Of a stretch of 59,056 nt of DNA, positions 1 to 59,056 are shown piece by piece. This stretch comes from Desulfuromonadales bacterium. Its GTDB lineage: Bacteria > Desulfobacterota > Desulfuromonadia > Desulfuromonadales > JACZKF01. Positions within the stretch are counted from its first letter, which is position 1. Each line of letters starts with the position of its first letter. The notes under the pieces are model-generated. The model was not told the DNA's origin, ran no database searches, and saw only the letters and a list, made by a program, of their open reading frames with translations. The stretch is taken from NCBI GenBank assembly GCA_029289095.1, contig JARFUG010000012.1, positions 1 through 59,056 on the forward strand. Reading direction: 5' to 3'. A program made the translations under genes and the position numbers.

Positions 1-2
1 AC

Positions 3-36
3 ATCTGGGACAGCCCCCGATGGGGCCGGGGACAGT
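3..36. repeat. GGGAC...GTCCC imperfect hairpin
   Basis: A G/C-rich imperfect inverted repeat at the window edge. GGGAC is matched by a distal GTCCC, with an internal GCCCC-CGAT-GGGGC stem. It lies upstream of the first gene and has no T-run after it, so it may be a dispersed intergenic repeat or the end of an upstream transcript. Function cannot be assigned. Confidence 0.4.
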
Positions 37-139
37 CCCGAGTTTACTCCATAGCGGTAGCAAGAAGGGCTTAAACTAGCGCCATTCGGATGTGGCCCTG
101 TAATTGCAACAGCGGACTCGAACCCCGAGGCGAAATCCG

Positions 140-2017
140 ATGCGCGACACCTCCGACACACTCTGGCTGATTGTTGAGCCGGCGCCGAGTTCCGAGCCGC
201 GGGTGGAGGAAATTCTCCCCCACCTGGAACGGCTCGGCGTCGACCCCTTCAACGCCCGGCAGCGTCTCATCGGACGGGGGCCGGCTCTTCTGGCGCGTGG
301 CAAGCGCTCCGCCCTTGAGAAAATTGTCGGACTGCTCAACGAGCACCGCTTCGTCAACTGGGTCGTGCACCCACCCCCGTCGCGCTTCGACCCCCATCGC
401 CTCTCGGGCCTGGAGATCTCTTCGGGGACGATCATCTTCGCCTGCGCCGGCAAAAGCATCGTCTTTCCTCGAGGGGGGCGCGTTCTGGCAATCCTGGCCG
501 ACCTGTCCGGGGAAGTCGTCGAGAAAAATCTCACCCGCCTTCTCAGGCAGAACGCCTATCGGGGCGCCGGCCAGATCGCCCATTTCTCCGACCAGGAACT
601 GCAGGAGGCGATCCTGCGCGCCTCTCCCGTTCTCGATCTCTACCGCCTCTCACAGGATGGGGAAGTGGAGGTGGCGGTGCGCGCCTTCCCCGGAAGGTTC
701 GACCCGCGCGGCCTCGGCGAGAAGGCGACCTACAGCTCGGCGGGAAATCTGCGGGCTCTGCTCGAGACGGTCCGGGAGCACGCCGGGCAGTTCGTCCTTC
801 GCACCGATTTCGGCGCGGCGGCGCTCCCCGGATGTCAGCCGAAACGCGAACGGGGCGGGGAGGCCGACGCACAGCGGCACAATCTGGCTGCCCTCAGCCG
901 CTTCGGCTGGCTCATGGCGGACCTTCAGGGGACGCCGCGCTCAGTCGAACCGCCGGTGCCAACCCCCTCTCCGACCGCCTCTCTGCCCCTCGTCGGGGCG
1001 ATATCGGCCGGAGGAGTCGCCTCGGCGTCACACCCGGCTCCGATGTCGGCTCCCCCGGCGGACCCTCTCCCCCTGCCTCCACCTCGCCGGGAGGGCGAGG
1101 AGCTTGCCAGGTCGTGGCTATGCTGGAGTTCTGCGGCCTTTGTCGCCACGACGGCCTTCCCCTTTTTTATTTTCGATACCGCTTTTCTCGAATACGGCGT
1201 CTACACCGGAGCGATTCCGGGCCTCTTCTCGGTCCTGCTGCTCCTGTCCGGTTTTCAATTTCTGCGCTGGAAGCGCCTGATCGAGGACACCCCCACGAGC
1301 CGGGTGCGTTCTCTGGCGATGGGCGTCGTGGAGGTCCATGGGCGAGCGGTGCGAAGCTACGCCCTCGTCTCTCCGATGACGCACATGGCCTGCGTCTGGT
1401 ACCGCCTGCGGCGCTACCGCCGTCATCGCAATGGTTGGAAGCTCACCAGCACCCTCAGCAGCGGAGCGGTCCCCTTTCTCCTCGACGACGGCACCGGACG
1501 CGTGAGGATCGACCCGCGAAAAGCTTTTGTTCGCGGAGGCATTCGGCAGGAAGGGGGAGGGACTCTCGCCCGCTCGGACGAGAAGTGGGTGGAAGAGCTC
1601 ATCTACGAGGGGACCTCGCTCTACGTCCTTGGATACGCGCGCCCGGCGCCCCGCGGCCCTTCGCTGAGAGAGCGCACGGCCGAAGCGCTGCGGGCTCTGA
1701 AGAGGGATCCTGAAGCGATACGCAAGTACGATCTGAACGGAGACGGCGAGATCTGCGCCGACGAATGGGAGGCGGCGCGGGCCGACGTGGAGGCGCAGGT
1801 CCTTCGGGCCAAGCTCGAGGAAGCCGCTAAAGGGCGGCAGGAAGATCTCATCGTTATCGGCAAGGCGGGGTCGACCCCCTTCATCATCGCCGGCGCCGAG
1901 TGCGAAGCCCGCCTTGCCCGCAGTTACGGACTGGCCGTCCCCCCCCTTATCGGCGGGGGGATCGCCATGGCGGCCGTCTCGGCGGCCCTTCTGCTCCGGA
2001 CATTCGGGATTTTATGA
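140..2017 (+). CDS. GIDE-domain membrane protein with EF-hand loop
   Basis: A 625-aa protein. The chosen ATG has a GAGG motif 9 nt upstream; an in-frame TTG at 104 is possible. Residues 1 to about 270 match no domain I recognise, and a Pro-rich linker follows. Two hydrophobic segments (around 340-390) precede a region resembling the GIDE/MUL1 domain (TPTSRVRSLAMGVVEVHGRA, later DGTGRVRIDP). Near residue 540 the loop DLNGDGEICADE is a canonical 12-residue EF-hand pattern (D1, N3, D5, E12). A last hydrophobic helix closes the protein. The next gene encodes LemA, a frequent partner of GIDE-domain proteins, which suggests a shared envelope role. The biochemical activity is unknown. Confidence 0.7.
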   Translation: MRDTSDTLWLIVEPAPSSEPRVEEILPHLERLGVDPFNARQRLIGRGPALLARGKRSALEKIVGLLNEHRFVNWVVHPPPSRFDPHRLSGLEISSGTIIFACAGKSIVFPRGGRVLAILADLSGEVVEKNLTRLLRQNAYRGAGQIAHFSDQELQEAILRASPVLDLYRLSQDGEVEVAVRAFPGRFDPRGLGEKATYSSAGNLRALLETVREHAGQFVLRTDFGAAALPGCQPKRERGGEADAQRHNLAALSRFGWLMADLQGTPRSVEPPVPTPSPTASLPLVGAISAGGVASASHPAPMSAPPADPLPLPPPRREGEELARSWLCWSSAAFVATTAFPFFIFDTAFLEYGVYTGAIPGLFSVLLLLSGFQFLRWKRLIEDTPTSRVRSLAMGVVEVHGRAVRSYALVSPMTHMACVWYRLRRYRRHRNGWKLTSTLSSGAVPFLLDDGTGRVRIDPRKAFVRGGIRQEGGGTLARSDEKWVEELIYEGTSLYVLGYARPAPRGPSLRERTAEALRALKRDPEAIRKYDLNGDGEICADEWEAARADVEAQVLRAKLEEAAKGRQEDLIVIGKAGSTPFIIAGAECEARLARSYGLAVPPLIGGGIAMAAVSAALLLRTFGIL

Positions 2018-2050
2018 AACCTTTTTTGATGCATTCGCAAAAAGCCTTTG

Positions 2051-2128
2051 ACCACCAAGACACCAAGGGCGCCAAGAAAATCTCTTTAGGAATCAAAAAG
2101 GTTCTCTGTGTCTTGGAGTCTTGGTGGT
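2051..2128. repeat. 17-bp inverted repeat (ACCACCAAGAC family)
   Basis: Arms at 2051-2067 and 2112-2128 are complementary at 16 of 17 positions and are separated by 44 nt. The left arm has a CCAAG core repeated every 9 nt or so. It sits between the GIDE gene and lemA, and no T-run follows. Similar CACCAAGACACCAAG strings recur in environmental genomes, so this looks like a REP-type element and not a gene. Confidence 0.6.
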
Positions 2129-2174
2129 AGATTTTGATTTTCTGCGTGACCATCTTTTTTGAGGAGATGAAACA

Positions 2175-2741
2175 ATGACCGGCTGGATCATCCTTTTCGC
2201 CTTCGTACTCACTCTGGCGGCCCTGGGCGCCTATATCGTCATGATCTACAACGGCTTCGTGCAGATGCGAAACGACGTCGACAAGTCGTGGAGCAACATC
2301 GACGTTCTGCTCAAACAGCGCTTCGACGAGATCCCAAAGCTCGTCAAGGTCTGCGAAGGGTACATGCAGCATGAGCGAAAGACGCTCGAGGCGGTCATCC
2401 AGGCCCGCTCGCAGGTCTCTTCGGCCCGAACCGAGAAGGATAAGCTGCAGGCCCAGAACTTCCTCACCGAGACGCTGCGCTCGCTCTTCGCCGTCAGCGA
2501 GAACTACCCCGAGCTCAAGGCCGACTCCCTCTTCCGACAGCTTGCAAACCGCATCTCCTCGCTGGAGGATCAGATCGCCGACCGGCGCGAGCTCTTCAAC
2601 GACACCGTGAACCGCTACAACATCCGCCTCGACCAGTTCCCCGACCTTTTCGTCGCTCGCGCCTTCAACTTCACCGGCCGCACCCTCTGGCAGATCGACC
2701 CGGCGCACAGGCAGGATGTTCAGATTTCCTTCCAGCACTGA
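2175..2741 (+). CDS. lemA: LemA family protein
   Basis: A 188-aa protein with an N-terminal membrane segment (about residues 3-25), then the LemA signature: a coiled helical core containing NDVDKSWSNIDVLLKQRFDE and a C-terminal YNxxxxxFP-type stretch (NRYNIRLDQFPDLFVA). LemA proteins are membrane-anchored helical bundles with the bulk outside or in the periplasm; their function is poorly defined. A GAGGAG ribosome site lies just upstream. It follows the GIDE-domain gene with a 157-nt gap that holds an inverted repeat, and the two are probably functionally linked. Confidence 0.9.
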   Translation: MTGWIILFAFVLTLAALGAYIVMIYNGFVQMRNDVDKSWSNIDVLLKQRFDEIPKLVKVCEGYMQHERKTLEAVIQARSQVSSARTEKDKLQAQNFLTETLRSLFAVSENYPELKADSLFRQLANRISSLEDQIADRRELFNDTVNRYNIRLDQFPDLFVARAFNFTGRTLWQIDPAHRQDVQISFQH

Positions 2742-2761
2742 GGATTAGGCAGAGTCAGTAA

Positions 2762-2809
2762 CTGGTGACTGGTGACTGGATTAAAGTCCCGAGTCAGTCA
2801 CCAGTCACC
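2762..2809. repeat. Inverted heptamer repeat (GGTGACT family)
   Basis: Arms 2764-2778 and 2795-2809 are a perfect 15-bp inverted repeat with a 16-nt loop. Each arm is built of a 7-nt unit (GGTGACT and its complement). It lies between the convergent lemA and ykgJ ends. The right arm encodes the last residues and stop of ykgJ (GDW-stop). It may act as a bidirectional terminator, though no strong T-run is present. Confidence 0.75.
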
Positions 2810-3448
2810 GACCTTCTCAAAATCGATGAGAAGCGCCGTCGGGATGAAGGTGTCGAACTCGTTGCGGGGAGCGCCGAGAAGGTTTCCGGTAAACTGCTGG
2901 AAGAGGGCGAGCTCCCGTTCGAAGAGGCGCCGGAACTCCCAACGCAGCTCGGACAGGACAAGGGGGTCGGCGGTGGGGAAGTTGAGGGTGCAGAAATCGC
3001 TTTCAAAAACTTCCCCGCTGCCGTCGATGTGGGGAAGACCGTGCAGGCGGCACGTCATGGGGCGCGCTTCGTAAAGGAGGCAGCGCCCTTCATCGTTCAG
3101 AAGGACGCAAGGGAACTCCTGCGGCATCTGCATCCACTCGTCGTGCGGCAGGGCGTTCAGAAGATAGGGGGGACCGAATCCGCTCCACCTCGTCTGGAGT
3201 TCTTTGGCGATGCGATTCGCCTTGCGGGCCACTTCCTCGCGCCGCGGCTTCTCCAGTGAGCCGAAAGCGCTCCGGAGCAGAGCCGCATCGAGGAGGGTGA
3301 TGTCGAAGAGCCCGCGGCAGCAGCCGCTACACCCCGATGTGCAGGCGATCTGGCCAGGAACGGCGGCAAGACAGCGGACGAACCATGCGTCGACCTCTTC
3401 GAGAAGACGCCGATACTCCTGCACGATCTCTTGTGCCGGGAACCTCAT
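2798..3448 (-). CDS. YkgJ family cysteine-cluster protein
   Basis: A 216-aa protein of the YkgJ/CxxCxxCC family, thought to bind a metal or Fe-S centre. The N-terminal cluster CTSGCSGCC is followed by the second set CVLLNDEGRCLLYEARPMTC, which fits the usual family spacing. The ATG at 3448 overlaps the msrA stop (ATGA) and has GAGGAG 9 nt upstream. That makes it translationally coupled to msrA and favours it over the GTG codons 6-9 nt further up. The C-terminus and stop fall inside a heptamer repeat. Substrate or partner is unknown; coupling to msrA hints at a redox role. Confidence 0.85.
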   Translation of the reverse strand: MRFPAQEIVQEYRRLLEEVDAWFVRCLAAVPGQIACTSGCSGCCRGLFDITLLDAALLRSAFGSLEKPRREEVARKANRIAKELQTRWSGFGPPYLLNALPHDEWMQMPQEFPCVLLNDEGRCLLYEARPMTCRLHGLPHIDGSGEVFESDFCTLNFPTADPLVLSELRWEFRRLFERELALFQQFTGNLLGAPRNEFDTFIPTALLIDFEKVGDW

Positions 3449-4128
3449 GCCCACCACTCCTCGGCCGCCGCACGTTCGATGCGGCGGCGCAGGGTGCGCT
3501 TTAACTCCTCCGAAAGCCCCAGCCGAGGAAATTCGCGCTCCAGCGAAGCGACGGAGCCGTATCCCCCCAGGTAGCCGTTGACCCGGGCGACGGCGGTTGA
3601 ATCGGCAAGGGCGATCGGATCGGGATAGAACTTTTCGAACACGTGCATGATCGCGGGTTCGCGTCGCAGAAAATATTTCTGGTGGTAGTCCTCCGCCCGG
3701 GTGAAGGCGCTCAAGGGCTCGATGCCGGTGTACAGGGTGCGGCCGCGCCGGTCCTGTTCGCGCGACATCGATTCTGCGGCGATGCGCCCCTGTTCGTCAT
3801 CGTGGAAAAAGACGGCCGAGCGGTACTGCCTCGAAACGGCGGGGCGGCTCGGATCGTGGGCGACCCAGAACCACGAGAGGATCTGACCGAAGGAGATCCT
3901 CTCCGGATCGAAGTCGATCTGCAGCGTCTCGCTGTGATCGCCGATGGTGCGGTAGGTCGGAGCGGGGGTCGTGCCCCCGCAGTAGCCTACGCGGGTGCGG
4001 ATCACCCCGTCGAGACTCCCGAACCGGGAGTCGGGTTCCCAGAATCACCCGAGGGCCAGGGTCGCCGTTTCAATCCTGCGGGGAAGCTCTGTATCGATGG
4101 AGGGGGCGGGCGGGGACAAGATCGTCAT
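3445..4128 (-). CDS. msrA: Peptide methionine sulfoxide reductase MsrA, selenoprotein
   Basis: MsrA reduces methionine-S-sulfoxide in proteins. A naive ORF starts at a GTG (4005) and lacks the catalytic GCFWG motif. Reading from the ATG at 4128 (AGGAG 6 nt upstream) gives the missing N-terminus with one in-frame UGA at codon 28. The context is LALG-U-FWEPDSRF, so the UGA sits exactly where the catalytic Cys of GCFWG belongs. Downstream residues (TRVGYCGGT, then GDHSETLQIDFDP) are classic MsrA. A SECIS-like hairpin follows the UGA. With Sec the product is 227 aa. The only Cys is in GYCGG and no C-terminal resolving Cys is seen. A sequencing error or pseudogene is the alternative, but the motif position and hairpin argue for selenocysteine. 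Confidence 0.87.
4014..4047 (-). promoter_or_regulatory. UGA codon and SECIS-like hairpin in msrA
   Basis: On the minus strand the UGA is at 4047-4045. After 12 nt comes a perfect 7-bp stem, GACTCCC/GGGAGTC (4032-4026 and 4020-4014), closing the loop GGTTC. The apical loop starts 19 nt after the UGA, within the 16-37 nt range reported for bacterial SECIS elements. The loop begins with G, as expected for SelB recognition. Outside the stem a CCC/GGG pair with a bulge can extend it. Confidence 0.8.
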
Positions 4129-4204
4129 GGAGTTCTCCTTTTGCTGATCTCCATCATAAACCACCCGCTTCCTGAAAGTCCAAAGCCGCAGCGTTTTTCC
4201 GACC

Positions 4205-5410
4205 CTATCTTCGTTTTCCCTTTTTCGGTTTCCCTGCCTTCAGCAGATCGCCGAGGGTCCCCATCCCCTTGGGCTCTTCGGAGGCCTTGCGGCGGAATTC
4301 CTCCATCGCTCTGCGCTCCTGGTCCTGCGCCCTGGCGGCTTCGGCAGGCACGAGGGAAATCCGGCGCGCCTCGCGATCGACGCTCTCGACCCGCACCTCC
4401 AGGAGATCTCCTTCGCTGCACGCTTCTTTCGGATGATTAATGCGCTTTCCGCCGCCGAGCCTGGAGATGTGCACCAGACCGTCGATGCCGGGTTCCAGCT
4501 CGACGAAGGCGCCGAAGGGCGCCAGGCGCACCACTTTTCCACCATGGATCGAGCCTTCAGGGTACTTGCCGGGGACCTGAAGCCAGGGGTCGGCGGAGGC
4601 CTCGCGCAGGCTGAAGGAAAAGCGGTTGTTCTCCCAGTCGAGGGACTTGACGACGACCTCCACTTCCTGACCGGGTGTAAGGGCATCGCGAATATCGTCG
4701 GTACGCCCCCATCCGACTTCCGAGACGGGGACGAGCCCCTCGATCCCGCCCACCTCGACGAAGGCGCCGAACTTCTGCAGCGACGTCACCACCCCGCGCA
4801 CCGTCATCCCTTCGGTGAGGCGCTCGCGTAGCTCCTCGCGCTTTTTCTGCCGCTCCTCCTCGAGGAGCGCCCTGTGGGAGAGGACGATATTGCGCCCCTC
4901 TTCCGCATACCGGGTGATGCGGAAGGAGAGGGTGCGCCCGAGATACTCCTCGGGGCTCTCCACGCGACGAAGGCCCATCTGGGAGTAGGGGCAGAAAGCG
5001 CGGGCGGCTCCGGCCACCTTGACCTCATACCCTCCCTTGACCTCCTTGACGACCGTCCCCTCGACGGGAATGCCGGTGCGAGAGGCCTCCTCGAGCTGCG
5101 CCGCGCCGCTGCCGGCGGCGCCGAGCCGTGTGGTGAAACGCTTCTCCCCTCCTCGTGAGGAGACGAAATACGCTTCGATCTCCTCGCCTTCGCTCACCGT
5201 CAGGTTCCCCTCGGGATCGAAGAGCTCTCTCTTGTCGAGCACCCCTTCCCCCTTCTGCCCGATATCGAGAAAGACCCAGTCCGCACTGATCTTCAGAACC
5301 GCGGCCTTCACCTTCTGTCCGCGCACCAGAGGCACGGACCCGCCCAGACTCTGTTCCAACAGATCGGCAAAACTCTCTTCGCCGCTCTCGTCGAATTCCT
5401 TCTCGTCCAT
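4205..5410 (-). CDS. S1 RNA-binding domain protein (four S1 repeats)
   Basis: A 401-aa protein with an acidic N-terminus and four S1-type OB folds at about residues 30-95, 112-175, 200-270 and 285-355. The third and fourth are textbook S1 (GVVTSLQKFGAFVEVGGIEG; KVVRLAPFGAFVELEPGIDG). The C-terminal tail is Lys-rich (GKPKKGKRR). It is shorter than ribosomal protein S1 (about 550 aa, six repeats) and has an altered first repeat, so it is more likely an S1-like accessory RNA-binding protein than rpsA itself. It lies upstream of msrA on the same strand with a 76-nt gap. Confidence 0.85.
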   Translation of the reverse strand: MDEKEFDESGEESFADLLEQSLGGSVPLVRGQKVKAAVLKISADWVFLDIGQKGEGVLDKRELFDPEGNLTVSEGEEIEAYFVSSRGGEKRFTTRLGAAGSGAAQLEEASRTGIPVEGTVVKEVKGGYEVKVAGAARAFCPYSQMGLRRVESPEEYLGRTLSFRITRYAEEGRNIVLSHRALLEEERQKKREELRERLTEGMTVRGVVTSLQKFGAFVEVGGIEGLVPVSEVGWGRTDDIRDALTPGQEVEVVVKSLDWENNRFSFSLREASADPWLQVPGKYPEGSIHGGKVVRLAPFGAFVELEPGIDGLVHISRLGGGKRINHPKEACSEGDLLEVRVESVDREARRISLVPAEAARAQDQERRAMEEFRRKASEEPKGMGTLGDLLKAGKPKKGKRR

Positions 5411-5485
5411 CGTCGCACTCTCTTCCCGTCAAAAATTTCGGATCTCTGGGGGCAAGTCTAAAGGGAGTTTCCCCCTTGCGCAAGA

Positions 5486-5519
5486 GAATCTACCGCGAAG
5501 TGGAATCTACCGCGAAGTG
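5486..5519. repeat. Perfect 17-nt tandem duplication
   Basis: Two exact adjacent copies of GAATCTACCGCGAAGTG in the non-coding stretch upstream of the S1-domain gene. It looks like a recent slippage or duplication event. No function is apparent. Confidence 0.8.
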
Positions 5520-5538
5520 GGCTGAAGCCGGACCCGCC

Positions 5539-5631
5539 TCAAGCGGCGCGCGAGGACATCACGATGATCATCATGCAGGCCGAATAGCTCAGAAAGACGA
5601 TAGCAACCAACAGGGTGATGAACTTGGTCAT
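5539..5631 (-). CDS. Predicted 30-aa single-span membrane peptide
   Basis: A short ORF with a good ribosome site (AAAGGAA before ATG). It has a basic/polar start (MTKF), a hydrophobic run of about 20 residues (ITLLVAIVFLSYSACMMIIV) and a short MSSRAA tail. This resembles small one-helix membrane proteins. I do not recognise the family. It lies upstream of the S1-domain gene on the same strand, 128 nt away. Conservation in relatives would decide whether it is real. Confidence 0.5.
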   Translation of the reverse strand: MTKFITLLVAIVFLSYSACMMIIVMSSRAA

Positions 5632-6207
5632 TTGGAGTTCCTTTCACGTTTGATTCATTGGCAGAATGCCCGGAGCCGGGTGTCCACCTTGAAAGTGTCG
5701 GGCCGACCGGCCTGCCAAACCGAAGACGAGAAAGCAAAAAGGCTGCCACAGGCGTAGCTCATGAAGAACGTCTCCTCTTGTCGTCGCCGCCGGCTGAAGG
5801 GCAGGACAACTCGCACGCGCTTCTCTTGCCTGCCACAAAATTCCTTTGATTTTACGGTATTTTGCACCAAAGTTGATGTCGCAGAAGCGACACGCTGCGA
5901 TGTAAAATCGCCACAGGGGAAGAGTCTATGAAAAGATGGGTTTTTCTCCTGAGAGAGAAACTGATCGAAAGACATGGTTTGATAGCGCAAGTGTTCGAAA
6001 ATCTCGCAAATTTTTTTTCTTTTTTTTTCGTCCTCCAATCTCCGGGAAATTACGGCCTTTCCCATCCTTCGAGACGCATATCAAACATTTTTTTACAAAT
6101 CTGGGAGGATTGACACTATGGTTCTTTGGTCTTACCTTTCACACTAAGTGAGAACATCCGGTGTTCTCGATGGGAAAACCGCAGGGGGAATGGAAGGGAG
6201 GTACGAC
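5632..6207. other. Gene-poor stretch, 576 bp
   Basis: There is no convincing long gene. On the minus strand, 5655-5762 could encode a 35-aa peptide (MSYACGSLFAFSS...) preceded by AGGAGA, at low confidence. A perfect hairpin TGTCGC-AGAA-GCGACA lies at 5877-5892. Poly-T tracts lie around 6009-6027. A second palindrome lies at 6150-6168. The base composition is more AT-rich than the flanks. It may carry promoters for the flanking small genes, but none can be pinned down. Confidence 0.5.
6150..6168. promoter_or_regulatory. Perfect palindrome GAGAACA-N5-TGTTCTC
   Basis: The 7-bp arms are perfectly complementary around the loop TCCGG, 40 bp before the 71-aa ORF. No T-run follows, so an operator or RNA hairpin is likelier than a terminator. 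The binding factor is unknown. Confidence 0.5.
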
Positions 6208-6423
6208 ATGGAAATTCGGCCATTGAAGAGGCTGGGAAACGGGCTCAAGCGCGCCTTTCTTGCTGACATGCACCGCATGGCATCCGGATGGGCTCCGGAA
6301 GGACTCGTTTTCGACCGCCCGAAGAGTCCGCCTCCTGAATCCACGCTGAAATTCTCGTGGCGCTCACGCCAGAGACTTGGATGGATGGGTTTTCTGACCC
6401 GCATCGGACCGATCAGGCACTGA
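6208..6423 (+). CDS. Hypothetical 71-aa basic protein
   Basis: The ATG at 6208 has AGGGAGG 6 nt upstream, a strong ribosome site, and is preferred over the upstream in-frame ATG codons at 6148 and 6190. The product is rich in Arg, Lys and Trp (MEIRPLKRLGNGLKRAFL...), with no membrane segment and no recognisable motif. It ends 67 nt before the DUF1848 gene. It stands alone in a gene-poor region. Confidence 0.5.
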   Translation: MEIRPLKRLGNGLKRAFLADMHRMASGWAPEGLVFDRPKSPPPESTLKFSWRSRQRLGWMGFLTRIGPIRH

Positions 6424-6490
6424 GAGGAAATCGCACCCGAGAAGCCCGGAACCTTTACCGCCGCACACCACTCGGGTTAAGATGTCCGCC

Positions 6491-7426
6491 ATGCACGTGA
6501 TTTCAGCGAGCCGGCGCACCGACATCCCCGCCTTCTACACCCCCTGGCTTCTGCGGCGTCTCGAGGCCGGGCATGTGCGGGTTCCCAACCCCTTCAACCT
6601 CCGGCAGGTAACGACCGTCGATCTGAGAGCGCACAAGGTCGCCTGCCTCGTCTTCTGGACCAAAGACCCCCGCCCGCTCCTTCCTCACCTCACATGGATG
6701 GAGCGGAGCGGGCACCGCTTCATCTTCCACGTCAGCCTGACCGGACTCCCCCCGTCGCTGCAGCCCCATGTCCCCCCTGCAGCCGCTATCGTCGAGGCGA
6801 TCGCAGAGCTCTCCCGCCGCATCGGCGCCCTCCGTGTCGTCTGGCGCTTCGACCCCATCCTTCTGTCGAGTCTTACCCCTGAGGATCGCGTGCTTCGAAC
6901 CTTCGCGGCCCTCGCGGAGGTGCTCGAAGGACGGGTCGCTCACGTCGCCATCAGCTTCGCCCGCTACTACCGCCAGGTCCGTACGCGTCTGCGCCGCGCC
7001 CATCCCGACGCCGAATTTCTCGACCTCGAGGGGCTTGCCGCCTGCGACAGTCATGCCCGCATCGGAGCGCTGACGACAGCCCTTTGCGAAACGGCCGCAT
7101 CGCGAGGAATGTCGCTCTTCTCCTGCGCCGAACCTCTCGATCTCTCCCCCTACGGAGTGCGCCCCTCCGCCTGCATCGATCCCGGGCGCCTGAACTCCCT
7201 CTTCGGCCTTCCCCTCAGCACCCGCAAGGATCCAGGCCAGAGGCCCGAGTGCCGCTGCATGCGCAGCATCGACATCGGCATCTACGGCACCTGTCCCCAT
7301 CGCTGCCTCTATTGCTACGCGCGGACCGACGCGGCGCTGGCCCGCGGGGAGCGTCACGATCCCTGCGCCTCTCGTCTTCTCGGGGACGATTGCGATGAAG
7401 CCGGGACACAGCCGCGCCTTTTCTGA
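6491..7426 (+). CDS. DUF1848 family protein with C-terminal Fe-S cysteine motif
   Basis: A 311-aa protein. The start giving MHVISASRRTDIPAFY is chosen because it matches the conserved family beginning; an ATG 9 nt earlier is also in frame. Family hallmarks are FWTKDPRPLLPHL, FHVSLTG and the RFDPI strand. Near the end is the cluster CRCMRSIDIGIYGTCPHRCLYCYA, that is CxC followed by a CxxxCxxC. This resembles a radical-SAM-type Fe-S site but lies at the C-terminus. The biological function of DUF1848 is not established. Confidence 0.8.
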   Translation: MHVISASRRTDIPAFYTPWLLRRLEAGHVRVPNPFNLRQVTTVDLRAHKVACLVFWTKDPRPLLPHLTWMERSGHRFIFHVSLTGLPPSLQPHVPPAAAIVEAIAELSRRIGALRVVWRFDPILLSSLTPEDRVLRTFAALAEVLEGRVAHVAISFARYYRQVRTRLRRAHPDAEFLDLEGLAACDSHARIGALTTALCETAASRGMSLFSCAEPLDLSPYGVRPSACIDPGRLNSLFGLPLSTRKDPGQRPECRCMRSIDIGIYGTCPHRCLYCYARTDAALARGERHDPCASRLLGDDCDEAGTQPRLF

Positions 7427-7589
7427 TCGCGGGACTTCGATTCCACTTGTAATTTTCCTGACGAAACTGCAAGATTTTTCGGAAGAAATCCGATTCAGCG
7501 GTTCTGAGAACAGCTTTTACCGGAGCTTTTTCCGCAAAAATTTCCCCTGACTGCGTCCAGGTTCGTCCCTATTTCAATGGAGGCCGCCT

Positions 7590-8924
7590 TTGCACCCCCC
7601 CTTGCGCCGCAAGCATCTTATTTACCTCGTGCTCGTGCTCCTGCTTCTGCTTGCCGGCTGCGCCTCCCCCCGCACCGAGGTCGACATTCTCGATCTGCGC
7701 CGGATGCCGCAAGCGCCCTCGGCCTATCTGAGCGACGCATCGCGCGACCTTCCGCTCTGGCCCGATCAGAACGCTCTGGCGCAGGACTATCTGCTCCGCC
7801 ATTTCGCCCCCTGGGATGAGCTGGAACCGCGGCCGCTCTCTCAGGCTTACTGGATCGAGGACTGGGCGAAGGAGCGCTCGCTTTTCGCCGAAAACCTTCG
7901 CCCCCTGGAGCCCGGGCGATTCGCCGCCCTTCTCGCCCTGGCGGCTAAGGAGAGCTATCCGAGCCTTGATGAGCTTGCGGTGACGGTGCGCCCCACCCAC
8001 TGCCGCGCCCTTCCGACCCGCCGCCCTCTCTTCCAGGATCCGGCCAGAGCGGGTTCGGGCTACCCTTTCGATTATCTGCAGAACTCGGCCGTTTCCCCCA
8101 ATACCCCCTTGCGCATCCGTCATCGCAGCACCGACGGAGCGTGGGTCTACGCACAGGCTCCCGCCGTCCACGGCTGGTTCCCTGCCGAAGATGTCGCCCT
8201 GATCGATGAAGAGACCGCCGGGCGCATGCGCTCAATGCCGCAGGCAGTCCTTTTTCGCGACGGCACAGCACTCTTCGATGCCGCCGGGACGTTCCGTTTC
8301 CAGGCCCGCATGGGGACGCTGTTTCCCCTTCTGGACGTGCAGGAGAACCGTTTCCGCGTTCTTTACGCTGCGGCGGGGGAGGATGGCCGGGCGCTTCTTC
8401 GCGAGGCGGACCTCGACGCCGGGAGCACCGCACCCTTTCCCCTGCCCGGGAGCGCGGCGCGCATTGCCGCCCTTGCCGACACCCTCGTCGGGCAGAGCTA
8501 CGCATGGGGGGATCAGTTCGGCGACCGCGACTGCTCCTCCATGGTGCGCGATCTCTATGCCCCTTTCGGCATCTGGCTTCCGCGAAACTCCACCCGGCAG
8601 GCCGAAGCCTGGCGCTATCTCTCGGTGGAGACGCTCTCATCGAAGGAAAAGGAGGATTTTCTCCTGCAGGAAGGGATCCCCTGGGCGACTCTCGTCTGGA
8701 TGCAGGGGCACATCATGCTCTATATCGGAGAGCACCAGGGGAGGGCCGCCCTGATGCACGCCCTCTGGGGGGTGCGCACCCGCAGCGCCGAAGGGCGCGA
8801 CGGACGTCACATTGTCGGTCGCACCGTCATAACGACCCTGCAACCGGGGCTCGAGCTCCCCGAACTCTCACCGGAGGGGGACCTTCTCAGCAGAGTGAAG
8901 GGGATCGCTCTGCCCGGGCGCTGA
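7590..8924 (+). CDS. Lipoprotein NlpC/P60-type cell-wall hydrolase with SH3 regions
   Basis: A 444-aa protein starting at TTG with GGAGG 6 nt upstream. It has a signal peptide and lipobox LLLLLAGC (Cys near residue 24), so it is probably a lipoprotein. The middle region resembles the SH3 domains that precede NlpC/P60 enzymes (WVYAQAPAVHGWFPAEDVALI). The catalytic domain contains the nucleophile in GDRDCSSMVRDL and the His in QGHIMLYIG. It probably cleaves peptidoglycan stem peptides in the periplasm. It is flanked by unrelated genes on the same strand. Confidence 0.85.
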   Translation: MHPPLRRKHLIYLVLVLLLLLAGCASPRTEVDILDLRRMPQAPSAYLSDASRDLPLWPDQNALAQDYLLRHFAPWDELEPRPLSQAYWIEDWAKERSLFAENLRPLEPGRFAALLALAAKESYPSLDELAVTVRPTHCRALPTRRPLFQDPARAGSGYPFDYLQNSAVSPNTPLRIRHRSTDGAWVYAQAPAVHGWFPAEDVALIDEETAGRMRSMPQAVLFRDGTALFDAAGTFRFQARMGTLFPLLDVQENRFRVLYAAAGEDGRALLREADLDAGSTAPFPLPGSAARIAALADTLVGQSYAWGDQFGDRDCSSMVRDLYAPFGIWLPRNSTRQAEAWRYLSVETLSSKEKEDFLLQEGIPWATLVWMQGHIMLYIGEHQGRAALMHALWGVRTRSAEGRDGRHIVGRTVITTLQPGLELPELSPEGDLLSRVKGIALPGR

Positions 8925-9029
8925 TCGCGATCGATTGTTGCCGGGGCGACGAAAGCGGGTAAACTTTCATTAGAGGGGAACCCGTACCGATCCGGCCAAA
9001 GGCCGATACGATCCGCAGGAGGTGCCGTC

Positions 9030-9251
9030 ATGGAAAATCGCGATGTGGTCAGCCGTCTGATGGGCTATTGTCTGCAGAGCAGGGAAAATGCCGAACGACT
9101 CTTCGATGCTCTGATTTCGCGCCGCGAACGCACGCTCACCCTCGGCGAAGAAACGATCCGGCTTACGGATCAGGAACGCGGCGAGTTCGTCGAGCGCTTC
9201 AGCGCCGAGGTCGAACCGACCCTCTGGGAATCCAAGAGACTCAAAAACTGA
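9030..9251 (+). CDS. Hypothetical 73-aa protein
   Basis: A strong AGGAGGT ribosome site precedes the ATG. The product is soluble and charged (MENRDVVSRLMGYCLQ...), probably mostly helical, with a single Cys. No family recognised. A perfect hairpin (9265-9288) just after the stop may end its transcript. Confidence 0.6.
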   Translation: MENRDVVSRLMGYCLQSRENAERLFDALISRRERTLTLGEETIRLTDQERGEFVERFSAEVEPTLWESKRLKN

Positions 9252-9264
9252 AAATTTTCCTGCA

Positions 9265-9288
9265 GGGGCACGGCACGCGCCGTGCCCC
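9265..9288. terminator. Hairpin between convergent genes
   Basis: Perfect 10-bp stem GGGGCACGGC/GCCGTGCCCC with a 4-nt loop, 14 nt after the 73-aa gene. The T-run is weak, so termination is inferred from its position between convergent genes. A CCTCACT heptamer tract follows directly. Confidence 0.55.
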
Positions 9289-9312
9289 CTCACTCCACTC
9301 CTCACTCCTCAC
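9287..9312. repeat. CCTCACT heptamer repeat tract
   Basis: CCTCACT, a shortened CCACT unit, then CCTCACT and CCTCACA. This is the same 7-nt family found near 18.55, 48.67 and 51.79 kb. It lies at the 3' end of the cardiolipin synthase gene. Confidence 0.75.
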
Positions 9313-9318
9313 AGCCTT

Positions 9319-10533
9319 TCAGGGCTGCCGCTCCTGTGGCGGGCGCCCCTCGCGCATTCGGGCGGTCAGAGAAAAAATCCATCCGAAAAGGCGTCCCATC
9401 AGACGCTCCACTCTCGGTCGCTCTCTCCACTCGTGCAGTCCGATCTCGCGACTCTTGGCGAAATCGGTGACGAAAAGAGATCGAACCTTCTCGACCAGTA
9501 CGGGGTCCTCCAACTCCTGATTCGCTTCGAGATTCCAGCGGTGGTTCCAGTGATCGAGATTGCTCGATCCGATGCTGAGCCACTCGTCCACCAGCAGAAC
9601 CTTGGCATGCAGAAATCGCGGCTGGTACTCGAAGATGCGCACCCCGTCCCTGAGAAGCCTTCCGTAGTAGCGTCGGCCGAGAATTCTGACTGAAGGGTGA
9701 TCCGTTCGCGGCCCAGGCAGCAGCAGCCGAACATCCTTGCCTTCGCGTGCGGCGCGGCGCAACTCCCGGCGCAGCTTCCAGGAGGGGACGAAGTAGGCGG
9801 TGGCGAGCCAGACGCGGCGTTCGGCGTTGCGCACCCGGTTGATGAATGAGCGCGTGATCTCGGATCTGGCTGCCGCGCGCGCATGCAGAACGACCCTCCC
9901 CGCACGACTGCCCCTCCCTTTCAGCTCTCCTCGCGGAAGGATCAGGAAACGTCCGGTGCTCCTTTCCCACGTCTCCTTGAAGACGCTCTGCCAGTCGAGA
10001 ACGCAAGGGCCGCGGATCTCCACCATGATCTCGTGCCAGTACGATTCGGGATGCACCGCGGGATCGAACCGATCGGTGATGCCGACCCCTCCGGTAAAGG
10101 CGACTTCCCCATCGACCAGAAGGAGCTTTCGATGATTTCGCGGAAGGTTGAGGAGGCGACGGGCCGGGCGAAGGCGGTTGAAGGAAGCGAGTTCGACCCC
10201 TCCGTCCGAGAGCCTCTCCCGGTCGCGCCGGCGAAGGTAGAAGGCCCCGAAATCATCAAGCAGAACGTAAACCTTCACCCCCCTGCCTGCGGCTGCGGTC
10301 AGGGCGTCGATGAATCGGTCGGCCACCTGGCCTGACTCGAACAGATACATCTCGAGCAGGATGTGACTTTTTGCGGTGGCGATGCTGGTGAGCATTGCCG
10401 GAAAGAAAGCGCCTCCGTCGACCAGGAGTTTGAACCGGTTTCCCTTTCTCCAGGGAAAGCGGAACTTGGGCTGATGTCCAAGGACGGCGTCCCTGTATCT
10501 TCGCTGATGTCCTTTCGCCTGAACCCTCTGCAT
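9319..10533 (-). CDS. Phospholipase D-superfamily cardiolipin synthase-like protein
   Basis: A 404-aa enzyme with the two HKD motifs of the PLD superfamily: NHRKLLLVDGEVAFTGGVG (around residues 130-150) and LHAKVLLVDEWLSIGSSNLD (around 315-335). The layout fits ClsB/YbhO-type cardiolipin synthases, which join phosphatidyl groups at the inner membrane. No N-terminal membrane helices are present, as in ClsB. The start has GGGAGG upstream. It lies 21 nt after malonyl-CoA decarboxylase, so the two are likely co-transcribed. Confidence 0.85.
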   Translation of the reverse strand: MQRVQAKGHQRRYRDAVLGHQPKFRFPWRKGNRFKLLVDGGAFFPAMLTSIATAKSHILLEMYLFESGQVADRFIDALTAAAGRGVKVYVLLDDFGAFYLRRRDRERLSDGGVELASFNRLRPARRLLNLPRNHRKLLLVDGEVAFTGGVGITDRFDPAVHPESYWHEIMVEIRGPCVLDWQSVFKETWERSTGRFLILPRGELKGRGSRAGRVVLHARAAARSEITRSFINRVRNAERRVWLATAYFVPSWKLRRELRRAAREGKDVRLLLPGPRTDHPSVRILGRRYYGRLLRDGVRIFEYQPRFLHAKVLLVDEWLSIGSSNLDHWNHRWNLEANQELEDPVLVEKVRSLFVTDFAKSREIGLHEWRERPRVERLMGRLFGWIFSLTARMREGRPPQERQP

Positions 10534-10554
10534 CCGAGCACCTCCCTGCCCGTC

Positions 10555-12021
10555 TCAGGGGAGCAGAGACATGCGCAGGATCCGGGTGAACTTTCCGCCG
10601 GGTCCCTCCTCTCGCGGCGAAGGCCGCAGCAGTGAGCGAATCGCCGAAGAGACGGCGATGCGTCCGTCGGCCGCAAACGATTCGCGGTTCTTTTCGATCT
10701 CGTCGAGCTTGTACAGATAGTTCACCATCATCCCGTAAGACTGCCTGATCCCTTTTGGTGAAAGATCTCCCGCCCAGTTCAGACGCTCGATTCGGGCGCC
10801 GTTGCCCAGGTGAAAGCGCTCCACCGGATCGAGAAGACCCCCGTCCTTCCCCTTCTTGTGCAGGTAGCGGACGCACAGGCGCTCCAGCGGCTCACGAAGA
10901 AACTGTTCGATCTCCCGGCGCCGGTAACGCTCGGGGACGCTGAGGATCTCTTCGAGCACGGGAGGAAGATTCAGAGAATCGGCAGATGCCCCCAGGGCCT
11001 CCCGGGCGCTCTGCTCGAGGGGGTCTTCGCTGTCGGCCGCAAGCGTCGCTGAGAGCCAACGGGCGAACCCGGGAAGGGGAGAAAGAGTGGCGAAGGTGCG
11101 CAGGTTGGGAAACTCGTGCCGCAGCTCGTCCACCACCTGTTTGATGAGAAAGTTGCCGAAACTGATCCCCCGAAGCCCCTTCTGGGCATTGGAAATCGAG
11201 TAGAAGATGGCGGTATCGGCCTCTTCGGGCTTCAGATCGGGGGCGCTCTGGTCGAGCAGGGCCTGGACGCTGTCGGAAATGCCGGTCACCAGGGCCACCT
11301 CGACGAAGATCAGCGGCTCACCCGGCATGGCCGGGTGAAAAAATGCGTAGCAGCGCCGGTCCGATTCGAGACGGTTTCGCAGGTCGTCCCACGAGTCGAT
11401 CTCGTGCACCGCTTCGTAGGCGATGAGCTTTTCCAGCAGCGCCGCCGGCGAATCCCAGGTGATGTGATGAAGCTCAAGAAAACCAATGTCGAACCAAGTG
11501 GCAAGCAGACCCCTGAGCTCCCCGTCCAGGCTCTTGAGCGCCGGATCGGAACCGATGTGGCTCAGCAGGTCGCCTCGCAGGTCGACGAGAAACTTCATTC
11601 CCTGGGGAAGGGCGAGAAACTGGCGCAACAGGCGGATGCGCGGGGAGGCGAGTTCTTCTCGCAGGTGCTGTTCGGCACGCAGAAATGCTTTCTCGTCCGC
11701 GGCCTGCAGCAGCGTGCGCGCCGCCTCCTCGACCCGGGGACGGTCGGCGGAGAATTCGCGGGCGAGAAGCTCCAGAAAGCGTCGACGCCCCTCCTCGTTG
11801 AGGGTGAGATAGCTCTGTCCGAGCCCCGCCGCCCGGCGGCGGACCGTGATTTCGCCTCCGCGCCCGGCCACGCAGTCGCGCATCTGTTTTCGCAGCACGG
11901 CGAGATCGCCCTCGGAAAGAGACGGCTGAAGGCTCGGAACCTTGTCGGTGTCGCGAAGCGATTCAGACATTCCCTGCCAGACCTGACGAAGGTTGCTCAG
12001 AGTGCCCCGGATGACGTCCAT
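10555..12021 (-). CDS. Malonyl-CoA decarboxylase
   Basis: A 488-aa protein matching the MLYCD/MatA-type family, which converts malonyl-CoA to acetyl-CoA and CO2. Visible hallmarks are ITWDSPAALLEKLIAYEAVH, RRCYAFFHPAMPGEPLIFVEVAL, FYSISNAQKGLRGISFGNFL and the C-terminal VERFHLGNGARIERLNWAGD. The helical N-terminal domain and GNAT-like C-terminal domain are both complete. It could serve malonate or fatty-acid metabolism, but no malonate transporter or malonyl-CoA synthetase is nearby. Its neighbours are glycogen phosphorylase and cardiolipin synthase. Confidence 0.9.
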   Translation of the reverse strand: MDVIRGTLSNLRQVWQGMSESLRDTDKVPSLQPSLSEGDLAVLRKQMRDCVAGRGGEITVRRRAAGLGQSYLTLNEEGRRRFLELLAREFSADRPRVEEAARTLLQAADEKAFLRAEQHLREELASPRIRLLRQFLALPQGMKFLVDLRGDLLSHIGSDPALKSLDGELRGLLATWFDIGFLELHHITWDSPAALLEKLIAYEAVHEIDSWDDLRNRLESDRRCYAFFHPAMPGEPLIFVEVALVTGISDSVQALLDQSAPDLKPEEADTAIFYSISNAQKGLRGISFGNFLIKQVVDELRHEFPNLRTFATLSPLPGFARWLSATLAADSEDPLEQSAREALGASADSLNLPPVLEEILSVPERYRRREIEQFLREPLERLCVRYLHKKGKDGGLLDPVERFHLGNGARIERLNWAGDLSPKGIRQSYGMMVNYLYKLDEIEKNRESFAADGRIAVSSAIRSLLRPSPREEGPGGKFTRILRMSLLP

Positions 12022-12071
12022 CGGTCTCCCCTTTCAATGCAGCGAATGGAATGAAAAAGGTGTATGTCTTC

Positions 12072-12365
12072 TCAGGAGTTGAGATTGCGAATGCCACTTC
12101 GTTCTTCGAGGGCTTCCGGGCCGAGCGTTTCGACGGCCTCTTCGAGCAGCGACACGACTTCAAAGAAACCTTCCCACTGCGCCATCTGCAACACCACGCG
12201 CCATGTATCGCGGCGCGCCAGGGCCTTGTAGGTGGCGCTCTCGCATGGGAGGTCTTCGGCCATGTGGGCGAGGAGCCAGTTCACCGCTTCACGTTCGGCC
12301 TGCTGCTCACGGTGGACGCGGGCGATGTCGGCAATCGAGATTTCCCTGCTCCGTTCATCGATCAT
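12072..12365 (-). CDS. Hypothetical 97-aa helical protein
   Basis: It has an AAGGAGG ribosome site before ATG. The sequence is acidic and helical (EREAVNWLLAHMAEDL...RDTWRVVLQMAQWEGFFEVVSLLEEAVE), with no membrane segment or signal. I do not recognise it. It sits 23 nt after glycogen phosphorylase and 50 nt before malonyl-CoA decarboxylase on the same strand, so it is probably in their operon. Confidence 0.65.
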   Translation of the reverse strand: MIDERSREISIADIARVHREQQAEREAVNWLLAHMAEDLPCESATYKALARRDTWRVVLQMAQWEGFFEVVSLLEEAVETLGPEALEERSGIRNLNS

Positions 12366-12388
12366 GCCGGCCTCCTTCTCTCACACAC

Positions 12389-14899
12389 CTATTTTACCGG
12401 AAAGGGAGAAATCTGCTCCAAGCGCCAGATGTCGCGGTTGTAGTCGATCATGGTGCGATCGGTGGAAAACTTGCCGCTCGCGGCGGTATTCAGAATGCTC
12501 ATGCGCGTCCATCTCTCCCGGTCCTTGTAGGCGGCCGCGGCCTCGCGCTGGGCCTCCAGATAGCTTCTGAAATCGGCGGCGGTCATCCACATGTCGCCGG
12601 GATTTCGAATCGCCGCGATGATCGCATCGAAAATCCCCGGTTCGAACTGGTTGAAGTGCCCGCACTCGAGAAGCTGCATCACCCTTCGCAGATCGTCGTC
12701 GGCAGCGATGATCGTCTCCGGATCGTAGCTGCGGCGGCGCTCCTGCACCTGCTCGGCGCTCAGCCCAAAAAGAAAGAAATTCTCATCTCCCACCTCCTCG
12801 CGGATCTCGATATTCGCGCCGTCCAGAGTGCCGATGGTGACGGCGCCGTTCATCATGAACTTCATGTTCCCCGTGCCGGAAGCCTCCTTCCCGGCGGTGG
12901 AGATCTGCTCGGAGAGGTCGGTGCCGGGGGCGATCACTTCCATGGCGGTGACGCGGTAGTCGGGGAAGAAGACGACCTTGAGCTTTCCTCCCACTTCCGG
13001 GTCCTCATTGATCACCTGCGCCACGTTGTTGATGAGCTTGATGATGCTCTTGGCCATGAGGTAGCCCGGCGCCGCCTTGCCGCCGATCAGGACGCAGCGG
13101 TCAACCCAGCCGTCGCTCTCGCCGCGCTTGATCCGGTCATAAAGGTGGATCACGTGCAGGATGTTGAGAAGCTGCCGCTTGTATTCGTGGATGCGCTTGA
13201 CCTGCACGTCGAAAAGGGCATCGGGATGGAAATCGATTCTGCATTCGTCCTTCACCATCCGCGCCAGGTGCTCCTTGTTCTGCCGTTTCACCTCGGCCCA
13301 GCGCTCGCGGAACTCGGGGTCGTCGGCCAGCGGAGCGAGCCGGGCGAGTTGAAAGAGATCGGCGACCCACCCCTCTCCGATTTTCTCGCTGATCAGCCCG
13401 GCGAGGGCCGGATTGCACCCGGCCAGCCAGCGTCGTGGGGTGACGCCGTTCGTCTTGTTGTTGAACTTCTCCGGCCACAGCTCATAGAAATCCCGGAAAA
13501 GCCCCTCGGTGAGGAGTCGCGAATGAAGGGCGGCGACGCCGTTGACCGAGAAGCTGCCGACGATGGCCAGATAGGCCATGCGCACCATCGGCTCGGGCCC
13601 CTCTTCGATGAGGGACATGCGCCTCTGGCGCTCGGTATCTCCGGGCCAGCGGCGCGCCACCTCGGCGAGATACCTGGCGTTGATCTCGTAGATGATTTCG
13701 AGCAGACGCGGCAGGAGGGTTCGAAAGAGGCGCACGGGCCACTTCTCGAGGGCTTCGGGAAGGAGCGTGTGATTGGTGTAGGCCAATGTGGCCGTGGTGA
13801 TCTTCCACGCCTGGTCCCAGCCGAAGCGGTGCTCGTCCATCAGCAGGCGCATCAGCTCCGGGACGCAGCAGCTCGGATGGGTGTCGTTGAGCTGAAAGAC
13901 GTTTTTTTCGGCGAAGCGCGAAAAGTCCTCGCCGTTCGTGCCAATCCAGCGTGCGAGCACATCCTGCAGGCTCGCCGATGCGAGAAAATACTGCTGACGA
14001 AGGCGCAGCTCCTTTCCGCTTTCGCTGGCGTCGTTCGGGTACAGGACCATGGTGATGTTCTCGGCGGCGTTCTTGGCCGCCACCGACTCGGGATAAAGCC
14101 CGGCGTTGAACTCGCCGAGGTCGAACTCCTCCGTCGCTTCGGACTTCCAGAGGCGCAGGGTGTTGACGGTGCCGTTGTCGTAACCGGGGATGGGGATGTC
14201 AAAGGGGACGGCGAGAACGTCGCGCGAATCGACCCAGCGCCCCCGCAGCACCCCGTCGCGATCGCGATAGAATTCGGTGCGCCCTCCAAAGCGTATCCGC
14301 TGGATGTACTCGGGGCGCTCGATCTCCCAGGGATTCCCTTCGCGCAGCCAGTGATCGGGCTCCTCGACTTGATGGCCGTCGACGATCGTCTGGCGAAACA
14401 TCCCGTACTCGTAGCGGATGCCGTATCCGGTGACGGGGAGCTTCAAGGTGGCGCAACTGTCGAGAAAGCAGGCCGCCAGCCGCCCAAGGCCCCCGTTGCC
14501 CAGCCCTGCGTCGTGTTCGGCCTCGGCGATCTCCTCGAGCTCGAGCCCCAGGCACTGAAGCGCCAGAGGCGCGTCGCCCGAGAGGCCGAGGTTGAGAAGA
14601 GCGTTCCCGAGGGTGCGTCCCATCAGGAACTCGAGCGAGAGATAGTACGCCTGGCGGGCGTCGGCCGCTTCATAGGCGTAGCGCGTCGCCTTCCAGCGCT
14701 CCATCAGTCTGTCGCGAACGCCCAGAACCAGGGCGCTGTAGGCATAATGAGCCGAGCGGCAGTGCCGATCGCGCCCCAAGGTATAGGTATAGTAGCGACG
14801 GAAATCCTCAACCAGGCTGTGCACGTCCATCCCAAGCGGAGGAAGGTCCGTCAGGTTCGGCAACGGGGTGAGGGCCTTCGTCTCTTTTCTAGACATCAT
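12389..14899 (-). CDS. glgP: Glycogen/alpha-glucan phosphorylase
   Basis: An 836-aa enzyme that releases glucose-1-phosphate from glycogen or maltodextrin. The full family length is present. Signatures include YYLSLEFLMGRTLGNALLNL near residue 85 and GNGGLGRLAACFLDS. The PLP-lysine region EASGTGNMKFMMNGAVTIGT is followed by DGANIEI. It begins at MMSRKETK; the ribosome site is weak. It heads a minus-strand run with a 97-aa protein, malonyl-CoA decarboxylase and cardiolipin synthase. Confidence 0.96.
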   Translation of the reverse strand: MMSRKETKALTPLPNLTDLPPLGMDVHSLVEDFRRYYTYTLGRDRHCRSAHYAYSALVLGVRDRLMERWKATRYAYEAADARQAYYLSLEFLMGRTLGNALLNLGLSGDAPLALQCLGLELEEIAEAEHDAGLGNGGLGRLAACFLDSCATLKLPVTGYGIRYEYGMFRQTIVDGHQVEEPDHWLREGNPWEIERPEYIQRIRFGGRTEFYRDRDGVLRGRWVDSRDVLAVPFDIPIPGYDNGTVNTLRLWKSEATEEFDLGEFNAGLYPESVAAKNAAENITMVLYPNDASESGKELRLRQQYFLASASLQDVLARWIGTNGEDFSRFAEKNVFQLNDTHPSCCVPELMRLLMDEHRFGWDQAWKITTATLAYTNHTLLPEALEKWPVRLFRTLLPRLLEIIYEINARYLAEVARRWPGDTERQRRMSLIEEGPEPMVRMAYLAIVGSFSVNGVAALHSRLLTEGLFRDFYELWPEKFNNKTNGVTPRRWLAGCNPALAGLISEKIGEGWVADLFQLARLAPLADDPEFRERWAEVKRQNKEHLARMVKDECRIDFHPDALFDVQVKRIHEYKRQLLNILHVIHLYDRIKRGESDGWVDRCVLIGGKAAPGYLMAKSIIKLINNVAQVINEDPEVGGKLKVVFFPDYRVTAMEVIAPGTDLSEQISTAGKEASGTGNMKFMMNGAVTIGTLDGANIEIREEVGDENFFLFGLSAEQVQERRRSYDPETIIAADDDLRRVMQLLECGHFNQFEPGIFDAIIAAIRNPGDMWMTAADFRSYLEAQREAAAAYKDRERWTRMSILNTAASGKFSTDRTMIDYNRDIWRLEQISPFPVK

Positions 14900-15110
14900 A
14901 GTTCGGTCTTCTTTCTTTTATGTCATGGAGGTTTCGGTCAGCGCCGCGTTCCTCGCGTCGAAGAGTGCTCGTCACAATCCTGCCAGTTTACACGAAAAAG
15001 AAGCATATGGCCTGCAGACCAGGCGATTCGAATGATCTATCCGGATAATTCAGCGGGTGCGGGTATCGAGAGCGACCAACGGCTGCAGGCCCGGGCATGG
15101 TCGAATCCAG

Positions 15111-16700
15111 TCACCGCAAGAAGATGAAGAAGATGATGTTGGCCAGCCCGATAACAAAACCGAGGAGCGCCCCGAAAAGGTTGATGTACTTGAACTGCTC
15201 CTGCATTACCCCCAGCAGAAGACCTTCGACCTTGAGCATGTCGAGGGTGTTGACCTTCTCCGCCACCATGCGGTGGACGTTGAGCGAGTCGACCAGCGGC
15301 GGGACCTCCCTTTTGAGGACCTCTACGAGCTGGCGGTGGATGCCCTCTTCGAGCTCTTCGCGGATGTCTCCAGGAACCCTTGCAGAGAGGCGACCCAATG
15401 GTCTTTCGTAGAGCCACATGTCGCTTTGGTCCGCCAGGATTTTAGAAAAGGTCTGCCGCGCCGCCGGCGCACGAAGGACCTCCAGGATCTTGTCGGCCAG
15501 ACTCTCCAGGGCCTCCTCCTTTGCGCCGGGAGGAAGGACCTTGTCGGCAAGCGCCCCGAAGGAAGTGTCCTTGATTCCGGCGATCCCCTTCTCGGTCCCT
15601 GCGAGGATGAGGTCGGCCGTTCGGGGACTGCGCACGGTCTCCAGCGCCTTTTCGCAGATGAACGCGCGGATTTCCGAGACCTTCTCGTAGGAGAGCCTTT
15701 CGGCCAGACTGCGAGGAGATTTGTCCAGAAATTTCTCGATTCGCTCGCGAAGCATCTCGGCGATCTGTTTCTGGGTGCGCTCCTCCCTCAGCCAGCGCGA
15801 GATCTCGCCGCTCGCCTGGTCGAGAAAGCCGGGGATGCGGGCATAGAGCTTGTCCATATTGACGAATCCGGAGATCAGGCCGGCGAATCCTTCCAGCGAA
15901 TCGAGAAACGATTCGATCCCCGCTCGGGACTGGGCGATCAGCCTTTCGCGAAAAAGCGGATCATAGAGAAGGCCGCCGAATTTTTCCAGCAGCGGAGGAA
16001 CCTCCTTCTCCACCTGTGCGAAAACGAACTCGGCGATGTCGGGGGGGATCAGTTCCCGGATCGGACGATGCGAGGAGAGAAAATGCTCCACTCGGGCATC
16101 GACGAAGCCGCACACCTCCCTGCCTACCCCTTCGGTCTGCAGGAACCTGCCGATCTGCTCTCCGAGATGGCCTCGCACAAGGTCATAGCGCTCGGGGGAA
16201 AGAAAGCTCTCCAGATCGCGCGACAGGATCTCTTCACCCTTGCTCTGCACGTATTCTCTTAAGCGCGACTCGAAGGCGTCGCTCTCCAGGTAAACGAAAA
16301 CGGCGTTGACCACCTTCCAGCGCACCAACTCGACCAGGTCGCGCAAACGCTCGCGGTAGGCCAGGGGGACGAGCGATTCGGCCGTACCAAGCTCTCGGTC
16401 GAGAAATTCCCCGAGCTTCTCGTTGACCGCCCCCCTCAGCTCCCGCCGGAACGACTCCCTTGCGAGGGTGCGACCCACGTCCTCGGAAGTGAGCAGATGC
16501 CCCCCCACCATTTCTCCCATTTTCTCCGCGAGTTCTCCTCGCTTGGCCGGAATGATCCCCGGGGTCAGCGGCACACGCACCCCGAAGACCCGCCAGGGGC
16601 GCAAGGGGCGAAAGAGCATGCGGATGGCGATGTAGTTGGTGATATAGCCGATGAAGGCGCCGAGCAGGGGCGGAAGGAGGTAGGGGAGAAACTGTTCCAT
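15111..16700 (-). CDS. DUF445 family membrane protein
   Basis: A 529-aa protein with the DUF445 N-terminus (LLGAFIGYITNYIAIRMLFRP), then PLTPGIIPAKRGELAEKMG. A long helical middle rich in repeated LxxRIxxFL/VxxxL patterns follows, and a C-terminal membrane hairpin (NLFGALLGFVIGLANIIFFI). It is related to YheB-type proteins. The role is unknown; the length is typical. There is a 211-nt gap to glgP, holding no clear element. Confidence 0.88.
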   Translation of the reverse strand: MEQFLPYLLPPLLGAFIGYITNYIAIRMLFRPLRPWRVFGVRVPLTPGIIPAKRGELAEKMGEMVGGHLLTSEDVGRTLARESFRRELRGAVNEKLGEFLDRELGTAESLVPLAYRERLRDLVELVRWKVVNAVFVYLESDAFESRLREYVQSKGEEILSRDLESFLSPERYDLVRGHLGEQIGRFLQTEGVGREVCGFVDARVEHFLSSHRPIRELIPPDIAEFVFAQVEKEVPPLLEKFGGLLYDPLFRERLIAQSRAGIESFLDSLEGFAGLISGFVNMDKLYARIPGFLDQASGEISRWLREERTQKQIAEMLRERIEKFLDKSPRSLAERLSYEKVSEIRAFICEKALETVRSPRTADLILAGTEKGIAGIKDTSFGALADKVLPPGAKEEALESLADKILEVLRAPAARQTFSKILADQSDMWLYERPLGRLSARVPGDIREELEEGIHRQLVEVLKREVPPLVDSLNVHRMVAEKVNTLDMLKVEGLLLGVMQEQFKYINLFGALLGFVIGLANIIFFIFLR

Positions 16701-16900
16701 AAGCGACGTGTAGGCTCCTGTCGTGCGGTCGCAAAACGGATGCGGCCGGATATCAATGGAAGACTCATCATATCGAAGGTTTATCCGTGGGGCAAGAAAG
16801 CGTTCTGGTATAGTTTAGACGTAGAGGTTCATCAGTCGAGACCCGCCGATGAACAGGGCGCTTCAAGGCATGATTTCATCCACTCGAGGGATACTCTGTG

Positions 16901-17425
16901 ATGCTGGAATACGGCTCCGCCCGTGAAGAGAAGCTGCGAATTCGCGAAATGAGCATTGACGATCTCTCCAAGGTCTTTCATCTCGGCGAGGACATCTTTA
17001 CCGCCGAATATTCCCCCAGTCTCTACCGCACGTGGGACGAATACGAGATCACCACCCTGTTCAACTCCGACAGCGAGCTTTGCCTGGTGGCGGAGATCGG
17101 CGAAACGATCGTCGGGTTCGCCCTCGGAACGACGGTGGAAAAACATCACAGCGCGTGGAAATACGGCTATCTCGTCTGGCTGGGGGTGCGCAGCGGTCTG
17201 CAGAAGAGGAAAGTGGGCAACCGCCTTTTCCGAGAGATCCGCCGACGCATGGAGGAACAGGGGGTCCGCATCATCATCATCGACACCGATGCCGAGAACA
17301 CCGCTGCCATCAACTTCTTTCAGAAGATGGGATTCGGCAATGTGCAGAAACACGTCTATATGACGCTGAACCTGGGGCGCAAACCGAAGAAGAAGGCGCA
17401 GAAAAAGGAGGCGGACACCGGATGA
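16901..17425 (+). CDS. GNAT family N-acetyltransferase
   Basis: A 174-aa acetyltransferase. It has the motif A acetyl-CoA site (VWLGVRSGLQKRKVGNRLFREI) and a RimI-like C-terminus (DTDAENTAAINFFQKMGFGN). A GTG just upstream of the ATG is an alternative start. A possible extended -10 (TGGTATAGT) lies near 16807-16815. The gene overlaps the following M20 peptidase by ATGA, so the two are co-translated. The substrate is unknown; coupling to an amidohydrolase suggests that N-acyl groups are added and removed in one pathway. Confidence 0.88.
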   Translation: MLEYGSAREEKLRIREMSIDDLSKVFHLGEDIFTAEYSPSLYRTWDEYEITTLFNSDSELCLVAEIGETIVGFALGTTVEKHHSAWKYGYLVWLGVRSGLQKRKVGNRLFREIRRRMEEQGVRIIIIDTDAENTAAINFFQKMGFGNVQKHVYMTLNLGRKPKKKAQKKEADTG

Positions 17426-18570
17426 AGACGCCGCCCGACGAACTCTGGGACGACATCGATGCAGGACGCCTGCGCCGCACCCTCATCGACCTGCTCGACA
17501 TCTACTCCCCCGCAGGAAAGGAAGAGGACATCCAGCTCTACCTGGAGGACCTCCTGCAGCGGCACGGCCTGACGGTTCGGCGCCAGGAAGTCGAGGAGGA
17601 GCGCTACAATCTGCTGGCGACCATCGGCGAAGGGGAGCCCTCCCTCTATCTCGTCGGGCATGTCGACACGGTGACGGCCTGGGATCTGGAGGAATTCGGC
17701 GCACGGATAGAGGGAGACACCGTGCGGGGGCTTGGGAGCGCCGACATGAAGGGGGGGTGTGCCGCCATGGTCGAGGCCTTCCTCGCACTCTCCGACCTCC
17801 CCCCTCGGCAACGACCTGCGGCAGGGCTTCTTCTCGTGGTGGGCGAAGAGGAGAGCGGCGACGGGAGCGCGACGTTCCTCGCAACCGGCCGGCGTCCCGA
17901 GTGGGTTGTGATCGGCGAGCCGACGTCGCTGAGCGCCTGCTTCGCCCACTACGGCTACCTGGAGGCCGGCTTTTTCACCCGTGGCAGACGCATCCACTCC
18001 TCCCTCCCCGAGCTCGGTCACAACGCTGTGGAGTCGATGCTGCGGGTCCTTCTGCACCTGGGGCGCGACCCCCTCTTCGACAGGAGCACTTCCGAGATCG
18101 TCTATTCGATCCGGGAGATGAGCTCGGGACAGGCCGGATTCGTCGTTCCGGACCGCTGCGAGGCGTGGATCGACCTTCACCTTCCGCCGGAGATGGACCC
18201 GGCCGTGGTGCAGGAGGCGATCCGGCGCTGCGCGGCCGCAGCGCCGGCCCTGATCGCCGATCTGGACCTGGAGATAGATTTCAATTTCGCCTCGCCCGGC
18301 TACCTCCTCGCCCCCAACAACACGTTGGCCGCGGCGCTCCCCGACATCTATTCGCGCCTGGGGCGTCCGTTGCGTCTCGACGCCTTCCGCTCCCATTCGG
18401 ACGGCAACCTCTTCCACCAGGCCGGCGTCTCTCCGCTCATCCTCGGCCCCGGGGCCCTCGAAGTCGCCCACACCCCCGACGAGCAGACGAGCTTCGAAGA
18501 AGTGCTCGCCGCAGCGAAGATCTACGCAGCACTATGTACAAGGATGAATCCAGTGAGGAGTGAGGGGTGA
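17422..18570 (+). CDS. M20 family metallopeptidase (ArgE/DapE-like)
   Basis: A 382-aa zinc deacylase. Metal ligands are seen in YLVGHVDTV, GLGSADMKGG, VVGEEESGDG and the terminal EVAHTPDEQ; a dimerisation lid lies between. It resembles acetylornithine or succinyl-diaminopimelate deacylase, but the exact substrate cannot be told. The start overlaps the GNAT stop. The last residues (VRSEG) and the stop codon lie in a GTGAGGA heptamer repeat, so the natural C-terminus has probably been replaced or extended by the repeat. Confidence 0.88.
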   Translation: MKTPPDELWDDIDAGRLRRTLIDLLDIYSPAGKEEDIQLYLEDLLQRHGLTVRRQEVEEERYNLLATIGEGEPSLYLVGHVDTVTAWDLEEFGARIEGDTVRGLGSADMKGGCAAMVEAFLALSDLPPRQRPAAGLLLVVGEEESGDGSATFLATGRRPEWVVIGEPTSLSACFAHYGYLEAGFFTRGRRIHSSLPELGHNAVESMLRVLLHLGRDPLFDRSTSEIVYSIREMSSGQAGFVVPDRCEAWIDLHLPPEMDPAVVQEAIRRCAAAAPALIADLDLEIDFNFASPGYLLAPNNTLAAALPDIYSRLGRPLRLDAFRSHSDGNLFHQAGVSPLILGPGALEVAHTPDEQTSFEEVLAAAKIYAALCTRMNPVRSEG

Positions 18571-18624
18571 GGAGAAAAAGGCCCTGTTTTTGAATGGAGA
18601 ATAGCCCCTCACTCCTCACTCCTC
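18552..18624. repeat. Inverted GTGAGGA heptamer repeat
   Basis: AGTGAGGAGTGAGGGG (18552-18567) is exactly complementary to 18605-18620, with a 37-nt loop. Each arm is made of 7-nt units. It lies between the convergent M20 and nucleotidyltransferase genes and includes the M20 stop codon. Confidence 0.8.
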
Positions 18625-18633
18625 TCCGCCTTC

Positions 18634-19629
18634 CTACCCCTCCATCTCGATCAGCGAGTGGTCCCCGATGTTCATCTTTCTCGGAGAGCCGACAAGGCGC
18701 ACCTTGTCGCCCAGCAGCGTCTCGGTCAGGATCATGTTGCTCACTTCGGAGTCGGCGTTGACGATGGTGTCGCGCAGTATGCTCTCTTCGATGAGGCACC
18801 CCGAAGCGATGGAGACGTTGGGACCGAGAATGCAGTTGCGCACCGTCGCCCCTTCGCCGATATGGACCGGTTCGATGAGGACCGAATCGATGACTTCTCC
18901 ATGGCTGTGATGTCGCCCTTCGAGCAGGTAGCGGTTCGTCTCAAGCAGCGTCTCGGGTTTGCCGCAGTCGAGCCACGCGTCGATCTCCGGGGCGCGAAAC
19001 CTCAGGCCGTCTCCGATCATGCGCATGAAGACCGAGGGGAGATAATATTCCCCCTTGACCGTTTCGCCGGCCCGGATCGTCCTGTGCAGATATTCCATAA
19101 AAAGGGAGCCGTCCCTGAGATAGTACAGTCCCACCTGCGCCAGGCGCGAAACCGGGGTGTCGGGCTTCTCCACCATGTCGACGATGAGACCCTCCTTCAC
19201 GACGTTAACCCCGAATCTCTGGTAATCCTCGACCTCCTTGGAGTAGATCAGACCGTCGCATTCGGCGCAAAGATCGGGAATGCGCGAAAGATCTGTGACG
19301 AAGATGGTGTCGTTGAAGACGACGAGGACATCGTCGCCCTTAACGATCCGCGGCGCGGCGAGCGCTACGGCGTGAGCCGGGCCGAGACGCTCCTTCTGAA
19401 CGATATACGAGCAGGGAAGACCGGGGAATTTTCTCTGCATGAACTCCTCGATCTGAGCGCCGTTCTCGTCGGTAATGAAGACGTACTCCTCCCCCTGCAG
19501 GGGGAGGAGGCGGGTGATGATGTGCTCCAGAACCGTTTTTCCGGCCACCTGGACGAGCGATTTGGCGCGGGTGTGGGTGTGGGGACGCAGGCGCGTCCCC
19601 TTTCCGGCGACGGGCAGAATGATTTTCAT
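18634..19629 (-). CDS. Sugar-1-phosphate nucleotidyltransferase
   Basis: A 331-aa protein of the NTP-transferase family. The nucleotide-binding start MKIILPVAGKGTRLRPHTHT is followed by KSLVQVAGK, then DVLVVFNDTIF and EYYLPSVFM. The C-terminal third looks like a left-handed beta-helix of hexapeptide repeats (VHIGEGATVRNCILGPNVSI). It probably makes an activated sugar such as dTDP- or UDP-glucose for envelope glycans; the nucleotide and sugar are not certain. The start has AAAGGAGG. Confidence 0.85.
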   Translation of the reverse strand: MKIILPVAGKGTRLRPHTHTRAKSLVQVAGKTVLEHIITRLLPLQGEEYVFITDENGAQIEEFMQRKFPGLPCSYIVQKERLGPAHAVALAAPRIVKGDDVLVVFNDTIFVTDLSRIPDLCAECDGLIYSKEVEDYQRFGVNVVKEGLIVDMVEKPDTPVSRLAQVGLYYLRDGSLFMEYLHRTIRAGETVKGEYYLPSVFMRMIGDGLRFRAPEIDAWLDCGKPETLLETNRYLLEGRHHSHGEVIDSVLIEPVHIGEGATVRNCILGPNVSIASGCLIEESILRDTIVNADSEVSNMILTETLLGDKVRLVGSPRKMNIGDHSLIEMEG

Positions 19630-19730
19630 GGGTGATCCCTCCTTTGGCGGTTCTTGTCAGTTGATCGGGGTTCGAGTAGGATAAAGGGAGTTTTTTTGTC
19701 GCTGCTGATGTGCTCTCCTCGAGAGCGCCC

Positions 19731-19782
19731 GAATCGGATCGGACCGATCCGATTCATCCGACAGATCGGACGCGGCGTCCGA
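19731..19782. promoter_or_regulatory. Two consecutive perfect hairpins upstream of hslO
   Basis: The first is GAATCGGATC/GATCCGATTC with a 5-nt loop (19731-19755). The second is TCGGACG/CGTCCGA with a 3-nt loop (19766-19782), followed by CAGCTTTTTC. They lie 28-80 nt before the hslO start. The second could be a leader terminator; alternatively both belong to a TCGGA-type intergenic repeat. Confidence 0.5.
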
Positions 19783-19810
19783 CAGCTTTTTCATTCCAGG
19801 AGTTTACCGA

Positions 19811-20677
19811 ATGCAAGACCATCTCGTTCGCATACTGAGCCAGGACGGAACCCTGCGGGCTTCGGCCGCCGTCACAACCGAGATGGTCGAGCAGATGCGC
19901 CTGCGCCAGGGGACCGATCCGGCGGCGACCGTCGCCCTGGGACGATTGGCAACCGGAGCGGCCCTTCTGGGGAGCCAGCTCAAGGACGATCAGCGCCTCC
20001 TGCTGACGATAGAGGGGATCGGCCCTTTGCAGAAGCTCCATGCCGAGGCCGACGCCGGCGGTCATGTGCGCGCCTCGGTCAAGAATCCCGTCTCCGGGCT
20101 CCCCCTGCGTGAGGGGCGCCTCGACATCGCCGGGGCGGTCGGCCGCGCCGGCTTCCTGCATGTCGTCAAGGATCTCGGCTTCGGCGAACCGTACCGCGGC
20201 TCGGTCCTTCTGCATACCAGCGAGATCGCCGAGGATCTCGCCTGGTACCTGAGCACCTCGGAGCAGGTCCCCTCCTCCGTGGCGCTCGGTGTCTACCTCG
20301 AGCCCGCCGGAGAGGTCTCGGCCGCAGGGGGATTTCTGATCCAGGCGATGCCGGGGGGACACGACTCGCTGGTCGCCCTGGTGGAGGAGCGCATCAGGGA
20401 GCTTCCCCCCATCTCGGCTCTTCTTCGCGAAGGGCAATCGCCTGTGCAGATTCTCGAGCAACTCTTCGAGGGGATCCCCTTCAACGAAAAAGCCCGGACC
20501 GATCTGATCTTCCGCTGCACCTGCAGCCGCACCCAGGTCGTCCAGATGCTCAGAGCCCTGGGAAAGGAAGAAATCCAGGATCTCGTGCAAAAAGAGGAGC
20601 AGACGAGCGTCACCTGCGAGTTCTGCAAGGAAACATATACCTTCAGCCGCGCCGAGCTCGAAGAGATGTCCCGCTGA
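19811..20677 (+). CDS. hslO: Redox-regulated chaperone Hsp33
   Basis: A 288-aa heat-shock holdase activated when its Cys-bound zinc is lost under oxidation. The C-terminal zinc site CTCSRTQ...VTCEFCKETY has the CxC and CxxC pairs needed. The N-terminal part (ATVALGRLATGAALLGSQLK) is typical. It starts at ATG with AGGAG 8 nt upstream. It is a single gene with a hairpin-rich leader. Confidence 0.95.
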   Translation: MQDHLVRILSQDGTLRASAAVTTEMVEQMRLRQGTDPAATVALGRLATGAALLGSQLKDDQRLLLTIEGIGPLQKLHAEADAGGHVRASVKNPVSGLPLREGRLDIAGAVGRAGFLHVVKDLGFGEPYRGSVLLHTSEIAEDLAWYLSTSEQVPSSVALGVYLEPAGEVSAAGGFLIQAMPGGHDSLVALVEERIRELPPISALLREGQSPVQILEQLFEGIPFNEKARTDLIFRCTCSRTQVVQMLRALGKEEIQDLVQKEEQTSVTCEFCKETYTFSRAELEEMSR

Positions 20678-20777
20678 GGGCAACCCGTGGGAAAAGTCTC
20701 ATTATAGCAGAACCCTCTTTCATTTCCCACCTCCCGGATCCGGATTGCGGCCGCGATCGATCAGGCGCGGGCTCTCT

Positions 20778-21344
20778 TTATCCCTCATCTTTTCTCAACC
20801 TTTCCGAAAACGCCCGGTGCCTGCGCAGCATCCCGGTCAGGGCATCGGCGCCCCAACCGTTCAGCACGCCGGTGACGAGGGAGACCAGGAGAAAGAAGGG
20901 AAAAAGACGCCAAAGACCGTCATGCCGCACCAGCACAAGCCAGGCGACGAAGATCTGCCCGGTGGCGTGGCCGGCGGCTCCCAGAACCGAGACGCCCACG
21001 GGACCGATGCGAACGCCGAAAAGAGCGCGAGAGATCGTCATGAGGGCGGTGGCAAAGACGCCGCCGCTCAGAGACAGGAGAAATCCGGGAGAGAAAAGAT
21101 TGCCGAGAACGAGCGATCCGACGGCGACGCGCCCCAGCATCACCCCCCAGGCTGCACCGGCGCCGTAGAGAAAGAGTGCCGTGACGGTGAAGATGTTGGC
21201 GAAGCCGAAACGAAACCAGGGCGCCGGCGAAGGGAGAAGGGCCTCGAGGGTGTGCAGCGCCACGGCCAGGGCGGTGAAGAGAGCCAGAAAAATGCGGCGG
21301 CGGCTGCGCTCCAGGATGAGGGGATCAACGGGTGAGGAGGTCAT
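20778..21344 (-). CDS. Gx transporter family protein
   Basis: A 188-aa membrane protein with five or six hydrophobic segments (FLALFTALAVALHTLEALL; FANIFTVTALFLYGAGAAWGVMLGR; GNLFSPGFLLSLSGGVFATALM; LLVSLVTGVLNGWGADAL). The pattern fits the Gx transporter family (formerly heptaprenyl diphosphate synthase component I). The start is placed at ATG 21344, which overlaps the NusG-II gene end; upstream sequence in the same frame is a shadow. The family is grouped with small-molecule ECF-type carriers; the substrate is unknown. It is third in the apbE cassette. Confidence 0.8.
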   Translation of the reverse strand: MTSSPVDPLILERSRRRIFLALFTALAVALHTLEALLPSPAPWFRFGFANIFTVTALFLYGAGAAWGVMLGRVAVGSLVLGNLFSPGFLLSLSGGVFATALMTISRALFGVRIGPVGVSVLGAAGHATGQIFVAWLVLVRHDGLWRLFPFFLLVSLVTGVLNGWGADALTGMLRRHRAFSERLRKDEG

Positions 21345-21717
21345 ACTCCGCTTCCTGGCCTCTGCCCCCTTCCACGCGCAGAAGGAGCCGGTTGGGGACG
21401 CAGGCCGTGATCTCGCCGGCACGCGAAACGCCTCCCATTCCGATGCAGACCTTATGGGTGCAGGGGGAATCCAGGATACGCGCCACCCCTCCACGTAGCG
21501 CCACGACGGTCTCGCCGAGAGGCCCCGGAAGGGTGAAGGTGAGATCGGCGCCCAGCGGCGCGGTGAAGACGATTTTCCCGCCGCTCTCGGCCACCAGACG
21601 CTCCCCACCCGGAGCGACTGCCGCCCATGCTGCGCCGGCCAGTGCGGCGGCGAAAAGGACGAGAACGATCACCCTGTCCAGAAGGGTCGTTCGGGAGAGA
21701 AGATCCCTCAGGGCCAT
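21325..21717 (-). CDS. NusG domain II-containing protein
   Basis: A 130-aa protein with an N-terminal signal anchor (LDRVIVLVLFAAALAGAAWA) and a NusG-II fold marked by RILDSPCTHKVCIGMGGVSR and GEITACVPNRLLLRVEG. The three conserved Cys are present. It is not the transcription factor NusG. It overlaps apbE by 10 nt and the Gx transporter gene by 20 nt, so the three are translationally coupled. In other anaerobes the same trio is linked to redox or flavin membrane systems. Confidence 0.88.
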   Translation of the reverse strand: MALRDLLSRTTLLDRVIVLVLFAAALAGAAWAAVAPGGERLVAESGGKIVFTAPLGADLTFTLPGPLGETVVALRGGVARILDSPCTHKVCIGMGGVSRAGEITACVPNRLLLRVEGGRGQEAEYDLLTR

Positions 21718-22703
21718 ATCGCTTTTCGCTTCAGCCCCTCTGTCAGGTGCATCTCTCCGTCCCCCCCCACGACCAGGGCCTCGGCTTCGGGGTAATGGGC
21801 CAGAAGAGCCAGCCCCTCCTCGGGTCCGAGGACGAAGAGGGCGGTCGCGAGAGCATCGGCGAGCACGGCGCTGGGGGCGATCACCGTGACGCTGCGGGCG
21901 TTGCGGGCGGGGTGGCCGGTACGGGGATCGAAAAGATGATGGTAGCGTACTCCATCGTGCTCAAAGGCTCGCTCATAGTCGCCGGAGGTGACGACGGCGA
22001 TATCCTGAAGTTCGAGAGTCCCCAGAATTGCATCGGCCTTTCTCGGGTCCTGTATGCCGATGCGCCAGAGCCGATCGGGGCGGGCGCCGAGAAGGCGCAT
22101 GTCTCCACCGGCGTTGATCGCCGCCGACTCGATCCCGGCGTTCAACAGGACCTCTGCGGCCTTGTCGACGGCATACCCCTTGGCGATCCCCCCGAGATCG
22201 ACGCCAAGGCCGGGCGATTTCTTCACAACGGTCGTCCCCTCCAGAGACAGCGCCTGCGGACCCGTCCCCTCCAGCGCCTTCAGGATCTCCTCGTCGGAGG
22301 GGATTCGGGGCGATCCCGACTCGATCCCCCACAGATCCTTCAGCAGCCCCAGAGTCAGATCGAAGGCCCCATGCGAACGCTCTGACACCTCCAGTCCGAG
22401 GGAGAGGACCTCGGCCGTCTCGGGGGAAACCTCCGAGAAATCCGATGCGCGGGAGATGCGCACCGTTTCGCTTTCTTCCCCCGGCCCCATGAGAGCTTCG
22501 ATGCGCGCCATTTCGTCGAAGGCGGCCCTCACCGCTTCCGTCGTCGCTCTGCGATCGGCCCCGAATGCGGTGATCTCGACCACCGTCCCCATGAGGATGC
22601 GGCTGGAGAAGACAGGCTCCGCCTCGGCTGATCCCCGCAGACGCACCCCCGCCACTGCGGCGACGATCACCAGGGCAAGCAGGAGAATGATTGCTCGTTT
22701 CAT
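21708..22703 (-). CDS. apbE: FAD:protein FMN transferase
   Basis: A 331-aa enzyme that attaches FMN covalently to Thr or Ser of target flavoproteins such as RnfG/NqrC. It has an N-terminal signal/anchor (IILLLALVIVAAVAGV), then the ApbE landmarks FSSRILMGTVVEIT, VDLGGIAKGYAVD, AAINAGGDMRLLG and the Mg-site HHLFDPRTGHPA. Membrane-tethered action on the periplasmic side is likely. The ribosome site is weak. It leads the apbE/NusG-II/Gx cassette. No Rnf or Nqr target gene is in the window. Confidence 0.93.
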   Translation of the reverse strand: MKRAIILLLALVIVAAVAGVRLRGSAEAEPVFSSRILMGTVVEITAFGADRRATTEAVRAAFDEMARIEALMGPGEESETVRISRASDFSEVSPETAEVLSLGLEVSERSHGAFDLTLGLLKDLWGIESGSPRIPSDEEILKALEGTGPQALSLEGTTVVKKSPGLGVDLGGIAKGYAVDKAAEVLLNAGIESAAINAGGDMRLLGARPDRLWRIGIQDPRKADAILGTLELQDIAVVTSGDYERAFEHDGVRYHHLFDPRTGHPARNARSVTVIAPSAVLADALATALFVLGPEEGLALLAHYPEAEALVVGGDGEMHLTEGLKRKAIWP

Positions 22704-22745
22704 GGTGGTTCTGTGGTCGTCCCTAAAAGAACAAAAAACCTGTTT

Positions 22746-22873
22746 CACGCGACGACGCAACGACGCGACGAAAGTCAGAATCTTCAGCTAAACCGCCTGC
22801 AGCCGGCAGCCGGTCGGGAGAGAGTTCCAATCCCCGTTTCGACTTTAACGTTGCGTCGTCGCGTCGTCGCGTG
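22746..22873. repeat. Inverted GCGACGAC octamer repeat
   Basis: The left arm (22746-22776) and right arm (22841-22873) are near-perfect inverted copies of about 31-33 nt. Each contains three 8-nt units of the type GCRACGAC and ends in AAAGTC/GACTTT. The loop is 64 nt. It is located between rimO and apbE on the minus strand, and may form a long cruciform or RNA hairpin. Confidence 0.75.
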
Positions 22874-22908
22874 AGGCCGGTTTTCGTGTTTTCGGAACCT
22901 TTCAGATC

Positions 22909-24285
22909 TCATTCGTCGACTTGATTCAGGCTCCCCAATTCCGGCTCCTGTTCTTCCACGATCTCGCCGATGAGATCGTATTCGGAGGAATCGGTGATGC
23001 GAAGCGCGACGATGTCGCCGACCTCGGCCTGCCCCGCCGTGATGTAGACCATGCCGTCGATGTCGGGAGCCTGGCGGGCCGATCGCCCCCGCAGCAGCAG
23101 TTCGGTCTCCTCGCTGTATCCCTCGACCAGCACCGGTTCGATGCGCCCCACGAGAGTGCGGTTCTTGCGGAAAGAGACGCGGCTCTGCGCCTTCATCAGC
23201 TTCTGGTAGCGGCTCTTCTTGACCCGCTCGGCGATCTGGTCGGGGAGGGTCGCCGCCGCCGTTCCTTCCTCGCGCGAATAGCGAAAAACCCCGACGCGCT
23301 CGAAATGTCCCTCATTAACAAAATCGAGAAGGCGGGAGAACTGCGCGTCGGTCTCCCCCGGAAAGCCGACGATGAAGGAGGTGCGCAACGTCATGTCGGG
23401 GATGCGGCTTCGGATACGCTCGAGCAGCGCGCGGACCGCCGCGCTGTCGACGCGCCGGTTCATCATGGCCAGGAGCTGATCGTCGATGTGCTGGAGCGGA
23501 AGGTCGAGATAGTTGCAGATCTTCTCCTCCGAGGCGATCAGATCGATCAGTTCGTCGCTCACCCCGTCGGGATAGGCGTACAGGAGGCGGATCCAGCGCA
23601 GATCCTCGATCTGGACGAGCTCTCTCAGCAGGACCTCGAGCCGGGCGCCGTCGCTGCGGTCAGCGCCGTAGGCGGTGATGTCCTGGGCGATGAGATTGAC
23701 CTCTCTTACGCCCTCACCAACCAGTCGCCTGACTTCCGAGACGATCGACTCCACAGAGCGCGAGCGCAGCGTCCCGCGCAACTGCGGGATGATGCAGTAA
23801 GAGCAGTGGTTGGCGCACCCCTCGGCGATCTTGACGTAGGTCGTGTAGAAGGGGGACGATTTCACCCGGGGGGTGTCGTGGTCGTAGAGAAACTCGGGCA
23901 TCCCCACCGCCTGGCGTGATATGCCCTGACCCAGGGCGTCGAGGAGCTCGACGATGCGCGGCGCGTCCCCGGTCCCCATGAAGAGATCGACCTCGGGGAG
24001 CTCTTCGGCGAGTTCCTCGCGGTAGCGCTGCGGAAGGCACCCTGTGACGATGAGCGTGCGGCAGCGCCCCTTCTCCTTGTAGTCGGCCACCTCGAGGATC
24101 GTCTCGACCGATTCCTCCTTGGCCTCCTTGATGAAGGAGCAGGTGTTGACGATGATGATGTCGGCCTGCGCCTCGTCGGTGACGATCTCGAAACGATCGG
24201 CCGGCAGATGGCCGAGCATGACCTCGGCATCGACCAGGTTCTTCGGGCAGCCGAGGCTGACCAGACTAACTTTCTGCTTGTTCAA
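22909..24285 (-). CDS. rimO: Ribosomal protein S12 methylthiotransferase
   Basis: A 458-aa radical SAM enzyme that adds a methylthio group to the conserved Asp of ribosomal protein S12. The N-terminal UPF0004 domain begins [20 protein letters not shown]. The radical SAM site is [15 protein letters not shown], and a C-terminal TRAM domain follows. The gene starts at TTG with AGGGGA upstream. It lies downstream of yajQ, separated by the 123-bp palindromic repeat. Confidence 0.96.
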
Positions 24286-24323
24286 GAGTGTTCCCCTGAA
24301 TTTAAAAGGTTTATTTTCCGGAT

Positions 24324-24446
24324 CGGAAGCGAGGATTTTTTCGTCAGATCAAGGAAATTGAGGAATGGCGCGGAGGCGTACGCCGGTACGCCGCACAAGA
24401 CCATTCTGAAAATTGACGCAGAGATGGCGTAAAAAGACCGCTTCCG
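24324..24446. repeat. 123-bp palindromic dispersed repeat, copy A
   Basis: The ends CGGAAGCG and CGCTTCCG are complementary. The centre GGCGTAC-GCCG-GTACGCC is a perfect stem, and most of the element folds back imperfectly. It aligns without gaps to 37631-37753 (about 76% identity; the stretch tgacgcagag is identical). It is located between yajQ and rimO. There is no ORF inside. It is likely a MITE-like element or structured RNA. Confidence 0.8.
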
Positions 24447-24455
24447 GCCGGAAAA

Positions 24456-24941
24456 TCAAGAGCGCATATTGACGAATTGCAGCTCGATCCCGAAATCCTT
24501 TGTTTTAAGGAGTTGGATGACCTCCTGCAGATCGTCGATCTTCTTCCCCGTCACTCGCACCTGATCCTCCATGATCTGGGGCTGGACCTTGAGCTTGGAG
24601 TCCTTGATCGCCTTGATGATATCCTTCCCCTTCTCCTTGTCTATTCCCTGGACGATCCCCACACGCTGACGTACGGCCCCTCCGGAGGCGGGCTCCTTCT
24701 TGCCGTAATCGAAATTCTTGGGCGAGACCGAACGGCGCACCAATTTGCCCTTGAGGATGTCGACGATCGCCTGGAGTTTGTAATCGTCCGCCCCTAGCAG
24801 CACGATGGCGTCCTTCTCGAGAGTGACCTCGTTATGGGTTCCTTTAAAATCGAAGCGCTGTTCGATCTCCTTGACGGTCTGGTTGACGGCGTTGTCGATC
24901 TCCTGCATATCGACCTTTGAAACGACATCGAAACTCGGCAT
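24456..24941 (-). CDS. yajQ: YajQ family nucleotide-binding protein
   Basis: A 161-aa protein of full family length. [21 protein letters not shown] opens it. RFDFKG and the paired ferredoxin-like folds ([34 protein letters not shown]) follow. YajQ homologues bind cyclic di-GMP and act as regulators in some bacteria. An AGGAGAG ribosome site is present. It is upstream of rimO. Confidence 0.95.
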
Positions 24942-25053
24942 GACGGCTCTCCTGTGATGTAATTTTAAGGTCGCTGATACGTATTGCTCTTTCCCCAGCG
25001 ACCGATCTTGATACCCCGAAAGCCCTTCACGGGCAAAGCGCAGGCAGGGGTGC

Positions 25054-25794
25054 TCAGAAACCGGGTTGGTCCGTGGGGCGGATCACCTCGACCCCTGCGG
25101 GAATGGTGAAGAGGAAAAGTTTTTCATCAAGACCCCGGTTGGTCCGCACGTCGACGAACTCGATGAAGGTCTCGTTTCCTGCCGGATCGGTGAGCAGCGT
25201 GGAGCGAATGGGGAATGCGGCTGCGTCGCTCAGCGCCTCCTTGCGCACCGTCACGACAAGGGTGTCGATCAAGGGAGAGGGGCGGCGGGGTCGCAGCTCC
25301 AGCGCCCAGTTCCCTTCTCTGTCCTGGCGGGGCGTCGCCCACTCGATGTGAAAGTCGCGGGAGAGGTTTCCCAGACCGGTCAGAAAGGTGACGGGGTCCT
25401 CGGGGCGGGTTTCCGAAAGGTCGAGCTTCGACTCGATGACCTGGCGGTTTTCCGGCAGATAGACCCACAGGGTGCGGCCGTCGGAAATGATCTCCTGCCG
25501 GGCAGGGAGTTCGTAGTCCCAGCGGAATTTCGCCATGGGGGCCTGCGAGGCGCTGTGCGGCTCGAACCTGACGGCGACCGTGCCGCGGCCGCGCTGCATC
25601 CGGTCGAGGGAGGCGAGTCTCGATTCCTGCCGGAAGTCTGCCTGAAAGTCGGCGATCCTTCCCGGCTTTCCCTTCTGTCCGAAGGGCGCCTCCAAAGCCT
25701 GGATGACGCGCTCAAGAGAGACCGCCCCGTCCTGGGCCGCAGCGGATGCCGCAATGAGCATCAGGGTGACAAAAAGGGCGAGGGTGCGTTTCAT
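25054..25794 (-). CDS. lolA: LolA-like outer-membrane lipoprotein carrier
   Basis: A 246-aa protein with a cleavable signal peptide ([15 protein letters not shown]). Periplasmic LolA-like features are [52 protein letters not shown] and a C-terminal IPAGVEVI. LolA ferries lipoproteins from the inner-membrane Lol complex to the outer membrane. It starts at ATG with AAAGGAG. It ends 112 nt before yajQ. Confidence 0.88.
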
Positions 25795-25877
25795 GTAAAC
25801 TCCTTTGCAGGAAACAGGGAACGGATCGGGGGAGCGCCCGGATCGCCTTCGCGATCAGTCGCAAGTCGCTCAGTCTA

Positions 25878-26471
25878 TCACACCTGGGGCGTGGAAGTCA
25901 GGAGGAGCTTTTCAAGAAAAGGCTTATCTGGAAGAAAATAGAGGTCTCCCCGGACCGCACCGCATCCGGAGCCGGTGGTATAGAACGACGAGTGAAGAGA
26001 GACAACCTCTGTTCCGTACAGAAGACAGGCGAGACTCTTCGGCCGCAGAGCAAGTTCCGGAGGCGCCGCAAGGAGCGTCATCCCCGTCGTCTCGCCCAAA
26101 GCGTTGAGATAGGCGCAGATCGCGATATTTGCGGCCTCCTTGATGGCGGAGACGCCGTGCTCGCTCCGGAGAACATCTTCCTCCGCACTGGGGCAAAGAT
26201 GCGCAAGGAGATGCCGCGTGCTCGCAGCGGAAAGGACGATGAAAACCGTCCCCTTCCCTTCCCCACCCAGAGCCATGGCGATGAGAATCATCCCGCTGGC
26301 GAGGGGCGCCGCGGGAAAAGATCCCGTGCCCTTGCGGATCACCCGCGCCCTTCCGAACGAAATTTCCGCGCCGAGAAGCCGGGAAAGAGCGGTCGTCCCG
26401 TGGGCCATCCCGAAATCTCCGAGATCCTTCAGGGCGCCGAGCCGCCCCTCGTTCAGGCCGCCGGCGGACAC
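25878..26471 (-). CDS. CheC/CheX-family CheY phosphatase
   Basis: A 197-aa protein starting at GTG with GGAG 5 nt upstream, overlapping the end of cheA. The CheC fold normally has two E-x2-N active helices. Here the first is degenerate (LKDLGDFGMAH, with D16 and D19), while the second is intact (IKEAANIAI, with a later Pro). One functional site is therefore likely. It probably removes phosphate from CheY. It is last in the chemotaxis operon and absent from the enterobacterial version. Confidence 0.8.
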   Translation of the reverse strand: MSAGGLNEGRLGALKDLGDFGMAHGTTALSRLLGAEISFGRARVIRKGTGSFPAAPLASGMILIAMALGGEGKGTVFIVLSAASTRHLLAHLCPSAEEDVLRSEHGVSAIKEAANIAICAYLNALGETTGMTLLAAPPELALRPKSLACLLYGTEVVSLHSSFYTTGSGCGAVRGDLYFLPDKPFLEKLLLTSTPQV

Positions 26472-28096
26472 GACTTCTCCAGGCGCGGTCGAGTTCCCCG
26501 GCTGAAACGGTCATCGAGAAGGCTCTGCGGATCGATGATGAAGACGATGCGTCCGTCTCCCAGGATGGTCGTTCCGCTGACCCCTTGGAGCTGATCGAGC
26601 GGAAAGGACAAACCTTTGACGAACGCCTGGCGTCCGCCGGCGGTGCGATCCACCACCAGTCCAACCCGGCGTCCGCGCATTTCCGTGAGAACCACCGGCA
26701 GCGAGCCGGTCTCCGCCGCCCGGACATCGCCGATCCCGAGGATCTTGCCGAGCGAAAGAAGGGGAATCTCCTCCCCTGCCAGGACAAAGCAGCTCATCTT
26801 CCCGCGCCGGAGGCGCTGTTGCGTCGGCACTTCGAGGATGCGCTGCACGCGGGTGACGGGGATGCCGAGCCGATGCGGACCGCAGTCGACCAGGAGCAGA
26901 TGGATAATGGCCGCCGAAAGGGGAACGTGCATCCGGAAGCGCGTCCCTTTTCCCTTTCGCGATGCGATCTCCAGACGCCCCCCCATCCCCTCGACGGCCG
27001 ATTTGACGACATCCATTCCGACCCCCCGTCCACTCGTCACGGTGAGGTCCGATGCGGTGGAGAGGCCAGGGGCGCAGATCAGTTGAAGGATTTCCCTCTC
27101 CGACAAAGAGGCGGCAAGGGATGGGCTGATGAGGTTTTTTGCCAGCGCCTTCTGCAGCACGAGGTCGGTGTCGATCCCTCTGCCGTTATCGGCGATCTCG
27201 ACAACCGAATGATCCTTCTGCCGCCAGGCGCGCACAGAGACGGTGCCGCGTTCGGCGATGCCGTGGTCGATGGCGTTGCGCACAAGATGCACCAGCGGAT
27301 CTACAAGCGCCTCGAGAATGGCGCGGTCGAGTTCCAAATCTCCCCCTTCGATCTGCAGTCGGATCTCCTTTCCGCTGCGACGCGCCAGATCGCGCACCAG
27401 GCGCGGCAGACGTCCCGTGAGGCTCTCCAAAGGCATCAGGCGCACCTGGCGCACCTGGTGGTGCAGATCGCCGATGAGGCGCCCTTGCTGCTCGATAACA
27501 CGCTGCAGACCTTCCCAGTCCCTCGCCTCGGCGGCGCTTTGCAGCATGTAACGGCTGGTGATCAGCTCGCCGGCCAGATCAATGAAGTGGTCGAGAACCG
27601 GCGTCTGGACCCGCACGGTCCGCAGGGCATCGTCACGGCGGAAGCGAAATTCCGCCTCATCGGAGTCTGCAGCAGGCTCCGGGGACGGCGGCGTGAGCGG
27701 TTGAGACGGCTGCGCTTCGGGCAAAGGGGAATCGCACAGGGGTTCGGCCCCCACATAGGCATCGATATCGCGCTCGGAACGTCCGGATGCAATATCGGAC
27801 AGCAGTCCCTCCAGCAGATCGAGCCCCTGCAGAAGCCGATCGGCCGTCCCGGAAGGCGCCCCATCGCTCGAACGGAACCGGTCGAGAGCGCTCTCCAGGT
27901 AATGAGCGAGCGCCTCCATCCGCTCGTATCCCATGGAAGCCGCCATCCCCTTGACCGAATGGGTGGCGCGAAAGAGGGCATTGATCGATTCACCGTCGAT
28001 CTCGCCCCCTTCCACATCCAGGACGATCCGGCTCATGTTCCTGATGTGCTCTTTGGTCTCGGAGAGAAACATCTCCCGATATTTCGACATATCCAT
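26453..28096 (-). CDS. cheA: Chemotaxis histidine kinase CheA
   Basis: A 547-aa kinase. The HPt domain carries the phospho-accepting His46 in FRATHSVKGMAASMG. A linker, the dimerisation helix pair (LAGELITSRYMLQ), the HATPase with N-box LVHLVRNAIDHG and G-boxes (IADNGRGID; GRGVGMD), and a CheW-like domain follow. No separate CheY-binding P2 domain is evident, so it is smaller than the enterobacterial enzyme. It overlaps the CheC-like gene and follows cheY by 53 nt. Confidence 0.94.
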   Translation of the reverse strand: MDMSKYREMFLSETKEHIRNMSRIVLDVEGGEIDGESINALFRATHSVKGMAASMGYERMEALAHYLESALDRFRSSDGAPSGTADRLLQGLDLLEGLLSDIASGRSERDIDAYVGAEPLCDSPLPEAQPSQPLTPPSPEPAADSDEAEFRFRRDDALRTVRVQTPVLDHFIDLAGELITSRYMLQSAAEARDWEGLQRVIEQQGRLIGDLHHQVRQVRLMPLESLTGRLPRLVRDLARRSGKEIRLQIEGGDLELDRAILEALVDPLVHLVRNAIDHGIAERGTVSVRAWRQKDHSVVEIADNGRGIDTDLVLQKALAKNLISPSLAASLSEREILQLICAPGLSTASDLTVTSGRGVGMDVVKSAVEGMGGRLEIASRKGKGTRFRMHVPLSAAIIHLLLVDCGPHRLGIPVTRVQRILEVPTQQRLRRGKMSCFVLAGEEIPLLSLGKILGIGDVRAAETGSLPVVLTEMRGRRVGLVVDRTAGGRQAFVKGLSFPLDQLQGVSGTTILGDGRIVFIIDPQSLLDDRFSRGTRPRLEKSCPPAA

Positions 28097-28149
28097 CGGT
28101 CACCCGAAAATCCTGGAGAGAGAAATTTCGGTCCTCATCCTCTTCATCT

Positions 28150-28524
28150 TTAGCCTTCACCCTTGCTCAAGGCCCTTTTCGCCACATCCAGAACGCGCTC
28201 CTGCCGAAAAGGCTTGACGATGTAATCGGTCGCTCCTGCCTGCACGGCTTTGCGGACGAGATCCTCCTGACCGAGGGCGCTGCACATCACGATGCAGGCG
28301 TCGGGATCCTCGGCGCAGATCTCCACGAGAGCCTCAATACCGCTCTTGTTCGGCATGACCAGATCCATCGTCACCAGGTCGGGGCGTAAAGCGCGGTATA
28401 TCCTCACCGCCTCTGCACCGTCGCTCGCTTCCCCGGCAACTTCAAAGCCGCCGAGCACGAAAATGTCTCGCAGCATCGTGCGCATGAAGAGGGCATCGTC
28501 GACAATGAGCACCCGGTGAGCCAT
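28150..28524 (-). CDS. cheY: CheY-like response regulator
   Basis: A 124-aa single receiver domain. It has the acidic pair VDDALFMR, the phospho-Asp in DLVTMDLVMPNKSG, and the conserved Thr/Ser and Lys positions (MCSALGQ; DYIVKPF). It has no output domain, so it works by binding a motor or other partner. It sits between cheW and cheA in the operon. Confidence 0.94.
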   Translation of the reverse strand: MAHRVLIVDDALFMRTMLRDIFVLGGFEVAGEASDGAEAVRIYRALRPDLVTMDLVMPNKSGIEALVEICAEDPDACIVMCSALGQEDLVRKAVQAGATDYIVKPFRQERVLDVAKRALSKGEG

Positions 28525-28540
28525 TCCCTTCGACCCTTTT

Positions 28541-28954
28541 TCAGAATGTAAGACTTGAAATCAGACGGGGAAGATCCAGAACGTAGACGAGTTCCCCCGC
28601 CCGTTCGAACTGGGCGCGTCCGAAAGAATCGACCGCACGCTGCTCCAGAGTGGGAAGAAACCTCTCCGGATCGCACGGAACGATCCGGCCGACCCGGCTC
28701 ACTGTCAGTGCGAGGGTGCAGACCTCCGGTGCAAGCACGACGATGCGATGATCACGGGCGCTTCCCGTATAACCGAGATGGACCGGCAGGTCGAGGACGG
28801 GAAAAACGGTGCCGTGCACGTTGATGGCGCCGACGAAGCAGGCAGGGGCCCGCGGAACGAAATGAACCGTGGGAGACTCGACGATCTCTTTGATTTTACC
28901 GACCTCAATGGCGTAGGTCGCCTCGCCGAGCCCCAGAAGGAGAAAATGGTCCAC
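28541..28954 (-). CDS. cheW: Chemotaxis coupling protein CheW
   Basis: A 137-aa protein with the CheW SH3-like fold (FLLLGLGEATYAIEVGKIKEIV; ACFVGAINVHGTVFPVLDLPVHLG). It links receptors to CheA. The start is GTG, 3 nt after the MCP stop, consistent with translational coupling. Confidence 0.92.
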   Translation of the reverse strand: MDHFLLLGLGEATYAIEVGKIKEIVESPTVHFVPRAPACFVGAINVHGTVFPVLDLPVHLGYTGSARDHRIVVLAPEVCTLALTVSRVGRIVPCDPERFLPTLEQRAVDSFGRAQFERAGELVYVLDLPRLISSLTF

Positions 28955-28957
28955 ACC

Positions 28958-30229
28958 CTACCTCTGCTGCACTTCGAGCCGAAACCGGCTCACCCGGTCG
29001 AGGAGCTCTTCGGCGAGGCCGGCGAGCTCCTGGGCCGAGCGTGCCAGCTCTTCCATGCTCATCGACTGCTCGTCGGTGGCTGCCGAGACCTCCTCGGTGG
29101 CGGCTGCGTTTTCCGTGACGACCCGAGAGATCTCGTCGATAATGGAAACCATGCTCGCCGCCCCGCGCGTCTGCTCCTGGGCAAGCTCTGATATCCGTAC
29201 GGCCTTCCCCTGGGTGTCGAGAGCGTTGCCGACGATTTCCTCGAACGCCTCGCCCGTCGAATCGATGGCTCTGCGCCCCGCGTCGATGCGCAGCATCGTC
29301 TCGTTCATCGCCCCCTGCACGTTGCGGTTCTCCTCGCGGATCAGTTCGACGAGCTCCGTGATCTCACCAGCCGAAAGCCCCGTGGAGTCGGCCAGCTTGC
29401 TGATCTCCTCCGCAACGACGGCAAACCCCCGCCCCGCCTCGCCGGCGCGGGCGGCTTCGATGGTGGCGTTCAATGCCAGCAGGTTGGTCTTCTGGGCAAT
29501 GCCGGTGATCACCTCGACGATCTTCCCGATTTTCTGCACCTGCATCCCGAAGGACAGCATCTTCTGCCCGATTCGATCGACCTCGTCGAGAACCTGTTTC
29601 ATGAGCTGAAGCGTCGTCCGGACGGTCTCCCCCCCCTTCTGTGCGGTCAGCACGGAGTCGTCGGCCGAGGCCGCCACCTTCTTGGCCGAACCGGCGACCA
29701 GATCGATGGAAGAAGCCATCTCCTTGGTCGTGCGGGACGACTCCTCCACCATTCTCGACTGGGTCTCCGCCCCCCGGCTGATCTGATCGATGGCTCTTCC
29801 CACCTCGTGGGCCGAAGCGGTCACCTGGGTCGAGGTGACCGAAAGGGCTCTGGCCGCCTCGGTCACCTTGACGGAGGAGGCCCGGATGTAACCGACCAGT
29901 TCGCGAAGGCTGGCGGTGACGCCGTTCAGCGAAGCCGCCAGGTCGTGGGTTTCGTCGACCAGACGGGTGGGACGAAGGGAGATGTCGTTGGAGAGGTCGC
30001 CGCGGCTGAGGTTTTCCGCTGCATTGGTGATGGTGCGGATGTTGGCGGTGAAGGCCTTGGAGAAGAACCACCCCAGCAAAAGACCGATCAGGAGCGCACA
30101 GGCGATGGTGAAGAGCTGGCGCGCTTCCTCCGGAATTCCAAGATGCGGGACGAGCAGACCGAACAGGACGATGGAACCGACCACAAGGATGAACCCCATG
30201 ATGAACTTGTGGCTGATGCAGACACGCAT
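28958..30229 (-). CDS. Methyl-accepting chemotaxis protein without periplasmic sensor
   Basis: A 423-aa receptor. Two membrane helices (about 10-28 and 38-57) are separated by only about ten residues, so there is no periplasmic ligand domain. A HAMP region follows ([21 protein letters not shown]), then a long coiled-coil signalling domain with the hairpin tip [34 protein letters not shown]. The input may be membrane, cytoplasmic or another protein. An AAGGAG site precedes the ATG. It leads the cheW-cheY-cheA-cheC operon, downstream of thiL. Confidence 0.92.
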
Positions 30230-30354
30230 GGCCTTGCGCTCCTTTTGATCGGGGGAGCATGAAGGGGCTCCCCGGATGTCAACTCAAGATCGATCTCTCT
30301 ATGCACACAGGGCTTCGGTGCGCCCGTGGCGCCGAAAGGCGCGAAAAAACCGGT

Positions 30355-31356
30355 TCACCCGGCGTTAAAATGGCTGAACCCCTTGGAGCCGACCGGGCGG
30401 GAGCTGCCGTCCCGGTGACGAAGCGAAAAGCCTTCCGAAGGGGGTCGAATCTCCCCAATCCTCGTGAGCGGTAAAGAGAGCGCTGCGGAAAGAGCCGCAA
30501 TCTCCCCTTCTTTGTGCGGCGGGGTGCAGAAGAGAAGTTCGTAGTCCTCCCCGCCGCTCAGTGCGAGCTGGAGCACCTCGGGGTCGGCAACGAAAGCCTC
30601 TCGAAACGACGAAGAGAGCGGCAGGCTCTCTTCGTCGAGAAGCGCCCCGACGCCCGATGCTTTGAGGATATGGCCGAGGTCGGCGAGCAGGCCGTCGGAG
30701 ACGTCGATCATCGCTGAGGCGATCCCCCCTTCGGCCAGAGCGCGTCCGAGCTCGGTGCGCGCGCGGGGATCGTGATGGCGCCCGGCGATGGCGGCGCAGG
30801 GGGTCTGTCCCTTCTGCAACATCCGCAGAGCCAGAGCGCTGTCTCCCAGCGTGCCGGAAACGTAAACGGCCTCGCCTTCCCGGGCGCCCGCGCGCGAAAC
30901 GAGCTGCATCTCGGGGACCGCTCCTTGCGCGGTGACGCAGATGAGCAGCGGCCCCGGAGAACGGCAGGTATCGCCTCCCGCCAGAACGGCCCCGTACTCG
31001 GCGGCGGCTTCGAGAAACCCGGCCGCGAATTCGTCGACCTCCGCCACTGTCATCGCGGAGGGGAGCCCGAGCGCCAGAAAGAGCGTCTTGGGCGCTCCGC
31101 CCATGGCCGCGATATCACTGATGTTGACTGAAACGCTCTTTCGCCCGAGACGGTGCAGATCGGTCCATGCGCGGCGGAAATGAACCTCCTCGATGAGCAT
31201 GTCGGTGGTGGTCAGCAGCAGTTCTGCGGGCACCGGCGCCTGCGCGGCGCAGTCATCCCCGATCCCCACTCGCAGCGAAGCCGCCGAGGGGGCAGCCCTG
31301 CGGATGCGTTCGATCAAACCGAACTCCCCGATGGAGCTTATTTCTGCAAAACTCAT
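30355..31356 (-). CDS. thiL: Thiamine-monophosphate kinase
   Basis: A 333-aa ATP-dependent kinase making thiamine diphosphate. Features are the N-terminal GLIERIRRA, RVGIGDDCAAQ, the metal-binding TTTDMLIEEVHFRR, SVSVNISDIAAMGG, AGGDTC and IDVSDGLLADL. The ATG at 31356 overlaps the lon stop (ATGA), so it is translationally coupled; the sequence further upstream in frame is a shadow of lon. Confidence 0.94.
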   Translation of the reverse strand: MSFAEISSIGEFGLIERIRRAAPSAASLRVGIGDDCAAQAPVPAELLLTTTDMLIEEVHFRRAWTDLHRLGRKSVSVNISDIAAMGGAPKTLFLALGLPSAMTVAEVDEFAAGFLEAAAEYGAVLAGGDTCRSPGPLLICVTAQGAVPEMQLVSRAGAREGEAVYVSGTLGDSALALRMLQKGQTPCAAIAGRHHDPRARTELGRALAEGGIASAMIDVSDGLLADLGHILKASGVGALLDEESLPLSSSFREAFVADPEVLQLALSGGEDYELLFCTPPHKEGEIAALSAALSLPLTRIGEIRPPSEGFSLRHRDGSSRPVGSKGFSHFNAG

Positions 31357-33701
31357 GCCTTTGGCTCCAGCGCTTCGGCCAGGACCTCCTCCATGACGCC
31401 GACGGCGACGAAGCGCAGCTTTTTGCGCAGATGGCGGGGGATCTCCTCGAGATCTTTCTCGTTTCGCCGGGGGATGATGACCGTCTCGATGTGAGCGCGC
31501 ACCGCCGCCAGAGCCTTCTCCTTGAGCCCTCCGATGGGCAGGACCTTGCCGCGCAGGGTGATCTCGCCCGTCATCGCCACCTCCTTTCTCACCTTTCGCC
31601 CCGACAGCACCGATATGAGTGAGGTGGCCATCGTCACACCCGCACTCGGTCCGTCCTTGGGGATGGCGCCTGCGGGAACATGGACGTGAATGGCGCGCTC
31701 GGCGAAGACGTCGGGGTCGATGCCGAATTCGGGCGCGTGCGCCCGGGCATACGAAAGGGCGGCCTGGGCGCTCTCCTTCATCACGTCCCCCAGGTGTCCG
31801 GTGAGGATCAGCTCTCCCTTGCCCTTCATCGTCGTCACCTCCACGTGGAGGATTTCCCCTCCCACCTCGGTCCAGGCAAGCCCCGTCGCCACCCCGATTT
31901 CGCTTTCGCGCCTCTCCTCTTCGGGAAGGTACCTCGGCGCCCCGAGATAGCGTCGTACGCCGCTCTCCGTCACCGACACTGGATTCGCCTTCCCCTCGGC
32001 GAAACGCCTGGCCACCTTGCGGCAGATCTTGCCGATCTCCCGCTCCAGATTGCGCAGCCCGGCCTCGGCGGTGTATTCGGTGATCAGCTTCAGGACAGCC
32101 GGATCGGTGAAACGCACGTCGGGCTCCTTGAGCCCGTTGGCATCGCGCTGCCGCGGGATGAGGTACTGCCGGGCGATGGCGAGCTTCTCCTCGGCGGTGT
32201 ACCCCGACAGGCGCAAAACCTCGAGCCGGTCCTTGAGCGCCGAGGGGATCGGGTCCATGATGTTGGCGGTTGCGATGAACAGGACGTTGGACAGATCGAA
32301 GGGGAGATTGATGTAGTGATCCGAAAAGGCGTGGTTCTGCTCCGGATCGAGAAGCTCGAGGAGAGCCGCCGAAGGGTCTCCTCGGAAATCGGCCCCCACC
32401 TTGTCGAGTTCGTCGAGCATGAAGACGGGGTTGTTCGTTCCGGCCTGCTTGATCCCCTGCAGGATGCGCCCCGGCAGGGCGCCGACGTAGGTGCGCCGAT
32501 GGCCGCGGATCTCCGCCTCGTCGCGCACCCCCCCCAGGGAGATGCGGACGAACTTGCGCCCCAAGGCTCTGGCGATCGACTTGCCGAGGCTCGTCTTTCC
32601 CACCCCGGGAGGGCCGACGAGGCAAAGCACCGGTCCCTTGAGCTCCTTCTTGAGCTTGCGCACCGCCAGAAACTCGAGGATGCGCTCCTTGATCTTCTCC
32701 AGGTCGAAATGGTCCTCGTCGAGAACAGTGCGCGCCTTCTTCAGATCGAGGTTGTCGCGGGTCGAGCGACTCCAGGGGAGCTCCACGATCCAGTCGAGAT
32801 AGGTGCGCAGCATCGAGTACTCGGCCGCTTCGGGGTGCATCGTCTCAAGGCGCCGAAGCTGCCGCTCGGCCTCCTTCCTCACCTCCGCAGGGGGCTTGGC
32901 TTTCCTGAGTTTTTCGCGCAGTTCGGCAATCTCCTCGGTTCGCCCGTCGGCCTCTCCGAGCTCGGCCTGAATGGCGCGAAGCTGTTCGCGCAGAAAATAT
33001 TCGCGCTGGCTCTTCCCCATCTCCTCCTTGGCCTGGTTCTGGATGCGGGCCTGGACCGTCGTCAACTCCAGTTCCTTGGCCAGGATGTCCTTGATCCGCA
33101 GAAGGCGCTCCACCGGGTCGAGGATCTCGATGATGTCCTGGGCCTGGCCCGCCCTCAGCCCGAGATTGCTGGCGATGAGATCGGCCAGGCTCCCAGGGTC
33201 CTCGACGCTCTCCACCACGACCTGGACTTCGGCCGGAAGAGAGCGCCCCATGCCGAGGAGCTGATTGAGCTGCGCACGCACGGTACGCATGAGAGCCTCG
33301 ATCTCGATGGTGATTTCGGCCATGGGGGGCTCGAGCACCCGCTCCACCTTGACGGAGAAGAAGGGATCCTCGGCGACGAATTCTTTAAGACGCCCCTTTG
33401 CGAGCCCCTGCACCAGTATCTTGACCCGCCCGTCTGGGAGCTTGAGCATGCGCATGATCATGGCCACCGTCCCCAGGGTGTAGATGTCCGAAGGGGCGGG
33501 CTCTTCGTCGGCCATCTCCTTCTGGGTCGCCAGGAAAATCAGGCGGTCGCGGCTCAGGGCGGCCTCGACCGCGGCATTCGACTTCTCACGCCCCACGAAG
33601 AGGGGCAGGATCATATAGGGAAAGATGACCACGTCCCGGACGGGAAGAAGGGGGAGCTCCTCGGGGATGTACAGGTCCTTCTTGTCGCCGCTCTTGTCCA
33701 C
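31353..33701 (-). CDS. lon: ATP-dependent Lon protease
   Basis: A 782-aa AAA+ protease that degrades damaged and regulatory proteins. The N-terminal substrate domain starts LPLLPVRDVVIFPYMILPLF. Walker A is LVGPPGVGKTSLGKS, Walker B MLDELDKVG. The catalytic Ser lies in PKDGPSAGVTMAT and the Lys in GLKEKALAA. The start is GTG with CGGAGGA 5 nt upstream. A perfect 20-bp palindrome is just before the ribosome site. It heads the lon-thiL-chemotaxis run. Confidence 0.97.
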   Translation of the reverse strand: MDKSGDKKDLYIPEELPLLPVRDVVIFPYMILPLFVGREKSNAAVEAALSRDRLIFLATQKEMADEEPAPSDIYTLGTVAMIMRMLKLPDGRVKILVQGLAKGRLKEFVAEDPFFSVKVERVLEPPMAEITIEIEALMRTVRAQLNQLLGMGRSLPAEVQVVVESVEDPGSLADLIASNLGLRAGQAQDIIEILDPVERLLRIKDILAKELELTTVQARIQNQAKEEMGKSQREYFLREQLRAIQAELGEADGRTEEIAELREKLRKAKPPAEVRKEAERQLRRLETMHPEAAEYSMLRTYLDWIVELPWSRSTRDNLDLKKARTVLDEDHFDLEKIKERILEFLAVRKLKKELKGPVLCLVGPPGVGKTSLGKSIARALGRKFVRISLGGVRDEAEIRGHRRTYVGALPGRILQGIKQAGTNNPVFMLDELDKVGADFRGDPSAALLELLDPEQNHAFSDHYINLPFDLSNVLFIATANIMDPIPSALKDRLEVLRLSGYTAEEKLAIARQYLIPRQRDANGLKEPDVRFTDPAVLKLITEYTAEAGLRNLEREIGKICRKVARRFAEGKANPVSVTESGVRRYLGAPRYLPEEERRESEIGVATGLAWTEVGGEILHVEVTTMKGKGELILTGHLGDVMKESAQAALSYARAHAPEFGIDPDVFAERAIHVHVPAGAIPKDGPSAGVTMATSLISVLSGRKVRKEVAMTGEITLRGKVLPIGGLKEKALAAVRAHIETVIIPRRNEKDLEEIPRHLRKKLRFVAVGVMEEVLAEALEPKA

Positions 33702-33715
33702 AGGGTCCTCCGGAA

Positions 33716-33735
33716 ATCCGGCGCATGCGCCGGAT
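33716..33735. promoter_or_regulatory. 20-bp perfect palindrome in the lon leader
   Basis: ATCCGGCGCATGCGCCGGAT is its own reverse complement. It lies between the putative lon promoter and the ribosome site, ending a few nt from the latter. It could be an operator or a strong RNA hairpin affecting lon translation. Confidence 0.6.
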
Positions 33736-33774
33736 GGAAACTTTTAATATTCAAGGGCGCTGTGCCCTCCCGCC

Positions 33775-33803
33775 AAAATACAGAAACTGCGCGCACTTGT
33801 CCA
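33775..33803 (-). promoter_or_regulatory. Candidate lon promoter
   Basis: On the minus strand TGGACA and TATTTT are separated by 17 nt, close to the sigma-70 consensus. It lies between the NRDE gene end and lon. A CTTGAA hexamer nearer the start recalls a heat-shock -35, but no matching -10 is convincing. Confidence 0.4.
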
Positions 33804-33822
33804 GACGCAAGAGCGATGGGGC

Positions 33823-34596
33823 TCACGCATCCAGGCGAAATCGGAAAGAGCGTTCCGTATGGGGAGTCGGAGCACCTGGGGTGTGGGTGCGCTCGCGGAA
33901 TATGACCGTGCCCGCTGAGTCGACGAGAAGAATCGTCGAGCAGCGTGTGCCGTATCCGGGGGCGGCGATAAAGGGGGTAGAGAGAAGACGCTCCCATTCG
34001 AGCCCGACGCCGGTTCGGGGGAGCTCGTCGTCAGGCGGTCGCGTCGTGTCGAGCAGAACGGAGAACAGAGCTTCCGGATCGGGACCGCCGGGGGACTCCA
34101 GAGCGGCCTCGAAAGCGGCGCGTGCGCGGGCGACTTTGGGCCAGGGAGTATCGAGAAATCCGTTGCTGAGGCCGTAGATGCCAGGGAGAAGGGGGTGCGC
34201 TTCCCCCTGGAGATTGGAAAGATAGAAGAGGTCGCGGCCGTCCGAGGCGAGCAGATTGAATCCGGCGTAATCGGCGGCGCGTTTCGCGAGGCGCTCGAGG
34301 TGCTCGCCGACCGGCTCGCTTCCGAGGAGAAAATCGCTCACCAGTCTCCCCCGGGAGGGGGCGCCGGATCGTCGCAGGGAGGGGTCGCGGTAGTTGGTGA
34401 TCGCCGCAAACCTCCCGGTGCGGGTGATCCCGAGCCAGGCGCCGCCGCCGACCAGATCGCGCCTGGCGAGAAGGTGAGGGGCGTCAGGCCAGAAGGAGGC
34501 GGGCTCCGTGGGACGATCGGTGAATTCGTCCCGGTTGGCCGCGACCACCAGAGGAAACTCCGGGTGCTCTTTCCAGGCAAAAACGATCAGGCACAT
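33823..34596 (-). CDS. NRDE (TANGO2-like) family protein
   Basis: A 257-aa protein starting MCLIVFAWKEHPEFPLVVAANRDEF, the NRDE signature of the DUF833/TANGO2 family. LARRDLVGGGAWLGITRTGRFAAITNYRDP and NGFLDTPWPKV are also typical. The biochemical role is unclear; eukaryotic homologues are linked to haem or lipid handling. The start lies 1 nt after the methyltransferase stop (TGAGATG), so the two form one transcript. Confidence 0.88.
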   Translation of the reverse strand: MCLIVFAWKEHPEFPLVVAANRDEFTDRPTEPASFWPDAPHLLARRDLVGGGAWLGITRTGRFAAITNYRDPSLRRSGAPSRGRLVSDFLLGSEPVGEHLERLAKRAADYAGFNLLASDGRDLFYLSNLQGEAHPLLPGIYGLSNGFLDTPWPKVARARAAFEAALESPGGPDPEALFSVLLDTTRPPDDELPRTGVGLEWERLLSTPFIAAPGYGTRCSTILLVDSAGTVIFRERTHTPGAPTPHTERSFRFRLDA

Positions 34597-34597
34597 C

Positions 34598-35239
34598 TCA
34601 GGGCTCGGAACCGGGGGCCCGCCCGCCGAAGCCTCGGCCAAGGGGCGGGCGACGTGCGACGATCCCCGCAAGTCCCCCTCCCCTCTTCGCGGGTTCCACC
34701 CCCTCCTCGTGCATAAGGACCTCCCACCCCGCGAAGATCTGCAGCAGCTCTCCGGGACGAAGGGAAAAATCCGGGTTTCCCGGTCCGCCGGGAAAATCGC
34801 CGGCGGTGCTGAAGGTGCGCACCACGGCCACTCCTCCCGGCCGCACCGACGAGAGGATCGCGGGGAAGAGATTGCGCTGCAGATAGAAGAGGAGAAGGAC
34901 GAGATCGAAGGGACCTGATGGAAGGAGCGGTTCGGCCTCCAGGTCGATGCGCTCCGTGTTGAGCGGCAAACCCCTGCGGCCCGCTTCGGCATCAAGCAGT
35001 GCGAGTCCTTCTTCGGAGATATCGATTCCGGTCACCGCCCAGCCGCGCTCGGCCAGAAAGAGGGCGTTTCGGCCGGCGCCACAGGCGATGTCCAGAGCCT
35101 TCCCGGGGGACGGAAGGAGCGGAAGTGCACGAAGAAGCCACAGATCGGGCTCACCCCCGCCCTCCGCGCGTTCACCCCAATGGCGGTTCCACTTTTCGCG
35201 AGGATTTTCCATGTCACCAGTGTCGCAGAAATCGTCCAT
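34598..35239 (-). CDS. Class I SAM-dependent methyltransferase (TehB/thiopurine-like)
   Basis: About 213 aa. The glycine-rich SAM loop ALDIACGAGRNALFLAERG is followed by the acidic AVTGIDIS strand and the later FDLVLLLFYLQR. The N-terminal KWNRHWGER fits the TehB-type group. The start is uncertain: ATG at 35239 or 35212, neither with a strong ribosome site. The substrate is unknown. It is the first gene of a pair with the NRDE protein. Confidence 0.8.
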   Translation of the reverse strand: MDDFCDTGDMENPREKWNRHWGERAEGGGEPDLWLLRALPLLPSPGKALDIACGAGRNALFLAERGWAVTGIDISEEGLALLDAEAGRRGLPLNTERIDLEAEPLLPSGPFDLVLLLFYLQRNLFPAILSSVRPGGVAVVRTFSTAGDFPGGPGNPDFSLRPGELLQIFAGWEVLMHEEGVEPAKRGGGLAGIVARRPPLGRGFGGRAPGSEP

Positions 35240-35470
35240 CGTTGAAAGCCCTGAGGAGATTGCCTGAAAAAACCCTCCAGTTGAAGACATCCCAGGATTT
35301 TAATTGCGGTAAAAAACGAAGCTTGTGGGCATCTTCCCCTGTCCTGGAACCGATTCTCATACAAAGCAGCTTTATCAACCCGCCGCACAGGGCCAACCCC
35401 CCATAGCAACAGCCCTTGTCCCTCGGCGAACGTGGCTCCTGGCGCCTTGATCGAGGAGGACCTTTTCTGC

Positions 35471-35512
35471 TTGGAAAAGCCGCTTTCCTTAATGTATAGT
35501 AAGTTTCCTTAA
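35471..35512 (+). promoter_or_regulatory. Candidate pckG promoter with direct repeats
   Basis: TTGGAA (35471-35476) and TATAGT (35495-35500) are 18 nt apart, a good sigma-70 match. Two copies of TTTCCTTAA at 35484-35492 and 35504-35512 are spaced by 20 nt (two helical turns) and bracket the -10. That spacing fits a regulator binding one face of the DNA. The interval from 35240 to 35587 holds no other gene. Confidence 0.5.
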
Positions 35513-35587
35513 AAATCCGGCTTCCTTTGAAGGTTCGATTCGAAGCCGTCTTCAGAGGCCTATAACCCGATATACGGAGGGTAACCT

Positions 35588-37444
35588 ATGAGTTTTGAGG
35601 TTCCGAAAAACGAAAAACTGCTCAAATGGGTCGACAAAATGGCTGCCCTCTGCGAACCGGCGCGCATCCACTGGTGCGACGGCTCCCAAGAGGAATATGA
35701 CAAGCTTTGCAATCTGCTCGTCGAAAGCGGCACCTTCCGTAAGCTCAATCCGCAGAAGCGCCCCAACAGCTATCTGGCATGGTCGGACCCCATCGACGTC
35801 GCCCGCGTCGAAGACCGCACCTACATCTGCAGCATCTCCAAACATGACGCCGGGCCGACCAACAACTGGATGCACCCCAAGGAGATGAAGGAGAAACTCA
35901 ACGAGCTCTTCAAGGGGTGCATGCGAGGGCGCACCATGTACGTCATCCCCTTCAGCATGGGGCCGCTCGGCTCTCCTATCGCCAAGATCGGGGTCGAGAT
36001 CTCCGACTCTCCCTATGTGGCCATCAACATGCGCATCATGGCGCGCATGGGCAAGGCCGTGCTGGATGTGCTCGGCGAAGACGGCGAGTTCATCCCCTGC
36101 CTGCACTCCGTCGGCGCACCGCTCGAGCCGGGGCAAAAGGACAGTGCCTGGCCCTGCAATCCCGAAAAGTACATCGTCCACTTCCCCGAGGAGCGCTCCA
36201 TCTGGTCCTTCGGCTCGGGCTACGGTGGCAATGCCCTGCTCGGCAAGAAGTGCCTGGCCCTGCGCATCGCCTCCAAGATCGGCAAGGACGAGGGGTGGCT
36301 GGCCGAGCACATGCTGATCCTCGGCGTGCAATCGCCCGAAGGGGAGAAGACCTACGTCGGCGCCGCCTTCCCCAGCGCCTGCGGCAAGACCAATTTCGCC
36401 ATGCTCATCCCGCCCAAGGGCTTCCAGGAAAAAGGGTGGAAGGTGACCACCATCGGCGATGACATCGCCTGGATCAAGCCCGGCTCCGATGGCAAGATTT
36501 ACGCCATCAACCCCGAATACGGCTATTTCGGCGTCGCTCCCGGCACCAACGCCAAGACCAATCCCAATGCCATGGCATCGTGCGGCGCCAATACCATCTT
36601 CACCAACGTGGCGCTGACCCCCGACGGTGACGTCTGGTGGGAAGGAATGACCGACGAGCCCCCCCCCAGACTCATCGACTGGCAGGGCAAGGAGTGGACT
36701 CCCGGCTGCGGCCGCCCCGCCGCCCACCCCAACGCGCGCTTCACCGCGCCGGCCTCCCAGTGTCCGTCCATCGACCCGGACTGGGAGAACCCCAAGGGGG
36801 TGCCCATCTCCGCCTTCATTTTCGGAGGCCGGCGCAAGAACACCATCCCTCTGGTCTACCAGTCCTTCAACTGGAGCTACGGCGTCTATCTGGCCGCCAC
36901 CATGGGGTCGGAAACCACGGCGGCCGCCGTCGGCGCCACCGGCAACGTGCGCCGCGACCCCTTCGCCATGCTCCCCTTCTGCGGTTACCACATGGCTGAC
37001 TACTTCAGTCACTGGCTGCAGTTCGGCCGCACTATCGCCCGTCCCCCGCGCATCTTCAGCGTCAACTGGTTCCTCAAGGATGAAAACGGCCAGTTCGTCT
37101 GGCCGGGCTACGGCGAGAACATGCGCGTGCTCAAATGGGTCGTCGAGCGCGTCACCGGGCGCACCGGCGCTGTGGAGAGCCCCCTCGGGTGGATGCCCCG
37201 CTACCAGGACATCGACTGGGATGGTCTCGAAATCAGCCGCGAGAAGTTCCACGAAATGATGGCCGTCGACCGCGACCAGTGGAACGAGGAACTGGTGGCC
37301 CATGAGGAGCTATTCATGAAGCTTTTCGATCGCATGCCCAAGGAGTTCCTGCACATCCGCGAGCTCATCACCTCTAGCCTCTGGCGCTCGCCCGAGCACT
37401 GGGAGCAGATCGGAGACGTGCATCCCGAGGGATGGAACGAGTAA
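35588..37444 (+). CDS. pckG: Phosphoenolpyruvate carboxykinase, GTP type
   Basis: A 618-aa enzyme converting oxaloacetate and GTP to PEP. The catalytic Cys and P-loop [18 protein letters not shown], the substrate site [13 protein letters not shown] and [17 protein letters not shown] identify the GTP family. The length is standard. GGAGG is well placed before ATG. Two terminators follow, then a 123-bp repeat and the convergent ATP-type pckA. It is likely tied to gluconeogenesis or anaplerosis from acetate-derived oxaloacetate. Confidence 0.97.
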
Positions 37445-37473
37445 TCTGCACATCGAGCTGATAAAAAGGAAAC

Positions 37474-37503
37474 GGGGCGGTTCCGGAAGGGCCGCCCCTT
37501 TTT
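37474..37503 (+). terminator. pckG terminator
   Basis: GGGGCGG/CCGCCCC stem with an 11-nt loop, followed by a run of five T, 29 nt after the stop codon. A classical intrinsic terminator. Confidence 0.85.
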
Positions 37504-37572
37504 ATTGGGTTTCGAGGCTGCGTCGGATGGAGGCCTTTCCTCCACTTCCGCCCCGCCGGCCTCATCCCGTAC

Positions 37573-37603
37573 AAAGGGCGGCCCCTCTTGAGGCCGCCCT
37601 TTT
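37573..37603. terminator. Second hairpin terminator between pckG and pckA
   Basis: Perfect 11-bp stem AAAGGGCGGCC/GGCCGCCCTTT with an 8-nt loop. A-rich and T-rich ends allow use in either direction. It lies between the convergent genes. Confidence 0.75.
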
Positions 37604-37630
37604 GGTGAGCGGAGGAATCAGTTTCTGATT

Positions 37631-37753
37631 CGGAAACGAGTAATTTTTCGCAAGGTCAAGGAAATCCAGGATTTGCGCGGAGACGTACATCAGTGCGCCG
37701 CACAAGCAAAGCCGCGGATTTGACGCAGAGATTGCGGAAAAGGACCGTTTCCG
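37631..37753. repeat. 123-bp palindromic dispersed repeat, copy B
   Basis: The same element as 24324-24446, same length and no gaps. The terminal arms here are CGGAAACG/CGTTTCCG: the one base that differs from copy A has changed on both arms and pairing is kept. The central stem is also retained with one mismatch and one G-T pair. It lies at the 3' ends of the convergent pckG and pckA. Confidence 0.8.
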
Positions 37754-37763
37754 GACACAAGCA

Positions 37764-39377
37764 TCAGAACCTCGGTCCGGCTTGGGTAAAGTCGAAATCG
37801 TCTCCGGCGACGATGTATTTCTTGAAGTTCTCGATGAACATCCCGGCGAGCTTGTTGGCGGTGGCGTCGAACTTCTCCTTGTCCGCCCAGGCGTTGCGGG
37901 GGTTGAGAATGGCGCTGTCGACTCCGGGAAGGCCCTTGGGGATGTTCAGGCGGAACCAGCGGGTCTGATCGAACTCCGCCTCCTCGATGCTTCCGTCGAG
38001 GATGGCGTTGATACAGGCGCGTGTCGCCTTGATGCTCATGCGCTTGCCGACGCCGTAGCCGCCGCCGGTCCATCCGGTATTGACCAGGTAGGCGTTCACG
38101 CCGTGCTTCTCCATCTTCTCGCCGAGGAGCTTGGCGTAGACGGTCGGATGCAGGGGGAGGAACGCTTCGCCGAATCCGGCCGAGAAGGTCGCCTGGGGCT
38201 CGGTGACGCCGCGCTCGGTGCCGGCCACCTTGGCGGTGTAGCCGGAGAGGAAGTAGTACATCGCCTGCTCCTTCGTCAGCTTGGAGACGGGGGGGAGCAC
38301 GCCGAAGGCGTCGCAGGTCAGAAAGATGATGTTCTTGGGGTGGCCGGCCCTGAGGGTCGGATCGTGGTTGTCGATGTGATCGATCGGGTAGGAGACGCGG
38401 GTGTTCTCGGTCTTGGAGCGGTCGTCGAAATCGATCACCCCGTCCTCGTCGGCCACAACGTTTTCCAGAAGGGCATGACGGCGGATTGCGGCGTAGATCT
38501 CCGGCTCGCTGTCGGCCGAGAGGTTGATGCACTTGGCGTAGCACCCCCCTTCGAAATTGAAGATACCGTCGTCGTCCCACCCGTGCTCGTCGTCGCCGAT
38601 GAGCTTGCGCCGGGCGTCGGTGGAGAGGGTCGTCTTGCCGGTGCCGGACAGCCCGAAGAAGAGGCAGACGTCCCCGTCCTTGCCGACGTTGGCGCTGCAG
38701 TGCATGGAGAGAATCCCCTGCAGCGGCAGCCAGTAGTTCATCATGGTGAAGATGCCTTTTTTCATCTCTCCGCCGTACCAGGTGCCGCCGATGATGGCGA
38801 CGTTCTTCTCGACGTTGAAGATGATGAAAACCTCGGAGTTCAGCCCGTGACGCTCCCAGTTCCTGTTCGGCAGGTTGCTGGCGTTGTAAACGGTGAACTC
38901 GGGGACGAAATCATCGAGCTCAGCCGCTTCCGGGCGAATGAACATGTTCTTGACGAAATGCGACTGCCAGGCAAATTCAGTGATGAAACGCACCTGCTTG
39001 CGGGTCTTCTCGTTGGAGCCGCAGAAACCGTCGGTCACATAGAGGTCTTTGCCGGAGAGATAATCGGTCACCTCGGCATAGAGTTCGTCGAAAATCTCTG
39101 GGGCAACCGGCTGGTTGTGCTTCCCCCATGCGATGTTCTTGCTCGACGGCGACTGCCGGACGAAATATTTGTCCTTGGGAGATCGGCCGGTGAACTTTCC
39201 GGTATCGACCATCATCGTTCCGTTGGCTGAGACCTTCCCTTCGGCATTGCGGCTTTCGTGCTCGAAGAGTTCATCATAACCGAGATTGCGGTAGATTCGT
39301 CCAACGCTCTTCAGACCGAGCGTCTTGGCATCGATTTCTCCTGCTGCGGTGACCACTGCCAGTTTCTGTGCTTCCAT
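37764..39377 (-). CDS. pckA: Phosphoenolpyruvate carboxykinase, ATP type
   Basis: A 537-aa enzyme using ATP. The P-loop [40 protein letters not shown], and the metal/substrate region [14 protein letters not shown] are diagnostic. The start at 39377 (AGGGGA upstream) gives the standard length; the longer upstream frame is non-coding. It is unrelated in sequence to pckG and lies tail-to-tail with it. Having both types side by side is unusual. Confidence 0.97.
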
Positions 39378-39578
39378 TGTTTTTCCCCTACCCCCTGCGT
39401 TGGAATTGATGTGGACCGCCGACTCCGCCGGCGGTTCGATGGGACCCGCGAACATACACAAATGCTCGAGATAATGACCTGGACAATTTTTGAGAACTGT
39501 CTGCGCTGCGGTTCTTCTCAAGCCTGCCGAACATCATAGCGACTTTATTTAAAATAAAAAAACAAAAAGTCAAATTAA

Positions 39579-39610
39579 AAAACACCGCCCAGGAGCTAAG
39601 GCGGTGTTTT
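39579..39610. terminator. Terminator of the hya operon
   Basis: Perfect 11-bp stem AAAACACCGCC/GGCGGTGTTTT with a 10-nt loop. On the minus strand the stem is followed by TTTTAATTTG, 28 nt after hyaD. The adjoining AT-rich 39378-39578 is then the pckA upstream region; a TTGAGAA/TTCTCAA inverted repeat lies there at 39490-39521. Confidence 0.85.
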
Positions 39611-39637
39611 CACGAAACAAAATATTTTAAAAATTTT

Positions 39638-40117
39638 TTAGAATATCGGCTGCAACTCGACTCCCCACCCCTGAAGTTCCCCTCTCACTCTCTCGATCAC
39701 CTCGGGCAGAGCGCTGCGGACTTGTGCGCTCAGCTCAAGCCCCATTTCGATGGAAGACGGCTGCACCCCCCATACGACGAGTTCGTTCGGGAGATTGCCC
39801 TGCAGTTCAGCAACCGCAAGGAGGTCCTGAACCCCCATCTGATGCACCGAGAGCTTGCTGGCAAAGGCCCTCGGGACCTCCTCCCCTACCAGGCGGAAAG
39901 AGGTCCCGGGAGTCGCCCCCATGTCGATGGCGTCGAGGATCAGAAGGCGATCGACCCCCTCGAAGCGGGGAAGAAGGTCGAGTCCCAAGGTTCCTCCGTC
40001 CAGAAGAACCACCTCTTCGGGAAAACGGTAGCGGGCAGCAAGGGCTTCCACCGCCCGGGAGCCGAAGGCATCGTCGGTCATGACCGCGTTGCCGAGGCCG
40101 AGGATGAGGATGCTCAC
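39638..40117 (-). CDS. hyaD: Hydrogenase maturation protease
   Basis: A 159-aa endopeptidase of the HyaD/HybD family that removes the C-terminal tail of the large subunit after Ni insertion. It has ILILGLGNAVMTDDAFG (Ni-sensing acidic residue), LLDGGTLGLDLL, LILDAIDMG and SVHQMGVQDLL. It begins at GTG overlapping the cytochrome gene stop (GTGA). It is the last gene of the hya operon. Confidence 0.92.
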   Translation of the reverse strand: MSILILGLGNAVMTDDAFGSRAVEALAARYRFPEEVVLLDGGTLGLDLLPRFEGVDRLLILDAIDMGATPGTSFRLVGEEVPRAFASKLSVHQMGVQDLLAVAELQGNLPNELVVWGVQPSSIEMGLELSAQVRSALPEVIERVRGELQGWGVELQPIF

Positions 40118-40770
40118 TTGAGATCCTCCGGATTCATGAACTTGTACCCGCTGAAAATACTGGAGAGTGTTCCGTTCTTCTCCTTGATGTCCATCAGCCA
40201 GGCGCTGTAGATGTGGTGGATGGCGAACCCGATAAGAAGCCAGGTCACGACATGATGCGTCAGACGTACCCCGGGAGAGCTGAACAGGCCGAAAAGTGGC
40301 CCGAAGATCACGTCCCAGAAACTGCCGGGCTGATATTGGCCGTAAAGGGCGAAGCCGGTGACGATCTGTACCAGAAACAGGGCAAAAACGAGCGAATAGG
40401 CCGCCGCCGCCAGAGCGTTGTGCCCGACGACATAGGGAACTTTCTTTTCGATGAACGTGTAATACTTGAATGTCCCCCACATGTTCTCGCGCCCTTTGCT
40501 GAAGGCCCAGGGAACGAATGCTTTCCAGGAAGCGTGCTGGTTCCCGATAAAGAGCCAAATAATGCGCGCCACCATGGAGACGGTGAACAGGTAGGCAAAT
40601 ACGTAATGAATGAACCTCACCCATCCCATGACAAAAGCATCGGGGGAGGGCGCCAGGAGAAAGGGGTTGCCGATGTAGATGCCGGTAACCGCCAGCACGA
40701 CGATGCAAAGGGCGTTGATCCAGTGGGTAATGCGCACCGGCCATTCCCAGACGTAGCGGATTTCGAGCAT
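40114..40770 (-). CDS. hyaC: Ni/Fe-hydrogenase b-type cytochrome subunit
   Basis: A 218-aa integral membrane protein with four hydrophobic helices and His residues suited to two b haems (WEWPVRITHWINALC; RFIHYVFAYLFTVSMVARI; TGFALYGQ...; RLTHHVVTWLLIGFAIHHIYSAW). It passes electrons from the small subunit to the quinone pool. The ATG at 40770 has GGAGG 6 nt upstream. A heptamer repeat separates it from hyaB. Confidence 0.92.
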   Translation of the reverse strand: MLEIRYVWEWPVRITHWINALCIVVLAVTGIYIGNPFLLAPSPDAFVMGWVRFIHYVFAYLFTVSMVARIIWLFIGNQHASWKAFVPWAFSKGRENMWGTFKYYTFIEKKVPYVVGHNALAAAAYSLVFALFLVQIVTGFALYGQYQPGSFWDVIFGPLFGLFSSPGVRLTHHVVTWLLIGFAIHHIYSAWLMDIKEKNGTLSSIFSGYKFMNPEDLK

Positions 40771-40783
40771 GGGAAACCTCCAG

Positions 40784-40864
40784 GGGATGCGGGGCGCGGT
40801 GCGAGGTGCGCGAAAACCGGAAAAGATCTGCATTCCGCGTTCGGCGTCCCGCATTCCGCGTCCC
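40784..40864. repeat. Degenerate inverted heptamer repeat between hyaB and hyaC
   Basis: The left arm has four 7-nt units of GGGATGC type (40784-40811). The right arm has five units of GCATTCC/GCGTCCC type (40830-40864) in the opposite sense. It interrupts the otherwise tight hya operon and could form an RNA hairpin between the two coding regions. Confidence 0.65.
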
Positions 40865-40869
40865 GGCAG

Positions 40870-42582
40870 TTATAACACCTTCACTCTGACGATCTCCGTC
40901 CCCTTGCCGTCGAGAACATGCACGGCGCAGGCGAGGCAGGGGTCGAAGGAGTGAATCGTGCGCAGAATCTCCAGGGGCTGCTCGGGATCGGCCACCGGCG
41001 TCCCGACGAGGGAAGCCTCATATGGCCCCATCTGTCCTGCTGCATCGCGGGGACCGGCGTTCCAGGTGGAGGGGACGACCGCCTGAAAATTGGCGATGGC
41101 CCCCCTTTCAATGCGCACCCAATGTCCCAGGGCGCCGCGGGGGGCCTCATGGTAGCCGAACCCCCGGGCCTCCCTCGGCCAGGTGGACGGATCCCACCGG
41201 TAGCCATTATGGACCTCGAGGATGCCGCGCCCCATGTTGTCGGCAAGCTGATTGAGCCAGAGTTCGTTCTTCTGCGCCAGCAGAAGGGTCTCGATCCCTC
41301 GGGCGGCGGTGCGGCCGAGGGTGGAGAAAAGGGCCTCGGGTCCGACTCCCAGCTTGTTCAGGACGAAATTCACCGTCTCCTGGATCTCCTGGTGTCCGGC
41401 GGCGTAGCCGATCACCATACGGGCCAGGGGACCAACTTCCATCGGTGCACCATCGTAGCGCGGCGCCTTGACCCAACTGTACTTGCCTTCGGTATCGAGA
41501 AACTCGTACGGCGGCTTGGGGCCGGTGTAGCGGTGACTCGTCTCTCCATCGTATGGGTGAAGCCCCTTGTCGTCGCCCCCGCTGTAGGTGTACCAGGAAC
41601 GGGTGACGTATTCGGTGATCTTCTCCTGATCCATCGGAAGGACCCGGGAGAGATCCTTGGCCATGATCACCCCGCGCGGAAAGTAGAAGGAGTCGGTTCC
41701 TCCGGCGTTGTCCATGGGGAAATCGCCGTAGGTGAGAAAGTTGCCGACCCCGCCTCCGATGCCGGCCCACTCCTTGTAGAAGGAAGCCACCGCCAGCAGA
41801 TCAGGAATATAGACCTGCTCCACGAATGCGCGGGCGCTGCGCAGCAGCTTGCGCATGTGGGCGATCTTGTCGGCGTTGATGGCGTTCTGGCTGTCGGGGT
41901 CGACGGGGATCGACATCCCGCCGACGAGAAATGTCTGGGGGTGCGGGTTCTTGGAGCCGAGGATGGCGTGGACCTTGATGATATCCTTCTGCCACTCGAG
42001 CGCCTCGAGATAATGGGCGACAGCCATGAGATTGGCTTCGGGTGGGAGTCGGTAGGCTTTATGACCCCAGTAGGCGTTCTGGAAAGGCCCGAGGCGTCCC
42101 GTGCCGGCGAAGGCCTTGACCCGGTCCTGCACCTGCTTGAAATAGGTGGGGCTGTTTTTGGGCCAGTCGGAAATCGACTGCGCCAGCTTTGCCGTCTGGA
42201 CCGGATCGGCCGAGAGGGCGCTCACGATATCGACCCAGTCGAGGGCGTGCAGGTGATAGAAGTGAATGACGTGGTCCTGGACGTTCTGAATCCCCATGAT
42301 CAGGTTGCGAATCAGGCGGGCGTTGTCGGGAATCTGGATTCCAAGAGCGTCTTCGACGCAGCGGATGCTTGCCATCGAATGGACCGTGGTGCACACACCA
42401 CAGAAACGCTGGGTGAAATGATGGGCGTCGCGGGGGTCGCGTCCCTTCAGGATCGTTTCGATGCCGCGGAAGGCCGTGGAGGAGCTCCAGGCATCGACGA
42501 TGCGCCCCCCTTCGATCTGTGCCTCGATGCGCAGGTGGCCCTCGATACGGGTTACCGGGTCGACAGCGATCTTCTTGCTCAT
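40870..42582 (-). CDS. hyaB: [NiFe] hydrogenase large subunit
   Basis: A 570-aa subunit carrying the Ni-Fe active site that splits H2. The L1 motif RFCGVCTTVHS and the L2 motif DPCLACAVH supply four Cys ligands. After the L2 His, a 14-residue tail (VLDGKGTEIVRVKVL) is to be cut by HyaD. RIEGHLRIEAQ is near the start. No selenocysteine is needed. It starts 4 nt after the small-subunit stop. Confidence 0.97.
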   Translation of the reverse strand: MSKKIAVDPVTRIEGHLRIEAQIEGGRIVDAWSSSTAFRGIETILKGRDPRDAHHFTQRFCGVCTTVHSMASIRCVEDALGIQIPDNARLIRNLIMGIQNVQDHVIHFYHLHALDWVDIVSALSADPVQTAKLAQSISDWPKNSPTYFKQVQDRVKAFAGTGRLGPFQNAYWGHKAYRLPPEANLMAVAHYLEALEWQKDIIKVHAILGSKNPHPQTFLVGGMSIPVDPDSQNAINADKIAHMRKLLRSARAFVEQVYIPDLLAVASFYKEWAGIGGGVGNFLTYGDFPMDNAGGTDSFYFPRGVIMAKDLSRVLPMDQEKITEYVTRSWYTYSGGDDKGLHPYDGETSHRYTGPKPPYEFLDTEGKYSWVKAPRYDGAPMEVGPLARMVIGYAAGHQEIQETVNFVLNKLGVGPEALFSTLGRTAARGIETLLLAQKNELWLNQLADNMGRGILEVHNGYRWDPSTWPREARGFGYHEAPRGALGHWVRIERGAIANFQAVVPSTWNAGPRDAAGQMGPYEASLVGTPVADPEQPLEILRTIHSFDPCLACAVHVLDGKGTEIVRVKVL

Positions 42583-42586
42583 CGGC

Positions 42587-43708
42587 TTATTCCTCCTCTT
42601 TCACCTTATCGGTTTCATGCGCATCTCCCTTGCGCAGGGCACTGGCAACTCCGTGGGCTCCAAAGGCGACGGCGGTCGCCGCCGCAAGCCCCAGACCGAT
42701 CTTGTCGGCGGTCGCTTCCACTCCGAAGCCCGGCACCTGGGGAAGGCGCCGGTAGAACGGGCTCATGGTGTCCCAGAACGCCGGTTCGGAGCAGCCGATA
42801 CAACCGTGCCCTGCCATGACGGGCCAGCTCGTTCCCTCGTTGTAGCGCACGGTTGGACAGTTGTGATAGGTCTGCGGCCCCTTGCACCCCAGCTTGTAGA
42901 GACACCACCCCTGACGGTGCCCGGGGTCTCCGAAGCTCTCCGCATACTGGCCGGCGTCGAAGTGGGAGCGGCGCTCGCAGTTGTCATGAATGCGCTTGCC
43001 GTAGGCGAACCTAGGGCGTCCAAAGGAGTCGGTCGCCGGAAGCCGGCCGAAGGTCAGGTAGTGGACGATGACGGCGGTGAGGTTGTCGGCGTTCAGGGGA
43101 CAGCCGGGCAGATTGATGACCGTTGCCCCGGGAACGGCACGACTGATGGAGACGGCCCCGGTCGGATTGGGAGCGGCGGCCGGAATGCCGCCGTAGGCTG
43201 CGCAGGTCCCGACCGCAATGGTCGCTGCGGCGCTGCCGCAGACCTTGCGCGCGACATCGAGGGCGCTCTCGCCTGCGACGGTACAGTAGACGCCGCCGTC
43301 GGCCATCGGGATCGACCCTTCGACGATGGCGATGTACTTCCCTTTGTACTTCTCGACGGCGTCGTATTTGGCCTTTTCCGCCTGGTGCCCGGCGGCGGCC
43401 ATGATCGTCTCGTTGTACTCCAGGGAGAGATAATCGAGGATGAGCTCGGCGGCGGTGGGCTGGTTGGCCCGCAGCAACGCCTCGGTGTCGCCTGTGCACC
43501 CCTGGAATTCCATCCAGATCACCGGCGGACGGTTATCCCCCTCCAATGCTTCGGCAATCCTGGGGATGAAGCTGACCGGGAGGGCCAGGGCGGCGGTCAT
43601 CGTCGAGCAGAACTTCAGGAAGTCGCGACGGTTGACTCCCCTCGCCTCCCATTTCTGCAGGATGTCCTCCGACACCTCGACGGGGGACTGGTATTGTTCC
43701 TTCTGCAT
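42587..43708 (-). CDS. hyaA: [NiFe] hydrogenase small subunit, Tat-exported
   Basis: A 373-aa subunit with three Fe-S clusters. The Tat signal has NRRDFLK (residues 26-32). Proximal-cluster start is FQGCTGDTEALLR: Cys71 is kept but residue 74, normally Cys, is Asp. Distal site residues lie in RIHDNCERR and GWCLYKLGC; the medial set ends GCIGCSEPAFWD. A C-terminal helix anchors it in the membrane. The extra Cys of O2-tolerant enzymes (CTCC) are absent. The start has AAAAGGAGG. The operon order is hyaA-B-C-D. Confidence 0.95.
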   Translation of the reverse strand: MQKEQYQSPVEVSEDILQKWEARGVNRRDFLKFCSTMTAALALPVSFIPRIAEALEGDNRPPVIWMEFQGCTGDTEALLRANQPTAAELILDYLSLEYNETIMAAAGHQAEKAKYDAVEKYKGKYIAIVEGSIPMADGGVYCTVAGESALDVARKVCGSAAATIAVGTCAAYGGIPAAAPNPTGAVSISRAVPGATVINLPGCPLNADNLTAVIVHYLTFGRLPATDSFGRPRFAYGKRIHDNCERRSHFDAGQYAESFGDPGHRQGWCLYKLGCKGPQTYHNCPTVRYNEGTSWPVMAGHGCIGCSEPAFWDTMSPFYRRLPQVPGFGVEATADKIGLGLAAATAVAFGAHGVASALRKGDAHETDKVKEEE

Positions 43709-43806
43709 CTCTTCGCCTCCTTTTGCTTGAAAGAACACTTATTCCACAGTGATGTTGCAAAGTTGCTCCTCTTCTCCAATCTACACAATTTCAAAATTAT
43801 AACAGT

Positions 43807-43835
43807 GTGATATCCCGCTCCGTTTCCAATGTCAA
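43807..43835 (-). promoter_or_regulatory. Candidate hya operon promoter
   Basis: On the minus strand TTGACA (43835-43830) and TATCAC (43812-43807) are 17 nt apart. The spacing is ideal and the -35 is a perfect match. A TATAAT lies 8 nt further downstream. The leader to hyaA is about 95 nt. Confidence 0.6.
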
Positions 43836-43850
43836 GGGTCTTTTCACACG

Positions 43851-43866
43851 ATGATGTATACATTAT
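43851..43866. promoter_or_regulatory. Operator-like palindrome between divergent genes
   Basis: ATGATGTATACATTAT is a 16-bp palindrome with a single mismatched pair around the core TGTATACA. It lies just upstream of the hya -35 and 48 bp before the -35 of the divergent gene, a natural site for a shared regulator. It does not match the FNR consensus. Confidence 0.45.
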
Positions 43867-43913
43867 GCGACATCTCTCACGACCCAGCGTATACCGCACG
43901 GGAACCCCTTTTC

Positions 43914-43941
43914 TTTGCACCTTCGCCTGGGATGCTATACT
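43914..43941 (+). promoter_or_regulatory. Candidate promoter of the RtcB operon
   Basis: The -10 TATACT at 43936-43941 is strong and preceded by TGC. TTTGCA at 43914 is 16 nt upstream. Transcription from here would give a leader of about 43 nt before the BCAM0308-like gene. Confidence 0.5.
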
Positions 43942-43990
43942 GAAAACATGGATATACGGCTTACAACCTGTCATTTTGGGAGAGCCTTCT

Positions 43991-44536
43991 ATGCCTACAA
44001 AAAGAGACCGCAATATGGACCGCGCCCCCAGGAAGTTCGAAATGGATCCCAACCGCTCGGTTGAACGTCCGGCGCGCAATACAGACCCTTACGTCCTCGA
44101 TGAAGGAATGCCCGAGCCGTCGCTGTGCACCGTCTGCCACGCCATCTACCGCAACAAGCGCTGGTATCTCAAGGAGCGCGAATACGTGGAGATCGAGGAA
44201 GGCGAGGAAGCCAATCACGTGGTGTGCCCGGCCTGCCAGAAAATCGACCAGCTCTACCCCGAGGGGATCGTTACCCTGCGCGGAGACTATCTCTGGCAGC
44301 ATGAGGAGGAGATCCTGAACATCCTTCGCAACACCGAGAACTCGGCCATGGCTAAAAATCCTCTGGGCCGGATCATGAGCATCAAGCCCGAGGGGGATGC
44401 CCTGATCGTCGAGACGACGGAGGAAAAGCTCGCCGAACATATCGGGCGCGCCCTGCACAAGTCCCACCATGGAGAATTGAACATCGACTGGAGCGACAAT
44501 CACTCCTTTTGCCGCGTCTCCTGGGAGAGAGACTAG
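43991..44536 (+). CDS. BCAM0308-like zinc-ribbon protein
   Basis: A 181-aa protein starting MPTKRDRNMDRAPRKF (GGAG upstream). It carries CTVCHAIYRNKRWYLKE and VVCPACQKI, two CxxC pairs that probably bind zinc, similar to the BCAM0308/NMD3-like family. The C-terminal half (RIMSIKPEGDALIVETTEEKLAEHIGRALHKSHHGEL) has an RNA-binding look but this is inference. It stands 6 nt before archease and upstream of rtcB, which suggests a role with RNA ligation or ribosome handling. Confidence 0.75.
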   Translation: MPTKRDRNMDRAPRKFEMDPNRSVERPARNTDPYVLDEGMPEPSLCTVCHAIYRNKRWYLKEREYVEIEEGEEANHVVCPACQKIDQLYPEGIVTLRGDYLWQHEEEILNILRNTENSAMAKNPLGRIMSIKPEGDALIVETTEEKLAEHIGRALHKSHHGELNIDWSDNHSFCRVSWERD

Positions 44537-44542
44537 GGGGAG

Positions 44543-44956
44543 ATGGGAAGTTATCGCCTGCTGGAACATACCGCCGACATGGGGATCGAAGTCATCGGCG
44601 AGAGCCTCGGTGAACTTTTCGTTCAGGCGGGGCGGGGGCTCAGAGAAATGATCTCCACCGATGCCGAGGTCGAAATCCGCGAGAAGAGGTCGATCGAGGT
44701 CACCGGCCAGGACGAGGGAGAGCTGCTGGTCAACTGGCTCAACGAGATCCTCTTTGTCTTCGAAACGGGGTTCTTTCCCGCCTCTTTCACCGTCTCGGAG
44801 ATCGGAAGGGGGAAGGTGCGCGGAATCGTCGAGGGAGAGCCCTTCAACCGCGAACGTCACCCTATCGAACGTGAGGTCAAGGCGGTCACTTATCACCAGC
44901 TCAATGTGGAGAAAACGGCGCAGGGGTGGAGAGTGACGGTGTTCGTCGATCTGTAA
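44543..44956 (+). CDS. Archease
   Basis: A 137-aa protein of full family length: YRLLEHTADMGIEVIGESLGELF at the start, NWLNEILFVFE and REVKAVTYHQLNVEK later. Archease helps RtcB to turn over by speeding guanylylation. The conserved acidic metal-site residues appear intact (D12; D137 near the C-terminus). The ribosome site GGGGGAG is very close to the ATG. It is placed between the BCAM0308-like gene and rtcB. Confidence 0.93.
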   Translation: MGSYRLLEHTADMGIEVIGESLGELFVQAGRGLREMISTDAEVEIREKRSIEVTGQDEGELLVNWLNEILFVFETGFFPASFTVSEIGRGKVRGIVEGEPFNRERHPIEREVKAVTYHQLNVEKTAQGWRVTVFVDL

Positions 44957-45052
44957 TGGGCATCGTTACAGAGAAACAGATGGGCAAAGCGAACGGGTGA
45001 AGGAGGCGCCGAGAGTAGATCTCTCCTTGCTCCTCACCGATAAAGGAAACCG

Positions 45053-46495
45053 ATGTCCGTCAAAGTCCAACGCACAGGGACATGCCGCTGGCGCATTCCG
45101 CGCGAAGGGAAGATGCGTACAGACGGCCTCGTCTTCGCCAGCGAAAAGATGATCGAGGCGATCCGCGAAGAGAACGCCCTCCAGCAGGTGGCCAATGTCG
45201 CCACCCTCCCCGGGATCGTCGGCCCCTCCATCGCCATGCCCGACATCCACTGGGGATACGGATTTCCTATCGGAGGGGTCGCCGCCTTCGATCCCGAAGA
45301 GGGGATCGTCTCGCCGGGAGGGGTCGGCTACGACATCAACTGCGGTGTTCGCCTGCTTCGCTCCGAGATGGAAAACGACGAGGTGCGCTCCCGCCTCAAA
45401 GAGCTTGCCGACGCTCTTTATCGCAATGTCCCCTCCGGGGTCGGCTCCGAGCGGCGCGACCTTCGGCTCACCGAGGCCGAGACGCGTCGCGTGCTGCAAA
45501 AAGGGGCCCGCTGGGCGGTGGAGCAGGGGTTCGGATCGGAGACCGACCTGCTGCATATCGAAGAAGGGGGAACTCTCCCCGGAGCCGACGCGGAGGTCGT
45601 CTCCTCCCGGGCGCTCGAACGCGGTCGCGCCCAGCTCGGCACCCTCGGCTCCGGCAACCACTTTCTGGAGGTGCAGGAAGTCGAGACCATCGGCAATCAG
45701 GAAGCTGCCGAGGCGCTCGGGCTCTTCCCGGGGCAGGTGGTGGTGACGATTCACACCGGAAGCCGCGGCCTTGGCTACCAGGTGTGCGACGACTACATCC
45801 GCGTCATGCGTCAGGCAAGCCGCAAATACGGCATCGAGCTCCCCGATCCGCAGCTGTGCAGCGCGCCGCTGACTAGCCCCGAGGGGAAGCAGTATCTTGC
45901 AGCCATGGCCGCGGCCGCCAACTTCGCCTTCGCCAATCGTCAGCTCATCACTGCCTGGGTGCGTGAATCGTTCGAGCAGATATTTCGAAAGAGCGCCGCC
46001 GAGATGCGCCTCTCTGTCATCTACGATGTTTGTCACAATATCGCCAAATACGAGACCCACCGCTTCGAGGGGAAAGAGCGCCGACTGTGCGTGCACCGAA
46101 AAGGGGCCACCCGCGCCTTTCCTCCCGGGCACCCCGAAACCCCCGAACTCTATCGCAAGATCGGCCAGCCTGTTCTCATTCCCGGGGACATGGGGCGCTA
46201 TTCCTATGTTCTCGTCGGCACCCACGGCGGCTTTGAGGAAACCTTCGGCTCCACCTGCCACGGAGCCGGGAGGGTCCTGTCGCGCCACGCGGCCAAGAAG
46301 CTCTCGCGCGGGCAGAACATCATCGCCGGCCTGGCGGCCCGGGGGATTCTGGTGCGCGCCGCCGGCCGCGCCACGGTCGCCGAAGAAATCTCCGAGGCCT
46401 ACAAGGACGTCATGGAAGTGGTCAACGTCGTCCAGGAGGCGGGGATCGGAAAGATCGTCGCCAGGTTGCGGCCCATGGCGGTGATAAAAGGCTAA
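45053..46495 (+). CDS. rtcB: RNA-splicing ligase RtcB
   Basis: A 480-aa GTP-dependent ligase joining 2',3'-cyclic phosphate or 3'-phosphate to 5'-OH RNA ends. The metal-site Cys97 lies in GGVGYDINCGVR. His403 in STCHGAGRVLSR is the position of the GMP-bearing His. GSGNHFLEVQ and IHTGSRGLG complete the site. The length is typical. It follows archease by 96 nt. No RtcA cyclase or RtcR regulator is present. Confidence 0.96.
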   Translation: MSVKVQRTGTCRWRIPREGKMRTDGLVFASEKMIEAIREENALQQVANVATLPGIVGPSIAMPDIHWGYGFPIGGVAAFDPEEGIVSPGGVGYDINCGVRLLRSEMENDEVRSRLKELADALYRNVPSGVGSERRDLRLTEAETRRVLQKGARWAVEQGFGSETDLLHIEEGGTLPGADAEVVSSRALERGRAQLGTLGSGNHFLEVQEVETIGNQEAAEALGLFPGQVVVTIHTGSRGLGYQVCDDYIRVMRQASRKYGIELPDPQLCSAPLTSPEGKQYLAAMAAAANFAFANRQLITAWVRESFEQIFRKSAAEMRLSVIYDVCHNIAKYETHRFEGKERRLCVHRKGATRAFPPGHPETPELYRKIGQPVLIPGDMGRYSYVLVGTHGGFEETFGSTCHGAGRVLSRHAAKKLSRGQNIIAGLAARGILVRAAGRATVAEEISEAYKDVMEVVNVVQEAGIGKIVARLRPMAVIKG

Positions 46496-46505
46496 TTTTC
46501 ACGTA

Positions 46506-46580
46506 TCCAGAAGCCAGAATCCAGAAGCCGGCATTCTTCTCCTGGCTCCTGGCTCCTGGCTCCTGGCTCCTGGCTCCTGG
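46506..46580. repeat. CTCCTGG heptamer repeat (six units) with degenerate inverse arm
   Basis: Six perfect head-to-tail CTCCTGG units at 46539-46580. CCAGAAGCCAGAATCCAGAAG (first 20 bases or so, from 46507) upstream is a degenerate inverse. The last unit runs into TGGAGG, which serves as the ribosome site of the next gene. It lies between rtcB and the epimerase-like gene. Confidence 0.85.
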
Positions 46581-46587
46581 AGGTTCC

Positions 46588-47481
46588 ATGAAAGTTTTTC
46601 TCACCGGAGGAACAGGATTTGTCGGCACCGAAATCCTCAGGCAGCTCAGCGAGGCCGGCCACGCGATTCGCGCCTTGGTGCGCCCGGGCTCGGAAGGGAA
46701 GCTCTCGATCCTGAACGGGGTGGAGATCGTGCGCGGAGACGCTACCGATGCGCCGAGCCTGGAAGGGGCAATGGGAGGGTGCGATGCGGTGATTCATCTG
46801 GTCGGGATAATCCGCGAGTCGCCCCCAAGGGGGATCACCTTCCGCCGCCTCCATGCCGAAGCGACGTCCAACGTCGTCGCCGCCGCGCAGAGTCAGGGGG
46901 TGCGGCGCTACCTCCACATGAGCGCCAACGGAACACGGGCCGACGCCGCATCCGAATATCACCGCACCAAATGGGAGGCCGAGGAGACGGTCCGCGCCTC
47001 CGGCCTGGACTGGACGATTTTCCGCCCCTCCCTCATCTTCGGCCCCGGGGATGAATTCGTGAACATGCTCGCTCCGATCGTCGGGACTCTGCCGGTCGTT
47101 CCCGTCATCGGCAACGGCCGCTACCGCATGAGCCCCGTTGCGGTGGAGGACGTCGCCGCAGGCTTCGTGCGTGCCCTCACCCGCCTCGAAACTGCAGGGA
47201 TGATCTTTCATTGCTGCGGTCCCGAGACGCTGAGTTATGACGAACTGCTCGACCGCATCGGCGAGGCAATGGGCAAGAGCAAAGTGAGAAAGCTCCACCA
47301 GCCGGCGGCCCTGGTCAAACCGGTCGTCTCCCTTCTCGACTCGATCCCGCGTTTCCCGATTACCAGCGCCCAGCTCACCATGCTTCTTGAAGGAAACGTC
47401 TGCGACCCCGCTCCCTGGGCCGGGGCCTTCGCGATCGAACCGATTCCTTTCTCCGAGGGAATCCGGAAATACGTCAAGTGA
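46588..47481 (+). CDS. Atypical SDR / NAD(P)-binding epimerase-like protein (NDUFA9-like)
   Basis: A 297-aa Rossmann protein. The nucleotide loop TGGTGFVG is at residues 6-13, then VVRGDATD-type acidic strand (IVRGDATDAPSL). The active region has LHMSANGT and YHRTKWEAE (YxxxK). It resembles the complex I NDUFA9-like and NmrA-like atypical SDRs. The substrate is unknown. The ribosome site is provided by the preceding tandem repeat. The next gene is 15 nt away. Confidence 0.85.
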   Translation: MKVFLTGGTGFVGTEILRQLSEAGHAIRALVRPGSEGKLSILNGVEIVRGDATDAPSLEGAMGGCDAVIHLVGIIRESPPRGITFRRLHAEATSNVVAAAQSQGVRRYLHMSANGTRADAASEYHRTKWEAEETVRASGLDWTIFRPSLIFGPGDEFVNMLAPIVGTLPVVPVIGNGRYRMSPVAVEDVAAGFVRALTRLETAGMIFHCCGPETLSYDELLDRIGEAMGKSKVRKLHQPAALVKPVVSLLDSIPRFPITSAQLTMLLEGNVCDPAPWAGAFAIEPIPFSEGIRKYVK

Positions 47482-47496
47482 ATGTAAGGAGCAACG

Positions 47497-48690
<1,194 letters not shown>

Positions 48691-48797
48691 GGAGTGAGGA
48701 GGATTGTAATCCCGTCTTCTGGCGCCTGGCTTGACGCCTTCCTCCTTGCCCCGCAACCGCCCTTCCCCTATAATCGCCCTCCTGCAAGGGAGATGCG

Positions 48798-51326
48798 ATG
48801 GAACGGTTCTATGCCCCCGAGGCTCTGGCGCAGATGCGTGCGGAGATCGCCGAGGCGCGGGGGAACGAAGTCTTTTTTCTCGGCCGCACCGACGCGGCGC
48901 TGAGGGTCGCCTCGGTGGAAGTGCTCGCCCGCGGATCGGCCGATGCTGTACCGGCCATCCTGCAGGTGTGCCGCTACGGCGACGTCGTTATCCACAATCA
49001 TCCCTCGGGACGACTCGACCCCTCGGGGGCGGACCTGGAAATCGCCTCGCGTCTGGGGGGTCTCGGCGTCGGCTTCCACATTGTGGATAACCCTGTGGAA
49101 AATGTGTACAGAGTGGTGGAGGCCTTCGCTCCCAGGAGCGAGAAACACCTCGATCCCTCCCGCATCGCCGCCGTACTCGCTCCTGGGGGGGCTGTGGCGA
49201 GCCATCTCCCCGGGTGGGAGGAGCGCCCCGAGCAGCTGCGCATGGCCTTCGCCGCCGCCGAGGCCTTTAACGCCGGCCGCCTTGCGGTGATCGAGGCAGG
49301 GACCGGCACCGGAAAGAGCCTCGCCTATCTTGTCCCCGCCATCCTCTGGGCCATCCAGAACGAAGAGCGGATCGTCGTCTCCACCAATACCATCAACCTT
49401 CAGGAGCAGCTCATCCGCAAGGATCTCCCCTTTCTTCGCCGCGCCATGGAGATCGATTTCCGGGCGGTGCTGGTCAAGGGGCGCGGTAACTACCTGTGCC
49501 TGCGGCGCACCGAGGCGGCGAGGGCCGAGCCAGGTCTCTTCGAGGACGAGCACGCCGGCGAGATCGCGGCGATCCTCGCCTGGGCGCAGACAAGCGCAGA
49601 CGGCTCCAAGGAGACCCTCTCCTTCGTCCCGAGCGAATCGGTCTGGGAGGAAGTGCGGTGCGAACTCGACGGCTGCGCCCGGGCACGCTGTTCTCATTTC
49701 GCCGGGTGCTTTTTCCACAAGGCGCGCCGCCAGGCGGCCGGCGCCGATCTGCTGGTCGTCAATCACGCCCTGCTCCTCTCCGACCTGGCGGTGCGCCGTC
49801 AGACCGACAACTACAGCGCCGCCGCCGTTCTCCCTCCTTTTGATCGCATCGTCCTGGACGAGGCCCACCACCTCGAGGATGTGGCGACCTCCCACTTCTC
49901 GTCGCAGGTGACGCGCTTCGCCTTCGCCCGCACCCTGAACCGGCTTCGCCACCCGCGAAAGCCGGAAAAAGGGCATTTGATGCGCTTTCTCAACGCCCTG
50001 GCCCGGGAGCTCCCCGATAGCGAGGATACCCTCTACCGGGCTCTGCACGAAGAAGTCGATCAATTGCTGGGAGGGTGCCACACCCTTCTCGATCGCGCCG
50101 TGCGGGAGCTGGAGACGATCGGTGAAGAGCTTGCCGCCGCCGTGGGGAAGGAGATCGCCGAACGCGAGGAGATCCGCCAGCGCATCGTTCCTCCCCTTAC
50201 GAATGGGGAGCCGTGGGCCGAAGTCGTCCGCAAGGTGCGCACGCTGTCACGGGAGACGATCGATCTCGCCAGGGCCTTACGCTCGCTGCTCAAGAACGCC
50301 GAACGCCTCCCCGAAGCGGTTGCCGAGAAGGTCGGCTCTCACCTTCTCGATCTGCGTGCCGCCGCGGGACGCCTCGACGCCATCGCCGCAGATCTCACCT
50401 TCTTCCTCGCCGAAGACGAAGGGGTCTGCGCCTGGTTCGAGGTGACCCGAGGCCGCATCGGCCGCGGCACAGGGGTGGTGACCCGGCTGTGCACGGCGCC
50501 CCTGGAAGTCGCCGAAGCGCTCAAGGAATCGGTCTACGACCGCTTTCGCACGGTGGTGATGACGAGCGCCACCCTTGCCGTTGGGGAGAGCTTCGCCCAT
50601 TTTCGACGCCGGGTCGGTCTCGATCTCGCCGGACGCGTCCGGCTGAGCGAACTCCTCCTCACCTCTCCCTTCGACTTCGCTCGGCAGGCGCTTCTGGCCA
50701 TCCCCACCGATCTGCCCGAACCGGGGCGCCCCGGTTATGCCGAGGCGGTGCGCGATCTGACCGAAAAGGCGATCCTGCTCGCCGACGGGCGCACCTTCGT
50801 CCTTTTCACCGCCTATTCGCTTCTGCGCCGGGTGCACGGCGAACTCGCTCCGGTGCTGCAGGCCCGCGGCTATCGCGCCCTGCGCCAGGGGGAGGATCAC
50901 CGCCACCGACTGCTTAAGACCTTCGCCGCCGATGCGACGAGCGTCCTTTTCGGCACCGATTCCTTCTGGGAAGGAGTCGACGTGCCGGGACGCGCCCTTG
51001 AGCAGGTCATCATCTCGCGCCTCCCCTTCAAAGTTCCCACCGAGCCGGTGCTGGAGGCGCGCGCCGAGGCGATCGAACGCGCCGGAGGCGATCCCTTCAT
51101 GGAGTACACCGTCCCTCAGGCAGTCATCAAGTTCAAGCAGGGGTTCGGTCGCCTCATCCGCCACCGGGACGACCGCGGGGTCGTTCTCATCCTCGATACG
51201 AGGGTGGTGAAAAAGGGGTACGGCCGCATCTTCCTGCGCTCGCTCCCCCCCGCCCGCACCGTCGCCGCCCCGGCCGATGAGGTCTTCTCGGAAATCGAGA
51301 ACTTCTTTCGGAACCCGGTTTCCTAG
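48798..51326 (+). CDS. JAMM-domain / DinG-type Fe-S helicase fusion
   Basis: An 842-aa protein. Residues 1 to about 110 form a RadC/JAB-like domain with a full JAMM zinc site (E24, H66, H68, D79 in HNHPSGRLDPSGAD). Residues about 145-842 are a superfamily 2 XPD/DinG-type helicase: Walker A EAGTGTGKS (residues 166-174), DEAHHLED, and four Cys of the Fe-S insert (NYLCLRR...CELDGCARARCSHFAGC). Helicase C-terminal motifs are VLFGTDSFWEGVDVPG and QGFGRLIRH. It is probably a 5'-3' DNA helicase in repair or replication. The JAMM domain may be a peptidase or a binding module. AGGGAG precedes the ATG. Confidence 0.9.
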   Translation: MERFYAPEALAQMRAEIAEARGNEVFFLGRTDAALRVASVEVLARGSADAVPAILQVCRYGDVVIHNHPSGRLDPSGADLEIASRLGGLGVGFHIVDNPVENVYRVVEAFAPRSEKHLDPSRIAAVLAPGGAVASHLPGWEERPEQLRMAFAAAEAFNAGRLAVIEAGTGTGKSLAYLVPAILWAIQNEERIVVSTNTINLQEQLIRKDLPFLRRAMEIDFRAVLVKGRGNYLCLRRTEAARAEPGLFEDEHAGEIAAILAWAQTSADGSKETLSFVPSESVWEEVRCELDGCARARCSHFAGCFFHKARRQAAGADLLVVNHALLLSDLAVRRQTDNYSAAAVLPPFDRIVLDEAHHLEDVATSHFSSQVTRFAFARTLNRLRHPRKPEKGHLMRFLNALARELPDSEDTLYRALHEEVDQLLGGCHTLLDRAVRELETIGEELAAAVGKEIAEREEIRQRIVPPLTNGEPWAEVVRKVRTLSRETIDLARALRSLLKNAERLPEAVAEKVGSHLLDLRAAAGRLDAIAADLTFFLAEDEGVCAWFEVTRGRIGRGTGVVTRLCTAPLEVAEALKESVYDRFRTVVMTSATLAVGESFAHFRRRVGLDLAGRVRLSELLLTSPFDFARQALLAIPTDLPEPGRPGYAEAVRDLTEKAILLADGRTFVLFTAYSLLRRVHGELAPVLQARGYRALRQGEDHRHRLLKTFAADATSVLFGTDSFWEGVDVPGRALEQVIISRLPFKVPTEPVLEARAEAIERAGGDPFMEYTVPQAVIKFKQGFGRLIRHRDDRGVVLILDTRVVKKGYGRIFLRSLPPARTVAAPADEVFSEIENFFRNPVS

Positions 51327-51375
51327 AAAAGCCCCCTCTACAGGGTTATCTAGGAGCGTAATGACTCATTACTTA

Positions 51376-51792
51376 TCACGTCTTCAGCTCCCACCCCTTG
51401 ATTTCCGCAGGAAGCTCCAGACGCAGGTGAGGCCAGCGCCGCTCGCGGTAGCCATCTTCGTCCTGATGTTCAAAGGCCTCCAGCTCAAAACGTTTGTACC
51501 GATAGGAAAGTTTTCGCTCCCTCCACAGATAGAACCACAGAAAACCGTAAAAACCGTATTGACCGTATTGGCAAACGTGAATGAGCTCATGACGCACCAG
51601 TCGTGAGCTGACCTGGGAGAGAGGGCGGCGGAAGAAAACGTGGCGCCCCAGCGTCACGCCGGACACCCACCGCGGAAAGAAGAAAAGAAGGGGGGAGCTG
51701 AAGTGGAAGCGCACCGCTATTGTGCGCGAAGGTCGGCACAGCGGGAGTGAGGGGGTGGCGGGTCTGGTCTTCGCTTTGGTTTTACCCCTCAC
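51376..51792 (-). CDS. Putative HELIH-motif metallopeptidase-like protein
   Basis: Up to 138 aa. The core RHELIHVCQYGQYGFYGFLWFYLW contains HExxH, and YRYKRFELEAFEHQDEDGY downstream supplies a likely third ligand Glu. A hydrophobic stretch surrounds the motif. I do not recognise a named family. The start is uncertain: the GTG at 51792 lies in the CCTCACT repeat tract, so the true start may be further in. Confidence 0.55.
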   Translation of the reverse strand: MRGKTKAKTRPATPSLPLCRPSRTIAVRFHFSSPLLFFFPRWVSGVTLGRHVFFRRPLSQVSSRLVRHELIHVCQYGQYGFYGFLWFYLWRERKLSYRYKRFELEAFEHQDEDGYRERRWPHLRLELPAEIKGWELKT

Positions 51793-51806
51793 TCCTCACT
51801 CCTCAC
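51785..51806. repeat. CCTCACT heptamer repeat tract
   Basis: Three CCTCACT-type units between the PRC-barrel gene and the HELIH gene, the same family as at 9.29, 18.6 and 48.67 kb. A weak inverse (AGTGAGGGG) lies at about 51746-51754 inside the HELIH gene start. Confidence 0.8.
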
Positions 51807-51807
51807 A

Positions 51808-52245
51808 TCAATGCCGGGGTTCCTCGGGTCGGAAAGGCTCCTCCGTGGTGCGCCCGACTCCTTCCGTCTGCCAGTAGGGGGTTTCACCGTAGTACCTGTG
51901 AATCTCTTCTCCCCAGGCGTGATGGCCCATCTTCGGCCAGTCGTGCTTGTCGAATCCCGGCGCGTTGCGCAGTTTCTCCTTGTCGACGTCGAGAACGAAC
52001 TGTTTTCGATCGGGATCGAGATGGAGCATCTTGAAGGGGATGGCGAATAGCTTGTCGCCGATCCCCAGGAATCCGCCGAAGGACAGGACGGCGTAGTTGA
52101 CCCGCCCGCTCTCCATATCGATCATCAGTTCCTCGATTTTTCCGAGATCTTCGCCCCGGGTGCTGACGACCTTGTCGCCGATGAGCGAATCGGCGCTCAT
52201 GACTTCGGGACCCGGCCCGGAGCCGCTTCGCGTTGCTGTGGCCAT
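51808..52245 (-). CDS. PRC-barrel domain protein
   Basis: A 145-aa protein with AAAGGAG before ATG 52245. The PRC-barrel is seen in MSADSLIGDKVVSTRGEDLGKIEELMIDMESGRVNYAVLSFGG, followed by FAIPFKMLHLD. The C-terminal tail is rich in His, Trp and Tyr. PRC-barrels often act in stress, RNA or photosynthetic assembly; the role here is unknown. It lies divergent from prc. Confidence 0.85.
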   Translation of the reverse strand: MATATRSGSGPGPEVMSADSLIGDKVVSTRGEDLGKIEELMIDMESGRVNYAVLSFGGFLGIGDKLFAIPFKMLHLDPDRKQFVLDVDKEKLRNAPGFDKHDWPKMGHHAWGEEIHRYYGETPYWQTEGVGRTTEEPFRPEEPRH

Positions 52246-52634
52246 AGGTAAGCTCCTTTCGGACGTTCGATATGCTTCTTTCAAGGTATTGTATCCCCCC
52301 TCCAGCACTGCGCAAGGGGAGCTTTTAATCATTAAATTATTGAAATTGAAGGGTTAATTTCGCACTCTGCATTTTTCATGGTATGCTTCCAGACATCCGG
52401 GAGCCGCTCACCCAATGAAAATCCCCATTATCCTTCGCGACCATCGGCGCTGCTGAGAGCCATCGCGCTCTTCTCGTGCAACCTGCGGAAAAACCGAAGG
52501 ACACCTTGACCCCGGGGGCGATAATCGTGTTAGAGTAGCGGTTGTTTGGCCGCGTCTGTCGGCTTCGACAAAAATCTCATGGAGAACGGGTTCCGGTCGC
52601 TATCGACGACAGCCGGAACCGAAAGGAAAGCCTG
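52246..52634. other. Divergent intergenic region, 389 bp
   Basis: No ORF with credible coding features. An AT-rich patch lies at 52324-52362. A weak promoter-like pair TTGACC (52506-52511) and TTAGAG (52530-52535) faces prc with an 18-nt gap. No repeat or hairpin stands out. Confidence 0.5.
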
Positions 52635-54761
52635 ATGTCCAGATTCCCGTTTCCGCGCATTCTGATCGTCCTTCTCATTCTGCTGGTCGGTCTTTTTTCC
52701 GGCGGGCTCTTCGGCGCCGAAGGGCAGGACGAGCACGATGCCGCTCGGGCCAAGCTTCTGAGCTACCTGCTTCGCCAGCAGCTCAGCGCCAGCCACTACA
52801 GCCAGAAGCCCGTCGACGACCATCTCTCCAGAGCCGCTTTCGGCCTTTACCTCAAGCAACTCGACGGACAGAAGCGCTTCCTTCTGCAGGAGGATATCCG
52901 GCAGTTGCAGCCCTTTGCGACCCGCATCGACGACGAACTCATGCAGGGGCGCATTCAGCTCCCCCTCACCGCTACCCGCCTTCTCAGCGCCAGGGTCGTT
53001 CAGGTAAAGACCATGGTCGATGAGCTCCTCGCCAAGGATTTTGATTTCCACGGCGACGAGACAATCGAGGTTGATCCTGAAAAGCTCGAGTACAGCTCCA
53101 GTCTTCCCGAGTTGCGCGACCGCTGGCGCAGAATTCTGAAACTCCAGGTCCTCTCCCGCTATCTCGACATGGAGGAGGAGCGCAGCCGCTCGCCAGAAAA
53201 AACCGTGGCGCTGACGCAGGCCGACGCCCGCGAACGGGTCCAAAAAAGCTACGAGACCTTTTTTGACCGCCTTCTCGAAGACGCCCAGAAGGAGCTCTAC
53301 AACCGCTACTTCGAGGCCGTGAGCCGGGCCTTCGATCCGCATACCAACTATCTCGCCCCGGCCGACAAGGAGGACTTCGACATCAGCATGAGCGGTTCCC
53401 TGGAGGGAATTGGCGCAACGCTGCGCGAGGAGGACGGCTTCATCAAGGTCGTCACCATCGTGCCGGGGAGCGCCGCCTGGCGTCAGGGGCAGCTCGAAGC
53501 CGAAGACATCATCCTGAAGGTCGGCGAAGGAGCGGCCGAGCCTGTCGACATCACCGATACGCGCATCCGCGATGCCGTCTCGCTCATCCGAGGGCGCAAG
53601 GGGACCGAAGTGCGCTTGACGGTGCGCAAACCCGACGGCGCCTCCCTCGTCATCCCCATCATCCGAGACGTCGTCCAGATCGAGGAAACCTTTGTTCGAT
53701 CGGCGGTGATCCCCGGCCGGGACGGCCAAGGCAATTTCGGATACGTCAAAATTCCGAGCTTCTACCGCGACTTCAAGGACGAGCGCCGCGGAGGGAGCGG
53801 TCGCAACGTCACCGACGACCTTCGCAGAGAACTCGAGAGCCTCACCTCGCAGAATATCGACGGACTCGTTCTCGATCTGCGCAACAACGGCGGCGGCGCC
53901 CTCACCGATGCGGTCAGCATCGTCGGCCTCTTCATAAAGACCGGACCGGTGGTGCAGGTCAGAAGCGGCAACGGCAAGGTCCAGGTCCTTGCCGACGATT
54001 CGCGTGACATCGCTTATGACGGTCCACTGACCATCCTGGTCAACGAGTTCAGTGCTTCCGCCTCCGAGATCCTGGCCGGCGCCCTGCAGGATTACGGACG
54101 GGCCGTCATCATCGGTGGTGAGCACACTCACGGCAAGGGTACGGTCCAGGCGATTCTCGATCTGGACCGCTCGGTCCCCTTCGTCGGGATGGAGCGCTAC
54201 CAGCCTCTTGGAGCGCTTAAGGTGACCATCCAGAAGTTTTACCGAATCAGCGGCGAATCGACCCAGGCACGCGGCGTCGTTCCCGACATCGTCCTTCCCG
54301 ACCGCCTCCAGCACCTGCGAACGGGCGAACGTCACAATGACTACGCCCTTCCTTGGGATACGATCAAACCGACCCGTTTTTCGCCGTGGCAGAACTCTTT
54401 CGATCTGGAGCTTCTCAGAGAGAGAAGCCGGCTGCGCGTCGCCGAAGATCCGCTTTTCGCGAAGATTCGCGAGGACATCGAGCGCACCCGGGTCCGCACG
54501 GAAAATACCCGTCAGACTCTCAACATCGACGAGTACCGCAAACAGCGTCAGGAAGCGAAAATGCTCGAGGAAGACGGCGCAAGCGCGCCTCATGCCTTCG
54601 GTCGTGGCAGGGCCAACCGGGATCCGAACATGAGCGCAGAGGAGCGCCATAAAGAATGGATCGAGCAGATCCAGAAGGACGCCTACGCGAGAGAGGCCAT
54701 CGCCGTTCTCGGCGACATCGTCGCAACCACGCTGCACACCGCCTCTACGCCAAAAAAATGA
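52635..54761 (+). CDS. prc: Tail-specific (C-terminal processing) periplasmic protease Prc
   Basis: A 708-aa S41 protease. It has a signal peptide/anchor (ILIVLLILLVGLFSGGLFG), an N-terminal helical domain, a PDZ domain (GIGATLREEDGFIKVVTIVPGSAAWRQGQLEAEDIILKVG) and the S41 core. The core carries the catalytic Ser in NEFSASASEILAGAL and the Lys in GEHTHGKGTVQ. The C-terminal extension is typical of Prc and not of the shorter CtpA. It trims or degrades periplasmic proteins. A 19-bp terminator follows. Confidence 0.93.
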   Translation: MSRFPFPRILIVLLILLVGLFSGGLFGAEGQDEHDAARAKLLSYLLRQQLSASHYSQKPVDDHLSRAAFGLYLKQLDGQKRFLLQEDIRQLQPFATRIDDELMQGRIQLPLTATRLLSARVVQVKTMVDELLAKDFDFHGDETIEVDPEKLEYSSSLPELRDRWRRILKLQVLSRYLDMEEERSRSPEKTVALTQADARERVQKSYETFFDRLLEDAQKELYNRYFEAVSRAFDPHTNYLAPADKEDFDISMSGSLEGIGATLREEDGFIKVVTIVPGSAAWRQGQLEAEDIILKVGEGAAEPVDITDTRIRDAVSLIRGRKGTEVRLTVRKPDGASLVIPIIRDVVQIEETFVRSAVIPGRDGQGNFGYVKIPSFYRDFKDERRGGSGRNVTDDLRRELESLTSQNIDGLVLDLRNNGGGALTDAVSIVGLFIKTGPVVQVRSGNGKVQVLADDSRDIAYDGPLTILVNEFSASASEILAGALQDYGRAVIIGGEHTHGKGTVQAILDLDRSVPFVGMERYQPLGALKVTIQKFYRISGESTQARGVVPDIVLPDRLQHLRTGERHNDYALPWDTIKPTRFSPWQNSFDLELLRERSRLRVAEDPLFAKIREDIERTRVRTENTRQTLNIDEYRKQRQEAKMLEEDGASAPHAFGRGRANRDPNMSAEERHKEWIEQIQKDAYAREAIAVLGDIVATTLHTASTPKK

Positions 54762-54770
54762 TGCGATGTC

Positions 54771-54812
54771 AGAACGACAAAAGCCCCGCTTCGGCGGGGC
54801 TTTTGTCGTTCT
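54771..54812. terminator. Strong terminator after prc
   Basis: A perfect 19-bp stem, starting AGAACGACAAAAGCCCCGC, closed by a TTCG tetraloop; the right arm contains TTTT. It begins 9 nt after the prc stop and ends 17 nt before the radical SAM start, whose AAGGAG lies just beyond. One of the clearest terminators in the window. Confidence 0.9.
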
Positions 54813-54829
54813 GGTCAAGGAGATGAGCG

Positions 54830-55747
54830 ATGGAGCCCACCTTCACCCCAGCCTACAGAACTCTCCCCCCTTCAGAACTTCAGAGGCGGGCGCACATGGC
54901 CAGAGAGCATATGGACTCATGCTCTCTGTGCCCCCGCCGCTGCGGCATCGACCGGAATCAAGCACGCCGGGGCGCCCCCTGCCGCACTGGTGCGAAGGCG
55001 ATCGTCTACAGCTACGGTCCCCATCACGGCGAAGAGCGTCCTCTGAGCGGCGTCCGGGGCTCGGGGACGATTTTTTTCACCGGATGCAACCTGCATTGCA
55101 TCTTCTGCCAAAACTGGGAGCTGAGCCAGGGGGGAGAAGGAAGGGAAGTCACGGACCATGAGCTGGCCCGAATGATGCTGAACCTTCAGGAACAGGGGTG
55201 CCACAACATCAACATGGTCTCGCCGAGCCACGTCGTCGCCCCGATCCTGGCGGCCCTGGCAATCGCAGTCTCCCGCGGACTCGATCTGCCGCTCGTCTAC
55301 AACTCCGGGGGATACGACAGCCCGCATGCCCTCGCCCTGATGGAGGGGATCATCGACATCTACATGCCGGATATGAAGTTTGCCGACTCGGCGACGGCCC
55401 GGCCTTTTCTGGGAGTCCCCGATTATGCCGAAGTCAACAGGGCCGCCGTCTCCGAGATGCACCGTCAGGTCGGCGACCTGTCCGTCGATGGCGCAGGTGT
55501 CGCCCGGCGCGGTCTTCTGGTGCGGCACCTCATCCTCCCACAAAACGCTGCCGGGACTGATGCCGTCCTGGCCTATCTGGCACGGGAGATCTCCCCTGAC
55601 ACCTACCTCAATCTCATGGATCAGTACCGACCCTGCTACCGGGCCATGGAGTATCCTCCCCTCGATCGCCGCCCGTCCCGGGCGGAGTTCCGCGAAGCCC
55701 TCGCGGCTGCACGGGCAATGGGACTTACCCGCCTCGATCGCCCCTGA
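54830..55747 (+). CDS. Radical SAM protein, PflA/PflX-like
   Basis: A 305-aa enzyme. The N-terminal Cys pairs CSLCPRRCGIDR and the radical SAM site TGCNLHCIFCQNWELSQGG (CxxxCxxC) are followed by NMVSPSHVVAPIL and YNSGGYDS. It resembles putative pyruvate-formate-lyase activating enzymes of the PflX type; no glycyl radical partner is in the window. The start has AAGGAG 7 nt upstream. The substrate protein is unknown. Confidence 0.87.
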   Translation: MEPTFTPAYRTLPPSELQRRAHMAREHMDSCSLCPRRCGIDRNQARRGAPCRTGAKAIVYSYGPHHGEERPLSGVRGSGTIFFTGCNLHCIFCQNWELSQGGEGREVTDHELARMMLNLQEQGCHNINMVSPSHVVAPILAALAIAVSRGLDLPLVYNSGGYDSPHALALMEGIIDIYMPDMKFADSATARPFLGVPDYAEVNRAAVSEMHRQVGDLSVDGAGVARRGLLVRHLILPQNAAGTDAVLAYLAREISPDTYLNLMDQYRPCYRAMEYPPLDRRPSRAEFREALAAARAMGLTRLDRP

Positions 55748-55756
55748 GAATTCTGG

Positions 55757-57319
55757 CTATCCGAGGGTCGAACGCAGGTTCAGAAAGAATCCGTACTCCT
55801 TGACCTGCTGAGAATTTTCCCGCTCCCAGTTCCTTCGATGTCCGCTCAGGGAGAGGGACAGGCCCTGCCGACCCGTGCGAGGGGGCATCAGAGTAGCGAC
55901 CACTTCGCCGCTCAAAGAAGAGCTTGCCTCCCATCTGTGCGCCGGCAGTTCACGGTAGGAGAGCTGCGCGTTCCATACTCCCTGCAGCCGCTCCGGGATT
56001 AGGATCACCCTTCCCTTCAGTCCGTAACGGCGCGTCTGGCACTCTTCTTCCCCTATCTGAACGAGTCCGAATTCGGCGAAGGGTGAGAGGAAGATACGCT
56101 CTGCGATACGCGCTTCGGCGCGCACATCGATGCTCTGCTCGTCTGAATCGCGCCAGGGTGCGAGATTGTCCTCGTATGCGATGAATCGGTACCCTGCCCC
56201 CCACTCCCAGTTCCTGCGACTGAAATCGAGACGGTACTGGAACCTGTTGCGAGTATCGTCGATGGCGCCGTAGCGCACTTCCTCCGTGTCGCCATCGATG
56301 GGACGACGATGATACCCATCGTAGATCAGCGAGTGTCTCGGCGTGCCCAGCCACCAAAGAGGCGCGCGGTGGTTGTAGTAAAGAGCCACGGAATGATCGG
56401 TGCTTTCCGTAATTGGACGATGGCTCAGCTCATCCAGATTGTTGCGCTCTTTACCCACATGCCACACCAGGCGCACATTGTCTCGGCGCCCTGCGCCGAA
56501 AACGCGCACTCTTTCCCGGTCCGATAATAGATGTGGATTGCCGAGACTGCGAAAACCCGGCTCGACGGTAGAATTCTCCACTCCGATGTGCCACTGAACC
56601 GGAGCGCCGCTCCGGCGATGCAGGACCGAACCGTACCTGGCCGAAAGGACCGAGGCTCTCCCTTGCTGCTCCGCCCAGAAAGGCCCGCTGTCATAGCGGC
56701 TTCCTGCAAACTCCCCCCTCAGCACAAGCTTCGTTCCGATTTCGGCCTCGGCCGCCATGCTCCAGGCTTCACCTTGTTGAAGGCTGTGCGGTCCCTCGCG
56801 CGTCCCCTCCAGGTATCCCGCTTTCAGGCGAAGCTGCACTGCTCCCTGCGTCAAGGGGGAGATCTCGCCGGCCACTCCTCCGAGGCGGTTGTCGCCATTC
56901 GACAGACCCAGAGCATCTCCCTCGATAAGCTCTGCTTCGGTTTGCAGCACGAAACCGGAAATAATTGCCTTCCTGGGGCCCCCCTCAATGTGCAGGGAAA
57001 ATCCCTGACGGGGGGTCTCCTCCAGAATCAGCCCTTCGATGGGCATCGACTGTCGGCCGACCTGCAGGCGCAGTGCTCCCGAATCCCCCACCAACTGGTA
57101 GCGGCTAAGATCGACAGGATTAGGTTCGGGGTCACGGCGGGCAAGCCGATCGAGCTCCGAAACGAGCCCTGTTCCGTCTCCGACCGGTAGTTCGAGCTCC
57201 TTCTCGGATACGATCCGGCCAGTTGGAGTCGATACGAACCAGGTGGGATTCCCCGAGGCTGAGCCTGGGAATACGAGGGAAAAAAGCAGAACGAATGAAA
57301 ACGTACGATGCAGGAGCAT
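55757..57319 (-). CDS. Putative outer-membrane beta-barrel protein
   Basis: A 520-aa protein with a signal peptide (FSFVLLFSLVFPGSASG). Alternating hydrophobic/polar strands rich in Tyr, Trp, Arg and Gly run throughout (QLRLKAGYLEG; LVLRGEFAGSRYDSG; WEWGAGYRFIAYED; LSLSLSGHRRNWERE). It is probably a porin-like barrel of 16 or more strands. The C-terminus ends in Gly and not in the usual aromatic residue. No family recognised. It lies between the radical SAM gene and the aminotransferase leader, on the opposite strand. Confidence 0.6.
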   Translation of the reverse strand: MLLHRTFSFVLLFSLVFPGSASGNPTWFVSTPTGRIVSEKELELPVGDGTGLVSELDRLARRDPEPNPVDLSRYQLVGDSGALRLQVGRQSMPIEGLILEETPRQGFSLHIEGGPRKAIISGFVLQTEAELIEGDALGLSNGDNRLGGVAGEISPLTQGAVQLRLKAGYLEGTREGPHSLQQGEAWSMAAEAEIGTKLVLRGEFAGSRYDSGPFWAEQQGRASVLSARYGSVLHRRSGAPVQWHIGVENSTVEPGFRSLGNPHLLSDRERVRVFGAGRRDNVRLVWHVGKERNNLDELSHRPITESTDHSVALYYNHRAPLWWLGTPRHSLIYDGYHRRPIDGDTEEVRYGAIDDTRNRFQYRLDFSRRNWEWGAGYRFIAYEDNLAPWRDSDEQSIDVRAEARIAERIFLSPFAEFGLVQIGEEECQTRRYGLKGRVILIPERLQGVWNAQLSYRELPAHRWEASSSLSGEVVATLMPPRTGRQGLSLSLSGHRRNWERENSQQVKEYGFFLNLRSTLG

Positions 57320-57481
57320 AACTCTTTGACCCTAAAGTCAATAGAAACAAAAGTTCCACGATTTCAGATACTTACTCTAGCAGATCAACTCAGTGGGTGG
57401 AAGCGCTATTCGATTAGATTTCTTGGATCGGATATTCTTCAGCAATGTTCTTTTACTTGGACGCTAATTGATGAAATATCG

Positions 57482-57509
57482 TTGACTTTCCCTGTCGACC
57501 TGTGATAAC
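57482..57509 (+). promoter_or_regulatory. Candidate promoter of the aminotransferase leader
   Basis: TTGACT (57482-57487) and GATAAC (57504-57509) are 16 nt apart, with TGT before the -10 as an extended element. The predicted start is near 57516, just before the leader-peptide ribosome site. The remaining 57320-57481 shows nothing else. Confidence 0.5.
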
Positions 57510-57537
57510 CAATCCCATCGAAGGAGACAGGCGACCC

Positions 57538-57642
57538 ATGCTCATGGCGACCAGCGCGAACATCATTGCAGCAGCACGAGCGGCAAACGCGGCCGCCGCG
57601 CCCGCGCGCGCTCTCTACGCCCGTCGCCTTCGGGATAGTTAG
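57538..57642 (+). CDS. Ala-rich leader peptide (34 aa)
   Basis: The ATG has AAGGAG 11 nt upstream. Of 34 codons, 14 encode alanine, with runs of three (GCA) and four (GCG GCC GCC GCG) before a short Arg-rich end (ALYARRLRDS). It sits between a promoter-like pair and a terminator hairpin in front of an aminotransferase gene, the classic order of an attenuator. I infer that it senses charged tRNA-Ala. No homologue was available for comparison. Confidence 0.65.
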   Translation: MLMATSANIIAAARAANAAAAPARALYARRLRDS

Positions 57643-57667
57643 TCGATCCCTCACGCACACCGTGAAC

Positions 57668-57700
57668 AAGGCCATGGGCGAAGAGTCCATGGCCTTTTTT
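57668..57700 (+). terminator. Leader terminator (attenuator hairpin)
   Basis: Perfect 10-bp stem AAGGCCATGG/CCATGGCCTT with a 9-nt loop, ending in six T. It is 25 nt after the leader-peptide stop and 56 nt before the aminotransferase start. A competing fold is not obvious, though GCCTT at 57626 and CATGGC at 57543 could each pair with part of the left arm. Confidence 0.85.
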
Positions 57701-57755
57701 GCATCCGGCACTGGGAGCCGGGGTATTTTCAATCCAGAAAACGGGGAGTAAAGGT

Positions 57756-59056
57756 ATGCGCAACAACATCGTGCACATTGGGGCGGGGGAACTGACCTAC
57801 GAAATCCGCGCCATTGTCGAGATCGCCGAAAAGCTCAAGCGCCTCGGTATCAAGACCAACATGGAGAACATCGGCGACCCTGTGGCCAAGGGGGAGAAAA
57901 TTCCGGAGTGGATGAAGGCGATCGTTGCTGAGCTGGCGATGAAAGACTGCTCCTACGGATACTGCCCGACCCGCGGCGTGCTGGAGACCCGCGAGTTTCT
58001 CGCCGAACTGACCAACCGCCGGGGCAAGACCCAGATCACCGCCGACGATATCATCTTCTTCAATGGCCTGGGAGACGCCATTCAGAAGGTCTATGGATTT
58101 TTGCGGCGCGAAGCGCGGGTCATCGGCCCCTCTCCGACCTATTCGACCCACTCCTCGGCCGAAGCGGCCCATGCCGGACAGAGGCCCGTCTCCTATCGCC
58201 TCGACCCCGACAACAACTGGTACCCCGACTTGGACGATCTGCGCCTTTCGGTGAAATACAACCCGGCGATCTCGGGCATCCTCATCATCAACCCCGACAA
58301 TCCCACCGGCGCCGTCTATCCCGAGCGCATCCTGACCGAGATGATCGCCATCGCCAAGGAGTACGATCTCTTCATCATCAGCGACGAGATCTATCACAAT
58401 ATCGTCTATAACGGCCAGTCGACCAAGCCGATTTCTGATCTCATCGGCGACGTCCCCGCCATCGCCATGAAGGGGATCAGCAAGGAGGCCCCCTGGCCCG
58501 GCGCCCGCTGCGGCTGGATCGAGGTCTACAACGCTGACAAGGATCCGATGTTCAAGCAGTATGTGGCGAGCATTCTCAACTCGAAGATGGTCGAGGTCTG
58601 CTCCACCACCCTGCCGCAAAAAGCCATTCCCCCGATCATGAGCCACCCGGAGTACCCCGTTTACCTGCAGGAGCGAAAGGAGCGGTACGAGAAATTCTCC
58701 AACATCGCCTTCGACATCCTCAGAGAGGTCCCTGGGATCAAGGTCAATCGCACAAACGGGGCGTTCTACATGTCGGTCGTCTTTGAGAAAGGGAAACTCA
58801 CCTCGACTCAGACGCTCCCTATCGAACTTCCCGAAGTCAAAGCACTCGTCGAGACGCTGGTGAGTGAGCCGAGCATCTCTCTGGACAAGCGCTTCGTCTA
58901 CTATCTGCTCGCATCGACCGGCATCTGCGTCGTCCCGATCTCCTCGTTCTGCACCCCCGAACTCGGATTCCGCATCACGCTGCTGGAGAGGGACGAGAAG
59001 GAGTTTACCGAAATCTTCCGAAACATCGCGGCGAGCATCACCCGTTACCTGAACTC
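57756..59056 (+). CDS. Class I/II PLP aminotransferase (AlaA-like), partial
   Basis: At least 433 aa, open at the window end. It opens MRNNIVHIGAGELTYEIRAIVEIA, similar in layout to alanine transaminase AlaA (YEIR..., NIGDP, DPDNNWYPDLDDL). The PLP lysine is K243 in GISKEAPWPGARCGW, with R251 nearby. NPDNPTGAVYPE and ISDEIYHN are family marks. GGGGAGTAAAGG precedes the ATG. The Ala leader suggests alanine-related chemistry, but the substrate is not proven. Confidence 0.88.
   Translation, partial: MRNNIVHIGAGELTYEIRAIVEIAEKLKRLGIKTNMENIGDPVAKGEKIPEWMKAIVAELAMKDCSYGYCPTRGVLETREFLAELTNRRGKTQITADDIIFFNGLGDAIQKVYGFLRREARVIGPSPTYSTHSSAEAAHAGQRPVSYRLDPDNNWYPDLDDLRLSVKYNPAISGILIINPDNPTGAVYPERILTEMIAIAKEYDLFIISDEIYHNIVYNGQSTKPISDLIGDVPAIAMKGISKEAPWPGARCGWIEVYNADKDPMFKQYVASILNSKMVEVCSTTLPQKAIPPIMSHPEYPVYLQERKERYEKFSNIAFDILREVPGIKVNRTNGAFYMSVVFEKGKLTSTQTLPIELPEVKALVETLVSEPSISLDKRFVYYLLASTGICVVPISSFCTPELGFRITLLERDEKEFTEIFRNIAASITRYLN

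Follow-up and report, generated by a model that had tools for sequence, protein, structure and literature searches.

An in-frame UGA at the catalytic codon of a two-domain msrA gene, followed by a bacterial SECIS hairpin, points to a selenoprotein in a Desulfuromonadales bacterium

The window considered here is a stretch of 59,056 nucleotides from a Desulfuromonadales bacterium (GCA_029289095.1, contig JARFUG010000012.1, positions 1 to 59,056). Its minus strand carries, at 3445-4128, an msrA coding sequence of 227 sense codons and a UGA stop, in which codon 28, a further UGA at 4045-4047, is predicted to specify selenocysteine (Sec) as the catalytic residue. The ATG at 4128-4126 is preceded, at a spacing of 6 nt, by the ribosome-binding site AAGGAG (4140-4135, minus strand), and the read-through translation from 4128, MTILSPPAPSIDTELPRRIETATLALG-U-FWEPDSRFGSLDGV..., extends over 227 residues up to the UGA at 3445-3447. 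The internal UGA stands in the context LALG-U-FWEPDS; it is the only one in the msrA frame, which bears no other lesion. The initial annotation had reported the ATG at 4128 with a strong ribosome site, the UGA at codon 28 in this context and an uninterrupted MsrA frame from there to 3445, all of which we find at these positions. It had also expected automatic callers to report a truncated MsrA from 4005, and mechanical ORF finding indeed lists only 3445-4005 for msrA, with a GTG start. The gene is a clean case in which standard ORF finding truncates a protein at its catalytic residue.

From the C-terminal length of the family we infer that the second UGA, at 3445-3447, would end translation of msrA. 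It forms an ATGA overlap with the start of the downstream gene (2798-3448, minus strand), which encodes a CxxCxxCC (putative zinc/iron-chelating) domain, begins inside the msrA stop codon and is probably co-translated with msrA.

The read-through protein matches the Pfam family PF01625 (PMSR) with 132.2 bits against a cut-off of 23.7 (E 2.4e-38), the catalytic domain covering residues 21-156 (3661-4068, minus strand). Its C-terminus matches PF20939, 'Selenoprotein methionine sulfoxide reductase A, helical domain', with 29.7 bits against a cut-off of 23.7 (E 5.4e-7; 3508-3603, minus strand). The best solved relatives are the structures of the selenoprotein MsrA of Clostridium oremlandii (CoMsrA), with E values of about 1e-49 (PDB 4lwj, E 4.1e-49), aligned without gaps over residues 17-211. 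At the constant offset of 12, Sec28 corresponds to Cys16 of CoMsrA, the Cys version of its Sec16, and Tyr47, Glu55, Tyr90, His137 and Tyr140, which are described as the active site of that enzyme (PMC4333827), correspond to Y59, E67, Y102, H149 and Y152. The UGA of codon 28 takes the place of the conserved Cys in GCFWG; W30 is followed by E (GUFWE), a position at which G prevails among relatives. The earlier proposal that Sec28 replaces the catalytic Cys is supported by this alignment, and by relatives that have either UGA or a Cys codon there. It is exceedingly improbable that the true product is the shorter protein from GTG 4005, past the UGA, even though mechanical ORF finding yields 3445-4005: such a product would be without the catalytic residue and the N-terminal portion of the fold, whereas MsrA homology begins with residue 17 of the read-through translation and the PMSR match with residue 21, ahead of the UGA, and the ribosome site precedes 4128.

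We compared 110 loci, of which 25 are from the same order (the window's own included), five are short Cys-type MsrAs from the same class and 80 come from diverse phyla. At codon 28, 103 of them have TGA, three TGC and four TGT, and none of the 110 has TAA or TAG. The full-length homologues, drawn from many phyla, number 105, of which 103 (the window's own included) have TGA and two have TGC, namely a Dehalococcoidia locus (L063:3058-3060) and a Bipolaricaulota locus (L115:3058-3060). The UGA/UGC exchange that had been expected among aligned MsrA relatives is therefore what the codon displays, UGA or a Cys codon and nothing else, and random stops elsewhere in the N-terminus of relatives, which would have spoken against the reading, were not seen. 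It is mainly the recurrence of UGA at this codon in 103 loci, the window's own and 102 homologues, that excludes chance. The nearest relative found is only about 56% identical, so that no very similar second copy is at hand against which a local sequencing error could be excluded.

A hairpin, GACTCCC-GGTTC-GGGAGTC, occupies 4032-4014 on the minus strand and begins 12 nt past the UGA, as the initial annotation had described it (7 bp, with a G-initial loop). Its stem is formed by 4032-4026 and 4020-4014, with GGTTC (4025-4021) as the apical loop; the stem counts 7 bp, or gains an eighth and leaves a GUU triloop if G4025 and C4021 pair. The published constraints for bacterial SECIS elements (bSECIS model, PMC13188914 Fig 2A) are an apical loop of 3-9 nt, an upper stem of 4-16 bp, a distance of 16-37 nt from UGA to loop, a G within the first two loop positions and an energy of -7.5 kcal/mol or lower. 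The hairpin lies within all of these limits: a 5-nt loop on 7 bp or a 3-nt loop on 8 bp, a distance of 19 nt (20 with the extra pair), a loop that begins with G, and a free energy of -12.7 kcal/mol for the hairpin and -14.8 for 35 nt. The fold suggested earlier thus agrees with the bacterial SECIS model (PMC13188914). The loop moreover has the pattern N1-G-U-N-N2 with N1 and N2 paired, as G-C here and as A-U in eight relatives. Only 1 of 200 shuffled hairpin sequences folded as well as -12.7 kcal/mol, but z-scores are weak in longer stretches (-1.6 for 35 nt, -0.3 for 47 nt), and folding energy, which alone is not strong evidence, is left out of the argument. When synonymous codons were drawn from the same gene, all seven stem pairs arose by chance in 93 of 20,000 draws (0.5%). 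An Rfam scan at permissive thresholds returned no match to a bacterial SECIS family, its sole match being a chance-level sRNA.

Across the 103 UGA loci the stem retains on average 5.76 of its 7 pairs, compared with 3.65 +/- 0.10 (sd) under synonymous resampling. A stricter control, which exchanged codons within a column only among loci that share the residue, gave 5.66 pairs (sd 0.016), which means that most of the pairing excess stems from column composition and linked amino-acid changes, and a smaller part from the pairing of individual codons. The covariation score over the same loci is 0.233, against 0.110 when shuffled and 0.030-0.100 with slid partners. Pair 19:31, in which the first base of codon 34 meets that of codon 38, changed jointly on 10 branches of the protein tree and kept its pairing on nine, with five switches from U-A to G-C and four in reverse, where coincidence of changes on both sides would be expected on about 1.3 branches; these event counts are approximate because the tree was inferred from these very proteins and many of its forks have weak support. 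The outer stem pairs (columns 16:34 and 17:33) are kept by no more than roughly one homologue in two, which leaves only the inner five to six pairs as a shared feature. The short Cys-type MsrAs, which have no C-terminal extension, carry Cys codons (UGC/UGU) in five of five cases and the hairpin in none. L063 and L115, with TGC at the Sec codon, have a weakened hairpin and appear to have undergone Sec-to-Cys changes.

Codons 34 and 38 (4027-4029 and 4015-4017) also co-vary at the protein level, Ser34 with Ser38 and Ala34 with Gln, Leu or His38. Since the SECIS stem pairs the first base of one codon with that of the other, this is a covariation signal in the protein with a cause in the RNA; and since the paired positions change the amino acid, the RNA element shapes the protein.

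These observations also bear on the idea that a Cys codon (UGC/UGU) has become UGA by sequencing error or by a fresh nonsense mutation, leaving a Cys-type MsrA or a pseudogene. The assembly is a draft of 154 contigs and a single base separates UGA from UGC; yet the same UGA is found in 102 homologues of many phyla, the hairpin is intact and covarying, and the frame has no other lesion, so that we give this explanation almost no credence.

The genome has the machinery that the initial annotation had proposed to look for, and all four genes are there; the outcome that would have counted against Sec, a genome without sel genes, was not seen. The tRNA-Sec gene selC (anticodon UCA, 74.8 bits) lies on contig 39, and selA (628.9 bits), selB (390 bits) and selD (358 bits) form a contiguous row on contig 89 (54027-58489). 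Co-occurrence of selB with msrA is itself uninformative, because 126 of 147 relatives have selB. At least three further genes of the genome contain an in-frame UGA, namely selD and two formate-dehydrogenase-like genes. In selD (L128:1450-2500; G000 contig 89) it lies near the start, in the N-terminal SSGU motif (TALARSSGUAAKL), so that SelD is probably itself a selenoprotein. The two formate-dehydrogenase-alpha-like genes on contig 24 (G000:C24:11001-11747 and C24:22007-22768) have one in-frame TGA each and probably contain Sec.

Some genetic codes use UGA as a sense codon, and UGA might in principle be decoded here as another amino acid, either Trp by a variant code or by near-cognate read-through. 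We consider this most improbable, given that the position is that of the catalytic Cys, where relatives have only UGA or UGC/UGU, that UGA serves as the family's own stop in 33 of 105 cases, the window gene included, and that the genome has a complete sel set.

The best explanation, to which we assign a probability of roughly 97%, is that the product of 3445-4128 is a peptide-methionine (S)-S-oxide reductase (MsrA) of the Sec type with two domains, Sec being inserted at the UGA of codon 28 by means of the hairpin; judged from sequence, incorporation of Sec at this codon is close to certain. SelB with Sec-tRNA-Sec would bind the hairpin that starts 12 nt past codon 28 and place Sec at the UGA, the parts for which are seen in the sequence. 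By analogy with CoMsrA, Sec28 would attack the sulfoxide of Met-S-sulfoxide, methionine would be released and Sec28 would become a selenenic acid, which may then be reduced by a glutaredoxin- or thioredoxin-type thiol. The C-terminal helical domain, as shown for C. oremlandii, would keep the active site together. In C. oremlandii the Sec form of the enzyme exceeds the Cys version 20-fold in activity, and its reductant is glutaredoxin rather than thioredoxin (PMC4333827).

Three glutaredoxin-domain genes, two MsrB genes and a second MsrA of Cys type (C112:34709-35152) are also present in the genome, so that the Sec-MsrA is one of several Msr activities here. The second copy shares the PMSR catalytic domain with the window protein; in contrast to the latter it has no in-frame stop, and it matches the query only up to residue 154, which leaves out the part with the helical domain.

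Sec-MsrA is an established family in bacteria and algae, and the window msrA is a further ordinary member of low novelty, since the two-domain architecture with Sec has already been crystallised and is represented in Pfam and in reviews. CoMsrA (PDB 4lwj, 4lwk, 4lwl, 4lwm, 4u66) has its catalytic Sec at the same place, the same two-domain layout without gaps over 195 residues and the same Tyr/Glu/Tyr/His/Tyr active site. It differs in having GUFWG instead of GUFWE, four instead of 16 residues ahead of the aligned region, and no Cys (PMC4333827), whereas the window protein has an extra Cys50 in GYCGG. The Sec-MsrAs of bacteria and algae known from genome and metagenome surveys likewise have Sec for the catalytic Cys, in a motif given as GUFWG/H (PMC2398784, PMC9312934, PMC13188914); the E after GUFW is absent from the motif forms named in PMC13188914, and otherwise the differences are sequence details only. 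The GUFWE motif and Cys50 are the points that set the window msrA apart, and they are small.

In the 1-Cys type, to which CoMsrA belongs, the catalytic residue is the sole Cys; with Cys50 present, the window protein falls outside this type. Of the 105 full-length relatives, 50 have no Cys after the catalytic residue, and Cys50 occurs in only three of the 105, the window and two Planctomycetota. Cys50 could be a resolving Cys for Sec28, which would make the protein a Sec-Cys MsrA recycled by thioredoxin through a selenenylsulfide, unlike the 1-Cys, glutaredoxin-reduced C. oremlandii enzyme, but we regard this as quite unlikely.

The 103 UGA loci span many phyla, which shows the helical-domain type of Sec-MsrA to be widespread among anaerobic and uncultured lineages. 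The window msrA (L009, compared with L010-L033 and L039-L118) falls among copies of other phyla, apart from the 24 of its own order; its position in the tree suggests lateral acquisition, although the fork that sets it apart is weakly supported (77/84).

Codon usage served to rank the other candidates for an in-frame UGA in the window, and in none of six read-through frames compared with Pfam did one domain span the UGA. The UGA at 10555-10557, with malonyl-CoA decarboxylase on one side and a PLD-domain protein on the other, is an ordinary stop. At 30595-31287 (minus strand), within a frame of 829 codons, there is a weak SelD-profile match (67 bits, below the cut-off); the frame probably encodes some other protein of the AIR-synthase-like superfamily, PurL for example.
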